Shown here one piece after another: positions 1-45,337 of a stretch of 45,337 nt of DNA. Position 1 is the first letter of the stretch; each line of letters opens with the position of its first letter. The translations under genes were made by a program, and so were the position numbers. The stretch is taken from the NCBI GenBank assembly GCA_002720975.1, contig PBIX01000061.1, positions 1 to 45,337 of the forward strand, read 5' to 3'. Origin of the DNA: Planctomycetota bacterium (GTDB lineage: Bacteria; Planctomycetota; UBA1135; GCA-002686595). The notes under the pieces were generated by a model. It saw nothing but the letters and a program-made list of their open reading frames with translations, made no database searches and had not been told where the DNA came from.

Positions 1-1
1 A

Positions 2-77
<76 letters not shown>

Positions 78-91
78 ATCCAGGGCGAGAG

Positions 92-121
92 AGGGTACGG
101 AGGGGGGTTTGGGGCTGTCAA
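92..121 (-). promoter_or_regulatory. Sigma-70-type promoter of the tRNA-Gly gene
   Basis: On the minus strand a perfect TTGACA (-35, positions 121-116) is followed after 18 bases by TACCCT (-10 type, positions 97-92), 14 bases before the mature tRNA 5' end. Position and spacing fit a housekeeping promoter. The -10 keeps only T1, A2 and T6 of TATAAT, which is common in GC-rich genomes. Confidence 0.7.
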
Positions 122-264
122 CCTGCGTAGAACAGGAGAGTAACCAGTGGCCTGGGCCCAGCTAGAGACGGGCACCCCCAGGGCCCCTTGGCGTGGAATG
201 GGTACCCTTGTCGGTGGAATGAGTCGCTACGCCCGACCCCTTCAAACACCTAGGACTGCCGTAC
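122..264. other. Intergenic region between the divergent tRNA and first protein gene
   Basis: This stretch separates the tRNA promoter from the ATG at 265. It contains two copies of GTGGAATG (near 193 and 215) but no convincing promoter or Shine-Dalgarno sequence for the plus-strand gene. A short open frame starting near 147 runs into the next gene in another frame and is not credible. Confidence 0.4.
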
Positions 265-2022
265 ATGTTGATTTCTGCTGCCCTGCTCGCTTTCACCGCC
301 GGTATTTCACTGCCGCCCGCTTCCCAGGAGGCGCGGGCGGATCGTAACGCTCCCACTGCCGATTACAGCCTGATCGTTCATAATCTGGCCGGCCTGGGGT
401 TCGAACCGGACCAGACCCTGCCCCGTGTCTTTCTGCCCTCCCTGCGCTTCAGGAGCGAAGGAGAAGAGGAGAGGGAGTTCAGCGAGGACAGCGTTACCGG
501 TCCATCGCACTTCGTCGGCCTGCTTGAGAACCTGCTCGGGGACGGCCTGAGCGGCGAGGGTTGCCGAGCTGAGTACACCCAGGACGGGCGCCTGCTCGTT
601 GTCGGCCCCGCCAGCCTGCAGGAGGACGTTGCCAATCTGCTTGCGTTCTTCCGTAAGGTGAATACGGCCTCGGTGGAGTTGACCTTGGACTTCGTCGCCC
701 TACCGGGAAGTGTGGATGTGCCGAGCATGATCGATGTAGGCAAGCTGCCGGCACTTCTGGAATCGGCCACCAGCCACTCACAACACGTGGTGCACGTGCC
801 CACGGGGAGGTCGGCAACGGTCTCCGCCGGGAAGCGGCGCTACCTGGTGCTCGACTTTGACATGGAGATCGCCCAGGGGTCCCTGATCATGGACCCCGTC
901 ATTGGCGATTTCTTCGAGGGGCTCGAGGCTACAGTCCGTGCAGCCCCCTGCACGGGTGGGCTGCTCGTGGCACTCATGGCCCGGCGAGGGGCGAGAATGG
1001 GGGACACGCCCAATAAGCAGCTGGACATAGGCGCCATGCTTGGAAATGAGAATGGCGTGCACCTCGAGAATCTCCCGATCAGCGTGCAATCACCCGCAAC
1101 AGCCAATCGCTCTTGTGGGCTCAGCGCGGTCCTTCCAACGGGCAAGGCCCTGGTTGTCACGACACGCGGCAGTGAGTCAGGCGGCACGGAGCTGATGATC
1201 CTGCATCAGACCGGGGGGGCTCTGTCCGCTTGGTCCGAGTTTGACCTTGGAGATGGCGCGAGCCTTGTTTTCGCGGATCCTGCCAGTGTCATGGCCCCGC
1301 GTCTCTTGGTCAGTAGTACCGGACTCCTGTCCGGCGGCTCTTCCGCTACTCCCGTTATTGATGCCGAACCGCGCTTGATTGTGGGATTCGAGCATCTGGG
1401 AACGGACCTGGTAATGGAGGCTCTGGCTCGGCAAGGCCGCATGGGCCGTGTGGATGAGGTGGGGCCCTGGCTCGTGACGTGGCCGGATGCCGGGCGCCGA
1501 AGAGGAGGCAACACGGCCGGATGGTCAGCCGCTCAGCGAGAGGTTCTTGATTCTCTGCGGGCAAGTGTGCGCCAGTACGAGGTGGAGCTGCGCCTGAACA
1601 CGCCCCAAGGTGGAGCGGGTCCCGTGGTTCGGCTGCCCTTGCGCGATGGGACATCGGCTTCGGTGGTCTTGGGCCTGGAGCGTCTGATGGTGCGCGACTA
1701 CGACGTTGAAGTGGCGCAGCTTGCGGCGGGCTCCGACCCCATCGTGGCGGCGTCGTTTGAGGGCCTTGCCCTCTGGCTTCAGGCCTCGGGCTCCCCGTCC
1801 GGGCAACTTCATCTGAAGGTACGAGGCGCCGTAAGCTATGCTGGGGATGGCGAGGCCGCCGTCGTGCAGAGCCCATTCGTCTCCTACCTCGACCAATCTG
1901 ACGAGAGAACCCTGACCCTGCAAGAGAGCCGGGCCTTGGTATCCAAGGATGGTTACTGGGAGACTCTGCTCGGTGACGCTACCGGCGGGGTCTCCATACA
2001 GGTGCGCGTGCGCACTCTGTAG
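265..2022 (+). CDS. Exported protein with secretin-N-like segment and two related internal modules (unknown function)
   Basis: The 585-residue product has an N-terminal hydrophobic stretch (about residues 2-20) ending near an Ala-rich site, consistent with export. Around residues 100-135 the pattern RLLVVGPASLQEDVANLL resembles the short N-domains of secretins ('leave trace, index, average' folds). No secretin pore domain or second membrane segment is visible. Two regions resemble each other: about residues 170-235 (VVHVPTGRSATV...DFDMEIAQ...FFEGLEATV) and about 450-520 (VVRLPLRDGTSASV...DYDVEVAQ...SFEGLALWL), suggesting an internal duplication. The gene lies 30 bp upstream of the PQQ-propeller gene on the same strand, so the two may be cotranscribed. 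Function is unknown; a periplasmic or envelope assembly role is only a guess. Confidence 0.8.
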   Translation: MLISAALLAFTAGISLPPASQEARADRNAPTADYSLIVHNLAGLGFEPDQTLPRVFLPSLRFRSEGEEEREFSEDSVTGPSHFVGLLENLLGDGLSGEGCRAEYTQDGRLLVVGPASLQEDVANLLAFFRKVNTASVELTLDFVALPGSVDVPSMIDVGKLPALLESATSHSQHVVHVPTGRSATVSAGKRRYLVLDFDMEIAQGSLIMDPVIGDFFEGLEATVRAAPCTGGLLVALMARRGARMGDTPNKQLDIGAMLGNENGVHLENLPISVQSPATANRSCGLSAVLPTGKALVVTTRGSESGGTELMILHQTGGALSAWSEFDLGDGASLVFADPASVMAPRLLVSSTGLLSGGSSATPVIDAEPRLIVGFEHLGTDLVMEALARQGRMGRVDEVGPWLVTWPDAGRRRGGNTAGWSAAQREVLDSLRASVRQYEVELRLNTPQGGAGPVVRLPLRDGTSASVVLGLERLMVRDYDVEVAQLAAGSDPIVAASFEGLALWLQASGSPSGQLHLKVRGAVSYAGDGEAAVVQSPFVSYLDQSDERTLTLQESRALVSKDGYWETLLGDATGGVSIQVRVRTL

Positions 2023-2052
2023 CCTCTGTAGAAACCCTGACCCCAATATCCC

Positions 2053-3426
2053 ATGCCTGCCCGCGCCTGTTTGACACTGCTCCTGCTTCTGTGTTTTGGC
2101 TCACAAGCTCCAGCCCAGGATTGGGTGAACTGGCGTGGTCCGCAGCATGACGGTTCCAGTACGGTCGAAGGCCTTCCCAAGGCCTTCGACCAGGAAGCGA
2201 ACGTGCTCTGGAAGACGGTGCTCCCCGGTTCCGGGGCCAGCACACCTATCGTCGTAGGGGAGCGGGTCTTCCTCACTTCCGTGGATACGGACGCCAATCA
2301 GCTGATCGTACTCTGCCTGGATCGAGACAGTGGCGACGTGCTCTGGCAGCACTCTGCGGGCAGCGGTTACCAGGCCTTCGGTGTGGGTGAGCCCACCAAG
2401 CTGAACTACCGTAGCAACTACGCCTCTCCCTCCGCCGTTTGCGATGGCGAGCTCGTGACCTTCTTCTTTGGAAATGGGGACCTGGTGGCCTACGACATGG
2501 AGGGCGAGAAGCGGTGGCGCCGCAATCTCCAGGAGGACCTGGGTGAGTTTCAGTTCCAGTGGACCTTCTCCGCGACGCCCACTCTCTGGGAGGGTCGCCT
2601 GGTTCTGCCGATCCTTCAGCGCGACGTGCCCGTGAATGACCACGGGAAAGAGGGCGTGGAGTCATTTCTCCTGGGCCTGGAGCCCGCCACTGGAAAGACT
2701 CTCTTTCGCGCCGTGCGCCCCTCCGACGCGCGCGTCGAGTCGCGGGAGTCCTACGCCACGGCCATACCCTACGTGACCCGAGAAGGGCGCAAGGAGCTGA
2801 TCGTGGTGGGGGGAGACATCATAAGCGGCCACGATCCGCTCACTGGTGAGGAGTTCTGGCGCTGGGGCACCTGGAACCCGGGGCACCGCGAGCAGTGGTG
2901 GCGCGTCGTACCTTCGGCGGTAGTGGGCGGCGGAGTGGCCTTGGCCTGCGCGCCCAAGGGGGCGCCGGTGTTTGCCGTCCAGCTTGGGGGGGAGGGCACC
3001 CTCGACGAGGAGAGCCTTGCCTGGCAGAGCGAGGGGCGTCGTAGTCCGGTCACCAGCGACGTGCCGACGCCGCTCTACTACCGCGACCACTTCTACGTTC
3101 TGAGTGATCTGCGCTCCATGCTGTCGAAGATCCATCCGGCGTCGGGCGAGGTGGTCTGGAGCATTCCCATGCCGCGTGAAGCCAAGTGGCGCGCCTCACC
3201 AACCGGGGCGGATGGTCGCGTGTGGTGCATGGATCACGGCGCGCGCGTTGTGGCGATCGATGCCGAGTCAGGCGAGGTCGTGACCGTTGCCCAGATGGGG
3301 GGCGACGAGAACCAGAAAGCCCGCAGCTCAGTCGTGCCCGCTCACGGCAGCCTGTTCATCCGAACAGATACGACCCTGTTCCGTGTCGGCGTATCTGAAT
3401 CCGGTGCGGATTCAGACAAGGACTAG
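2053..3426 (+). CDS. Exported PQQ-like beta-propeller (BamB-like) protein
   Basis: The 457-residue product starts with a signal peptide (LTLLLLLCFGSQAPAQ) and then the WVNWRGPQHDGSS opening typical of planctomycete PQQ-propeller proteins. Repeated blades carry motifs such as NVLWKTVLPG, GDVLWQHSAG, EEFWRWG and GEVVWSIPMP, with the tryptophan-docking pattern of eight-bladed quinoprotein-like propellers. Length fits BamB-like and PQQ_2 proteins. No conserved PQQ- or metal-binding dehydrogenase residues can be assigned by eye, so a scaffold role in the periplasm is as likely as an enzyme. It lies 30 bp after the previous exported protein and converges on typA with only 11 bp between stop codons. 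Confidence 0.85.
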   Translation: MPARACLTLLLLLCFGSQAPAQDWVNWRGPQHDGSSTVEGLPKAFDQEANVLWKTVLPGSGASTPIVVGERVFLTSVDTDANQLIVLCLDRDSGDVLWQHSAGSGYQAFGVGEPTKLNYRSNYASPSAVCDGELVTFFFGNGDLVAYDMEGEKRWRRNLQEDLGEFQFQWTFSATPTLWEGRLVLPILQRDVPVNDHGKEGVESFLLGLEPATGKTLFRAVRPSDARVESRESYATAIPYVTREGRKELIVVGGDIISGHDPLTGEEFWRWGTWNPGHREQWWRVVPSAVVGGGVALACAPKGAPVFAVQLGGEGTLDEESLAWQSEGRRSPVTSDVPTPLYYRDHFYVLSDLRSMLSKIHPASGEVVWSIPMPREAKWRASPTGADGRVWCMDHGARVVAIDAESGEVVTVAQMGGDENQKARSSVVPAHGSLFIRTDTTLFRVGVSESGADSDKD

Positions 3427-3437
3427 GTGCACCGCAG

Positions 3438-5264
3438 CTAGACGGAACTCTGGACCTTCTTGCGCTCGCGTTTACGCTCGAGTTCGTTCAGGGTGCGCTT
3501 GCGCAGACGCAAGTTGCTGGGCGTGACCTCAAGCAGTTCATCATCCTCGATGTACTCGAGGCTCTCCTCCAAGCTCATGATGCGTGGCGGTGCAATCTTG
3601 GCGTTGTCGTCTCGACCTGAAGCACGCATGTTGGTCAGCTTCTTGGTGCGGCACACGTTGAGGGCCAGATCTTCGGCGCGGTTGTTCTCACCCACGATCA
3701 TGCCCTCGTAAACGGGGGTGCCGGGCGCCACGAAGAAGATGCCGCGATCCTGCAGCCCGTCGATGGCATAGGGGATGACGTCTCCACTGCGGTCGCCGAC
3801 CAGCACACCATTGGTGCGGCGTGGAATGGGGCCGCCATCGGGCTCCCAGCGATCGAACACGTGGGCCAGGATGGCCTCCCCCTTGCTCAAGGTCAGCAGA
3901 GCCGTGCGCGCGCCGATCAGTCCGCGAGAGGGAATCAGAAACTCGATCTTGGACAAGCTCCCCAGGGCGTCCATATGGGTCATCTCGCCGCGTCGGCGGC
4001 CGAGGTATTCGATCACCTTGCCAGCATTGTCAGCCGGGACCTCCACCGTAGCCCGTTCCATGGGCTCGCATGCCGTGCCGTCCACTTGTTTGATGATCAC
4101 GTGCGGCTTGCCAACGCTGAACTCAAACCCCTCGCGGCGCATGTTCTCGATGAGCACGGAGAGGTGCATGACCCCACGTCCCTTGACCTCGAAGGCTTCC
4201 GCGCTCGACGTCGCCACGAGCACTAGGGCCACGTCCCGAGCGGCAGCCTTCTCCAGTCGCGTCCAGATCTGGCGACTGGTGACGTAGCGCCCTTCCTTTC
4301 CGGCGAACGGAGAGTTGTTCACGTAGAACACCATCGACAGCGTGGGCTCGTCCATGGGAATGGCGGGCAGGGGTTCGATGCACTCGGCGGGGCACAACGT
4401 GTCGCCCACGCCGATGTTCTCGATCCCCGTCACCATGGCGATGTCACCCGCCTGCACTTCTTCGACGGGCACGCGCTTGAGGCCTTCGCAACGGAAGAGG
4501 TTCTTGACCGGAAGCACGGGGGCGTCATCCCGGTCGGGATGGCAGAGGGCGTAGCGCCCTTCGCGTTGTAGCACCCCACGCGCGACGCGTCCCACCGCGA
4601 TACGACCCAAGAAATCATCGTGATCAAGGGTCGAGGCCTGAAACTGAACTGGGCCAGTCGAGTCCATCTGGGGCGCAGGCACCGACTCAAGGATCAGATC
4701 GAAGAGGGACTGGAGGTTGTCGCTCGTCGTCTCCAAATCCCGGGTGACCCAGCCATCCCGCCCAGAACCGTAGATGACGGGAAAATCCAACTGGTGGTCG
4801 TTAGCTCCCAAGTCCACAAACAGATCAAAGACCTCTTCGAGCACCTCACCGGCGCGCGCATCGGGACGGTCGACTTTGTTGATCATCACCAGGGCGGGTA
4901 GCCCGTGCTCGAAGGCCTTGGAGAGCACGAAGCGCGTCTGGGGCATGGGTCCTTCGAAGGCGTCGACCAAAAGGAGCACGGCGTCGGCCATGGTCAGGGT
5001 GCGTTCCACCTGACCGCCAAAGTCGGCGTGGCCCGGGGTATCGACGATGTTGATCCGTGTTCCTGCGTACTCGATGGCCGTGTTCTTGGCCAGAATCGTG
5101 ATCCCGCGCTCCCTCTCTTGATCGTTGGAGTCCAAGGCTCGCTCTCGCACCTGCTGGTTCTCACGGAACGTCCCCACGAAGGCGAACATGCTGTCCACCA
5201 GGGTGGTCTTGCCATGGTCGACGTGTGCGACGATGGCAAGATTACGGAACTGCGTGGAGGGCAT
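3438..5264 (-). CDS. typA: Translational GTPase TypA/BipA
   Basis: The 608-residue product is a ribosome-binding GTPase of the EF-G/LepA family, linked in other bacteria to stress responses, cold growth and ribosome assembly. The P-loop AHVDHGKTT lies at residues 13-21. ERGITILAKN (switch I) and DTPGHADFGGQVER (G3) follow, then NKVDRPDA (G4). The C-terminal BipA-specific region is present (VGENNRAEDLALNVCRTKKL and SNLRLRKRTLNELERKR). Length matches the family (about 600). The start at 5264 gives MPSTQFRNLAIVAHVDHGKTT, placing the P-loop where TypA proteins have it. A longer in-frame extension to 5537 would overlap the divergent lipoprotein gene and looks non-coding. Confidence 0.97.
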   Translation of the reverse strand: MPSTQFRNLAIVAHVDHGKTTLVDSMFAFVGTFRENQQVRERALDSNDQERERGITILAKNTAIEYAGTRINIVDTPGHADFGGQVERTLTMADAVLLLVDAFEGPMPQTRFVLSKAFEHGLPALVMINKVDRPDARAGEVLEEVFDLFVDLGANDHQLDFPVIYGSGRDGWVTRDLETTSDNLQSLFDLILESVPAPQMDSTGPVQFQASTLDHDDFLGRIAVGRVARGVLQREGRYALCHPDRDDAPVLPVKNLFRCEGLKRVPVEEVQAGDIAMVTGIENIGVGDTLCPAECIEPLPAIPMDEPTLSMVFYVNNSPFAGKEGRYVTSRQIWTRLEKAAARDVALVLVATSSAEAFEVKGRGVMHLSVLIENMRREGFEFSVGKPHVIIKQVDGTACEPMERATVEVPADNAGKVIEYLGRRRGEMTHMDALGSLSKIEFLIPSRGLIGARTALLTLSKGEAILAHVFDRWEPDGGPIPRRTNGVLVGDRSGDVIPYAIDGLQDRGIFFVAPGTPVYEGMIVGENNRAEDLALNVCRTKKLTNMRASGRDDNAKIAPPRIMSLEESLEYIEDDELLEVTPSNLRLRKRTLNELERKRERKKVQSSV

Positions 5265-5430
5265 GGGAGGGGGCAAGTGGCGTTCGGGGTGGAGGGTCCC
5301 GGATTTCGAGGCAGAGAGTCTACGGGCGGAAGGGGCCCCGGTACTAGAGGCGGTGCCGTATCCTGGGGTCAGATTCTCATGAAGGGGCAGAGCGAAGCCC
5401 TTGGATTCCCATGCCCCGAAGCTGACACAC
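5265..5430. other. Divergent intergenic region between typA and the phosphodiesterase lipoprotein gene
   Basis: This region must hold both promoters. A minus-strand TAGACT upstream of typA and a plus-strand TATCCT at 5359-5364 are possible -10 elements. Neither has a good -35, so I do not call either as a promoter. Confidence 0.35.
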
Positions 5431-6969
5431 ATGAAAGGCCTCACCCCTAGAATTCGGCTCCTGGGCGCCTTGAGCTTCGGATTGTTCCTGTGGGGGTGCG
5501 CCGTGTCGCAGATCGCCAACCCAACGGAGTCCCGCACCTTTCACCCGGACTATTGGGATGGAGTGACTCGCACCCTGGCCAGGTCACCCCTGGGTAACGT
5601 GGCCGCCATCTCCGCCCACAACTGCTACACCGCGGAAATCAATCCTCCCGCCAGCCTCGCTGCCACCCTGCGGAAGATCCACGCCGCAATGGCTGCTGGC
5701 GCGGATCTGATTGAGCTCGACATCAAGAGCGAGGGCGGCGTTGTGTACGTGGACCATGACGACCAGGGGACCACCTGGGGCGCTCACTTGGAAGATGTGT
5801 TGGCCGATCCGGCCTTGCGAGCGGGGGATCAGATCCTCTTCATTGAGAGCAAGGAAACCCAGGCCGATCCCGCTTACGTCACCAAGGTTCTGACCCACCT
5901 GTCGGACAACGGCTATGGGCGCTTCGGAAGGCCCGTGGTGATTCGCTCCTTCAACAACATCCGCCAGAACCTGATATTGACGCGTGATGCCCTGCGCGAT
6001 CCGGCCTTTCGCTCGATGCGCCCCTGGGTCAAGCTGAACGAGCTGTTCTCCAAGAATCAGGTGGCCAGCCTAGCCACCTCCCAGCAGATGATTGCTCAGT
6101 CTCGCCAGGATGGCTTTCAGGGCGTCGAGTTCCACTATCAGGACTCCAACCTGTTCGGAATGCTCACCTTCGCTCGCAGCCTGGGATTGGGCATCAACGT
6201 CTGGACGATCCCCGTCTCCATGGGGGAAGTGTTCCTGGCCGGCCTACGCGAGGAGGTCGATGCGCTGACCGTGGACTATCCCGTGGACAAGGCCCGACAG
6301 GTCGTGGAGGACAAGAACCTGCTGGTCTACCTGAACGCGTGGCCCCGCGATGGAAGTCAGAACACCGTTTTCTGGAGGGATGGGGCTGGAGCATTGCATG
6401 AGGCTCCAACCAGTCACCCCGGCACACCGGACTACAGTCTTTGGGGCACGGGAAGAAGCCTCTTTGGTGGCGTGTTGGACTTGGACGCCAGCAACAAGGA
6501 GATCGTCACCTTCTACGATGCCGACAATATTCCGAGGCAAGGCTACTTCATCACGGCCGTCGTGGAGTTCGACGACCTTGCGCTCGCGGACGGGGAGACC
6601 TCCGCCATTCTGAGCAAGGCTGACAGCGGAGGATTCGCCCTCGAGTTGCACAACCCGATCGGCTCGGGCGGCACGGTCCTGCGCTTTGGCGTCTACGTGG
6701 GGGGCTACGTCTACGGGACCGTGCCCGCGTCCCTGCTCAACACCACGGACTCCTTTCTCCTGACAGGTGCCTATGACGGTGACGGAGGCGTCTGGCTCTG
6801 GGTGAACCACTCCAGCGACAATCTGACCAAGGACCAGGCCTCCGGCGGGGTCGGCTGGAACAGCTCGCCCGTGCTGCTGGGGGCCGATCCCCAGGGTGTC
6901 GGGGGCAGTCGCTTTCACTTCTCTGGCAAGGTGCAGCAGGCGCAGGTCCAGGCCTGGGGATCCCACTAG
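5431..6969 (+). CDS. Lipoprotein with GDPD/PLC-like phosphodiesterase domain and C-terminal LamG-like domain
   Basis: The 512-residue product has a lipoprotein signal with lipobox LWGC (Cys at residue 23), so it is probably membrane-anchored outside the cytoplasm. Residues about 45-290 look like a TIM-barrel phosphodiesterase of the glycerophosphodiester/PLC superfamily. Features are ISAHNCYTAE in place of the usual HRG..ENT, GADLIELDIKSEGG with the acidic pair, VYVDHDD, IESKETQ on a later strand, and the late NVWTI segment. Residues about 300-510 form a second all-beta region (RDGAGALHEA..., WVNHSSDN) resembling a LamG/concanavalin-like fold, which may bind carbohydrate. The ATG at 5431 is chosen over a TTG at 5401 because it starts directly at the signal peptide. 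The exact substrate is unknown. Confidence 0.8.
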   Translation: MKGLTPRIRLLGALSFGLFLWGCAVSQIANPTESRTFHPDYWDGVTRTLARSPLGNVAAISAHNCYTAEINPPASLAATLRKIHAAMAAGADLIELDIKSEGGVVYVDHDDQGTTWGAHLEDVLADPALRAGDQILFIESKETQADPAYVTKVLTHLSDNGYGRFGRPVVIRSFNNIRQNLILTRDALRDPAFRSMRPWVKLNELFSKNQVASLATSQQMIAQSRQDGFQGVEFHYQDSNLFGMLTFARSLGLGINVWTIPVSMGEVFLAGLREEVDALTVDYPVDKARQVVEDKNLLVYLNAWPRDGSQNTVFWRDGAGALHEAPTSHPGTPDYSLWGTGRSLFGGVLDLDASNKEIVTFYDADNIPRQGYFITAVVEFDDLALADGETSAILSKADSGGFALELHNPIGSGGTVLRFGVYVGGYVYGTVPASLLNTTDSFLLTGAYDGDGGVWLWVNHSSDNLTKDQASGGVGWNSSPVLLGADPQGVGGSRFHFSGKVQQAQVQAWGSH

Positions 6970-6981
6970 CCCAGCGCGTCG

Positions 6982-7791
6982 CTAGACGACCCTCTCCTGA
7001 ACCCGCTGGATGCGGTCGATGCGGTAGGTCTTGAGCAGCCCGCTCCTCTGGCATTCGGCTTCCAGGTAGCCGTGTCCCCCGCGCTCGAAGAGAAAGCGTG
7101 GGACAACGGGCAGGGTGGCTGGGGCACCCTTGCTTCCGTAGACCAGCTCAATTTCGTTCGCGTCCATGCGTGCCGCCTCCAGCTGGCGTACTCGGCGCGT
7201 TGGGGCGGGACTCTTCGGCCGATGTCCGTTGATCGTGACTGGTGCAAGGCCCAGGGCCAGGCATTCGTTGTAGCCATCGCCGTCCGTATCGAGTCGCTCA
7301 AGGCACTCCTCAAGGACCTTCCAACACCAGACCGCGTCAGCCAGCCCGCGCCGTTGTTGGCCCTCCTCCAGGTCCAGGTGCTTGCAGAGAGTCTCCAGGT
7401 CATGCCCTTCCACCTCGGGAAGATGGTGCTGGGCCAGGGCCCGAGTATCCAGGATGGGAGAGCCCGGTGGGGGGAGCTCCGCGCGAGCGTACTCGAAGGC
7501 CAGGGCCGTGGCAGCGTCTTCCGCATCATGGGTGGCCAGACGCTCCTCTCCGGCCCAAGCGCCAAAGGCCTCCAGGACTTCAGCCGCAAGAGGCGCCGCG
7601 CGAATGTGATCCTCGGTGATTCCGTGCCAGTCGCTGGCTTCGGGCTCGATGGGAACTGGAGGACAGATCAGGGAGTCAAAGGTGTCCTCGATCTCGCCTG
7701 AGATGACCTTGACGGCACCCAACTCCACCACGTGCGGTGCGCCCTGCCGGGCGACGGTCTGGACGCCCAGAGCAATCAGAGGTCGATCCAT
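6982..7791 (-). CDS. DnaQ-fold (degenerate exonuclease) domain fused to a WYL-like domain
   Basis: The 269-residue product has an N-terminal DEDD-exonuclease-like fold (about residues 5-160). Recognisable parts are VVELGAVKV, the DWHGITEDHI segment (residues 54-63), THDAEDAAT (D92, Exo II) and LADAVWCWKVL (D152, Exo III). The Exo I DxE motif is replaced by Gly9-Val-Gln11 and the Exo III histidine by arginine, so nuclease activity is unlikely. A spacer with the acidic turn DTDGDG follows. Residues about 200-269 match a WYL-domain pattern (IELVYGSKG, VPRFLFERGGHGYLEAEC, KTYRIDRI), a ligand-sensing, nucleic-acid-linked domain. The gene starts 13 bp after the kinase stop codon, so the two are probably one transcript. 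I infer a sensor or regulator; no direct evidence of function is visible. Confidence 0.75.
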   Translation of the reverse strand: MDRPLIALGVQTVARQGAPHVVELGAVKVISGEIEDTFDSLICPPVPIEPEASDWHGITEDHIRAAPLAAEVLEAFGAWAGEERLATHDAEDAATALAFEYARAELPPPGSPILDTRALAQHHLPEVEGHDLETLCKHLDLEEGQQRRGLADAVWCWKVLEECLERLDTDGDGYNECLALGLAPVTINGHRPKSPAPTRRVRQLEAARMDANEIELVYGSKGAPATLPVVPRFLFERGGHGYLEAECQRSGLLKTYRIDRIQRVQERVV

Positions 7792-7804
7792 GGGTCCCGG
7801 GGGC

Positions 7805-9919
7805 CTAGGTCAACTCCTGAAACTCGGGCAGGCCACGCAGGACGTCCAGGTCCGAGTTCGCCCGTATCTCGCTTGCGATGTAGTAGCCGCGGTCTTGAGC
7901 CAGGTTCAGGGCCTCGATGGCAGCGGGTGGATCGCCCAGCAGGGCGTAGACGCAGGCCGAGTGGAAGGCCGTGGTCCCATCCCGGGGTGCCAGATCGCGG
8001 GCCGCATCGATGGCCTCGCGGGACGCATCGTCAGAGCCGCGCCGCGCCAGGAGCAGGGCCATGTGCGCCCGCGCGTCCATGTCGTCGGGTTCGTCGCGTA
8101 GGTGCTTGCGGGCCGCAGCGATGCCCTTGTCGGCGATCTCGAGGGCCTCCTCGTATTGGCCCAGACATTGCCGCACTCCGTAGAGGTGATCGTAGCTGCC
8201 GATGTGCGAGGGGCACAGGTCGATGGCCTTCTGCAACAGGGGTGCGGCACCCTCGAAGTTGCCCGCCCGTGACTTGATGGCTCCCAGGAGGCGGTGGCTG
8301 AGCCACTCCTTCTTGTCCATCTGGATGGCCAGGCGGTACATGCGCTCGGCTTCATCCAAACGACCCGAGAGGTGATAGGCGAAGCCTAGGACTGTGTGAG
8401 CAAGGGCGCACTTGGGATCCAAGGAGATGGCGCGCTTGGCTCGCTCTCTGGCCTCGTCCAGGAAGGTCGGATCTCCGTCCCAGGTCAGGAACTTGCGGAC
8501 CATGGCCTCGGCCAGCCCGGCGTGTGCCAGAGCACAGTAGCGATCCAACTCCAGGGCCTTGCGGAACTTTGCGCTCGCGGCGAGGAGGTGCTTGGTGGTT
8601 CCCTTTCGAAGGACGGCCATGCCCCGAGTCGTGGCGGCCAGGGCGGCCCGGGTCTTCTCGTTCTCCAGTGCGTCGGCGCGCAAGGGCGCTTCGGTCAGTC
8701 GCTTGCGTAGCACGCGCATGGAATTGCGCACCAGGCTCTCCTGGAGGGCCCACTCGCTGTCCTTGCTGGACTTTACCGTGTCACGTACGACTCGAACGGT
8801 CGCATCGGGACCGCTTGCATCCGTGCCTTCACTGGGGAAGTGAACGGCGAGCTCCAGGCGCCCGTCTTGTCCCTGAACGTCCAGGTGAGTGTCCACGACG
8901 TAGTCCACATCGGCTCCGTTCGAATGTTCCTCTTGCTCTCCCAGGACTACCGTCAACTCCTTGTTGCGGGACAGGGCCGAGGCCAGGTCCTTGCGGATGC
9001 TACCCGCCATGATCGCGCAGGCCTCCGCATCGCTCTGGGCGCAGGTGGTTGGCGACAGCCGCAGCGTTCCTTGCAGGCGCGTGTGCGTCCGGCTGCGCGT
9101 ACCAGCGAGGGTCTCGTTCACCCCGAGCAGGGCATTGTGCGCTTCACTTGCATCCGTGAACCGGTCGGCCGGATCTTTTGCGAGGCACTTGAGCAGGAAG
9201 GCCTCCAGAGGCTTGGGGAAGCCGTGTCGCACCTTGGTCGGTGGCTTGAGCTCGCCATCGAGAATGGCCATGCACACCTCGGGGAAGTTGTCCCCGGGGA
9301 AGGGTAGGGTGCCAGTGGTGATGTGGTAGAGCACCGCCCCCAGACTGAAGATATCTGACCGGAGATCGAGGTCCTCACCCCGGACCTGCTCGGGAGACAT
9401 GTACAAGACCGTCCCAACCAGCACGCCTTGCTGGGTGATGTTGGTCTCGTCTCGTGCTCTCGCGATTCCAAAATCGAGCAGCTTGAGTTTGCCGTTGCGC
9501 TGCAGGAGTACATTGCCGGGCTTGAGGTCGCGGTGCAGGATGCCAGCTTGGTGTACCAACTCCAGGGCGCTTGTCACTTGCACAGCGATGCGCAGGCACT
9601 CCTCGAAACCCAGCGTGCGTCCCTTGATGACCTTGTCGAGAGTCTCGCCCTCCAGGAACTCCATGGCGATAAACGAGGTGCCCTTGTCCTCCCCATACTC
9701 GTAGATGGTCGCGATGTGCTCATGGGCCAGAGAGGAGGCATGCTTGGCTTCCCGCTTGAAGCGGCGCTCAGCTTGGGGATCGATCTCGGCGTGGGCGCGT
9801 AGGATCTTGAGCGCCACGGGCCGACCCAGGTTCATATCCTCCGCCCGGTAGACCTCGCTCAATGCTCCCTCGCCAATGCGATCGGTCTCGGGGTCGAATT
9901 GGAAGTGGGCGAATTGCAT
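7805..9919 (-). CDS. Serine/threonine protein kinase with TolB-like and TPR regions
   Basis: The 704-residue product begins almost directly with a Hanks-type kinase domain: glycine loop RIGEGALSEV (residues 14-23), VALK with Lys38, catalytic HRDLKPGNVLL, DFG, and SPEQ in place of APE, up to about residue 280. A middle region (about 300-430), with AIMAGSIRKDLASALS and later VVDTHLDVQGQDGRLELAV, resembles the TolB-amino/FlgO-like domain often joined to kinases or adenylate cyclases with TPRs. The C-terminal half consists of TPR repeats (CALAHAGLAEAM, CALAHTVLGFAYHLSGRLDEAERMY and others). No transmembrane helix is seen, so it is probably cytosolic. The start at 9919 is preferred because a promoter-like element lies just upstream, between 9919 and the more distal in-frame start at 9997. 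Confidence 0.9.
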   Translation of the reverse strand: MQFAHFQFDPETDRIGEGALSEVYRAEDMNLGRPVALKILRAHAEIDPQAERRFKREAKHASSLAHEHIATIYEYGEDKGTSFIAMEFLEGETLDKVIKGRTLGFEECLRIAVQVTSALELVHQAGILHRDLKPGNVLLQRNGKLKLLDFGIARARDETNITQQGVLVGTVLYMSPEQVRGEDLDLRSDIFSLGAVLYHITTGTLPFPGDNFPEVCMAILDGELKPPTKVRHGFPKPLEAFLLKCLAKDPADRFTDASEAHNALLGVNETLAGTRSRTHTRLQGTLRLSPTTCAQSDAEACAIMAGSIRKDLASALSRNKELTVVLGEQEEHSNGADVDYVVDTHLDVQGQDGRLELAVHFPSEGTDASGPDATVRVVRDTVKSSKDSEWALQESLVRNSMRVLRKRLTEAPLRADALENEKTRAALAATTRGMAVLRKGTTKHLLAASAKFRKALELDRYCALAHAGLAEAMVRKFLTWDGDPTFLDEARERAKRAISLDPKCALAHTVLGFAYHLSGRLDEAERMYRLAIQMDKKEWLSHRLLGAIKSRAGNFEGAAPLLQKAIDLCPSHIGSYDHLYGVRQCLGQYEEALEIADKGIAAARKHLRDEPDDMDARAHMALLLARRGSDDASREAIDAARDLAPRDGTTAFHSACVYALLGDPPAAIEALNLAQDRGYYIASEIRANSDLDVLRGLPEFQELT

Positions 9920-9975
9920 GGCCAAGGGTGGGGGAGAGGATGTGCGATGCCCGAGGGCGGCACAACCTGCCACCG

Positions 9976-10004
9976 ATACTACCGGGTTGAGCGCCATCGG
10001 TTAA
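9976..10004 (-). promoter_or_regulatory. Putative promoter of the kinase/DnaQ-WYL pair
   Basis: Minus-strand TTAACC (10004-9999) and TAGTAT (9981-9976) are separated by 17 bases, a good sigma-70-like arrangement, with the -10 ending 56 bases before the ATG at 9919. Transcription from here would begin downstream of the alternative start at 9997, which supports the shorter kinase. Confidence 0.5.
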
Positions 10005-10091
10005 CGGAGCGGGTCGAGTGCGACGTCCTCAACCCACTTCAGGTTGCAGGGGGGGGGAGCGATTCTCGTCCTGAGCCTGTACCGTTCCCCC

Positions 10092-10853
10092 ATGGCAACC
10101 ACACCCGAGCCCCGGCCCATCAGTGGGGGAGTCTGTTTCGAGGAGTGGGATTTTGCCGCCCTGGGCCCCGAGCACGCACGGAGCATCGAGAGTAATGACC
10201 GCCGGCTCATGACTCGCAGGCGGTTATTGGCCCTCGGTAAGGATTTCCTTGCCCGGGCCAAGGGGGAGGGGGTCCCCCTCGACGCGCGCTCATCCCTGCA
10301 CCATCCCCACGCGTTCAACGGCAAGCAGGTCTCGCGTCTGTGGGTCTACCTGATGCGCCCCAAGGCGGAGAAGACAAGGCTACGGAAGGTGCTGGGCCGT
10401 GAGCTGGCCAAGGACCTGGACTCGGCTTATCGCAACGCGTACCTGTGCGTGGCCGTGGAGCACCAGCACCTTGAGGTGTCCCTTCGCATCCATGCGGACG
10501 CCTGGTATGACGGACAGAATCTCGTCAACCGCGTTGGCCGCGATGGGCTCGGTCCTTGGCTTGCCCTGCTCAATGAGCTGAGCGGTTTCCAACTGCGTCT
10601 GCATGACTGGCGTGGCGAGTGGCCCTGCGGAAATCTGACCGCTGATCAACTGACAGAGTTCCTGCGGCACTACACGCCCGGAGAGCACCAGCTTGTGGTG
10701 GATCGTCGTTGGCCTGTGCCGCCAGAGGGTGCGGCGCGAGAGGCGGCGCTGGGCGAGGAGGTACCGGGCATCCTCTTGGCGGAACTGGAGCGGCTCTTGC
10801 CGATGTATCGCTATGCCGCCTGGTCGCAGGAGAGTGATCACCTGTTCTCTTGA
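10092..10853 (+). CDS. Protein of unknown function, 253 aa
   Basis: I do not recognise this family. The product is soluble-looking, with no signal peptide or membrane segment, and many Arg, Glu and Trp residues. The N-terminal half has a basic helical stretch (RRLMTRRRLLALGKDFLARA). The middle has LCVAVEHQHLEVSLRIH and DAWYDGQNLVNR, and the C-terminus has LLAELERLLPMYRYAAWSQ. The ATG at 10092 is preferred over an upstream in-frame GTG at 10044 because the extension is coded by low-complexity G-rich DNA. It is divergent from the kinase gene and overlaps the next (frameshifted) gene by 4 bp if that gene uses TTG at 10850, so the two may work together. Confidence 0.65.
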   Translation: MATTPEPRPISGGVCFEEWDFAALGPEHARSIESNDRRLMTRRRLLALGKDFLARAKGEGVPLDARSSLHHPHAFNGKQVSRLWVYLMRPKAEKTRLRKVLGRELAKDLDSAYRNAYLCVAVEHQHLEVSLRIHADAWYDGQNLVNRVGRDGLGPWLALLNELSGFQLRLHDWRGEWPCGNLTADQLTEFLRHYTPGEHQLVVDRRWPVPPEGAAREAALGEEVPGILLAELERLLPMYRYAAWSQESDHLFS

Positions 10854-11261
10854 GTGCGGACGGTGGCACTGTGGAATCCACTCCCAGGCCAGGCTCAAGC
10901 GGTCGATCCATCCCGTCCTGCAACCTGTACTACCCGAATAAGAAGAATCTGTACGACGTGCTCACGTCTGAGGATTCCGCCGTGGGGTACGCCAAACTGC
11001 TGAGCACCTGGGATCCCGACTACACCCACCTCGCTTCGGTTGGTGTCAGCGTGCAGGGACACGTGGACGAGGTCCTCTCCAAGATCGCCCGTGCCGAGCA
11101 TTTTGGCCCGCAGGGGCAAGTTGGTGACCCGTTTCTCACCCTGCACCGATCCCGACCTCAAGGAACCGGGGCTGGAGCACTACTTCGGGAAGGACGCCAA
11201 GCGCCGCCTCTGGGAACTGGAGGCCCTCGGCCCCCTGATCGACGTGTACTCCATGCGCTGA
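10850..11261 (+). pseudogene. Frameshifted gene of unknown function
   Basis: Two adjacent frames join into one plausible protein. The first frame gives NLYYPNKKNLYDVLTSEDSA and continues to IARAEHFGPQG. Near the run ttttggccc (about 11100-11108) the coding character moves to the frame of 11259-11261, giving ARRGKLVTRFSPCTDPDLKE and then LEHYFGKDAKRRLWELEALG before TGA. Removing one T from TTTT would restore a single reading frame of about 136 codons. The cause could be a real inactivating mutation, a sequencing or assembly error, or programmed frameshifting. The TTG start at 10850 overlaps the upstream stop (TTGA); a later start is possible. I do not recognise the family. Confidence 0.6.
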
Positions 11262-11422
11262 AGGGCTTCGAACTGTGCCGACACTGGTCCAATTAGGGGG
11301 CTCAGAGGTTGCTCTTGGGAGCCGTGTCTTCAAGAATTACCGCGTCGTTCGCCAGTCGGGTCCCAGCCGGGCCCCCGTCTCCAGTTCCTTCTCCCAGGTC
11401 CCAGAAGCAAGGGCAGATCATC
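11262..11422 (+). other. Intergenic region upstream of the pnt operon
   Basis: The region precedes the three-gene transhydrogenase operon. An AAGGG sequence about 10 bases before the ATG at 11423 can act as ribosome binding site and supports that start. A weak TTGCTC ... AGAATT pair around 11310-11338 could be a promoter but is poor, so it is not called. Confidence 0.35.
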
Positions 11423-12538
11423 ATGCGCGTCGGTGTTCCCAAGGAAGTCGCTCCCGAGAGCCGGGTGGCGGCCGTGCCTGAGGTGCTCGCCAAGTTCAAG
11501 CGGGCGGGACTCGAGCTTCTCGTGGAGAGCGGCGCGGGTGAGGCCAGCGGCTTCAGTGATGAGGACTATCGCGAGAAGGGTGCCAGCGTCGGAACCCGCG
11601 AGGAGGCCCTCGCCTGTCCGATCGTTCTCGCCGTCGAGCCTCCGGCCACGGAATCTCTCTCGAAGGACTCCATTCTTATCTGCATGCCCGATCCCCTGGG
11701 TCAGGCACCGCGCATAGCGGAGCTCGCACGGCAGGGTGTGACCTGCTTCGCCATGGAGCTCATGCCGCGCATCTCCCGCGCGCAGTCCATGGACGTGCTG
11801 TCCTCCATGGCCAACGTGGCGGGCTACAAGGCCGTGCTGCTCGCCGCCGCGCAACTGCCCAAGCTGTTCCCGCTCATGATGACCGCCGCGGGCACCGTGC
11901 GTCCCGCCAAGGTCTTCATCCTGGGAGCCGGAGTGGCCGGGCTGCAGGCCATCGCCACCGCGCGCCGACTGGGCGCCATCGTCGAGGGCTACGACATCCG
12001 CTCCGACACCAAGGAGCAGGTGGAGAGCCTGGGTGCGCGCTTTGTGGAGTTCGATCTCGGCATCGGCGATATGCAGGACGAGGGCGGTTACGCCAAGGAA
12101 CTCACCGACGAACAGAAAACACTGCAGGCCAAGCTCATGGCAGAGGCGATCCAGTCTTCGGACTGTGTGATCACCACGGCCCAGGTGCCCGGCCGCAAGG
12201 CGCCACTGCTGATCCCCGCAGAGGTGGTCGAGGGCATGAAGCCCGGCTCGGTCATCGTTGACATGGCTGCCGACAGCGGCGGCAACTGCGCCCTGTCCGA
12301 GCCCGGTCAGGAAGTCGTGGCCCACGGCGTAACCATCATCGGCACCAGCAACCTGCCCGGTACCGTGTCCCAGTCCTGCAGCACGCTCTACGCCAACAAC
12401 CTGATCACCTTCCTCGCCGAGCTCGTCGACGACGAGGGCCAGCCCAACCTGGATATGGAAAACGAAGTCATCGCCGGCCCGCTGGCCTGCCACCAAGGCG
12501 AGGTCACCCACTCACGCATCCTGGAGATTCTCTCGTGA
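11423..12538 (+). CDS. pntAA: NAD(P) transhydrogenase subunit alpha part 1 (soluble NAD-binding domain I)
   Basis: The 371-residue product is domain I of proton-translocating transhydrogenase, which moves hydride between NADH and NADP+ using the proton gradient. It starts with MRVGVPKEVAPESRVAAVPE, the alanine dehydrogenase/PNT N-terminal signature. It has the NAD-binding Rossmann motif VFILGAGVAGLQAIATARRLGA and the RSDTKEQVESLGARFVEFD segment. The stop codon overlaps the GTG of the next gene (GTGA). As in Rhodospirillum-type enzymes, the alpha subunit is split in two. The ATG at 11423 matches the usual N-terminus and is preceded by AAGGG; an upstream in-frame start at 11309 would add an unrelated Ser/Pro-rich extension. 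Confidence 0.96.
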   Translation: MRVGVPKEVAPESRVAAVPEVLAKFKRAGLELLVESGAGEASGFSDEDYREKGASVGTREEALACPIVLAVEPPATESLSKDSILICMPDPLGQAPRIAELARQGVTCFAMELMPRISRAQSMDVLSSMANVAGYKAVLLAAAQLPKLFPLMMTAAGTVRPAKVFILGAGVAGLQAIATARRLGAIVEGYDIRSDTKEQVESLGARFVEFDLGIGDMQDEGGYAKELTDEQKTLQAKLMAEAIQSSDCVITTAQVPGRKAPLLIPAEVVEGMKPGSVIVDMAADSGGNCALSEPGQEVVAHGVTIIGTSNLPGTVSQSCSTLYANNLITFLAELVDDEGQPNLDMENEVIAGPLACHQGEVTHSRILEILS

Positions 12539-12861
12539 TCGTCATCTGCCTGACCCAACTCACCACCTCGGCCCTGGTCGCCTCGATCACGGTGCTGGTG
12601 CTCGCCATCTTCCTGGGCTTTGAGCTGATCTCAAAGGTGCCGCCCACCCTGCACACGCCGCTGATGAGCGGTGCCAACGCGATCTCGGGCATCACCATCG
12701 TGGCTGCGCTGATGGCTTCCAACACGCAGCTGTCCGGAGGCAACAAGACCCTGGCCGGCATCCTGGCCTGCGTGGCCCTCGCCCTGGCGACGATCAACTG
12801 CGTCGGCGGCTTCATGGTCACCGGCCGCATGCTTGAGATGTTCAAGCGCAAGGAAGGCTGA
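12535..12861 (+). CDS. pntAB: NAD(P) transhydrogenase subunit alpha part 2 (membrane domain)
   Basis: The 108-residue membrane protein provides the alpha-side helices of domain II of the transhydrogenase. Three or four hydrophobic helices are seen (LVASITVLVLAIFLGFELI, AISGITIVAALMA, LAGILACVALALATINCVGG), with the family motif VPPTLHTPLMSGANAISGI and the C-terminal GFMVTGRMLEMF. The GTG start overlaps the pntAA stop by 4 bp and its stop is 2 bp before pntB, indicating tight coupling. Confidence 0.95.
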   Translation: MIVICLTQLTTSALVASITVLVLAIFLGFELISKVPPTLHTPLMSGANAISGITIVAALMASNTQLSGGNKTLAGILACVALALATINCVGGFMVTGRMLEMFKRKEG

Positions 12862-12863
12862 TC

Positions 12864-14264
12864 GTGGAGTGGTTCCAAGCACTGGGCTATCTGCTGTCGG
12901 CCGTTCTCTTCATCGTCGGCCTGAAGTACCTCGGGTCCCCGCGTACCGCCGTGCGCGGCAACCAGCTGGGCGCCCTCGGCATGCTGATTGCCGTTGTCGT
13001 GACCGTGGCCGCTGAATGGGGGGGTGAAGGCATCATCGGCTGGAGCCTGATTGGCATCGGCCTGGGATCGGGCGCGCTGATCGGATTCGTGATGGCGAAG
13101 AAGGTCGAGATGACGGGCATGCCCGAGATGGTCGCTCTCTTCAATGGCTTCGGCGGTGCGGCATCGGCTCTGGTGGCACTCTCCGAGCTGCTGGGCAGCA
13201 CGCCCGATAGCCTGGGTGATCGCGGCGCCCTGGGTGCGACCGTGTTCCTGGGTGCCATCGGCGCCAGCTCCCTGATCGGTTGGGTCACCCTGACCGGCAG
13301 CGTGGGGGCCATGCTCAAGTTGAACGGCACCCTGCGCGGGACCTTCAGCTTCCCGGGCGTCAACCTGGTGAAGGGTGCCCTGCTTGCGGCGGGGCTGTAC
13401 CTCTCCTACAGCCTGATCTGCGACCCCACGAACATGACCATGACCTACGGGTTGGTGGGTGCCTCCTGCTTGCTGGGAGTGCTCTTCGTCCTCCCGATCG
13501 GCGGTGCGGATATGCCCGTGGTGATCAGCTTCCTGAACTCCCTCTCAGGTCTGGCGGCCGCGGCGGCGGGTTTTGTCGTGGGCAACGACGCGCTCATCAT
13601 CTCCGGCGCCCTGGTGGGGGCGGCGGGCCTGATCCTGACCGGCATCATGTGCAAGGCCATGAACCGGCCCTTCGTGGACGTCATGTTCAAGACCTACGGT
13701 GTGGCCGCAGGTGGCGATACAGGCGAGAAGCGCACGGTGCGTGGCTACGAGGCCGAGGAAGCGGCCCTGACCTTCGACGGCGTGCGCTCGGTCATCGTCA
13801 TTCCCGGCTACGGCATGGCCGTCTCCCAGGCACAGCACGTGGTGCGCGAGCTGGGCGAGGAGTTGGAGAGCCGCGGGGTCGACGTCAAGTACGCCATCCA
13901 CCCGGTGGCGGGCCGCATGCCCGGTCACATGAACGTGCTCCTGGCCGAGGCCAACGTGCCCTACGACCAGCTCTACGAACTGGACGCCATCAACTCCCAG
14001 TTCTCAGACTGTGATGTCTGCTTGGTGGTGGGGGCGAACGACACCGTCAACCCCGCCGCGCACACCGACCCCACCGGTCCCCTGGGCGGCATGCCGGTCC
14101 TGGACGCCGAGAAGGCCCGCACGGTCATCATCGTCAAGCGCTCCCTGTCACCGGGCTACGCGGGTGTGGACAACGACCTGTTCTATCGCCAGTCCACGAT
14201 GATGCTCTTCGGCGACGGCAAGGCCAAGCTGGCCGAGCTGCTGGCCGAGGTCAAAGCTCTCTAG
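12864..14264 (+). CDS. pntB: NAD(P) transhydrogenase subunit beta
   Basis: The 466-residue product carries the beta-side membrane helices of domain II (about residues 1-265) and the NADP-binding domain III (about 285-466). Domain III features are visible: VIVIPGYGMAVSQAQH, KYAIHPVAGRMPGHMNVLLA, DVCLVVGANDTVNPAA and KRSLSPGYAGVDNDLF. GMPEMVALFNGFGGAASALVA is the conserved membrane motif. Together with pntAA and pntAB it forms the complete proton pump that supplies NADPH. The start is GTG, 2 bp after pntAB. It converges on the cupin gene with 29 bp between stops. Confidence 0.97.
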   Translation: MEWFQALGYLLSAVLFIVGLKYLGSPRTAVRGNQLGALGMLIAVVVTVAAEWGGEGIIGWSLIGIGLGSGALIGFVMAKKVEMTGMPEMVALFNGFGGAASALVALSELLGSTPDSLGDRGALGATVFLGAIGASSLIGWVTLTGSVGAMLKLNGTLRGTFSFPGVNLVKGALLAAGLYLSYSLICDPTNMTMTYGLVGASCLLGVLFVLPIGGADMPVVISFLNSLSGLAAAAAGFVVGNDALIISGALVGAAGLILTGIMCKAMNRPFVDVMFKTYGVAAGGDTGEKRTVRGYEAEEAALTFDGVRSVIVIPGYGMAVSQAQHVVRELGEELESRGVDVKYAIHPVAGRMPGHMNVLLAEANVPYDQLYELDAINSQFSDCDVCLVVGANDTVNPAAHTDPTGPLGGMPVLDAEKARTVIIVKRSLSPGYAGVDNDLFYRQSTMMLFGDGKAKLAELLAEVKAL

Positions 14265-14293
14265 TCGCTCGCCGGCAAAGCCACACGGTTGGC

Positions 14294-14707
14294 TCAGACT
14301 CCACCCATGGAGGCCCAGGGTTCTTCCTCGGCCAGATCACGGGTCTCGTTGCCGTCGAAGACGGCGGGGGTCAGGATGGCCAGGAACACGAGGGGTTCGT
14401 CGAAGGGGTTGTAGGTGGCGTGCACTTCGCCCATGGGGATGTGGGCCGTGTCTCCGGCACCCATCTCGCTCTTCTCCTCGCCTACCCACTGGATGCCTCG
14501 GCCGGACACGTAGTAGAGGATCTCCTCCATGCGCGGGTGGCAGTGGAAGGCGTGGGATTGGCCGGGCTTCATGGTGACGCGCACCATGGCGAGCTCGCCG
14601 GGCCCCGTGAGGCCGTTGCGCACCAGCCACTCGTGCTTGGAGTCCCGCACCCACTCCACCTCGGCCGCGCCGGGGGGAACGAACCGCAGGCCTGTGTCCG
14701 CGTCCAC
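14294..14707 (-). CDS. Small cupin-domain protein
   Basis: The 137-residue product is a single-domain cupin. The metal-binding motif 1 region is AFHCHPRMEEILYYVSGRG (H, H, E) followed by GDTAHIPMGEVHATYNPFDE, the second motif with its histidine. No signal peptide is present. The GTG at 14707 lies 2 bp after the stop of the PEP-hydrolase-family gene and is preceded by AAAGAG. It is the third gene of the UPF0261-TIM barrel-cupin operon, so it may act on the same small molecule. Substrate unknown; cupins include isomerases, dioxygenases and binding proteins. Confidence 0.85.
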   Translation of the reverse strand: MDADTGLRFVPPGAAEVEWVRDSKHEWLVRNGLTGPGELAMVRVTMKPGQSHAFHCHPRMEEILYYVSGRGIQWVGEEKSEMGAGDTAHIPMGEVHATYNPFDEPLVFLAILTPAVFDGNETRDLAEEEPWASMGGV

Positions 14708-14709
14708 GG

Positions 14710-15570
14710 CTAGGAGCTCTTTGGCAGGCGGATGGCCTTGAACTTGCGGATCTGCTCGGCGATGGCCACCTCGGTGGGGAAGCGCTCGGTGGAGCTGGCT
14801 CCGTAGAACCCATCGATACCCTCCACGTTGCTGATGATGTGCTCCGCGTCCGGCGGCATGGCGATGGGCCCACCGTGGCACAGGCAGATGACATCGTCGC
14901 GCACGCCCTTGGCGGCCTCGACGATCTCCTGCACCAGACCCACGCACTCATCGAGGGGGTTGACCGTCGCGGCACCGATCGTGCCGCCGCTGGTGCAGCC
15001 CATGTGCGCCACCACGATGTCCGCGCCGGCGTCGGCCATGCGGCGCGCCTCGTCGGGATTGAAGGCGTAGGGCGTGGTCAACAGGTCCATCTCGTGGGCC
15101 AGGGCCACGATGTCCACCTCGAGCCCGTAGCCCATTCCCGTTTCCTCGAGGGTCTCGCGGATGCGCCCTTCGAAGAGCCCTACTGTGGGGAAGTTCTGGA
15201 TACCGCTGAAGCCGAGCTCGATCAGCTCCTTCAGGAACAGGTGCGGCATCATGAAGGGATCGGTGCCGCACACTCCGGCCAGGACGGGGGTGTGCTTGAC
15301 CACGGGGATGACCTCGAAGGCCATCTCCTTCACGATCTGGTTGGCGTTGCCGTAGGGCATCAGCCCCGCGGTAGACCCTCGCCCCGCCATGCGGTAGCGG
15401 CCGGAGTTGTAGAGGATCAACAGGTCGATGCCGCCGGCCTCCTCGCTCTTGGCCGAGATGCCCGTGCCCGCACCGCCGCCGATGATCGGCTCCCCGCGCG
15501 CGATCTGAGCTCGGAAGCGCTCGAGGATGCCGGTGCGGGAGTTGTCGTTTTGAATCGTGTCTTGGCTCAT
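14710..15570 (-). CDS. Phosphoenolpyruvate hydrolase family TIM-barrel protein (PF09370 type)
   Basis: The 286-residue product matches the TIM-barrel family called 'phosphoenolpyruvate hydrolase family' or 'TIM-barrel signal transduction protein'. Typical stretches are [67 protein letters not shown] and [13 protein letters not shown]. The family lies next to, or fused with, UPF0261 in many organisms; the tomato Tm-1 virus-resistance protein joins both. Here the ATG at 15570 overlaps the stop of the UPF0261 gene by 4 bp. The enzyme reaction is not established by this sequence; the name rests on family annotation. Confidence 0.88.
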
Positions 15571-16781
15571 GGGGTTGGCGTGTCGGGGATCAGGGCCAGG
15601 AGGCGGGCTACGGCAGCGGCCGCGAACTCGGGGTCATTGATATGGTGGTCGATTTCCGTGCAGGGGATGCTACCGCAGCTGGCCGCGATCGCATCCATCA
15701 GCGCACGCCGGGCCTCGGGGTCGTCGAAGGCCTTGCCCTCGGCGTCGATGGCGGAGACGCCGTGAGTGGGCAGCAGGATCTCCGTCGGGCCGCTGCTGGT
15801 GGCGACGCGCTCGCCGATCTTGGTGCCGATCAGCTGGCACTCGGCGGCGGTGGTGCGCATCAGGGTGACCTCGGCGTTGTGCTCGTAGAGCAGGCGGTCC
15901 GCGAACGGGGCAGGCACCGTCTCCCGACCCTGGAAGTTGACCATGTCCGTGGCGCCCACCGACACGACCTGGGGCAGGCCCATGGCGGCGGCGCCCGTGA
16001 GCCTCTCCGGTCCAGCCGAGAGGGTGCCGCCGACCCACTCGTCCGCCAGCTCGGTGGTGGTGATGTCCAGGACGCCGGCCAGAAGGCCCTCACGGATCAG
16101 GGACTCGAACGCCTGTCCACCGACGCCGGTGGCATGGAACACGAGCACCTCGTACCCGGCCTCCTCCAGGAGGGCGCGGGCCTGTTCCACACAGGGCGTT
16201 GTGACTCCGAACATGGTGGCAGCCACGAGCGGCTTGTCGCCATCGCTCGTCGGGCAGTCCATGGCCACCATGCCCGCCATGGCACCGGCGGCATTGGCGA
16301 GCACCCGGCGGCTGATGCGGTTGATCCCGGAGATGTCGACCACCGAGTTCATCATGGTGATGTCCTTGTCGCCCACGTACTGGCGCACCTGACCGGAGGC
16401 CAGGGTGGAGACCATCAGCTTGGGGACGCCCAGGGGGAGGGCGCGCATGGCCGTGGTTCCGATGGACGTGCCCGCCGAGCCGCCCAGACCCAGCACGCCC
16501 TTCAGTTCACCTCGCGCGTGAGCTTCAAGGAGTAGAGCGGTCGTTCCTTGAGCGGCGGCCTTGACGGCTTCTCCCCGATCGTTGCCTTGCACCAGGGCCT
16601 CGAGTGAAGTGCCTGCAGCACGGAACACGTCCTCCCGGGAATGATGCACGGCGATGGCGCAGCCGCCCAGACAGCCGGTGTCAACGATGCGCACGGACTG
16701 GCCGCTGCGCTCGAGCAGGTCGGCGACGAAGGCCGCTTCGTCACCCTTGGTGTCACACGTTGCGAGGAGATAGACGCTCAC
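15567..16781 (-). CDS. UPF0261 / Tm-1-like ATP-binding domain protein
   Basis: The 404-residue product is a UPF0261 protein, equivalent to the N-terminal half of tomato Tm-1. Family hallmarks are [20 protein letters not shown] at the N-terminus, [57 protein letters not shown], the [16 protein letters not shown] segment and [14 protein letters not shown]. Its length (about 400) is normal. It starts with GTG at 16781, and its stop overlaps the start of the TIM-barrel gene (ATGA). A TACCCT hexamer ends 6 bases before the GTG and could make the mRNA leaderless. Molecular function is unknown; nucleotide binding is inferred from the family. Confidence 0.9.
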
Positions 16782-16787
16782 CCCCAG

Positions 16788-16793
16788 AGGGTA
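16788..16793 (-). promoter_or_regulatory. Possible -10 element of the UPF0261 operon (leaderless spacing)
   Basis: TACCCT, identical to the -10 of the tRNA promoter at 92-97, stands 6 bases upstream of the GTG at 16781. With normal -10 to start-site distance, transcription would begin at or next to the start codon. No good -35 is visible at 16-19 bases, so confidence is low. Confidence 0.3.
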
Positions 16794-16843
16794 GCGCAGA
16801 AGCGCGCCATTCAGGGGGGCAATTCTTGTCCTGTGCCGGTCCT

Positions 16844-19800
16844 CTAGCGGGCCTGTTCCAGCCAGCGGATTCCCGAGGTCAACATCGCGCGGAAAGCCGC
16901 GTGTTCATGGGCGCCTCCGTCATGGCCCAGGGTGATGACGAGCACCCGGCCGCTCTCCACCTCAGGCTCCCAGGCCACAGGGAAGGAATCGGATGTGTGC
17001 TCTGAGAAGCCCCTGGCGAGGACCTGGAAGCCGACCGCCTCCGCGGGGGCCTCCGCCCGGTAGAGCTCATCGGAGAGCCGGAATGAGCCGGGGACGCCCT
17101 CCATGGCGGCGTGATCGGCGTCCTCCACCCGGACCTCGAACACGCGCAGGGGTTCGTGGCCGCGGGCTCCTGCTCCCAGGATGGACCCGTGCAGGGCGGG
17201 CCAGTCCGACCAGTTGAACCAGGTGCCCGCGTGCAGGGCGAGCAGGGCTCCACCGGCGTCCAGGTGCTCCTCGATGGCGCGCCGCACGGGGGCGGCCAGA
17301 CCCTGGTTCGTGCAGAAGATGAGCACGTCCTCGGGATCGAGCGCACCCACGATGTCACCGGGGGCGTCGGTGTAGTGCACATGGCGATCGCTTCCAGCGG
17401 ACAGCAGGGCCACGTCCTCGGTGTTGAACCAGCGCCCGAAATCGTGACTGGAGCCACCGCCCAGGATCCAGGTGTTGACCTGGCTCTGGTCGTCGGCTGG
17501 GGCTTCAAGTACCTCGCCGTTCTCCGCCGTCAGCGCCAGGAAGACCGGGGACGTGTGGTTGTCGAAGCTCTCGAGTTCGATGGCCTCCACGACGCGGGCC
17601 GCGGGCAGATCCATGCGGATGTAGCGCACCTGGCCCGGCCCGCGCGCCAGAAGGTCGGGCACGAAGGTAGAACCCGGTACGTCATGATGACGGATCCAGT
17701 CGGCGAAGTGCTCTCCGTCGTTGAGGATCACCTCCGATCGCGTCCCGTCGTCAAACACCCACGTCCAACGCACGCAGGGTCCGATGGGCCGGTTTCCGTA
17801 GGGGTGGCCCCAGGCGGCGACGCCCCCAAGTACGTGCACGGAGGTCAACTCCTGGCCCACCGGGACCACCACGCGCTGGGGATAGTCCGTCTTGGCTGTC
17901 TGGCTCTCGTCGAACCCGCCTTTCAGGACGATGATGTTATTTCCGCTGGGTTGGTTCGCAGGGTCGGGGATCTCGTACGGCACCCCGTCCACTTGCAGCA
18001 GGCCCATCTTGCGGAAGGTGTAGCCCTCGTTGCGTGAGTCGTCGAACAGATGCTGACCCGAGTCCACGTTCGCCACGGCATCCATGCTGAGAATCCGGAA
18101 GCCCTGCGTGTCGCGTGTGACGTGTGCCATGATGTCGCGCAGAACGTCTGCGCCCAGATCACCCAGGCCCGTGGGCATCAGGGACATACCCGTGGAGCGC
18201 AGGGTCTCCAGGTCATCCCGCGAGACCTCCACGTCGCCTCCTGTGTTACGCAGGACCACGGCCTCATCCGTCTCGCGCACCATGATGCCCGTGACGGTCG
18301 TGCCTTCCACCGTCTCGGCCACGAACTCCACGTAGGCGGGATCCACCTCACGGTTGGGGTCGAGCACGATGCCGAGCAGCTCTTCGACCCCGTGGGCACC
18401 CATGCCCGTCAGGTTGGGTCCGACTTCAGCGCCCTGTCCCTCGAACTTGTGACAGGTGCCGCAGTGTTCAGCGAACAGCTCGGCCCCTCGCACCGGATTT
18501 CCGGGGGCGTTGACCAAGGGCAGGAGCTGGGCCAGCCGCTGGGCCACGGCCGTGTTGGTCGTGGACGTGAGGAGGGTCTTGGCTCGTTGGGCCAGGGCGT
18601 CCTTGGGGTGGTAGCGCAGACGGTGCAGCAGGCGTGGACCCAGGTCCTGAGGTGAGAGGGACTGCTGCTCGAGCGCGTCCATCAGGCTGGACGTACGCTC
18701 GTCGCGTAGGAGGATGGCGTCGAAGGCGGCATCGCGTGCCTGACGGCCGAGGGAAGGCAGGCGCCCGGCCAGGACGGCTCCGACTCCCCCGGCATTGCTC
18801 CCGCGCAGGATGTCGATGGTCTGCAATTGCACGTCCAACGGTGCATGGGTGGCCAGCATCTCACCCGCCACTTCCAAGGCCGCTGCCTGGTGGGCCTCCA
18901 TGGCGAGCAGTGATCGCACGCAGCTCAGGCACGAGCCGTAGGAGGACTCCGGATCCTGGGCGGAGGCGAGGAGCCGATTGCCCAGTCCATCCATGGACTC
19001 TGCCAGTCCAGCGTCATCCCAGCGAGAGGCAAGGGGCAGGCTGGCTGTGGCCACGTCAAGCGACTCATGATTCAGGAGCGCGGCCAGGGCCACTACCGTG
19101 TCCGGATCATCATCCGCCTGGAATCGTGAGCCGAGTGTTTCGTGCAGGCGGTTCAAGGCGGCGATGGAGGCGCCATTGCCACCGGCGCCCTTGGCCAGAA
19201 CCTGAATCGTCTCTCGGGTGAGGTCCGCCTCGCGTCGCTCTCCGATGCGTCGGCAGAGTTCGGCTACCACCGAGGTGCAGTCTTGTCCTTCCCCTGACAG
19301 CTTGAGCAGGGAGGCGAGGGAGGCGGCGGGGTTGGTGAGCATCGCGCCCAGCAGTGCCGAGCGGCTCCAGTCGTCGTCCAGCTTGGGGTAGAGTTCGGCG
19401 AGGCGTACCAGCAACTGGGAGCCAAGCGCTGTTGAACCCAAGGATGTCAGGGCCCCCAAGCGTGTGCGTGCATCCGTCGAGGACTCAGCCAGCTCAACGA
19501 GTGCCGACCCCAAGATGCCTGCGCTGGGCAGCTCCTCCAGGACTGGACCCGCAAGCCAGGCCCCGCGCCGACGAACGGCGGGGTGGGTATCCCTGAGGGC
19601 CATGTTCACGGCGGACAGGCGCTGGGCGGGGCCGGGTGCCAGGTCGTGGATCAGGTTCAGAGCGTGCAGGCGCGTGTGGTTGAACTTCGAGAAGCGCAAG
19701 GCCTCCACGAGGGCGGACAAGATCTTGGGTCCAGGGCCCTCGCGCAGGAGTCGCTCCGCGTTCCGCCTCTGCCAGGAGGAGTCGTGGGAGAGAAACTGAA

Positions 19801-21784
19801 TCAAGCCAACGGGATCCTCACGCAGGGGCATGATGGCCGCGTTCTGGCCCGCGGCGTTGTTGTGTTGCACGCGCCAGATGCGTCCGTGCAACTTGTCCCG
19901 GTCGGGGCGCACCGCCGCGTTGGTGGGTCCGTGCTTCGGACCACGTGTGTCGTTGTGCACGACCGCTTGGTTGTAGAAGTCCAGCACGTACATGGCTCCA
20001 TCGGGTCCTGTTCGCAGGTGAATGGGGCGGAACCACAGATCGCTCGAGGCGAGGAACTCTGCCTGGCGCGGCTTGCTGGCCGTGAAGGTCACACCCGCGG
20101 GCGTGAGGACGTCGCGGTGAACAAGGTTGACCGTGGGCTCGCAGACGAAGTGGTTTCCGAGGAACTCCTCCGGCCATGCCGCCCCACTCTGGATCAGGGA
20201 GCCCGCGGCGGCCGTGAAGCCGCCCACGAAATCGATCTGCAGGTAGCCCTTGCGATCGTCGTGGTGTGCGGGGAAGAGCTTGCGGTGGTCAACGATGTCC
20301 TTCCAGGTGTTCACACCGCCGACGCGACGCCCCCTGAGTTGCGACTCCGACATGACCACGTGGCGTAGGTGGGAGCCGTTGGCCATCGTGAAGAACAGTT
20401 CGCCGTCCGGGTCGAAGTCCAACCCCCACGTGTTGCTGCCGTAGGAGGACACGAGCTCGATGGCCGAGCCATCGGGCCGGAAGCGGGCCAGACCGTTGGG
20501 GATGTGGCCGAAGGAGCCCTCATCGCTACCTTGGATATCGCGCGAGGCTCCGCCGCTGTAGCCCTGGGTGCAGTAGATCCAGCCATCCGGCCCCCAGCGC
20601 AGGTTGCTCAGCACGGCATGGGTGTCGCCATAGCCGAAGCCCTCGTAGAGGACCTCCTCGGTGTCCGCCACGTCGTCCCCGTCCGTGTCCTGCAGGAAGA
20701 TGATCTGGGGCGAGGCGCTGACGATCACCCCGTTCCGGTGGCGTACCAGGCTCGTGACGAGATCCAGGCCCTCGTAGAACACCTTGCGCTCGTCCATGGT
20801 CCCATCGCCGTCCGTGTCCTCCAGGATCAGGATCTGGTCGTGGGCCGGGATGCCGGAGAACTTCTCCTTGTAGGGATAGCCCGGGGTACAGGCCACCCAC
20901 ATGCGACCGCGGTTGTCCCAGTCGATCGAGATCGGATTGACCACATCGGGTTCCGAGGCGACGCACTGCATCGTGAAGTCGGGGTGCAGTTCGAAGCTGT
21001 CCAGAGCTTCGTCGGGCCTCTTGGGTCCACCGGGCGGGTAGCGCAGGGAGCCGAGCTCGGAAGCAGTCAGGAACAGGTCCGCCTCACGCTTGCCGGCCCA
21101 GGCGATGCCGCGCAGCAGGATGGCCTGCCATGCGGGATGGGAGAACGTCTTGTGGTAGTGGCCCTGCAGGCTGACGAAGGCGCGATAGTCATCCCGCTCA
21201 AGGGTCCACAGCTGAGGCGTGACGTCGAAGGGTGTGTGGAAGCTGTTGGCCAGGACCTGCGTGTCATCATCCAGGTGCAGGTCGTGGTAGATCTCATCGG
21301 TGAGGTCGAAGTGGGGGATCCCGCGCGTGATGGGATGCTCGGCCAACTCCATGTACAGGCCAACCTTACCCGTGTGCCACTTCGAGTGGCCGTGCTCCCA
21401 AGCGCCCCCGATGATGGTCTTGAACCAGTGGGCGTCGTTGCCGCAGACGGCGTCGTGCAATGCGACGATCCCCCCCCCGCGGGCCAGGTAGGTGTCGAGA
21501 TCGGCACGCTGTTCTGGATCGAGCGTGCCCCCCTCCGCGGCGTAGAGAACCAGCACATCGGTCCTTGCCAGCTCTTCCCCGCTGGGGAAGTTCAGGCTGC
21601 CGTCAACCTCCGCACCTCGCTGGGTCAGAAGCTCGCTCCACTCTTCCAGGAAGAGCGGGTGGTCGTGTTCCCCGGGTCCATGGGTCTTGGGTCCGGCGCG
21701 CAGGTAGATGCGCAGGGGATCAGCGGGAGCCTGGGGCGTGGGAGCGGTGGGAGCGATGGACAGCAGTAGGGGGAGGAGGATCAT
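16844..21784 (-). CDS. Giant secreted ThuA / dehydrogenase-like propeller / HEAT / cytochrome c / ThuA protein
   Basis: The 1646-residue product has a signal peptide (MILLPLLLSIAPTAPT). Domains in order are: ThuA-like (about 20-235: VLVLYAAEGG, GIVALHDAVCG, HPITRGIPHF); a PVC-type membrane-bound dehydrogenase-like propeller (about 260-650: NPISIDWDNRGRMWV, LEDTDGDGTMDERKVF, GPDGAMYVLDFYN); HEAT-like repeats (about 680-1060); a heme-c domain with HCGTCHKF (Cys1108, Cys1111, His1112), with VGPNLTGM after it; a beta-rich region with FDDGTRSEVILNDGEHFADW (about 1200-1390); and a second ThuA-like domain (about 1400-1646: GGALLALHAGTWFNWSDWPA). This resembles planctomycete proteins assumed to oxidise sugars or glycosides outside the cytoplasm. 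The ATG at 21784 fits the signal peptide; an in-frame extension to 21952 does not. It is divergent from the acetylesterase gene. Confidence 0.9.
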   Translation of the reverse strand: MILLPLLLSIAPTAPTPQAPADPLRIYLRAGPKTHGPGEHDHPLFLEEWSELLTQRGAEVDGSLNFPSGEELARTDVLVLYAAEGGTLDPEQRADLDTYLARGGGIVALHDAVCGNDAHWFKTIIGGAWEHGHSKWHTGKVGLYMELAEHPITRGIPHFDLTDEIYHDLHLDDDTQVLANSFHTPFDVTPQLWTLERDDYRAFVSLQGHYHKTFSHPAWQAILLRGIAWAGKREADLFLTASELGSLRYPPGGPKRPDEALDSFELHPDFTMQCVASEPDVVNPISIDWDNRGRMWVACTPGYPYKEKFSGIPAHDQILILEDTDGDGTMDERKVFYEGLDLVTSLVRHRNGVIVSASPQIIFLQDTDGDDVADTEEVLYEGFGYGDTHAVLSNLRWGPDGWIYCTQGYSGGASRDIQGSDEGSFGHIPNGLARFRPDGSAIELVSSYGSNTWGLDFDPDGELFFTMANGSHLRHVVMSESQLRGRRVGGVNTWKDIVDHRKLFPAHHDDRKGYLQIDFVGGFTAAAGSLIQSGAAWPEEFLGNHFVCEPTVNLVHRDVLTPAGVTFTASKPRQAEFLASSDLWFRPIHLRTGPDGAMYVLDFYNQAVVHNDTRGPKHGPTNAAVRPDRDKLHGRIWRVQHNNAAGQNAAIMPLREDPVGLIQFLSHDSSWQRRNAERLLREGPGPKILSALVEALRFSKFNHTRLHALNLIHDLAPGPAQRLSAVNMALRDTHPAVRRRGAWLAGPVLEELPSAGILGSALVELAESSTDARTRLGALTSLGSTALGSQLLVRLAELYPKLDDDWSRSALLGAMLTNPAASLASLLKLSGEGQDCTSVVAELCRRIGERREADLTRETIQVLAKGAGGNGASIAALNRLHETLGSRFQADDDPDTVVALAALLNHESLDVATASLPLASRWDDAGLAESMDGLGNRLLASAQDPESSYGSCLSCVRSLLAMEAHQAAALEVAGEMLATHAPLDVQLQTIDILRGSNAGGVGAVLAGRLPSLGRQARDAAFDAILLRDERTSSLMDALEQQSLSPQDLGPRLLHRLRYHPKDALAQRAKTLLTSTTNTAVAQRLAQLLPLVNAPGNPVRGAELFAEHCGTCHKFEGQGAEVGPNLTGMGAHGVEELLGIVLDPNREVDPAYVEFVAETVEGTTVTGIMVRETDEAVVLRNTGGDVEVSRDDLETLRSTGMSLMPTGLGDLGADVLRDIMAHVTRDTQGFRILSMDAVANVDSGQHLFDDSRNEGYTFRKMGLLQVDGVPYEIPDPANQPSGNNIIVLKGGFDESQTAKTDYPQRVVVPVGQELTSVHVLGGVAAWGHPYGNRPIGPCVRWTWVFDDGTRSEVILNDGEHFADWIRHHDVPGSTFVPDLLARGPGQVRYIRMDLPAARVVEAIELESFDNHTSPVFLALTAENGEVLEAPADDQSQVNTWILGGGSSHDFGRWFNTEDVALLSAGSDRHVHYTDAPGDIVGALDPEDVLIFCTNQGLAAPVRRAIEEHLDAGGALLALHAGTWFNWSDWPALHGSILGAGARGHEPLRVFEVRVEDADHAAMEGVPGSFRLSDELYRAEAPAEAVGFQVLARGFSEHTSDSFPVAWEPEVESGRVLVITLGHDGGAHEHAAFRAMLTSGIRWLEQAR

Positions 21785-21945
21785 GCTGCGGAAGATAACG
21801 GATAGAGGTAATCCGTGCCGGCTACAGAGGTGCATGCCCTCATTCGCGCGTAACAGAGAGGTTGCGGGATCCGGACGCACCGCCCATGCTCGGTCAGCCC
21901 GCTCCGAGGCCGTTTTCCCAGATGATCGAACCAAGAGGACACCCA
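21785..21945. promoter_or_regulatory. Divergent control region with a short inverted repeat
   Basis: This region drives the ThuA/cytochrome gene (left) and the sialate O-acetylesterase gene (right). CGGAT and ATCCG at 21799-21815 form an inverted repeat with a 7-base loop, just upstream of the ATG at 21784; it could be an operator or a leader hairpin. AAGAGGA at about 21932-21938 is a good ribosome binding site for the ATG at 21946. Confidence 0.35.
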
Positions 21946-23529
21946 ATGCCATCCCTCCACCAGGCGAGCACCCGCCTACTTGTAACCGCCGCCGTACTCA
22001 GCACCTCGGCACTGGCCGACGTACGCGTAGCCAAGGTCTTCACCGACCACATGGTCCTGCAGCGCAAGGTCTCTGCACCTGTCTGGGGCTGGGCTGATCC
22101 TGCGGAAGTTGTGCACGTTCGCTTCGGGGATCAGCACAAGAAGGTCACTGCCGACGCCTCGGGCGCCTGGAAGGCCAAGCTCGATCCGCTCAAGGCCAGT
22201 GCGGAGGGCAGGCAGCTCCAGGTGAGTGGGAACAACACCCTTACGTTCAACGATGTCATCGTCGGCGACGTTTGGATCTGCTCCGGTCAATCGAACATGG
22301 AGTGGCCCATGCGGTCGATCATGAACTCCGCTGAGGAGATCGCGGCCGCCAACCATCCGACGATCCGTCTGTTTGACGTGCCCGGACACACCACGGCCCC
22401 CGTGGCTCAGGCCGACGTGCCGGGTGGAAATTGGCAGATCTGCACCCCCAAGAGCGTCGCCGGGTTCTCCGCGGTGGGCTACTTCTTCGGGCGCAACCTG
22501 AACCAGGGCAGCGGCGTCCCGGTGGGCCTGATCGGTTCCAACTGGGGCGGGACACGCATTGAACCCTGGACGCCTCCTGTGGGCTTCCGCGGGGTTGCCG
22601 AACTCAAGGATATCGCGGATAGGGTGAATCGGTTCGATCCGACCATGCCCGAAGGCAAGGCCACCTGGGCCGCGCACCTGCAAACCACGAAGGACTGGAC
22701 CTCGGACGTGCGCCGAGCCATTGATGCCGGCTTCTCGATTCCCAAGGCCCCGGCTACGCCTGGCCCCACTGGGGCTGGCGAGCCGACCGCGATCTACAAC
22801 GCGATGCTGCACGGCCTGGCCCCCTACGCGATGGCCGGGGCCATCTGGTATCAGGGTGAATCCAACGGTGGAGAGGGCGTCCAGTACTACCACAAGATGC
22901 GCGCGCTGATTGAAGGGTGGAGGAGTGTCTGGCAACAGGACGAGCATCCGATCTACTTCTACTTCGTGCAGCTCGCCAACTTCCAGCAGCCCACGGAGGA
23001 TCCTGCGGGCGGCGACGGTTGGGCACGCCTGCGCGAGGCTCAGCGCCAGAGCCTTACGATTGCAGACACGGGTATGGCCGTGATCACGGATATAGGTCAG
23101 GACAATGACATCCACCCTCGCAACAAGCAGGACGTGGGTGCGAGGCTGGCACGCTGGGCGCTGCGCGACGTCGCAGGCAAGGACCTCGTGGTTAGCGGGC
23201 CGCTGTACAGCGGCCATTCCGTCGAGGGCAACCGGATCCGCCTGAAGTTCGACCACGTGGGCAAGGGCCTGATGGCCGGGATCAAGGAGGGGCTTGAGCC
23301 GACCCGCAAGGATGCCGAGGGAACCCTCAAGCGTTTTGCCATCGCGGGCAAAGATCGAGTATGGCATTGGGCCGAGGCCCGCATTGACGGAGAGGCGCTG
23401 GTCGTCTCGTGCCCCGATGTGAAGAGTCCCGTGGCCGTCCGCTACGCGTACTCAATGAACCCCGTCGGAGCCAATCTGTACAACGCGGATGGATTGCCCG
23501 CTTCTCCCTTCCGGACCGACGACTGGTAG
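21946..23529 (+). CDS. Secreted sialate O-acetylesterase-like SGNH hydrolase
   Basis: The 527-residue product has a signal peptide ending around ALADVRVAKVFTDHMVLQRK, the usual N-terminus of the mature family members. The SGNH blocks are visible: WICSGQSNMEWPM with the nucleophile serine, IGSNWGGTRIEPWTP, AIWYQGESN, and DNDIHPRNKQDVGARLARWA with the Asp-x-x-His pair. The family removes O-acetyl groups from sialic acid or other sugars; in planctomycetes it usually belongs to polysaccharide degradation. Divergence from the ThuA/cytochrome protein fits a role in glycan use. AAGAGGA before the ATG supports the start. Confidence 0.92.
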   Translation: MPSLHQASTRLLVTAAVLSTSALADVRVAKVFTDHMVLQRKVSAPVWGWADPAEVVHVRFGDQHKKVTADASGAWKAKLDPLKASAEGRQLQVSGNNTLTFNDVIVGDVWICSGQSNMEWPMRSIMNSAEEIAAANHPTIRLFDVPGHTTAPVAQADVPGGNWQICTPKSVAGFSAVGYFFGRNLNQGSGVPVGLIGSNWGGTRIEPWTPPVGFRGVAELKDIADRVNRFDPTMPEGKATWAAHLQTTKDWTSDVRRAIDAGFSIPKAPATPGPTGAGEPTAIYNAMLHGLAPYAMAGAIWYQGESNGGEGVQYYHKMRALIEGWRSVWQQDEHPIYFYFVQLANFQQPTEDPAGGDGWARLREAQRQSLTIADTGMAVITDIGQDNDIHPRNKQDVGARLARWALRDVAGKDLVVSGPLYSGHSVEGNRIRLKFDHVGKGLMAGIKEGLEPTRKDAEGTLKRFAIAGKDRVWHWAEARIDGEALVVSCPDVKSPVAVRYAYSMNPVGANLYNADGLPASPFRTDDW

Positions 23530-23570
23530 CAGAGCTGTAGTCATTGCAACGGATCGGATGCGCAAGGAAC

Positions 23571-24287
23571 ATGACCCTGTCCTTCGACAACCCGCCCTCG
23601 CTTCTGCGCCACGACGATGGTCAGCGCCAGCTCATCCTCCGGCTGGCAAGGGTCGATGACGCGGAGGCTGTGGTGGAGGCTGCACAGGAGAGCCTCGCGG
23701 CACTCCGCGAGTTCATGCCCTGGCCCCATTTTCCGCAGACCGTCGAGGTGCAAAGGAAGCGTCTGGCCGGGCTCGAAGAGGGCCATGGCACCGGTGGGGA
23801 CATCGTGTTTCACCTCTTCGAAGAGGAAGGCGGGCCGTTTGTGGGCTGCATTGGTCTGCACCGGCGGGCCCTGAACCCGCGTGCCTTCGAGGTCGGCTAC
23901 TGGGTACGGACGAGCGCCGCGGGCCGGGGCATCGCCACTCTTGCCGCCCGTTGTGCCGTTGTCCTTGGTCTTGAGTACTTTGCCTGCCAGCGGATCCAGT
24001 GCGTCTACAACGAGGCGAACGCGGCGAGCGGGCGCGTCGTCAAGAACGTGGGTTTTGCCGAAGAGGGACGCCTGCGACTCTTCGAGGATCAGCCTACGGA
24101 CGAGATGAGGTCCAATGGCTACAAGGCGCAGCCCATGGCCGTGATGAACGCGCTGTTTTCCGAGGATCGTGAGCGGCTTGATTGGTATCCGGGCGTCAGA
24201 TCGGCCCTGACCGTTCTGGACAGGAACGGTTCAGTTGCTATGCCGGTGGAAACTCTTGGGCGTTCCAGCGTTGACCGCAAGGTATGA
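23571..24287 (+). CDS. GNAT-family N-acetyltransferase (RimJ/RimL-like)
   Basis: The 238-residue product is a GCN5-related acetyltransferase with the RimJ/RimL arrangement. It has LILRLARVDDAEAVVEAA at the start, PFVGCIGLH on the central strand, VGYWVRTSAAGRGIAT (acetyl-CoA pyrophosphate loop), and NEANAASGRVVKNVGFAEEG near the end of the fold. The last 40 residues extend beyond the usual domain and are unlike anything I recognise. The ATG at 23571 is preceded by AAGGA at 23564-23568, which decides this start over the in-frame 23544. Substrate unknown; ribosomal protein or small-molecule acetylation are both possible. Confidence 0.9.
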   Translation: MTLSFDNPPSLLRHDDGQRQLILRLARVDDAEAVVEAAQESLAALREFMPWPHFPQTVEVQRKRLAGLEEGHGTGGDIVFHLFEEEGGPFVGCIGLHRRALNPRAFEVGYWVRTSAAGRGIATLAARCAVVLGLEYFACQRIQCVYNEANAASGRVVKNVGFAEEGRLRLFEDQPTDEMRSNGYKAQPMAVMNALFSEDRERLDWYPGVRSALTVLDRNGSVAMPVETLGRSSVDRKV

Positions 24288-24346
24288 GCAAATGCAAGGC
24301 ACCCAAGATAGTCAGCGCTTCCGGTCTGGTGCGGTGCCAGGGTCAA

Positions 24347-24367
24347 GCACGACCGCTGAGATCGTGC
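24347..24367. terminator. Stem-loop between convergent genes
   Basis: GCACGA and TCGTGC form a perfect 6-bp stem with a 9-base loop in the 94-bp gap between the converging GNAT and radical SAM genes. No T-tract follows on either strand, so a Rho-independent terminator is only possible. Confidence 0.35.
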
Positions 24368-24381
24368 AGGCGGCATCCGCG

Positions 24382-25977
24382 CTACGAGAGTTGCGCGTGG
24401 GTCTCGGGCTGTAGCTGCTGGTAGTCCTCGGACAGGTCGCCCGGCTGGGACTGGCCTGTCAGGCGCACGTACAGGTCGTACAGCTTCTGCTCCACCGGGA
24501 ACCCGTAGCGTCCGCGCTTCAGGCGCTGGCCTGCCATGCTCGAGAGCAACTTGCGCATCCACAAGGGCCCTTCCTGAACGTGCATGTCGTAGATGGCCGC
24601 GGTGTTGTTGTAGCGCTGCCAGGTCTGGCGCACCTTGGGAGGCAGGGGGGTGTTGTGGGAGTTGTACTTGTACTCGAAGCAGTTACCCCAATCGTGGAAG
24701 TCGCGCGGTGCTTCGTAGCCCAATTTCACGGCGTGGGCGAAGTCCTCGGTGCCGGGAATCGGACGGAAGGGGTAGACGTCGTTGCCGGCGATGGGGAACT
24801 GGTGCTTGGTCTTGCCCGCCAGGCGCAGGGTGGCCTCCATCGACTCCTGGGTTTCGCCCGGGAACCCGATGATCCAGAAGGTGCCGGGGACGATGTTGCG
24901 GCTGGCGAGCTCGTCGATGGCGAGCGGGATGTTCTCGAGCTGTATCCCCTTCTTGATGCGGTCCTGCATCCACTCGCTGCCCGCCTCCGCACCCAACCAC
25001 AGGAGATGGCAACCGGAAGATTCCAGCAGGTCGAGAGTGTCCTTCTTGTAGCGCATGATCGTCTCGATCTCGATCGTGCCGTTCCAATGGATGGGGACCT
25101 TGAGGTCCACCAGACCTTGGCAGAAAGCTCTCGTGCGTTTTTCCGCAACACCGAAGTTGGCGTCCTGGAAGCGCAGCACGTCGAATTTGAAGCGCTGCTG
25201 CAACTCGGCGATGTCTTCGGCCAGTGTGAGTCCTTCCACGGCTTTCCAGCGCATACTCGTCAATGCGGGGGAGCAGCAGAAGGTGCAGGGTTCGGGACAG
25301 CCGTAGCTGGAGAAGTAGCTGAATCCCCGCGGAGGGTTCTGCGGCGTCCACTTGCCGGGCAAGGGGAAGCGGTGCCGAACCTTGAGGTTGCGCGTGGGTC
25401 GCACCTGCAGCTCGGCGTAGCGTTCGTAGTCCAAGAGGTGCCAGGGCGTGGGCTCCAGCTTGTTGAAGCCCACGACAGGCCTGTCTGCGGTGCGGATCAC
25501 CTGCCCATCCCGGCACAAGGCCAGGCCGGGTACGTCGTCCAGAGGCGTGCCTGCATCCAGCGCGTGAACCACGTCCAGGAAGGTCAGCTCCCCCTGGCCG
25601 ATACCCACCGCGTCGGCGATGTCATGCTCGAAGTAGAGGTCAGGAATGACGCTCGGGAACCAGCCGCCCCAGATGATGGGCAGGCCGGGGTGCTTCTCGC
25701 GCACCATCTTGGCCGCCACGTAACCGTCGTAGACCTGGTAGCCGAGGATACAGGAGCTGGCGAAGAGAAGTGCTCCTTCACAGGCCTCATCGATCTTCTC
25801 TATGTAATCGGGATCGACCATGGCGTCGATGAGGACGATCTCATAACCCTCTTTGGCCGGACCGGAGGCAATGTGGAGCAGCTCCAGCGGGAGCAGGTCC
25901 GCACTGAACATCTCACCCCGCGCGGGGTCGGCGCGGTGGGGGAGGAACAGAACGATCTTGCGCTTGTGCTGGATCAT
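24382..25977 (-). CDS. B12-binding-type radical SAM protein (second of a tandem pair)
   Basis: The 531-residue product has an N-terminal Rossmann-like B12-binding-type domain (KIVLFLPHRADP, LLPLELLHIA, VLIDAM, GALLFASSCILGYQ, GGWFPSVIPDLYF, AVGIGQGE). A radical SAM domain follows, with the 4Fe-4S motif YGCPEPCTFCC (Cys227, Cys231, Cys234). The classic DxHxxG cobalamin ligand motif is not visible, so cobalamin binding is uncertain. RFQDANFGV and FWIIGFPGETQESM are typical of the BchE/class-B-like family. The C-terminal tail of about 100 residues (PVEQKLYDLYVRL) is shared with its neighbour. It begins 2 bp after the stop of its paralogue and must be cotranscribed. Product unknown; methylation, cyclisation or lipid modification are possible. 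Confidence 0.85.
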   Translation of the reverse strand: MIQHKRKIVLFLPHRADPARGEMFSADLLPLELLHIASGPAKEGYEIVLIDAMVDPDYIEKIDEACEGALLFASSCILGYQVYDGYVAAKMVREKHPGLPIIWGGWFPSVIPDLYFEHDIADAVGIGQGELTFLDVVHALDAGTPLDDVPGLALCRDGQVIRTADRPVVGFNKLEPTPWHLLDYERYAELQVRPTRNLKVRHRFPLPGKWTPQNPPRGFSYFSSYGCPEPCTFCCSPALTSMRWKAVEGLTLAEDIAELQQRFKFDVLRFQDANFGVAEKRTRAFCQGLVDLKVPIHWNGTIEIETIMRYKKDTLDLLESSGCHLLWLGAEAGSEWMQDRIKKGIQLENIPLAIDELASRNIVPGTFWIIGFPGETQESMEATLRLAGKTKHQFPIAGNDVYPFRPIPGTEDFAHAVKLGYEAPRDFHDWGNCFEYKYNSHNTPLPPKVRQTWQRYNNTAAIYDMHVQEGPLWMRKLLSSMAGQRLKRGRYGFPVEQKLYDLYVRLTGQSQPGDLSEDYQQLQPETHAQLS

Positions 25978-25979
25978 GG

Positions 25980-27575
25980 TCAGGCCGGAGCGTGGGGTGT
26001 CACCCCTGAGGTCTTGTCCATGGCGGGATTGGCCAGCATGTCTTCCTTGCGCTGGCGTGTGAGCTTCACATAGATGTGGAAGAGGCCATGTTCCACGGGG
26101 AAGCTGTAGTTGCTGTGCTTGAGGCGCCAACCCGAAATCGTGCTCAGCGCCTTGCGAACCGCAGCGTTGCCCTCATTGGCCAGTCCGTCGTAGAAAGTCG
26201 AGGCTGTTCCGTAACGCTTCCAGATCTGGAGCACCTCGGCTGGCATCTCCAGATCCCCGAGCTCGAGCTTGTACTCAAGGCAGGATCCCCACTCTTCCAG
26301 GGTGTAGGGCGGCTTGTATCCCTGAGCCACCATGGCGTCGAAGTCCTCGGTGCCTGGAATGGGGCGGAAGGGGAAGACGTCCGAGGCCGAGCGCGGGAAC
26401 TTGTACTTCATGAGCGCGGCGACACGCAGGGTCTCGCGCATGGACTCCTGGGACTCCCCGGGATAGCCGATGATCCAGGAGCAGCCCGTTGTGATGTCGC
26501 GGTCGTTCATCGCGCGCAGGGAGGACTCAAAGTGATCGACGTTGATCTTCTTCTTGATGGCAGCCTGCTGTTCGCTTGAGCCCGCCTCTGCGCCAACGGA
26601 GATCATGTGGCACTTGGCGGCCTGCATGAGGTCGAGGGACTCCTCCTTGAACCGCTCAATAGTCTCGATCTCGTAGCAGCCCGACCACCAGAACGGGGAG
26701 TCGGCCTCGATGAGCTCTTTACAGAATTCATTGGAGCGCTTCTCTGCGACGCCAAAGTTTGCGTCCTGAAAGCGCATCACGTTGAAGTCGAAGCGCTCGT
26801 GGCATTCCAGCAACCGCTCTCCGAGGAGCTTGCCGGGGATGGCCTTCCAGCGCCGATCCGTGACGATGGGGGAGCAGCAGAACGTGCAGGGTTCCGGGCA
26901 ACCATAGCTCGAGTAGTAGCTGAAGCCACGCACCGGCGCACCGGCCGGCAATTTCCAGGGATCGGGATACTTGTGACGGAGCTTCCACGCCCCCGGCTGA
27001 TTCTGCAGTGCCACGTACTGTTCGAAATCAATCAGATGCCAGGGCACGTCGGGGATGTCCTCGAACCCGACGATCTGACGCTTGTCCGTCTTGACCAGCT
27101 CGCCGTCGCGCATGAGTGCCAGCCCAGCCACGCTGTCGAGCGGCTCTCCCGCGTCCAGGGCCTGTACAACATCCCAGAAGGTGAACTCACCCTGCCCGAT
27201 GCCCACCGCATCGGCGATGCCCTCTTCCAGGAAGCGCTCGGGGAGGACGCTCGGAAACCAACCGCCCCAGACCATGGGCAGGCTTGGGAAGCGCTCGCGA
27301 ATGGCCTTGGCCACACGCGCGCCGTGGGCCACCTGGAATCCAAGGATGCACGAACTTGCAAACAGCAGTGCTCCGTCACAGAGCTCAAACAGGCGCTCGA
27401 GGTAGTCCTCGTGGACCATGGCGTCCACGATGTGCACCTCGTAGCCCGCCTGGTCCGGAAGGGTCGCGATCTGCAGCAGCTCCAGGGGCAGGAGGTCGGC
27501 CGCCACACGAACCCCTTCCTCCGGGTCGGCCCGGTGGGGAAGGAACAGGACGATGCGTCGCTTGCGCTGGATCAT
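25980..27575 (-). CDS. B12-binding-type radical SAM protein (first of a tandem pair)
   Basis: The 531-residue product is a clear paralogue of the following gene along its whole length: MIQRKRRIVLFLPHRADP against MIQHKRKIVLFLPHRADP, with the same YGCPEPCTFCC motif (Cys226, Cys230, Cys233), RFQDANFGVAEKR and DVFPFRPIPGTEDF. The pair differ most where the substrate region is expected, for example SGCYEIETIERFK against NGTIEIETIMRYK and GCSWIIGYPGE against GTFWIIGFPGE. This suggests two related reactions rather than redundancy. No DxHxxG motif is visible. No carrier protein, precursor peptide or other pathway gene lies nearby, so the substrate cannot be read from context. Confidence 0.85.
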   Translation of the reverse strand: MIQRKRRIVLFLPHRADPEEGVRVAADLLPLELLQIATLPDQAGYEVHIVDAMVHEDYLERLFELCDGALLFASSCILGFQVAHGARVAKAIRERFPSLPMVWGGWFPSVLPERFLEEGIADAVGIGQGEFTFWDVVQALDAGEPLDSVAGLALMRDGELVKTDKRQIVGFEDIPDVPWHLIDFEQYVALQNQPGAWKLRHKYPDPWKLPAGAPVRGFSYYSSYGCPEPCTFCCSPIVTDRRWKAIPGKLLGERLLECHERFDFNVMRFQDANFGVAEKRSNEFCKELIEADSPFWWSGCYEIETIERFKEESLDLMQAAKCHMISVGAEAGSSEQQAAIKKKINVDHFESSLRAMNDRDITTGCSWIIGYPGESQESMRETLRVAALMKYKFPRSASDVFPFRPIPGTEDFDAMVAQGYKPPYTLEEWGSCLEYKLELGDLEMPAEVLQIWKRYGTASTFYDGLANEGNAAVRKALSTISGWRLKHSNYSFPVEHGLFHIYVKLTRQRKEDMLANPAMDKTSGVTPHAPA

Positions 27576-27781
27576 CGGTGGGAGAGTCGGAGGACGTCGG
27601 GTGGGGCGTGGGAGGGGTGAAGAGGTGAGACTCTTCTGTACACGGTAACTCTCCCTCCACGCTTGTGGAGCCGGGGGCTTCTCCTATCGACCGTCGGTGT
27701 CCCGAGATGGAGCCCTGACCCCCCGGAGTTGGCCTATTGGGGGGGGATCGCCCAAGCAGGCTGCCCCAGGGGCCCAAGACG
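27576..27781 (-). promoter_or_regulatory. Upstream region of the radical SAM pair with two stem-loops
   Basis: CTCCAC-GCTT-GTGGAG (27655-27670) is a perfect 6-bp stem with a 4-base loop, and AAGAG-GTGAGA-CTCTT (27620-27635) is a 5-bp stem closer to the ATG at 27575. Both lie where a 5' leader would be. No cobalamin riboswitch (B12 box) is seen. The stems may be regulatory or chance. Confidence 0.35.
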
Positions 27782-27795
27782 GCCCTCGGGAGGGC
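27782..27795 (-). terminator. Short hairpin after the gluzincin-like gene
   Basis: GCCCTCGGGAGGGC forms a 5-bp GC stem with a CGGG/CCCG loop, 10 bp past the stop of the 27806-29038 gene. There is no T-tract. It is a candidate terminator for the exported four-gene set on this strand. Confidence 0.35.
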
Positions 27796-27805
27796 GGCTC
27801 ACGGC

Positions 27806-29038
27806 CTAGTAGTGCTTCTGGACCCAGGCCGCCCAGGCCCGGTCGAACTGGGCGTAGCTCATGCCCAGATGTGTCTTGAAGGCTGCCCGGTGCTTGTCGT
27901 CCATGCCAGTCCCGTCGTCCATGAACTGCTCATTGACCATGCCCTTGATGTCGTCCAACAGCTGGCCGACGAACTTCGGATGCTCGCTCATCAGAAAGTC
28001 GATCATGGACCAGACCGTGTAGTGGTGGGCCAGCTCCAGCTCTCCGAATCCCTGGATGCGCACAAGCTGGGCCAGCGAGATGGCTTCATTGCCCTGTACC
28101 AGCGCGCGCGTCGGCCGATTCCAATCGGCCTTGTTCGTCTTGATGGCTGCCGCGCCTTCGCTGCCATTGAAGGTATTGTGTTCCGGGTTGATGGAGCGCT
28201 CGAGCCAGTGTGCGAGGCCCTCCTTCAGCCAGACCGGGATCTCGTAGGAGTAGTGCTTGTAAGCATCAAGTAGCTGCTGGGAGAGGTTGAATACGAAGTG
28301 GCCGTGCAGGGCTGCATCTTCATCCAGGTCTCCTTGCCCGGTGTGGATCACCAGGTGGAGCACGTCCCGATCGAGGATGTTCCAGCGCTGGGACATCCTT
28401 GTGAGCAGGCCGAAGTAGTGACGCAGGTAATCGCTGCACGCCCCCTGACTGGAGAGAATCAGGACCTCTGGCTTTCCTTTTTCGCCCAGGAAGGGGCCGA
28501 TACCCATGTACTTGCCCTGGGTGTCCCAGGGTTTGGTGCCGTCCGGGAAGTCAGCATCGGTGACCCCAAAGATGCCCTGCATCTGGGTCCAGAGATCCTC
28601 CGCGCGTTGTGCGTAGATGTGCGCCCTCAGCCACGGATCGAGGATGCGAATCTTCTCGGGCTTGATGGAGGGCATATGAACGGCCAAGCGCTGTAGCTCA
28701 TCCAGTAGCCGGGCCTTTTCCTTGCGGTCGATCTTGCAGGGGCCAAGCCCCACTCCGATCTTGAAGTGCGCGGTCTCGATCCAGCGCACATCGTTCGAGC
28801 CAAGGTACTCGTCAATCTCCGCTGTGCTGTCTTCCTTGCCGAATGAGAAGCCCCCCAGGGAGAGGATCCCCGCGGCCTCCAAGATCTTGGGGTCGCCCGC
28901 GGTATAGGGGCAGTTGATCGGGTCATTGGCGGGCTTGTTTCGAGCGCCGCGACTCTGGGCCTGAGCGTGGTTCGGGGCCGCGACGAGAAAGAGAAATGGG
29001 GCCAGAGCGAGCCCCCAGTGGCATCTGGTGGCCTCCAT
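27806..29038 (-). CDS. Exported gluzincin-like protein without a visible HExxH motif
   Basis: The 410-residue product has a signal peptide (LALAPFLFLVAAPNHAQAQ). The segment YEIPVWLKEGLAHWLERSI, with Glu273 in EGLAHW, is the pattern that follows the zinc site in gluzincin peptidases and in DUF1570-type proteins. The expected HExxH about 25-30 residues before is replaced by HGHFV (from His245), so the first catalytic glutamate is missing. Downstream are HHYTVWSMIDFLM and FKTHLGMSYAQFDRAW, also seen in that superfamily. It may be an inactive peptidase-like domain or use altered residues. Its ATG overlaps the stop of the HEAT gene by 1 bp (TGATG). Confidence 0.65.
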   Translation of the reverse strand: MEATRCHWGLALAPFLFLVAAPNHAQAQSRGARNKPANDPINCPYTAGDPKILEAAGILSLGGFSFGKEDSTAEIDEYLGSNDVRWIETAHFKIGVGLGPCKIDRKEKARLLDELQRLAVHMPSIKPEKIRILDPWLRAHIYAQRAEDLWTQMQGIFGVTDADFPDGTKPWDTQGKYMGIGPFLGEKGKPEVLILSSQGACSDYLRHYFGLLTRMSQRWNILDRDVLHLVIHTGQGDLDEDAALHGHFVFNLSQQLLDAYKHYSYEIPVWLKEGLAHWLERSINPEHNTFNGSEGAAAIKTNKADWNRPTRALVQGNEAISLAQLVRIQGFGELELAHHYTVWSMIDFLMSEHPKFVGQLLDDIKGMVNEQFMDDGTGMDDKHRAAFKTHLGMSYAQFDRAWAAWVQKHY

Positions 29039-29970
29039 CAGAGCTTGGCCTTCCAGGCCTTGGCCCGCTCGATGGCTTCGAAGACCGGGAGCCTGTCCAG
29101 GGGGGCTTCGCCGGCCACGAGCATCCGGCAGACGTTGATGGCATCGATCCGTAGCGTGGGGTTGCCGCTGTCCAGGAAGGGGGCCACCGCAGAGAGGGTG
29201 GCCGGTGTTCCGCCAGCGGCGATCAAGCGCAGAGCTGCGGATTGCAGCTTGCGGTCGTCGGCCTTCAAGTGCTCCAAGAGCGCCTTGTCGAGTGCCGCCG
29301 AGCGGAGCCCATTCAACACCCCACGGATCTGGGGCGCGCGCTCCTTCCAGTGGGCGATCGTCGCGCTGACCACGGGCTCCAGCCCCTGCGGATCCTGCAC
29401 TGAGAGCAGGCACAGGCCTGTAGCGTACCGCTCGACTTCCTCGGCCTTGGCTCCGCGCTTCGCGAGCTTCTTCCAGTGGCTTTGCACGGCCTTCTGAAGG
29501 CCCGGATCGGGAGTGCGGCTGACCGTGATAAGCGCCCAGACACGGACGTCGAGGGACTTGTCGTCGAAGGACTCTGCGATCAGACGCGAGTGCTGCTGGT
29601 CGAGGATGCTGGCCAGAACGACTCGGATGCGTTCACGAGCGGCTTTGCTCTTCTCCTTCCCCAGTGAACGGACCAGCAATGGAGCAGCGCATGAGCCCAT
29701 GGCGGTCAGGGTTTTCTGCGCCTCGGCCGCCACGTCCTTCGATCGATCCTGGCGCAGCCGGGCGACCTGATCCTTCAACTCTGCCTGACTCTTCGGATTG
29801 GGCCAGGCCGTGAGCTTGGGAGGCAGCTTCTCCTCTTGCTTCTCTTGCGGCTCCTGCCCGGCGAACACGGTTCGGGACTCAGCCGTTGCTTGGCCAGGGG
29901 TGGCGTGCATGGAGGCCAGGGCGAGGCCCAGTCCCAGGGCGAGCGGCCATGTCCTGTGGCCGTGTCTCAC
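29038..29970 (-). CDS. Exported HEAT-repeat protein
   Basis: The 310-residue product has a signal peptide (WPLALGLGLALASMHATPGQA). After a Pro/Glu/Lys-rich linker come helical HEAT-like repeats, for example AAPLLVRSLGKEKSKAARER, RVWALITVSRTPDP and LQSAALRLIAAGGTPATLSA. HEAT proteins act as scaffolds. The GTG at 29970 overlaps the upstream stop as GTGA and gives a well-formed signal peptide; an earlier in-frame start at 30000 only adds residues before the hydrophobic core. It is tightly coupled to genes on both sides and so probably belongs to the same exported complex or pathway. Confidence 0.75.
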   Translation of the reverse strand: MRHGHRTWPLALGLGLALASMHATPGQATAESRTVFAGQEPQEKQEEKLPPKLTAWPNPKSQAELKDQVARLRQDRSKDVAAEAQKTLTAMGSCAAPLLVRSLGKEKSKAARERIRVVLASILDQQHSRLIAESFDDKSLDVRVWALITVSRTPDPGLQKAVQSHWKKLAKRGAKAEEVERYATGLCLLSVQDPQGLEPVVSATIAHWKERAPQIRGVLNGLRSAALDKALLEHLKADDRKLQSAALRLIAAGGTPATLSAVAPFLDSGNPTLRIDAINVCRMLVAGEAPLDRLPVFEAIERAKAWKAKL

Positions 29971-30653
29971 TGGTAGTACTGCGGGAGAATCCACTCCCAC
30001 TCGGGGGTCACAGCCCAGATTCGGATCTGCTCGCGCGCTTGCTCCACCAAGAGGGCGGGCTGATCCTCCGGACGTAGGTAGGGGACGTGGACGTATTCGA
30101 TCCTGATGGCTGTGTTCGGTTGCCAGTCCGCTGCATCAGGGGCCTCCAGCACGCGCATGATGAGAAACGTGCCAACCTCCTCGAGTATCTCGCTCCATTC
30201 TCCCAGGGGTAGGCCGCGGGCCATGATCCAGCGCCCCAGGCCTACCTCGTACACGTCGCCCGTGGCGCTCTTGAGAGGCTCGGGGAAGTCCTCAGGCAAG
30301 GCCCCTTGGGCTCTCAGGCCCTGCAGGGCACGCTCCGCCTGGTCGCGTGCCAGCTGCCTCTCAGCCGGAACCAGGAGGGCGGCGATCTTGCTTGGAAGGA
30401 CCACATTGGTAAGGGCCTTGCGTCGCCAGGAAGGCCGGGTCTCCGTGGGCTCCAGCAGGGCCACGGTGTCCACCCAGCGGTCCACCTCCTCGGCCAGGAT
30501 CCAATTGGGACCCACCCCGATCACCGCTCCTTCCGGAGGCGCCGTGGCCTTCGGACTCTGGTCGGTGCAGGCGCAGAGTGCGACCAGCACCACGGCCCTG
30601 AGACCTGACGTGCACACGTTCTCCGCCTGCCATTTGAATTCGACGAGATGCAT
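29967..30653 (-). CDS. Lipoprotein, possibly SurA/PpiC-like
   Basis: The 228-residue product has a lipoprotein signal (VVLVALCAC, lipidated Cys about residue 29). IGVGPNWILAEEVDRWVD followed by a charged helical segment recalls the N-terminal chaperone part of SurA/PpiC proteins, where a short strand is followed by helices. The late part TFLIMRVLEAPDA resembles the GTFLI..V.E strand of parvulins, but the catalytic core is not clear. The long N-terminal MHLVEFKWQAENV before the hydrophobic stretch is unusual, and a later start near 30617 is possible. The stop overlaps the next GTG. Confidence 0.55.
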   Translation of the reverse strand: MHLVEFKWQAENVCTSGLRAVVLVALCACTDQSPKATAPPEGAVIGVGPNWILAEEVDRWVDTVALLEPTETRPSWRRKALTNVVLPSKIAALLVPAERQLARDQAERALQGLRAQGALPEDFPEPLKSATGDVYEVGLGRWIMARGLPLGEWSEILEEVGTFLIMRVLEAPDAADWQPNTAIRIEYVHVPYLRPEDQPALLVEQAREQIRIWAVTPEWEWILPQYYQ

Positions 30654-30708
30654 CGGTCGTACCTAACCTAGCGCTCCCGACAAGTTTCGAGAAGGCCTCT
30701 GGATCTGT

Positions 30709-31398
30709 TCAGGAGGGCTGCCGTGCGTCAAAGGAGGCGATGAAGGGCAGCACCCGCCCGAGCATGAATTCGTAGGTCTCGTGCACGTTGCTCGTGACGT
30801 CATCAAGCTCCGTCGCGACCGTCGTTGGCCCGAATGATCCTTGGATCTCCACGTAGAGTGAGCGTGCATCTGCATTGTAGGATTCAATGCGCAGGGAGTA
30901 GGCATTGCGCTGTTCTCCTTCGGGCGGAAACACGAGGCGCATGCCGAACAGTTGCGGAGAGCGTTCGTAGACACGCATGGCGTCTCCGAATCGGAACATG
31001 CCTTCATGCAGGAACTCGCGAGAATCCTGGAAGGCCTGGGGATTGATCAGGCTGCGTAGGGTGATCTGCTGACCTGTGATCGTCTCTATGTTGCGCAGAG
31101 GCAAGGCGCCCTTGAGAACCTCAGTGACTCGTTGCGCGAAGGAGTCCTGGGTGGCATCCCCCAATTCTTCTCTGAACTGCACCCTGTCTTCAAGGAAGGC
31201 CACCTGGGAGACAGCTCCCTTTTGAGCGGATGGGTTGGTGAGCAAGGGGCCGGCTGGCGTGACCGCGAAGCTGGAGTAGGGCGGGTGCCCGGACTCGAAC
31301 ATCCGGTTGTGCAGCTTCTGGATGGCGCGGGCATCCGGGGCCTGAGGCGGGTGGATGAACTCGCTCAGGAACGCGATCGTGCGGGGTTGATAGTCCAT
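30709..31398 (-). CDS. Protein of unknown function, 229 aa
   Basis: I do not recognise this family with confidence. No signal peptide is seen. Segments include MDYQPRTIAFLSEFIHPPQ, PPYSSFAVTPAGPLLTNP, VAFLEDRVQFREELGDATQD and LYVEIQGSFGPTTVATELD. Alternating strands and the N-terminal appearance slightly recall the TIGR04255 group, but this is a weak impression. It lies 55 bp upstream of the lipoprotein gene and may be the first gene of the four-gene set. Start is uncertain: ATG at 31398 or 31425; neither has a clear ribosome binding site. Confidence 0.65.
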   Translation of the reverse strand: MDYQPRTIAFLSEFIHPPQAPDARAIQKLHNRMFESGHPPYSSFAVTPAGPLLTNPSAQKGAVSQVAFLEDRVQFREELGDATQDSFAQRVTEVLKGALPLRNIETITGQQITLRSLINPQAFQDSREFLHEGMFRFGDAMRVYERSPQLFGMRLVFPPEGEQRNAYSLRIESYNADARSLYVEIQGSFGPTTVATELDDVTSNVHETYEFMLGRVLPFIASFDARQPS

Positions 31399-31425
31399 GG
31401 TGCAGTGTGCGGTGGGCCCATTCAT

Positions 31426-31714
31426 TAGAGCAGGGGCCACGTGGTTTAGGGCCCCGGTTCTGGGATCTGCCGTCGGTTGATCAAAGTGAGGGCTCAGCCT
31501 TGCCCGCCGCCACTCACCGCGCGGTGGCACCCACCTGCAACGCAGGAGCCACTGCCGATCCCGGCTCAGACCTCGTTCATGACCGGTATCCACGGGATTT
31601 TGAGGTCATGGGCACCCACTTGGCGTCCGATTTCCACTTTCCACTCTCTTCTTTGCCCATTCTGCGTAAGCTCTCGGCCCAGCCTTTCAGCCCTTCTCAT
31701 TTCCCTTGTTCTCC
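31426..31714. other. Divergent intergenic region with a pyrimidine-rich leader
   Basis: The 289 bp between the unknown minus-strand gene and the PpiC-like gene must hold both promoters. I see no good -35/-10 pair. From about 31626 to 31714 the plus strand is strikingly C/T-rich (TTTCCACTTTCCACTCTCTT and similar), and there is no purine-rich ribosome binding site before the ATG at 31715. Confidence 0.4.
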
Positions 31715-33547
31715 ATGACCTCCTCGTTTCCCACCTGCCTCGTCGCCGTCCTTCTCACCACCGCCCTCCAGGCGGCTCAGGATCCGTCTGGGGCTCCCGC
31801 AGACCAGGCTCCCGCCGACTCCATTCTGGGCAAGCCGCTGATCATTGACGGCCACAGAATCACAGACATGGAGATCAAGCGGTTCCTCTGCTACGGCAAG
31901 GGCTACAACGCCTTGGATTCCCGCCGGCTCGGGGTCCTGATCAAGCAAGAGCGCGAGCTGCGCCAATACGAGACTAGGAACTCGATCTCGGCGGCGAGAC
32001 ACGCCGGGGCCTCTTTCGGGTCCCTGACCCCCGAGCAGCAGGCTGAGGTTGACGTGGAGATGGCCAGCGCATTGGCCTATATGGAGTACGACGAGGCGGA
32101 GTACACGCGACGCATCGAGGACCACAGCAGCCAGTTCACGGATCGCTACCCAAGCCTCGATCTGGACACCGAGACCCGCAGGGCTTACGCGAGCGTGGCC
32201 TGGTACCACGATCAGGTGCGACAGACTCTCGAGTTCGAGACCATGTTCTTCCCAGGTCACCCGGACAACTGGCCGGAAATCACTCTAGAGGCGATTCACC
32301 AAGGGTCTCCCAACTTCGACCTTGTAGCGGACTACGCACAGCATTATCAGTGGCGAGCGGAGGAGGCGGAGAAGACAGGCGAGCCCATCAAGCGCGAAGA
32401 GGAGATGATGATGAGTCTCCTGCGGGACTACGTCATGAGGGCCCTCGCGAGCCTCGTAGAGATCAGGACGCAGACCGATGGGCTCCCGCCCGAGGCGCTC
32501 ATGACCATCGAGGGCGGAGGCTTCAGCGAGACGCTCAAGACCGAAGACGTTTTTCAGGAGATGAAGCACGTCTTCAGTCCTGCCGACGTTTACGAGGCCA
32601 AGATCTTTCTGGCCTTGGAATACGTGGCCAAGAAGAAGCTGATTGAGGCGGGCGCCCTGAGGGAACGTGAGGGGTTCCTGGCTGAAATCCGTCAAATGCA
32701 GGCAGACCTTGAGGACTCCATGTTCAACTGGGATTTCCTTGCCCTTGATGGGCATCAGTTTCCCTCCATCGTGTCCTACAACGAGCACGCCTATCTGGTG
32801 GAGTCGTACAAGACCCTGATTGCCTCACACCTCACGCGCACGGAGGGCAATAGCCTTCCGCCTGAGCTGCAGGACCACCTGCCACGCGCAAATGTCATCA
32901 TGGGGCTGGGCAAGGCTCGCGCGGACGTGTTGCTCGTCTCGGCATTCGACTTTCCACGCTACGAGTGGAAAGAGGACGGTTGGGCTCGTGCTGAGGAGGC
33001 TTCCAACACGATCCGCCAGGAGATTGACGACTACATCGACTACATCATCGATCAGGTGAACGAGAAGCAGAGTGCTCTCGAAGAGGGTCGCAACTATGTC
33101 ACGCCGGAGAACCTGACGAGCTTTCCGGAGTTCTGGTCGGACCTGCTCGACCTCAAGAGCGAGTATTGGGATCCCCCTCTTCCGGTGAGCGGCAAGATGC
33201 CTCCGGCCATGGGCCTCAAAAACAAGGGGCGCTTCACCGGTGAGCCGACCACGCGCAATGACTTCCGCCGCTTTGTGGGGGAGAGCCCCTACTCCGAGTA
33301 TCTGCACGAACTTTCGGTTACGGACAAGATCTTCTTTGACATGGAGCCGGGGACGGTTGGGGGTCCCTACAAGGGCACGAAGGGCTATTACATCGTGTAC
33401 CTCAAGGAGAGATTGGCTCCCACCAATCCCATCGATCCTTTCACCGACCGACACTTCAACATGCTGACTGATGACTATGCTCGCACGAGCTTCCAAGCCT
33501 ATGCGCACCAGGCTCTCGAAGAGGCCGAGGTGAGCGGCCTGGAGTGA
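31715..33547 (+). CDS. Exported PpiC/SurA-like protein
   Basis: The 610-residue product has a signal peptide (FPTCLVAVLLTTALQAAQD). After an acidic linker, LIIDGHRITDMEIKRFLCYG resembles the start of SurA/PpiC chaperone modules (a short strand, then helices). A long charged helical middle follows. Near the C-terminus MEPGTVGGPYKGTKGYYIVYLKE matches the PpiC signature in which a flexible strand is followed by 'G..iv.l.e'. A role as an envelope chaperone or peptidyl-prolyl isomerase is inferred. At 610 residues it is longer than SurA (about 430), and a complete isomerase site is not identified by eye. A TTG at 31706 is the alternative start; the ATG begins directly at the signal peptide. Confidence 0.7.
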   Translation: MTSSFPTCLVAVLLTTALQAAQDPSGAPADQAPADSILGKPLIIDGHRITDMEIKRFLCYGKGYNALDSRRLGVLIKQERELRQYETRNSISAARHAGASFGSLTPEQQAEVDVEMASALAYMEYDEAEYTRRIEDHSSQFTDRYPSLDLDTETRRAYASVAWYHDQVRQTLEFETMFFPGHPDNWPEITLEAIHQGSPNFDLVADYAQHYQWRAEEAEKTGEPIKREEEMMMSLLRDYVMRALASLVEIRTQTDGLPPEALMTIEGGGFSETLKTEDVFQEMKHVFSPADVYEAKIFLALEYVAKKKLIEAGALREREGFLAEIRQMQADLEDSMFNWDFLALDGHQFPSIVSYNEHAYLVESYKTLIASHLTRTEGNSLPPELQDHLPRANVIMGLGKARADVLLVSAFDFPRYEWKEDGWARAEEASNTIRQEIDDYIDYIIDQVNEKQSALEEGRNYVTPENLTSFPEFWSDLLDLKSEYWDPPLPVSGKMPPAMGLKNKGRFTGEPTTRNDFRRFVGESPYSEYLHELSVTDKIFFDMEPGTVGGPYKGTKGYYIVYLKERLAPTNPIDPFTDRHFNMLTDDYARTSFQAYAHQALEEAEVSGLE

Positions 33548-33619
33548 GTTTGGATCGTCTCCCTGTGGCGGAGGTATCCATCCGTTTGGCAACGCCGTGA
33601 CCACCGAGGACATAACATT

Positions 33620-33826
33620 ATGAAAGAGAACGTAGACAGGCTCCCGGAATCGGAGCTCGACTGCTCTCGTTGCGGCACGTGCATGAAGGACACCGGACCT
33701 ATTAAGCTTCGTGCTCAGCGTGACACACTCCCGCAGGCCTGGCTCCTGGCCCACGTCCACGCGAACATTGTCGAGTTCCAGACCTACGTGTGCCCCGCCT
33801 GCGGCAAGGTGGAGTTCTTTCGGTAG
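33620..33826 (+). CDS. Small zinc-ribbon protein, 68 aa
   Basis: The product has two cysteine knuckles, CSRCGTCMKD near the start and CPACGKVEFF at the end, consistent with one zinc ribbon. It is cytosolic-looking. GAGGA at about 33606-33610 lies 10 bases upstream of the ATG and may act as ribosome binding site. It lies 72 bp after the PpiC-like gene. Small zinc ribbons of this type are often fused to, or neighbours of, larger proteins, but no partner is clear here. Confidence 0.75.
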   Translation: MKENVDRLPESELDCSRCGTCMKDTGPIKLRAQRDTLPQAWLLAHVHANIVEFQTYVCPACGKVEFFR

Positions 33827-33847
33827 GGGGATCGGCTTTCCGCCCCG

Positions 33848-33869
33848 TGTAGCCCCCCTGTAGCCCCCC
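33848..33869 (+). repeat. Tandem 11-bp repeat TGTAGCCCCCC x2
   Basis: Two exact tandem copies of TGTAGCCCCCC lie between the zinc-ribbon stop and the ABC exporter. They are directly followed by TGGGGG, so the second copy also forms a short C5/G5 inverted repeat. This is likely a slippage-prone sequence; any function is unknown. Confidence 0.7.
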
Positions 33870-33881
33870 TGGGGGATGCCA

Positions 33882-33895
33882 GGAGGGCGCCCTCC
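33882..33895. terminator. Perfect 14-bp palindrome, possible terminator stem
   Basis: GGAGGGCGCCCTCC is a perfect palindrome in the short gap before the ABC exporter gene (ATG at 33931). It could form a 5-bp stem with a 4-base loop. No T-tract follows, so it might instead be a dyad for a protein. Confidence 0.35.
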
Positions 33896-33930
33896 CCCGG
33901 GTGCGCTTTACAAGGGGGCCGCCGCTCTCG

Positions 33931-35841
33931 ATGATCCGCCCCGTGAACCCCCCTCCCACAGGTCTGCGCCGCCTTCTGTGGCCCTACGCCCGCCCCTACC
34001 TGGGCATGCTCATGTTGGTCCTCGTCCTCGGGACGGTGACCGCTCTGGCTCAGCAGTCGGCCTACCTCCTCGTCAAGCCCACCTGGCAGGTGCTCTTTGA
34101 GGACCCGCCGCAGGAGTCCGTCGCGATCGTCGAGCCTGTGGCAGAGCAGGCCGAGCCCGGCGCATTCGGCGGGATCGAAGACCAGATGCAGGCGGCCAAG
34201 GAGTGGGCCGTGGAGCGGGTTCTCGGGAAGTCCCCGGACTACAGTGACGAAGGGCGGCGGGATCTGCTGCTGCGTGTCTGCGGGCTCGTCGCGATCATCG
34301 CTCTGATCGCTGCGGCCACCGGCTACGCGTTCATCCTGCTCTCCCGCTGGGTCACCATGCACATGGTGCTGGGCCTTCGCATGGACATCGCTCGCCACCT
34401 GATGGGCCTGTCCATGCGCTACCACGGTAAGCGCCGCTTCGGCGATCTGCTGACGCGTGTGGGTGCGGACGTGAACCAGACCATGATGGTGATGCAGAAC
34501 GCCCTCCGCGAGCTGGTGCAGGAGCCGCTGCTGGCCATCACTGCGCTGGCAGGCGCCTTCGTTCTTGCGCCACAGGCCACGGCTCTCATCGTCGTGGGCT
34601 TGCCCATCCTCATCATCCCCGTGTCGAGCCTGTTCAAGAAGGTGCGCGACCGGAGCACCAAGAGTCTCGGGCAGCTGGGGGAGTCCATGCAGGCTCTGGC
34701 TCAGATGTTCATGGGCATCCGGGTGGTCAAGGCCTTCCGCACCGAGGAGCGTGAGCTCGAGCGCTACGAGGGGCTGCAGCGCAGGTACATCCGCACCAAC
34801 CTGAAGATGGTGCGCTCCACCGCATTGTCACAGGCCTGGACACTGCTCTACACCCATATGGGTCTGGCGATGGTGCTGCTCATATTGGGTTGGCTGACTC
34901 TGCGCGATGGCTCTCATTCACGTTCGAGCGACCTGCTGCCCTTCTTCCTGCTGATCTCGCGCGCCTACTCAAGCATCAAGGTCATCACCCGAGGTTGGGC
35001 CAAGATCGCCGAGTCGCGGGGGGCCTGCGACAGGCTGAGAGAGCTGCTTGCGGAGCCCCGGGACATCATCGAGAGGCCTGATGCCGGCGTGTGCGAGGGC
35101 CTGGGTACGGGGTTGGTGTTTGAGGACGTGAGCTTCACCTATCCGGATGGTGGCGCGGCTGCTCTACGCGACCTGAACCTGGAAGTGCGGCCCGGTGAGA
35201 CCCTGGCCGTGGTGGGGCCTTCGGGCTCGGGCAAGACCACCCTCATGGATCTTGTGGCGCGCTTCATCGAACCCGACGGCGGCCGGATCCTGGTGAATGG
35301 CGGGGACTTGCGGGACCTGACCTTTGATTCGTGGACCGAGCAGTTCGCGATGGTGAACCAGGAGCCGTTCCTGTTCCACACCACCCTCGAAGAGAACGTG
35401 CGCTACGGAAAGCAGGACGCCAGCCAGGAGGAGTTGGAGCAGGCCGCGCGAGCGGCGAACATCCTTGAGTTCATCGAGGGCCTTCCCGCTGGCTGGAAGA
35501 CCGATGTGGCTGATGGTGGTTCGCGCTTGTCCGGTGGCCAACGCCAGCGCCTGACGATCGCCCGTGCCGTGCTGCATGGGGGCGAGCTACTTCTTCTCGA
35601 TGAGGCGACCAGCGCCCTCGATACCGAATCTGAAGCTGTAGTGCAGGAGGCCCTGGATCACCTCATGGTCGACAAGACGGTCATCGTCATCGCGCACCGC
35701 CTCTCGACGATCCGCAACGCTGATCGGATTGCCGTCATGGAAGAGGGGCGGCTCGTCGAGCTCGGATCACATGAGGAATTGCTCGCCAAGGGCAGCGTGT
35801 ACGCACGCCTGCACGACCTGCAGTTCGCCGAGAACGCCTGA
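33931..35841 (+). CDS. ABC exporter (MsbA-like), membrane and ATPase in one chain
   Basis: The 636-residue product is a half-transporter. It has a first helix (PYLGMLMLVLVLGTVTALA), then a loop of about 60-70 residues rich in Glu/Pro (EDPPQESVAIVEPVAEQAEP), then the remaining helices. The nucleotide-binding domain has Walker A GPSGSGKTT, Q-loop MVNQEPFLF, signature LSGGQ, Walker B LLLLDEATSALD and the H-loop IAHRLS. As a half-size exporter it would work as a homodimer, probably for a lipid or other hydrophobic substrate (MsbA-like by family). The large loop after helix 1 is unusual. ATG at 33931 is used; a GTG at 33901 would add ten residues. Confidence 0.92.
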   Translation: MIRPVNPPPTGLRRLLWPYARPYLGMLMLVLVLGTVTALAQQSAYLLVKPTWQVLFEDPPQESVAIVEPVAEQAEPGAFGGIEDQMQAAKEWAVERVLGKSPDYSDEGRRDLLLRVCGLVAIIALIAAATGYAFILLSRWVTMHMVLGLRMDIARHLMGLSMRYHGKRRFGDLLTRVGADVNQTMMVMQNALRELVQEPLLAITALAGAFVLAPQATALIVVGLPILIIPVSSLFKKVRDRSTKSLGQLGESMQALAQMFMGIRVVKAFRTEERELERYEGLQRRYIRTNLKMVRSTALSQAWTLLYTHMGLAMVLLILGWLTLRDGSHSRSSDLLPFFLLISRAYSSIKVITRGWAKIAESRGACDRLRELLAEPRDIIERPDAGVCEGLGTGLVFEDVSFTYPDGGAAALRDLNLEVRPGETLAVVGPSGSGKTTLMDLVARFIEPDGGRILVNGGDLRDLTFDSWTEQFAMVNQEPFLFHTTLEENVRYGKQDASQEELEQAARAANILEFIEGLPAGWKTDVADGGSRLSGGQRQRLTIARAVLHGGELLLLDEATSALDTESEAVVQEALDHLMVDKTVIVIAHRLSTIRNADRIAVMEEGRLVELGSHEELLAKGSVYARLHDLQFAENA

Positions 35842-35845
35842 GCTC

Positions 35846-36328
35846 CTACCCGCTCTCGCGCAGCAAGCAGATGGCCTGGACGGCCACCCCACGCCCTTCG
35901 GCCAGGGCGCCAAGCCCTTCGAGCGTCTTGCCCTTGACGTTTATGGCGCCGGCGTCCACTCGCAGGAGCGCACCGATTCGCTCTCGCATGGAGGCCCGCA
36001 TGGGGGCGATGCGCGGCCCCTCGGTGGCAATGACCACATCTACGTTACCGATCTGGAAGCCGGCATCCCCGACTCTCTCCACCACGGCCTCCAAGAGCCG
36101 CGCGCTGTCCGCCCCCTTCCAGGTCTCGTCGGTGTCGGGGAACATCGTGCCCACGTCGTCGAGGCCCGCCGCCCCGGTCAGGGCGTCGATGATGGCATGC
36201 AGAACAGCATCCCCGTCCGAATGGCCCGCAGGGCCCGTGGGGTGGTCGATGGTCACACCTCCAAGAATGCAGGGCCGCCCCTCTTCGAGGCGGTGCACGT
36301 CAAAGCCCAAACCCACTCGTTCGTTCAT
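35846..36328 (-). CDS. ispF: 2-C-methyl-D-erythritol 2,4-cyclodiphosphate synthase
   Basis: The 160-residue product forms the cyclic diphosphate in the MEP pathway to isoprenoids. RVGLGFDVHRLEEG has the zinc-binding Asp and His, AGHSDGDAVLHAIIDALTGAAGLDDVG is the second metal-binding and substrate loop, and FPDTDETWKGADS, VKGKTLEGLGALAEG and GVAVQAICLL complete the family signature. Length is normal. Its ATG overlaps the ispD stop (ATGA), and its stop is 4 bp from the stop of the converging ABC exporter. Confidence 0.97.
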   Translation of the reverse strand: MNERVGLGFDVHRLEEGRPCILGGVTIDHPTGPAGHSDGDAVLHAIIDALTGAAGLDDVGTMFPDTDETWKGADSARLLEAVVERVGDAGFQIGNVDVVIATEGPRIAPMRASMRERIGALLRVDAGAINVKGKTLEGLGALAEGRGVAVQAICLLRESG

Positions 36329-37074
36329 TCTCTTGCTCCTCCTCGATTGGCTTCTTGGTTCGCTCGGCCGCGCAGGATGGCGGCGGCGTGAACGAGGTCC
36401 TCGTCTGTGGTGATCTTGATGTTGTCCCGGTCGCCTTCGACCAGAGTCACACTGCCCTCATAGCGTTCGAAGAGAGCGGCGTCATCCGTTGCTATCGCAC
36501 CGTCTTGTCGCGCCTGGTCGAGAACCTTGAGGAAGCGTCTTGCGTCAAAGGCCTGGGGCGTCTGCGCTGCCCAGAGCTCAGAGCGGTCCAGGGTGCCCGA
36601 GACCTGCGTGCCATCTGCCGATGTCTTGATGGTGTCCGAGACGCGTACCGCGAGGAGGGCCGCACCATGTTCGCGAGCCCGCTCAGCGACCTGCTCAATT
36701 CGGGCGGACTGAACGAGGGGCCGGGCCGCATCGTGTACAAGGATGACCTGCGCGGTGTTACTGACGGCTTGCGCACCCGCGTGCACCGAGTCGGTCCGCT
36801 CCGATCCTCCAGCCACAACGGCGCTGACCCAGCCTTCGGGTTGCCCTGCACTCTCGGCCGCACGCGAAGCCTCCTCGCGCGCCTCATCCACCTGGTCAGG
36901 GGACGCCACCACGATGACCTCTCGCACGCAGCGCGCCTGTGCCAGAGACCTCAGGGCCCAGGCCAGAATCGTGTCTCCCTCTACCCGCAGGAACGGCTTG
37001 CGCGGTCCCGTGCCCATGCGCGTGGACTGGCCAGCCGCGAGGAGCACGGCGGAGACGAACGGAGAAGAAGGCAT
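36325..37074 (-). CDS. ispD: 2-C-methyl-D-erythritol 4-phosphate cytidylyltransferase
   Basis: The 249-residue product transfers CMP to MEP in isoprenoid synthesis. It has the nucleotidyltransferase start VSAVLLAAGQSTRMGTGPRK, the GGSERTDSVHAGAQAV loop, LVHDAARPLV, the WAAQTPQAFDARRFL segment and the final VTLVEGDRDNIKITTDEDL. The ATG at 37074 gives the usual short N-terminus; a longer in-frame start at 37131 would overlap the ruvC start on the other strand. It is coupled to ispF by a 4-bp overlap and divergent from ruvC (46 bp). TACCCT at 37105-37100 may be its -10 element. Confidence 0.97.
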   Translation of the reverse strand: MPSSPFVSAVLLAAGQSTRMGTGPRKPFLRVEGDTILAWALRSLAQARCVREVIVVASPDQVDEAREEASRAAESAGQPEGWVSAVVAGGSERTDSVHAGAQAVSNTAQVILVHDAARPLVQSARIEQVAERAREHGAALLAVRVSDTIKTSADGTQVSGTLDRSELWAAQTPQAFDARRFLKVLDQARQDGAIATDDAALFERYEGSVTLVEGDRDNIKITTDEDLVHAAAILRGRANQEANRGGARE

Positions 37075-37120
37075 TTGGAATGGGCCCCGAAGGATCCGTA
37101 GGGTACGGGCTCCAACCGGG

Positions 37121-37690
37121 ATGGGAACCACCCTCCCGATTCCAACCTCTCATCCACCCTTGTCCAACTCCGCCCTCCCCGAAGTTCCTGACGACTTCAC
37201 CGGCCGTATCGTGCTGGGCATCGACCCGGGCACCCTGGTCGTGGGCTATGGAGCGGTGGTGGACCGCAAGGCGGGCCCGGTGCTGCTGGCTGCGGGAGTG
37301 CTGCGGGCTTCACCCAAAGAGGACGTGCCCCAACGCCTGGGCTACCTGGCCCGTGAACTCGAGGCCCTTATCGCTCGTCTGAAGCCCAGCGTGATCGTGG
37401 TGGAGGAGGCGTTCTGTGGAAAGAGCGTTCAGTCGGCCCTGCGCATCGGGGAGGCACGGGGCGTGGCCCTGGCCGCCGCAGCACGCTTTGGCTCTGAAAT
37501 CGTCCAATATCCACCTGCCGTCGCCAAGCGATCGGTCGTGGGCAACGGTGCGGCCGGCAAGCAGCAGGTGGCCCGCATGGTGGCAAGAGCCCTGCATCCC
37601 GCAGAGCTCCCCGACAGTCTCGATGCGACCGATGCCCTGGCATTGGCGCTCACTTACTTGAATCGCGCCTCTCCATTGGGAACGCTTTGA
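37121..37690 (+). CDS. ruvC: Holliday junction endonuclease RuvC
   Basis: The 189-residue product is the Holliday junction resolvase. Catalytic acidic residues are in place: Asp in VLGIDPGTLVVGYG, Glu in VIVVEEAFCGKSVQSALRIG, and the late pair in LDATDALALAL. The IGEARGVALAAAA motif is also typical. The N-terminus has about 28 residues before the first catalytic strand, mostly Pro/Ser, so the true start may be later (TTG at 37160 is in frame). ruvA and ruvB are not in the window. The next gene begins 2 bp after the stop. Confidence 0.94.
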   Translation: MGTTLPIPTSHPPLSNSALPEVPDDFTGRIVLGIDPGTLVVGYGAVVDRKAGPVLLAAGVLRASPKEDVPQRLGYLARELEALIARLKPSVIVVEEAFCGKSVQSALRIGEARGVALAAAARFGSEIVQYPPAVAKRSVVGNGAAGKQQVARMVARALHPAELPDSLDATDALALALTYLNRASPLGTL

Positions 37691-37692
37691 CC

Positions 37693-38598
37693 ATGACCTC
37701 ATCCAAGGATCCCGGATCTGATCGCGCCAACATCACCAAAGTTCCACGCAAGCGGGAGGCCACGGCCGATCCCCGGCCTGAACTGGAAGCCTCGGCAGAG
37801 CTGGAGGCCGGTCTGGCTCGGGTCTTCGAGGGCCTCGAAATCGTGGACCGGGATCTCCAGCTGGGCGGCAAACTTGTCGTGGACCTGGTGGGGTTCGACG
37901 GTGCGGGGCGGACGATCCTGACTCTGCTCGTGAACGGGGATGAGGACTCCCTTGCCCTCCAGGCTCTGGACACCCTGGCATGGGTCAACACCTACCAGGA
38001 CCTGTTGGCTTCGCATCTGGGCCAGAGCGGGCAGTCCGCCGCTGAGAGTCCCCTGGTCGTGCTCATAGCCGATACATTCGAACCTCGCCAGGTGGAGCGC
38101 ATGGGGCCGCTGATTCCTGCCTCCATAGCGCTCTTGCAGCGCTGCCGATTGGAGAGCGAACGGTCGTCGGGCATGTACCTGCAGGCCATCGTGGTCGAGG
38201 CACCTGAAGCGGAGGACACCCAAGAGATGTTCCTCACCTCACTTGCTGAGATTCCTCAGCAATGGGCACGAGATCTCATCGAGCGATTCGACCGCATGGA
38301 CGGAGACGTGGAGTGCCGTGCCTCGGGCGAGCTCCTTGGATGGCGCTACCGGGGACTGCCCCTGTGCAGCGTACGGCCTACCGAGGGTGGGCTGGAGGGC
38401 CAGATCAGTGGGAGTGAAACGGAGACCATCATCACTGAAGAGGGGCACCTTGAGACCTTCGTGGACGAAGTGCTGAAGCTCTACTTGGAGGCCTTCGAAC
38501 AAGCTGGCGCCGACGATCCGGACCTGCCGCGTGTGGAACTGCGCCCCACCGGACCGCAGCCCCACCTGAGTGCGGAAGAGCTCAAGGCCTTCCGCTAG
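37693..38598 (+). CDS. Protein of unknown function downstream of ruvC, 301 aa
   Basis: No signal peptide or membrane helix is seen. After a charged N-terminal tail, the core LEIVDRDLQLGGKLVVDLVGFDGAGRTILTLLVNGDEDS looks like a strand-turn-strand of the restriction-endonuclease-like (PD-(D/E)xK) kind, as in NucS-type nucleases. The usual ExK on the second strand is replaced by LVNG, so catalysis is doubtful. The C-terminal half (DVECRASGELLGWRYRGLPL) is unlike anything I know. It starts 2 bp after ruvC and may be cotranscribed with it. I rate the fold suggestion as a guess. Confidence 0.65.
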   Translation: MTSSKDPGSDRANITKVPRKREATADPRPELEASAELEAGLARVFEGLEIVDRDLQLGGKLVVDLVGFDGAGRTILTLLVNGDEDSLALQALDTLAWVNTYQDLLASHLGQSGQSAAESPLVVLIADTFEPRQVERMGPLIPASIALLQRCRLESERSSGMYLQAIVVEAPEAEDTQEMFLTSLAEIPQQWARDLIERFDRMDGDVECRASGELLGWRYRGLPLCSVRPTEGGLEGQISGSETETIITEEGHLETFVDEVLKLYLEAFEQAGADDPDLPRVELRPTGPQPHLSAEELKAFR

Positions 38599-38674
38599 GT
38601 CTGGGACAACCCTGAGGTGATTGCTCGGGGTATGGCAGGTGCAACCGCTGCCTGCGCCACTCGTCTGATCACGC

Positions 38675-39130
38675 GTGTCCCCTCCTTCCCCTGCATGGAT
38701 CCGCGCGCTCGTGGGGTGGATCGTGGCGGCGACGTTTTTCCTGGGGCTTCAACGCTTGACCCCGACTCTCTGGGATCCTCCAGCGGCTCCCGTGCCTCTG
38801 TGCATCCTGGACCCTGAAGCCCCCGCGCCGATCCGCCGCATCAGCCCCAGGGCCTGGGGAGACCTACCCGGCGTCGGGCCCACGCGAGCCCTGGCCATGG
38901 CCGATGCGCTGTGGCGCGCCGGGGTCGTGGGTCCAGAGGGGGCCAATCTGACCGAAATCAAGGGGATTGGGCCCATCACTGCGGAGCGCATCTTGAACTC
39001 CAGCGCCATCGGGTCAATTCTCAGGTCTGGCGATTGGCTCCCTCGTAGTCCTCCGGTGGGCTCGCAGGCGGGGGAGTACACTTGTGGCGCGCTGCTCCCA
39101 TGTCTCCCTCCCCCGAAAACACCCCGGTGA
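38675..39130 (+). CDS. Membrane-anchored helix-hairpin-helix protein (ComEA-like)
   Basis: The 151-residue product has one N-terminal membrane segment (ALVGWIVAATFFLGLQ) and then a pair of HhH motifs, WGDLPGVGPTRALAMADAL and LTEIKGIGPITAERILNS, like the DNA-binding part of ComEA. The order 'anchor then HhH' fits a DNA-binding protein facing the periplasm. The start is GTG. The last 31 bp overlap the start of nadC in a different frame, so the Pro-rich C-terminus is under constraint from both genes. No other competence gene is nearby. Confidence 0.75.
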   Translation: MSPPSPAWIRALVGWIVAATFFLGLQRLTPTLWDPPAAPVPLCILDPEAPAPIRRISPRAWGDLPGVGPTRALAMADALWRAGVVGPEGANLTEIKGIGPITAERILNSSAIGSILRSGDWLPRSPPVGSQAGEYTCGALLPCLPPPKTPR

Positions 39131-40050
39131 ATCCCCTTCCCGCACCCCGGGTCGGCCCACCCGAGGCCTTGGATGGTCCTCGCCTGGACGAGGTCATCGC
39201 CGCCGCCCTGGCAGAGGACCGCGGGGCCGGGGACGTGACCTCCGAGGGCCTCCTGCCCGCGGCATCCAGGGCTCGCGCCAGGCTCGTGGCTCGCGATGCG
39301 GGTGTGTTGGCGGGCATCGGAGTCTTCGCTCGTACCTTTGAGCTGTGCGATCCACAGGTCGACTTCACCCTCGCGGCCCAGGACGGAGAGCGTGTCGAAC
39401 CGGATCAGGAGCTGGCGATCTGCGTGGGGGCTGCGGCCAGCTTGCTCTTGGCCGAACGCACGGCTCTCAACCTGTTGCAGCGCATGTCGGGCATCGCCAC
39501 CGAGACCGCTCGGTTTGTGGCGGCGGCTGCGGGGCAGGCTCGCATCCTGGACACCCGCAAGACCACCCCGGGCCTGCGCATCTTGGAGAAGTACGCGGTG
39601 CGTTGTGGTGGTGGTGAGAACCACCGCTTTGGCCTGTTCGATGAGGCGATGATCAAGGAGAACCATCTGGCCCTGGCCGGCTGCGACCTGGAGCAGGCCT
39701 TGGAGCGCCTGCGCCGAGAGGTGGGCACGGGTGTGCGGATTACCGCCGAAGCCAGCGACAAGGAAGAGGCGTGCGCCGCCGTTCGCGGTGGCGCGGACGT
39801 GATCCTGTTGGACAACTTCTCGCCCGAAGGTCTGCTCGACCTCTGCCCGCTCCTACGCGATCAGGCCCGTGACCTTGGGCGAGAGGTGGAACTGGAAGCC
39901 TCAGGCGGCATCCGGCTCGAGACGGTTGCGGCTTTCGCCACCACGGGGGTCGAGCGCCTCTCGATCGGGGCCTTGACCCACTCCGTGCAGGCCCTCGACC
40001 TGTCCCTGTATCTGGAGCCGCTGTCCGCTGAGCCGGAGGCGGGGCCGTGA
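39100..40050 (+). CDS. nadC: Nicotinate-nucleotide pyrophosphorylase (quinolinate phosphoribosyltransferase)
   Basis: The 316-residue product makes nicotinate mononucleotide from quinolinate in NAD synthesis. The family path is visible: EDRGAGDVTSEGLLP, AERTALNLLQRMSGIATET, DTRKTTPGLRILEKYAVRCGGG with the phosphoribosyl-binding residues, HRFGLFDEAMIKENH, GGADVILLDNFSPE, EASGGIRLETV and GVERLSIGALTHS. The ATG at 39100 gives about 25 extra N-terminal residues compared with many homologues; a GTG at 39127 is an alternative. Its stop overlaps the next GTG by 4 bp. Confidence 0.96.
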   Translation: MSPSPENTPVNPLPAPRVGPPEALDGPRLDEVIAAALAEDRGAGDVTSEGLLPAASRARARLVARDAGVLAGIGVFARTFELCDPQVDFTLAAQDGERVEPDQELAICVGAAASLLLAERTALNLLQRMSGIATETARFVAAAAGQARILDTRKTTPGLRILEKYAVRCGGGENHRFGLFDEAMIKENHLALAGCDLEQALERLRREVGTGVRITAEASDKEEACAAVRGGADVILLDNFSPEGLLDLCPLLRDQARDLGREVELEASGGIRLETVAAFATTGVERLSIGALTHSVQALDLSLYLEPLSAEPEAGP

Positions 40051-40529
40051 GTATGCGGCGGGAAGAAGATGGATCCCACCTGCGATTGGAGTTCATCGCT
40101 GCGCATGCAGTGGGTCGTCGTGCTCGAACGGAGCTGCGGGAGTTCGGGTCCCAGCGGGGGATGACTGACCGTGCCCTGGAGACGCTGGAGTTCGTGGCAG
40201 GTGAGTTGATCGACAACGCCATCGACCATGGTGGGGGAGGAGGGGCACGTGAGGTCAGCGATGCCCAAGAAGGTGCGCAGGTGGATACGCACCTGCACGT
40301 GGCCCCCGACCATTGGGTGCTGACGGTCGCGGATTCCGGGGGTGAGCTCGACCGGGAGCTGCAAGATCGCATGGGGGAGAGTGATGGCAGTGCCTTCGAT
40401 CCCTTGGGGGAGCGTGGGAGAGGCCTCTTCTTGTTGACGACGATGGTGGACGCCATAAACGTTTGCGCTCGCGAAGGTGGCCGTGGCGTCATGTTCCGGG
40501 TGGAGAAGGTCCATGGCGCACAGGATTGA
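40047..40529 (+). CDS. Anti-sigma-factor-type ATP-binding protein (HATPase, RsbW-like)
   Basis: The 160-residue product has the compact histidine-kinase-like ATPase fold of RsbW/SpoIIAB proteins: LEFVAGELIDNAIDHG (N-box), LTVADSGGELD (G1 box) and GERGRGLFLLTTMVDAINV (G2 box). Such proteins bind or phosphorylate partner-switching regulators. No sigma factor or anti-anti-sigma factor is adjacent. The GTG start overlaps the nadC stop (GTGA) and the end overlaps the next gene by 17 bp, so its expression may follow that of nadC. Confidence 0.85.
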   Translation: MSMRREEDGSHLRLEFIAAHAVGRRARTELREFGSQRGMTDRALETLEFVAGELIDNAIDHGGGGGAREVSDAQEGAQVDTHLHVAPDHWVLTVADSGGELDRELQDRMGESDGSAFDPLGERGRGLFLLTTMVDAINVCAREGGRGVMFRVEKVHGAQD

Positions 40530-41112
40530 GCTCGGTGCCCGCCGTCGCGTACCCATCAGCGGGGTTGCCGAGCACCGCAGGGGTGCGGCTGCCAGCGAAG
40601 CACGAGGCGGCCTACTCGGGCTCCTGCGCCGCATCGGGCTCCTGCTCATGCGCCAGCCACGTGGATTTGCATGGGTCCCCGCGTGCCTGTGGATGGGGCT
40701 GATCTGGTACGTGAGCAGCTTGTCCACCCCCCTGGGCAGCGACCCCCACGAGACCTTGGCCTTCTTCGCGAATCTGGCGCACCCATTTGAGTTTGGCGTT
40801 CTGACCCTCCTGTTCCTACCAACGGCCCGGCGCTTCCAGGGCTGGATCCAATTCGATCGTGAGACCTTGGGTGGTCGTGTTTTCTTGATCTTGACCTATG
40901 CGGGTGTTGACGAGTTTCATCAGTCGTTCGTCCTCGGACGCCACTCCTCGACCCTGGATTGGCTGGCCGATGCGATGGGCATGTACTGCACACTGAAGGT
41001 CGCCGCGTATATTTCCGATCCCGAAGCCACAAGCGCAGGGGTCGTCATTCGCTGTCTGTATGGGGTGTTTCTGTGCTGTATCGCGGCGAGCTTCACGTTC
41101 TTGGACGTGTAG
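40513..41112 (+). CDS. VanZ-family membrane protein
   Basis: The 199-residue product has several membrane segments (WVPACLWMGLIWYVS, FGVLTLLFLPTA, FLILTYAGVDEFHQ, LYGVFLCCIAASFTFL). It carries the VanZ signature AGVDEFHQSFVLGRHSSTLDWLADAMG, in which E, H, Q, R and the two Asp are conserved. VanZ is named from teicoplanin resistance, but most members have unknown roles in the envelope. The first 50 residues are basic and cytosolic. ATG at 40513 lies inside the end of the ATPase gene. Confidence 0.85.
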   Translation: MAHRIELGARRRVPISGVAEHRRGAAASEARGGLLGLLRRIGLLLMRQPRGFAWVPACLWMGLIWYVSSLSTPLGSDPHETLAFFANLAHPFEFGVLTLLFLPTARRFQGWIQFDRETLGGRVFLILTYAGVDEFHQSFVLGRHSSTLDWLADAMGMYCTLKVAAYISDPEATSAGVVIRCLYGVFLCCIAASFTFLDV

Positions 41113-41185
41113 GGGCAGAGGCGCGGAGCCTTAGCGAGTAGACTGCACCCCCCGCCCTCCCTGCCCCCAGTCCCGGAGACGACGC

Positions 41186-42622
41186 GTGAACCCCGATCCT
41201 CAGAGCTATCAGAGCCCCCTGTCCACCCGCTACGCGGGGGCGGCCATGCGCCACAACTTCTCTGACGACAAGAAGTTCAAGACGTGGCGGCAGCTCTGGA
41301 TCGCACTGGCGGAGTCCGAGCAGGCCCTGGGCCTTGAGATCAGTGACGAGCAGATCGCTGAATTGCGCGAGCACGCCGACGACCTGGATCTGGAATTGGC
41401 AGCCGAGTACGAGTCGAGGCTGCGCCACGACGTGATGGCCCACGTCCACGCCTGGGGCGACGTGTGTCCCACTGCGCGGCCGGTCATTCATCTTGGCGCC
41501 ACCTCCTGCTACGTCGGGGACAACACCGACCTGATCATCTTGCGTGACGGTCTGCGGATCGTGCGCGGGCAGGTGGTCAGCCTGATCGAGCGCCTCAAGG
41601 GGTTTGCTGAGGAGTGGCGCGAGCTGCCCACTCTGGGGTTCACCCACTACCAGCCCGCCCAGGCCACCACCGTGGGCAAGAGAGCCTGCTTGTGGCTGCA
41701 GGATCTGGTCCACGATCTCGAAGACCTGGACCACGCCGAGTCCTGCGTGCAATTCCGAGGGGTCAAGGGCACCACCGGAACACAGGCCTCATTTCTGGAG
41801 CTGTTCGATGGAGATCACGACAAGGTGCGCGAGCTTGACGAACGGGTGACCAGGAGCATGGGCTTCGAGCGCACCTTCGGTGTTACCGGACAGACCTACC
41901 CGCGCAAGCTGGACTTCCGCGTCTGTCAGGCGCTCTCCTCCGTGGCCCAGTCCGCGCACAAGTTCGCTACCGACCTGCGCCTCCTGGCCAACCGGCGCGA
42001 ACTGGAAGAGCCCTTCGGCAAGCAGCAGATCGGCTCCTCGGCCATGCCCTGGAAGCGCAACCCCATGCGCTCCGAGCGCATCTGCGCCCTGTCGCGCTTC
42101 GTGATGGAGACCTTAGGCAATACAGCCCACACCGCCGCCAACCAGTGGCTGGAGCGCACGCTGGACGACTCCGCCAACCGGCGCTTGGCCCTGGCCGAGA
42201 GCTTCCTGGCGGTTGACGCCATCATGAACCTGTACCTCGATGTGGCTGGTGGTCTGGTCGTGAATCCCGCCATCGTGACGCGCAACCTGGATGCCGAGCT
42301 GCCCTTCCTGGCTTCAGAGAACCTGATGATGGAGGCCGTCAAGGCGGGAGGGGATCGTCAGGATCTGCACGAGCGCATCCGCGTGCACTCCCACGAGGCC
42401 GCGGCGGAGATCAAGGCGGGCGGCGAGAACACCATGAAGCGTCGCCTGGCCGAGGATCCCGCCTTCAGCGCCCTGTCCTCGCGCCTCGATGAGCTGCTCG
42501 ACGGCAAGCACTTCGTCGGCCGGGCTCCGGAGCAGGTGCTCGAGTTCATCGCGGCCGAAGTGGATCCCATCCTGGAGCGCCACGCCGATCTGCTCGGGGC
42601 CGAGGGCGAAGTCACGGTTTGA
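41186..42622 (+). CDS. purB: Adenylosuccinate lyase
   Basis: The 478-residue product catalyses two fumarate-releasing steps of purine synthesis. It has SPLSTRYAGAAM at the start, HLGATSCYVGDNTDL, TLGFTHYQPAQATTVGKRA, and the fumarase/aspartase-superfamily signature GSSAMPWKRNPMRSE with the catalytic serine loop. HTAANQWLERTLDDSANRR follows. The start is GTG (MNPDPQSYQSPLSTRYA); the length and N-terminus match eukaryote-like PurB forms. No other purine gene is close by. The stop overlaps a TTG that could start the next gene. Confidence 0.97.
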   Translation: MNPDPQSYQSPLSTRYAGAAMRHNFSDDKKFKTWRQLWIALAESEQALGLEISDEQIAELREHADDLDLELAAEYESRLRHDVMAHVHAWGDVCPTARPVIHLGATSCYVGDNTDLIILRDGLRIVRGQVVSLIERLKGFAEEWRELPTLGFTHYQPAQATTVGKRACLWLQDLVHDLEDLDHAESCVQFRGVKGTTGTQASFLELFDGDHDKVRELDERVTRSMGFERTFGVTGQTYPRKLDFRVCQALSSVAQSAHKFATDLRLLANRRELEEPFGKQQIGSSAMPWKRNPMRSERICALSRFVMETLGNTAHTAANQWLERTLDDSANRRLALAESFLAVDAIMNLYLDVAGGLVVNPAIVTRNLDAELPFLASENLMMEAVKAGGDRQDLHERIRVHSHEAAAEIKAGGENTMKRRLAEDPAFSALSSRLDELLDGKHFVGRAPEQVLEFIAAEVDPILERHADLLGAEGEVTV

Positions 42623-42648
42623 GTCGCCCGTTGCCAGGTACCTTCCCG

Positions 42649-43368
42649 ATGGGAGAGCGACCGGCTGGACGACCTTGGCACGCCAACACGCGCCTGGACC
42701 ATTTCTGCATCGTGACCTGGGCCATGGAGCCCGAACGCTTGGCGCGGGCTCTACCTGAGGGAATCGAACCCCAGGTCTTCGAAGTGGATGGGCGTGAGTG
42801 TTCCCTCGCCTCGGCCGTGGCCTTTGAAGACCGGGACTTCCACTTCAAGGGGTGCCCGCTCGCGCGGATCTCCTGTGGCCAGATCAACTACCGGGCCTAC
42901 GTTCACCGCGGGGAGCAGACCGGCGTCTACTTCTTCCGCACGGTGCTGGGCAGTCGCTGGACGGTCGTTCCGAGACGCCTCTGGTCCATGCCCTGGGTGC
43001 ATGAACCGGTCGAGGTGGTCGGCCGCTGGGAGGGGTCGGAGGTTCGCACTCTGGACGTGGAGGCACCCGGGGCTGTGGGTCGGACGTCGATCCGGTTGGC
43101 AGCTGGAGAGGGTTCTGAGGTGCCGCCGGCCCTGCGCTCCTCGCAGGTGGCGGATCCTGCCCTGGGTTGGTTCACCCGGTACGATGGGCGCCTGGGTCGC
43201 TACAGCGTGTGGCATCCACCCCTGGAGGTGCAGGCAACACGCGTTGTCGTGGCAAGCGCGGGCCCATTGGAGGAGGCGGGTCTGGTGGATCCCGGACAGG
43301 CCCCCCTTGCTGCCCTCGCCCAACGCAGCGTGGAGTTCGACGTTCACCTGCCCCCCCTCATCGGCTGA
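42649..43368 (+). CDS. DUF2071 (YqjF-like) protein
   Basis: The 239-residue product matches the DUF2071 family: RPWHANTRLDHFCIVTWAMEPERLARALPEG, where the N-terminal strand and the 'P.GIE...' turn are typical, then INYRAYVHRGEQTGVYFFR and the later YDGRLGRYSVWHPPLE. Function is unknown. Start is uncertain: the ATG at 42649 is used, but a TTG at 42619 overlaps the purB stop as TTGA and would add ten residues; coupling by TTGA/GTGA is common in this window. Confidence 0.8.
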   Translation: MGERPAGRPWHANTRLDHFCIVTWAMEPERLARALPEGIEPQVFEVDGRECSLASAVAFEDRDFHFKGCPLARISCGQINYRAYVHRGEQTGVYFFRTVLGSRWTVVPRRLWSMPWVHEPVEVVGRWEGSEVRTLDVEAPGAVGRTSIRLAAGEGSEVPPALRSSQVADPALGWFTRYDGRLGRYSVWHPPLEVQATRVVVASAGPLEEAGLVDPGQAPLAALAQRSVEFDVHLPPLIG

Positions 43369-43442
43369 CCCGTTCCGTTCCGGAGAGTTGTCCAGGGATC
43401 CGCTCTCATGCACCGGCGGGCAGCGGTTAGCCTCCCCCTGCG

Positions 43443-44321
43443 ATGAACTACCTCATCAGTGGCGCGACGGGTTTCGTGGGCACGCATCTCCTCAACCACT
43501 TGCGTGGCGGTGGGCAGGGAGTAGAGGTCATCAGTCGACGTCCGAACGTGGGCTGTGACTGGACGATGGAGAGCCTCCTGCCGGCGGTCCTGCAAGCCGA
43601 TGTGGTCGTGCATCTGGCTGGCGCCGGCGTCATGGATGCGGCCTGGAGCCCCGCGCGCAAGCTCGAGTTGGAGCGCAGCAGGGTGGAGACCACCGCGCTC
43701 CTGGCACGAGCGTGTGTCGAGGCTTCCCGGCAGGGGCACACCCCGCGGCTCGTCTCGGCCTCGGCTGTGGGCTACTACGGCCCGCATGCCCCTGGAGAAG
43801 TGCAGGAGGAGTCGAGTCCACCTGGAGAGGACTTCCTCGCGCAGCTCTGCGTGAAGTGGGAGGGCGCCCTCTCCGTGGCGCAGGAAGCGGGAGTCCCGGT
43901 CTCGACCGTACGAATAGGAGTGGTGTTGGGGGCAGATGGCGGAGCCCTCAAGCGCATGCTGCTGCCCTTCAAGCTGGGCCTGGGTGGGCCCCTTGGTTCT
44001 GGGCGTCAGAGCTTCCCTTGGATTCACGTCCAGGACCTGGTGCGTCTGATCGAGTTCATTGCCCAGGATGGCGATCGTGCGGGGATCTACAACGGCGTGG
44101 CTCCGGGGTGTGTGGATCAGCGCACCTTTGCACGGACTTTGGGCCGCGCCATGGGCAGGCCTGCGCTACTTCCGGCTCCGGCTCTTGCCCTGCGCCTGCT
44201 CTTGGGCGAGCGGTCCACTCTTCTGCTGACGGGTCAGGAGGTTCGACCTTCCGCAGCACTCGCGGCTAGCTTTGAGTTCGAGCACCCGCTCCTGGCCGAC
44301 GCGCTCGTCGACCTCCTCTAG
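43443..44321 (+). CDS. TIGR01777-family NAD(P)-dependent epimerase/oxidoreductase
   Basis: The 292-residue product is an extended short-chain dehydrogenase of the YfcH/TIGR01777 group. It has the nucleotide-binding start MNYLISGATGFVGTHLLNHL, VVVHLAGAGVMDAAWSP, KLELERSRVETTALLARA, the active-site region SASAVGYYG with Tyr, VSTVRIGVVLGADGG and the conserved SFPWIHVQDLVRLIEF, with the DUF1731-like end (GRPALLPAPALALRLLLGE). The substrate is unknown for the whole group. It is the last plus-strand gene and converges with the sugar transferase. Confidence 0.93.
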   Translation: MNYLISGATGFVGTHLLNHLRGGGQGVEVISRRPNVGCDWTMESLLPAVLQADVVVHLAGAGVMDAAWSPARKLELERSRVETTALLARACVEASRQGHTPRLVSASAVGYYGPHAPGEVQEESSPPGEDFLAQLCVKWEGALSVAQEAGVPVSTVRIGVVLGADGGALKRMLLPFKLGLGGPLGSGRQSFPWIHVQDLVRLIEFIAQDGDRAGIYNGVAPGCVDQRTFARTLGRAMGRPALLPAPALALRLLLGERSTLLLTGQEVRPSAALAASFEFEHPLLADALVDLL

Positions 44322-44353
44322 GTCTCGTGGGTCGGCGCAGGGGCTGAGGCCGT

Positions 44354-45130
44354 TTAACTCCTCCAGCCGCGCATGCGCACCATCCAGAGTGGCGTCCGCA
44401 GCAGGATTCTCAAGTCGTCGGAGAGGGAGTACTCCCGGCGGTAGGCCTCGTCCTGCTCGAACTTGCGCTGATACATGAGGGCATCGTTACCGGCGTAGCC
44501 TGTCGTGATCTGCGCCAAGCCCGTGATTCCCGGGAGCAGGGCATTGCGTCGCGCGAAGTGGGGCACGTGCTTGCAAGCAAAGGAGTGGGTCTCCTTCATC
44601 TCGGGGCGCGGGCCTATAAACGTCATGTTGCCCTGCAGAATGTTCAGCATCTGGGGCAACTCGTCCAGGTGGGTCTGGCGCAGGAACTGACCGAAGGGCG
44701 GTACTCGGCCCTCGTCTCCTTTCTGCCAAGCCTCATACTCGGTCCCATGGGAGTCGTCCATGGTGCGTAACTTGTAGAGCTTGAATGGGCGTGTGCGGTG
44801 GCCGATGCGGTCCTGAACGAAGATCGCCCGCCTGAACGAACGGAAGCGAATTGCGTTGATCAGGAACAGAGGCAGGGTCACGGCAACGACCACCGGTAGG
44901 CTGACCAAGATGAGGAGGGTGTTTAGGATCGGGCGCCCGAATCTGGCGTAGATGCCGTGCGGTTGAAGCTGTTCCCAAGCGTGTCCATTCTCGCCATCTT
45001 GCGGGTTCTCATTGAGATTCAGACCACCGTCGTCCCACTCCAGCGGGGATTGCCAGGGCAACTCAGCTCCTGATTGGAGCGGAGCCACCGTCGTTCTGGG
45101 GCCTGGCGGAGCCTGAATGGGGTGTGGCAT
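44354..45130 (-). CDS. Bacterial sugar transferase (undecaprenyl-phosphate sugar transferase family)
   Basis: The 258-residue product is a short, WcaJ/PglC-like initiating transferase that moves a sugar phosphate to a lipid carrier for polysaccharide or glycan synthesis. It has one hydrophobic anchor (about residues 66-92) and the catalytic family motifs FKLYKLRTM, HLDELPQMLNILQGNMTFIGPRPE and PGITGLAQI. The first 60 residues are polar and proline-rich and appear specific to this protein. Sugar specificity cannot be told. No other polysaccharide gene lies in the window, but more may follow outside it. Confidence 0.93.
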   Translation of the reverse strand: MPHPIQAPPGPRTTVAPLQSGAELPWQSPLEWDDGGLNLNENPQDGENGHAWEQLQPHGIYARFGRPILNTLLILVSLPVVVAVTLPLFLINAIRFRSFRRAIFVQDRIGHRTRPFKLYKLRTMDDSHGTEYEAWQKGDEGRVPPFGQFLRQTHLDELPQMLNILQGNMTFIGPRPEMKETHSFACKHVPHFARRNALLPGITGLAQITTGYAGNDALMYQRKFEQDEAYRREYSLSDDLRILLRTPLWMVRMRGWRS

Positions 45131-45222
45131 GACCGAAACGTGCGAGTGATCGAGGGGCGGGAATCGATGTCGGGGGGCGAGCTCGTGAGCCCTACCAGCG
45201 GGACACGACCCCCTTAATCCGT

Positions 45223-45251
45223 TGTATAGCGGTCAGGTGGGGCACATTCCA
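45223..45251 (-). promoter_or_regulatory. Possible promoter of the sugar transferase gene
   Basis: Minus-strand TATACA (45228-45223) is a fair -10 element, with TGGAAT 17 bases upstream (45251-45246) as a poor -35. The leader to the ATG at 45130 would be about 85 bases. No gene is seen between 45131 and the window end at 45337. Confidence 0.3.
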
Positions 45252-45337
45252 TTGGCAATATGCACCCCCTTCCTGGGCGCTCAGGGTACATGCGCGGTTC
45301 CGGGTGTCCTCACCGCCGTCCACTTGGAAATCCCAAG

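Follow-up and report, generated by a model that had tools for sequence, protein, structure and literature searches.

The locus described here raises the question of why a bacterial gene would retain the fold of a 3′-5′ exonuclease together with a putative sensor domain, when the exonuclease appears unable to cut. It lies on contig PBIX01000061.1 of a Planctomycetota bacterium, of which the whole stretch of 45,337 nucleotides was analysed and is called the window here. The first-pass annotation, made from the sequence alone, had read the gene as an inactivated DnaQ-fold domain fused to a WYL-like domain, and had suggested nucleic-acid binding or signalling instead of cleavage.

A DnaQ-Fold Domain Is Fused to a WYL Domain

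Both the DWHGITEDHI stretch and the KTYRIDRI ending singled out by that annotation are present in the 269-aa translation. In Pfam, RNase_T matched residues 18–158 of the window protein (E 2e-16, 61 bits vs. a curated cut-off of 24) and WYL matched residues 201–265 (E 8e-7, 29.4 bits vs. a curated cut-off of 21.8), and both families were likewise matched in 33/33 members of alignment A3. The full-length AlphaFold2 model, for which the window protein and 32 relatives were used as input, had a mean pLDDT of 91.2 and a pTM of 0.89, and the Foldseek comparison of the whole protein with the PDB returned PolC, epsilon, ExoX, and further DnaQ-fold exonucleases. The WYL half modeled alone (pLDDT 88, pTM 0.74) matched PafBC, BrxR, CapW, and DriD at E values of 5e-5 to 1e-3, several of its PDB matches being structures solved with ssDNA bound; PafBC was also found by a WYL-only sequence profile (E 2.7e-6). 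With both domains above their curated cut-offs, and with confident models that agree in matching DnaQ exonucleases for one half and WYL regulators for the other, the proposed fusion is confirmed. No other WYL match was found in the window genome, the assembly of which is 90% complete.

Table 1. Positions of the gene, its domains and key residues, and its neighbors in the window.
Feature	Position	Strand	Basis
Pseudo-exonuclease–WYL gene, 269 aa	6982..7791	-	ORF, Pfam RNase_T and WYL, AlphaFold
DnaQ/RNase_T-fold domain, aa 1–167, dead by sequence	7291..7791	-	Pfam, AlphaFold model, Foldseek
WYL domain (Sm/SH3-like barrel), aa 199–266	6994..7197	-	Pfam, PafBC profile match, Foldseek
Exo I: Gly9-Val-Gln11 for Asp-x-Glu	7759..7767	-	Alignment
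Exo II position: Ala93 for Asp	7513..7515	-	Alignment
Exo III position: Arg147 for His	7351..7353	-	Alignment
Exo III Asp152, sole catalytic residue retained	7336..7338	-	Alignment
Arg257 and Arg260 of KTYRIDRI, aligned with the PafBC arginine pair	7012..7023	-	Alignment to PafBC chain 6sj9
Directly upstream gene: Ser/Thr protein kinase containing a TPR region	7805..9997	-	Pfam; conserved upstream neighbor
typA/bipA translational GTPase, downstream	3438..5537	-	TIGR01394 E 7e-254; conserved neighbor
Glycerophosphodiester phosphodiesterase-like gene, antisense between exonuclease–WYL and typA	5401..6969	+	Pfam GDPD

Four of the Five Catalytic Residues Are Lost

By alignment to relatives, the five DEDDh positions correspond to residues 9, 11, 93, 147, and 152, at which the window protein carries Gly, Gln, Ala, Arg, and Asp, respectively. 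The replacement of the Exo I DxE, the substitution of the Exo III His by Arg, now placed at residue 147, and the retention of Asp152 were all seen as previously described. Asp92, which had been taken for the catalytic Exo II residue, proved to be one residue off, aligning with the Phe of the family motif ‘HNAxFD’. Since the catalytic column is instead Ala93, the losses amount to four of five, one above the earlier count. Arg148, which stands beside the replaced His147, is invariant across the family. Two-metal catalysis by DEDDh enzymes needs the Exo I carboxylates, the Exo II Asp, and a general-base His, and because all of these are lost, it is expected to be abolished; judged by its residues, the protein should not cleave.

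The changes specific to the genus of the window were then compared with general sequence conservation. Four of the five catalytic columns were changed vs. 6 of the 39 other exonuclease-half columns of ≥90% conservation (Fisher p 0.007), and those at conserved columns clustered on the catalytic motifs, at residues 9, 10, 11, 13, 87, 93, 147, and 149. In the WYL half, 1 of 17 columns of ≥90% conservation was changed, by L258I. Counted over the conserved columns of the exonuclease half, 9–10 deviated in the genus, vs. at most 6 in each intact alignment row. The motif loss is thus beyond chance, given the high profile scores, the full-length homologs found phylum-wide, and the concentration of the changes on catalytic positions.

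The Loss Is Found in One Genus and a Second Lineage

The family was sampled with 89 DnaQ–WYL proteins from Planctomycetota; the window protein is 45–53% identical to its fused relatives over residues 1–265. The residues D, E, D, H, and D were intact in 84 of the 89, and the remaining five comprised the proteins of three species of the window genus, that of a genome from another genus (G022), and one truncated by a contig end. All three species examined in the window genus (G000, which is the window genome, G001, and G002) carry the identical G, Q, A, R, and D, and as three separate assemblies agree, an assembly error behind the residue loss is ruled out. The G022 protein has E, L, V, G, and R, with all five residues changed. 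This second dead copy (L022/L225, G022:C221:713-1525) has a strongly diverged exonuclease half and a fully conserved WYL half. Loss of the DxE as a general trait of the family is therefore ruled out by the alignment. Because 84 of the 89 relatives are intact DEDDh proteins, the window protein belongs to an exonuclease–WYL family, and its dead state is an innovation at the genus level.

In the maximum-likelihood tree of 88 rows, the stem of the genus was long (0.9) and its crown short (0–0.07), which suggests a period of change and then a return of constraint. The losses in the window genus and in G022 required two changes in the best tree, while a single change was allowed by 29% of bootstraps. 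Many relatives in the bacterial family of the window lack the gene altogether, and the non-planctomycete matches in a profile scan of genome contigs mainly covered the exonuclease half.

The Dead Protein Is Maintained Under Purifying Selection

The reading frames are intact in the three congeners, and at dS of 0.4–0.9 the pairwise dN/dS of the exonuclease half was 0.041–0.075 when fixed domain halves were used and 0.030–0.056 over aligned columns, with 0.01–0.35 obtained for intact genera over the same aligned columns. These values indicated that the dead exonuclease domain is under strong purifying selection, as low in dN/dS as the intact genera; thus the gene is not drifting to loss, and a pseudogene is ruled out. 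For G022, no sufficiently close relative was found for a dN/dS estimate. The possibility that homologs with an intact DxE would reduce the case to a point degeneration had been raised at the outset; such homologs do exist, but with the loss common to three species and a dN/dS of 0.03–0.075, the case goes beyond point degeneration.

The difference between exonuclease-half and WYL-half mean identity to intact relatives was the lowest in the two dead lineages among 29 rows, and the WYL halves of both lineages were conserved as much as any row. Constraint since the loss is therefore relatively heavier on the WYL half.

The Gene Lies Between a Ser/Thr Kinase Gene and typA

The coding stretches of the kinase and the exonuclease–WYL gene are separated by 16 bases, stop codon included, and the two are probably co-transcribed. 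In the bacterial family to which the window belongs, the order Ser/Thr kinase, exonuclease–WYL, and typA/bipA is conserved: the orthologous loci have the kinase upstream in the same orientation, and typA follows downstream, in most cases directly adjoining and often overlapping. Many close relatives have a gap to the kinase of only −1 to 20 bases. The dead copy of G022 likewise adjoins typA. The GDPD-like gene in between was found only in the window genus among the loci compared, and in two further families of the order, the loci that were examined lacked the three-gene arrangement. The true start of typA/bipA is probably near 5276, because the residues ahead of 97 lie outside the family match. 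The operon partners, a translation factor and a kinase of generic type, give no pointer to an output, and we know of no functional link between such a Ser/Thr kinase and TypA.

On the opposite strand of the window, a 269-aa protein without Pfam or NCBIfam match is encoded at 10044-10853 (+) and is found near the kinase in many relatives. The following 148-aa ORF at 10850-11296 (+) is what remains of the C-terminus of a membrane protein, the complete 623-aa form of which is encoded in the congener G002 (L031:3448-5316); positions 10880/10911 of the window join points about 1.5 kb apart in G002, by either a deletion or an assembly join.

Replicative Proofreading and Other Exonucleases

The protein was also considered as DNA polymerase III epsilon, the replicative proofreader, and this was rejected, as the catalytic residues are absent, and the C-terminus holds a WYL domain and no alpha-binding segment. 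No intact exonuclease of DnaQ or PolC type was found in the 90% complete window genome, in which the one other RNase_T match was weak and fell on a protein that is Orn-like by eye; many genomes of the family had no RNase_T protein over the cut-off. The window genome encodes a full-length DnaE, together with two further DnaE-like ORFs, one longer and one shorter. The DnaE N-terminus carries, by eye, a PHP-like HLHVHSEYS...DHGN motif, which could be a source of proofreading.

The WYL Half and the Proposed Function

The correspondence between PafB and window residues was derived from alignment to PafBC chain 6sj9. The tyrosine and arginines of PafB that match window residues are required for ssDNA binding (PMC11804915), and Y242, K254, R257, and R260 of the window protein are present in each of the three congeners. 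A single arginine of the WYL pair is absent in some intact relatives (e.g., G012, L102, L103). Ligands of WYL domains are not necessarily nucleic acids. The dead exonuclease half is strongly acidic (net charge −20 vs. a family mean of −16), which does not favor nucleic-acid binding by this half, so that binding more likely takes place in the WYL half.

Because the catalytic residues are lost while Y242, K254, R257, and R260 are kept, we consider it fairly probable that the protein, as a pseudo-exonuclease, has been repurposed to bind or sense single-stranded nucleic acid without cleaving it, for which we infer the binding, the ligand, and the output. Its ancestor would have been an intact DEDDh 3′-5′ exonuclease–WYL protein that was vertically inherited in Planctomycetota. 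On the stem of the genus, D9G, E11Q, D93A, and H147R destroyed the two-metal center, while strong purifying selection preserved the overall fold, the groove of the WYL domain, and the place in the operon downstream of the kinase. The conserved basic residues of the WYL barrel may grip a single strand, and the DnaQ fold, no longer catalytic, may act as a 3′-end cap or as a protein-interaction surface. The original reading as a dead nuclease with a WYL domain is borne out by the dead DnaQ fold and the genuine WYL domain, which are maintained under selection and include the arginine pair; the refuting case named there, homologs with an intact DxE, does occur, and the dead state is a property of the genus.

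The dead half could also be a structural or protein-interaction scaffold only, e.g., for the kinase or TypA, with nucleic acid uninvolved. The acidity of this half and the tight linkage to the kinase and typA noted above agree with such a role; however, the basic groove of the WYL domain is fully kept despite the lost exonuclease center, pointing to a ligand that is still bound, and a pure scaffold is therefore rather unlikely. Cleavage might persist as a residual or altered activity, if Asp89, Glu91, Asp92, and Asp152 formed a non-canonical metal site. Several acidic residues do adjoin the site of the lost Exo II Asp, and Asp152 survives, but the metal-holding carboxylates of Exo I have disappeared along with the Asp of Exo II and the general-base His, which is more than a shift of the site and makes this very improbable. 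That the gene is decaying and functionless now would fit its absence from many same-family relatives, by which it is dispensable, and the lack of catalytic residues in a second lineage, G022, but hardly the low dN/dS, with frames intact in three species at dS up to 0.9, and we give this scarcely any credence. A defense-associated sensor, like many WYL proteins and the DEDDh nucleases near CRISPR loci, is just as improbable: the PADLOC profiles for CRISPR-associated DEDDh, WYL, and PDC-S48 match separate halves and the WYL regulators CapW and BrxR are defense-linked, but the neighbors are housekeeping genes (typA, transhydrogenase, kinase), the gene is vertically inherited through the family, the PD-T4-6 matches of the kinase stem from its generic fold, among plasmid and phage records none spans 80% of the window protein, and no link to phage defense was found among neighboring genes or in those records.

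Beyond the non-cleaving binder or sensor itself, the kinase, the (pseudo)exonuclease–WYL protein, and TypA/BipA might form an undescribed signaling unit, a speculative and doubtful extension, in which the WYL protein would sense single-stranded ends under control of the kinase and adjust the ribosome-bound GTPase TypA, and which would have passed from cutting to purely sensing in the window genus and, perhaps separately, in G022.

Comparison With Known Systems

The N-terminal fold resembles the PolC exonuclease domain and epsilon (DnaQ), which are the best PDB matches by sequence and structure; unlike these, the window protein lacks four of the five catalytic residues and a polymerase part, and a WYL domain replaces the alpha-binding tail. 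With the ssDNA sensors PafBC and DriD it has the WYL barrel in common, including the arginine pair and the tyrosine of PafBC, whereas these proteins carry an HTH and activate transcription and the window protein has no HTH. A fusion of WYL with a 3′-5′ exoRNase was listed among the enzymatic partners of WYL by Makarova et al. (2014; PMC4012209), and a search of one paper collection on the WYL domain together with DnaQ turned up a single review. That fusion likewise joins a 3′-5′ exonuclease domain to WYL, but the window genus has lost the catalytic center and yet keeps the protein. The intact Planctomycetota orthologs (e.g., L005, L014) share the fold, the domain order, and the operon with kinase and typA, and retain all five DEDDh residues, of which the window protein has only Asp152. 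The active exonuclease–WYL architecture is thus known, while its retained dead version beside intact orthologs is new; to our knowledge, bacterial DEDD-fold pseudo-exonucleases kept under selection are hardly documented.

With intact relatives and two dead lineages, one of them the window genus, at hand, the conversion of a nuclease to a putative binder or sensor is directly testable, and as conservation of the WYL half has outlasted catalysis, these proteins offer a clean setting for the role of a WYL domain joined to an exonuclease. A works-like precedent is metazoan Maelstrom, whose DEDD-fold MAEL domain no longer has the catalytic residues and has turned into a binder of ssRNA (PMC4408791); it differs in being eukaryotic, in its zinc-bound ECHC motif, and in having no WYL domain, and is related to the window protein only via the DnaQ/DEDD fold.
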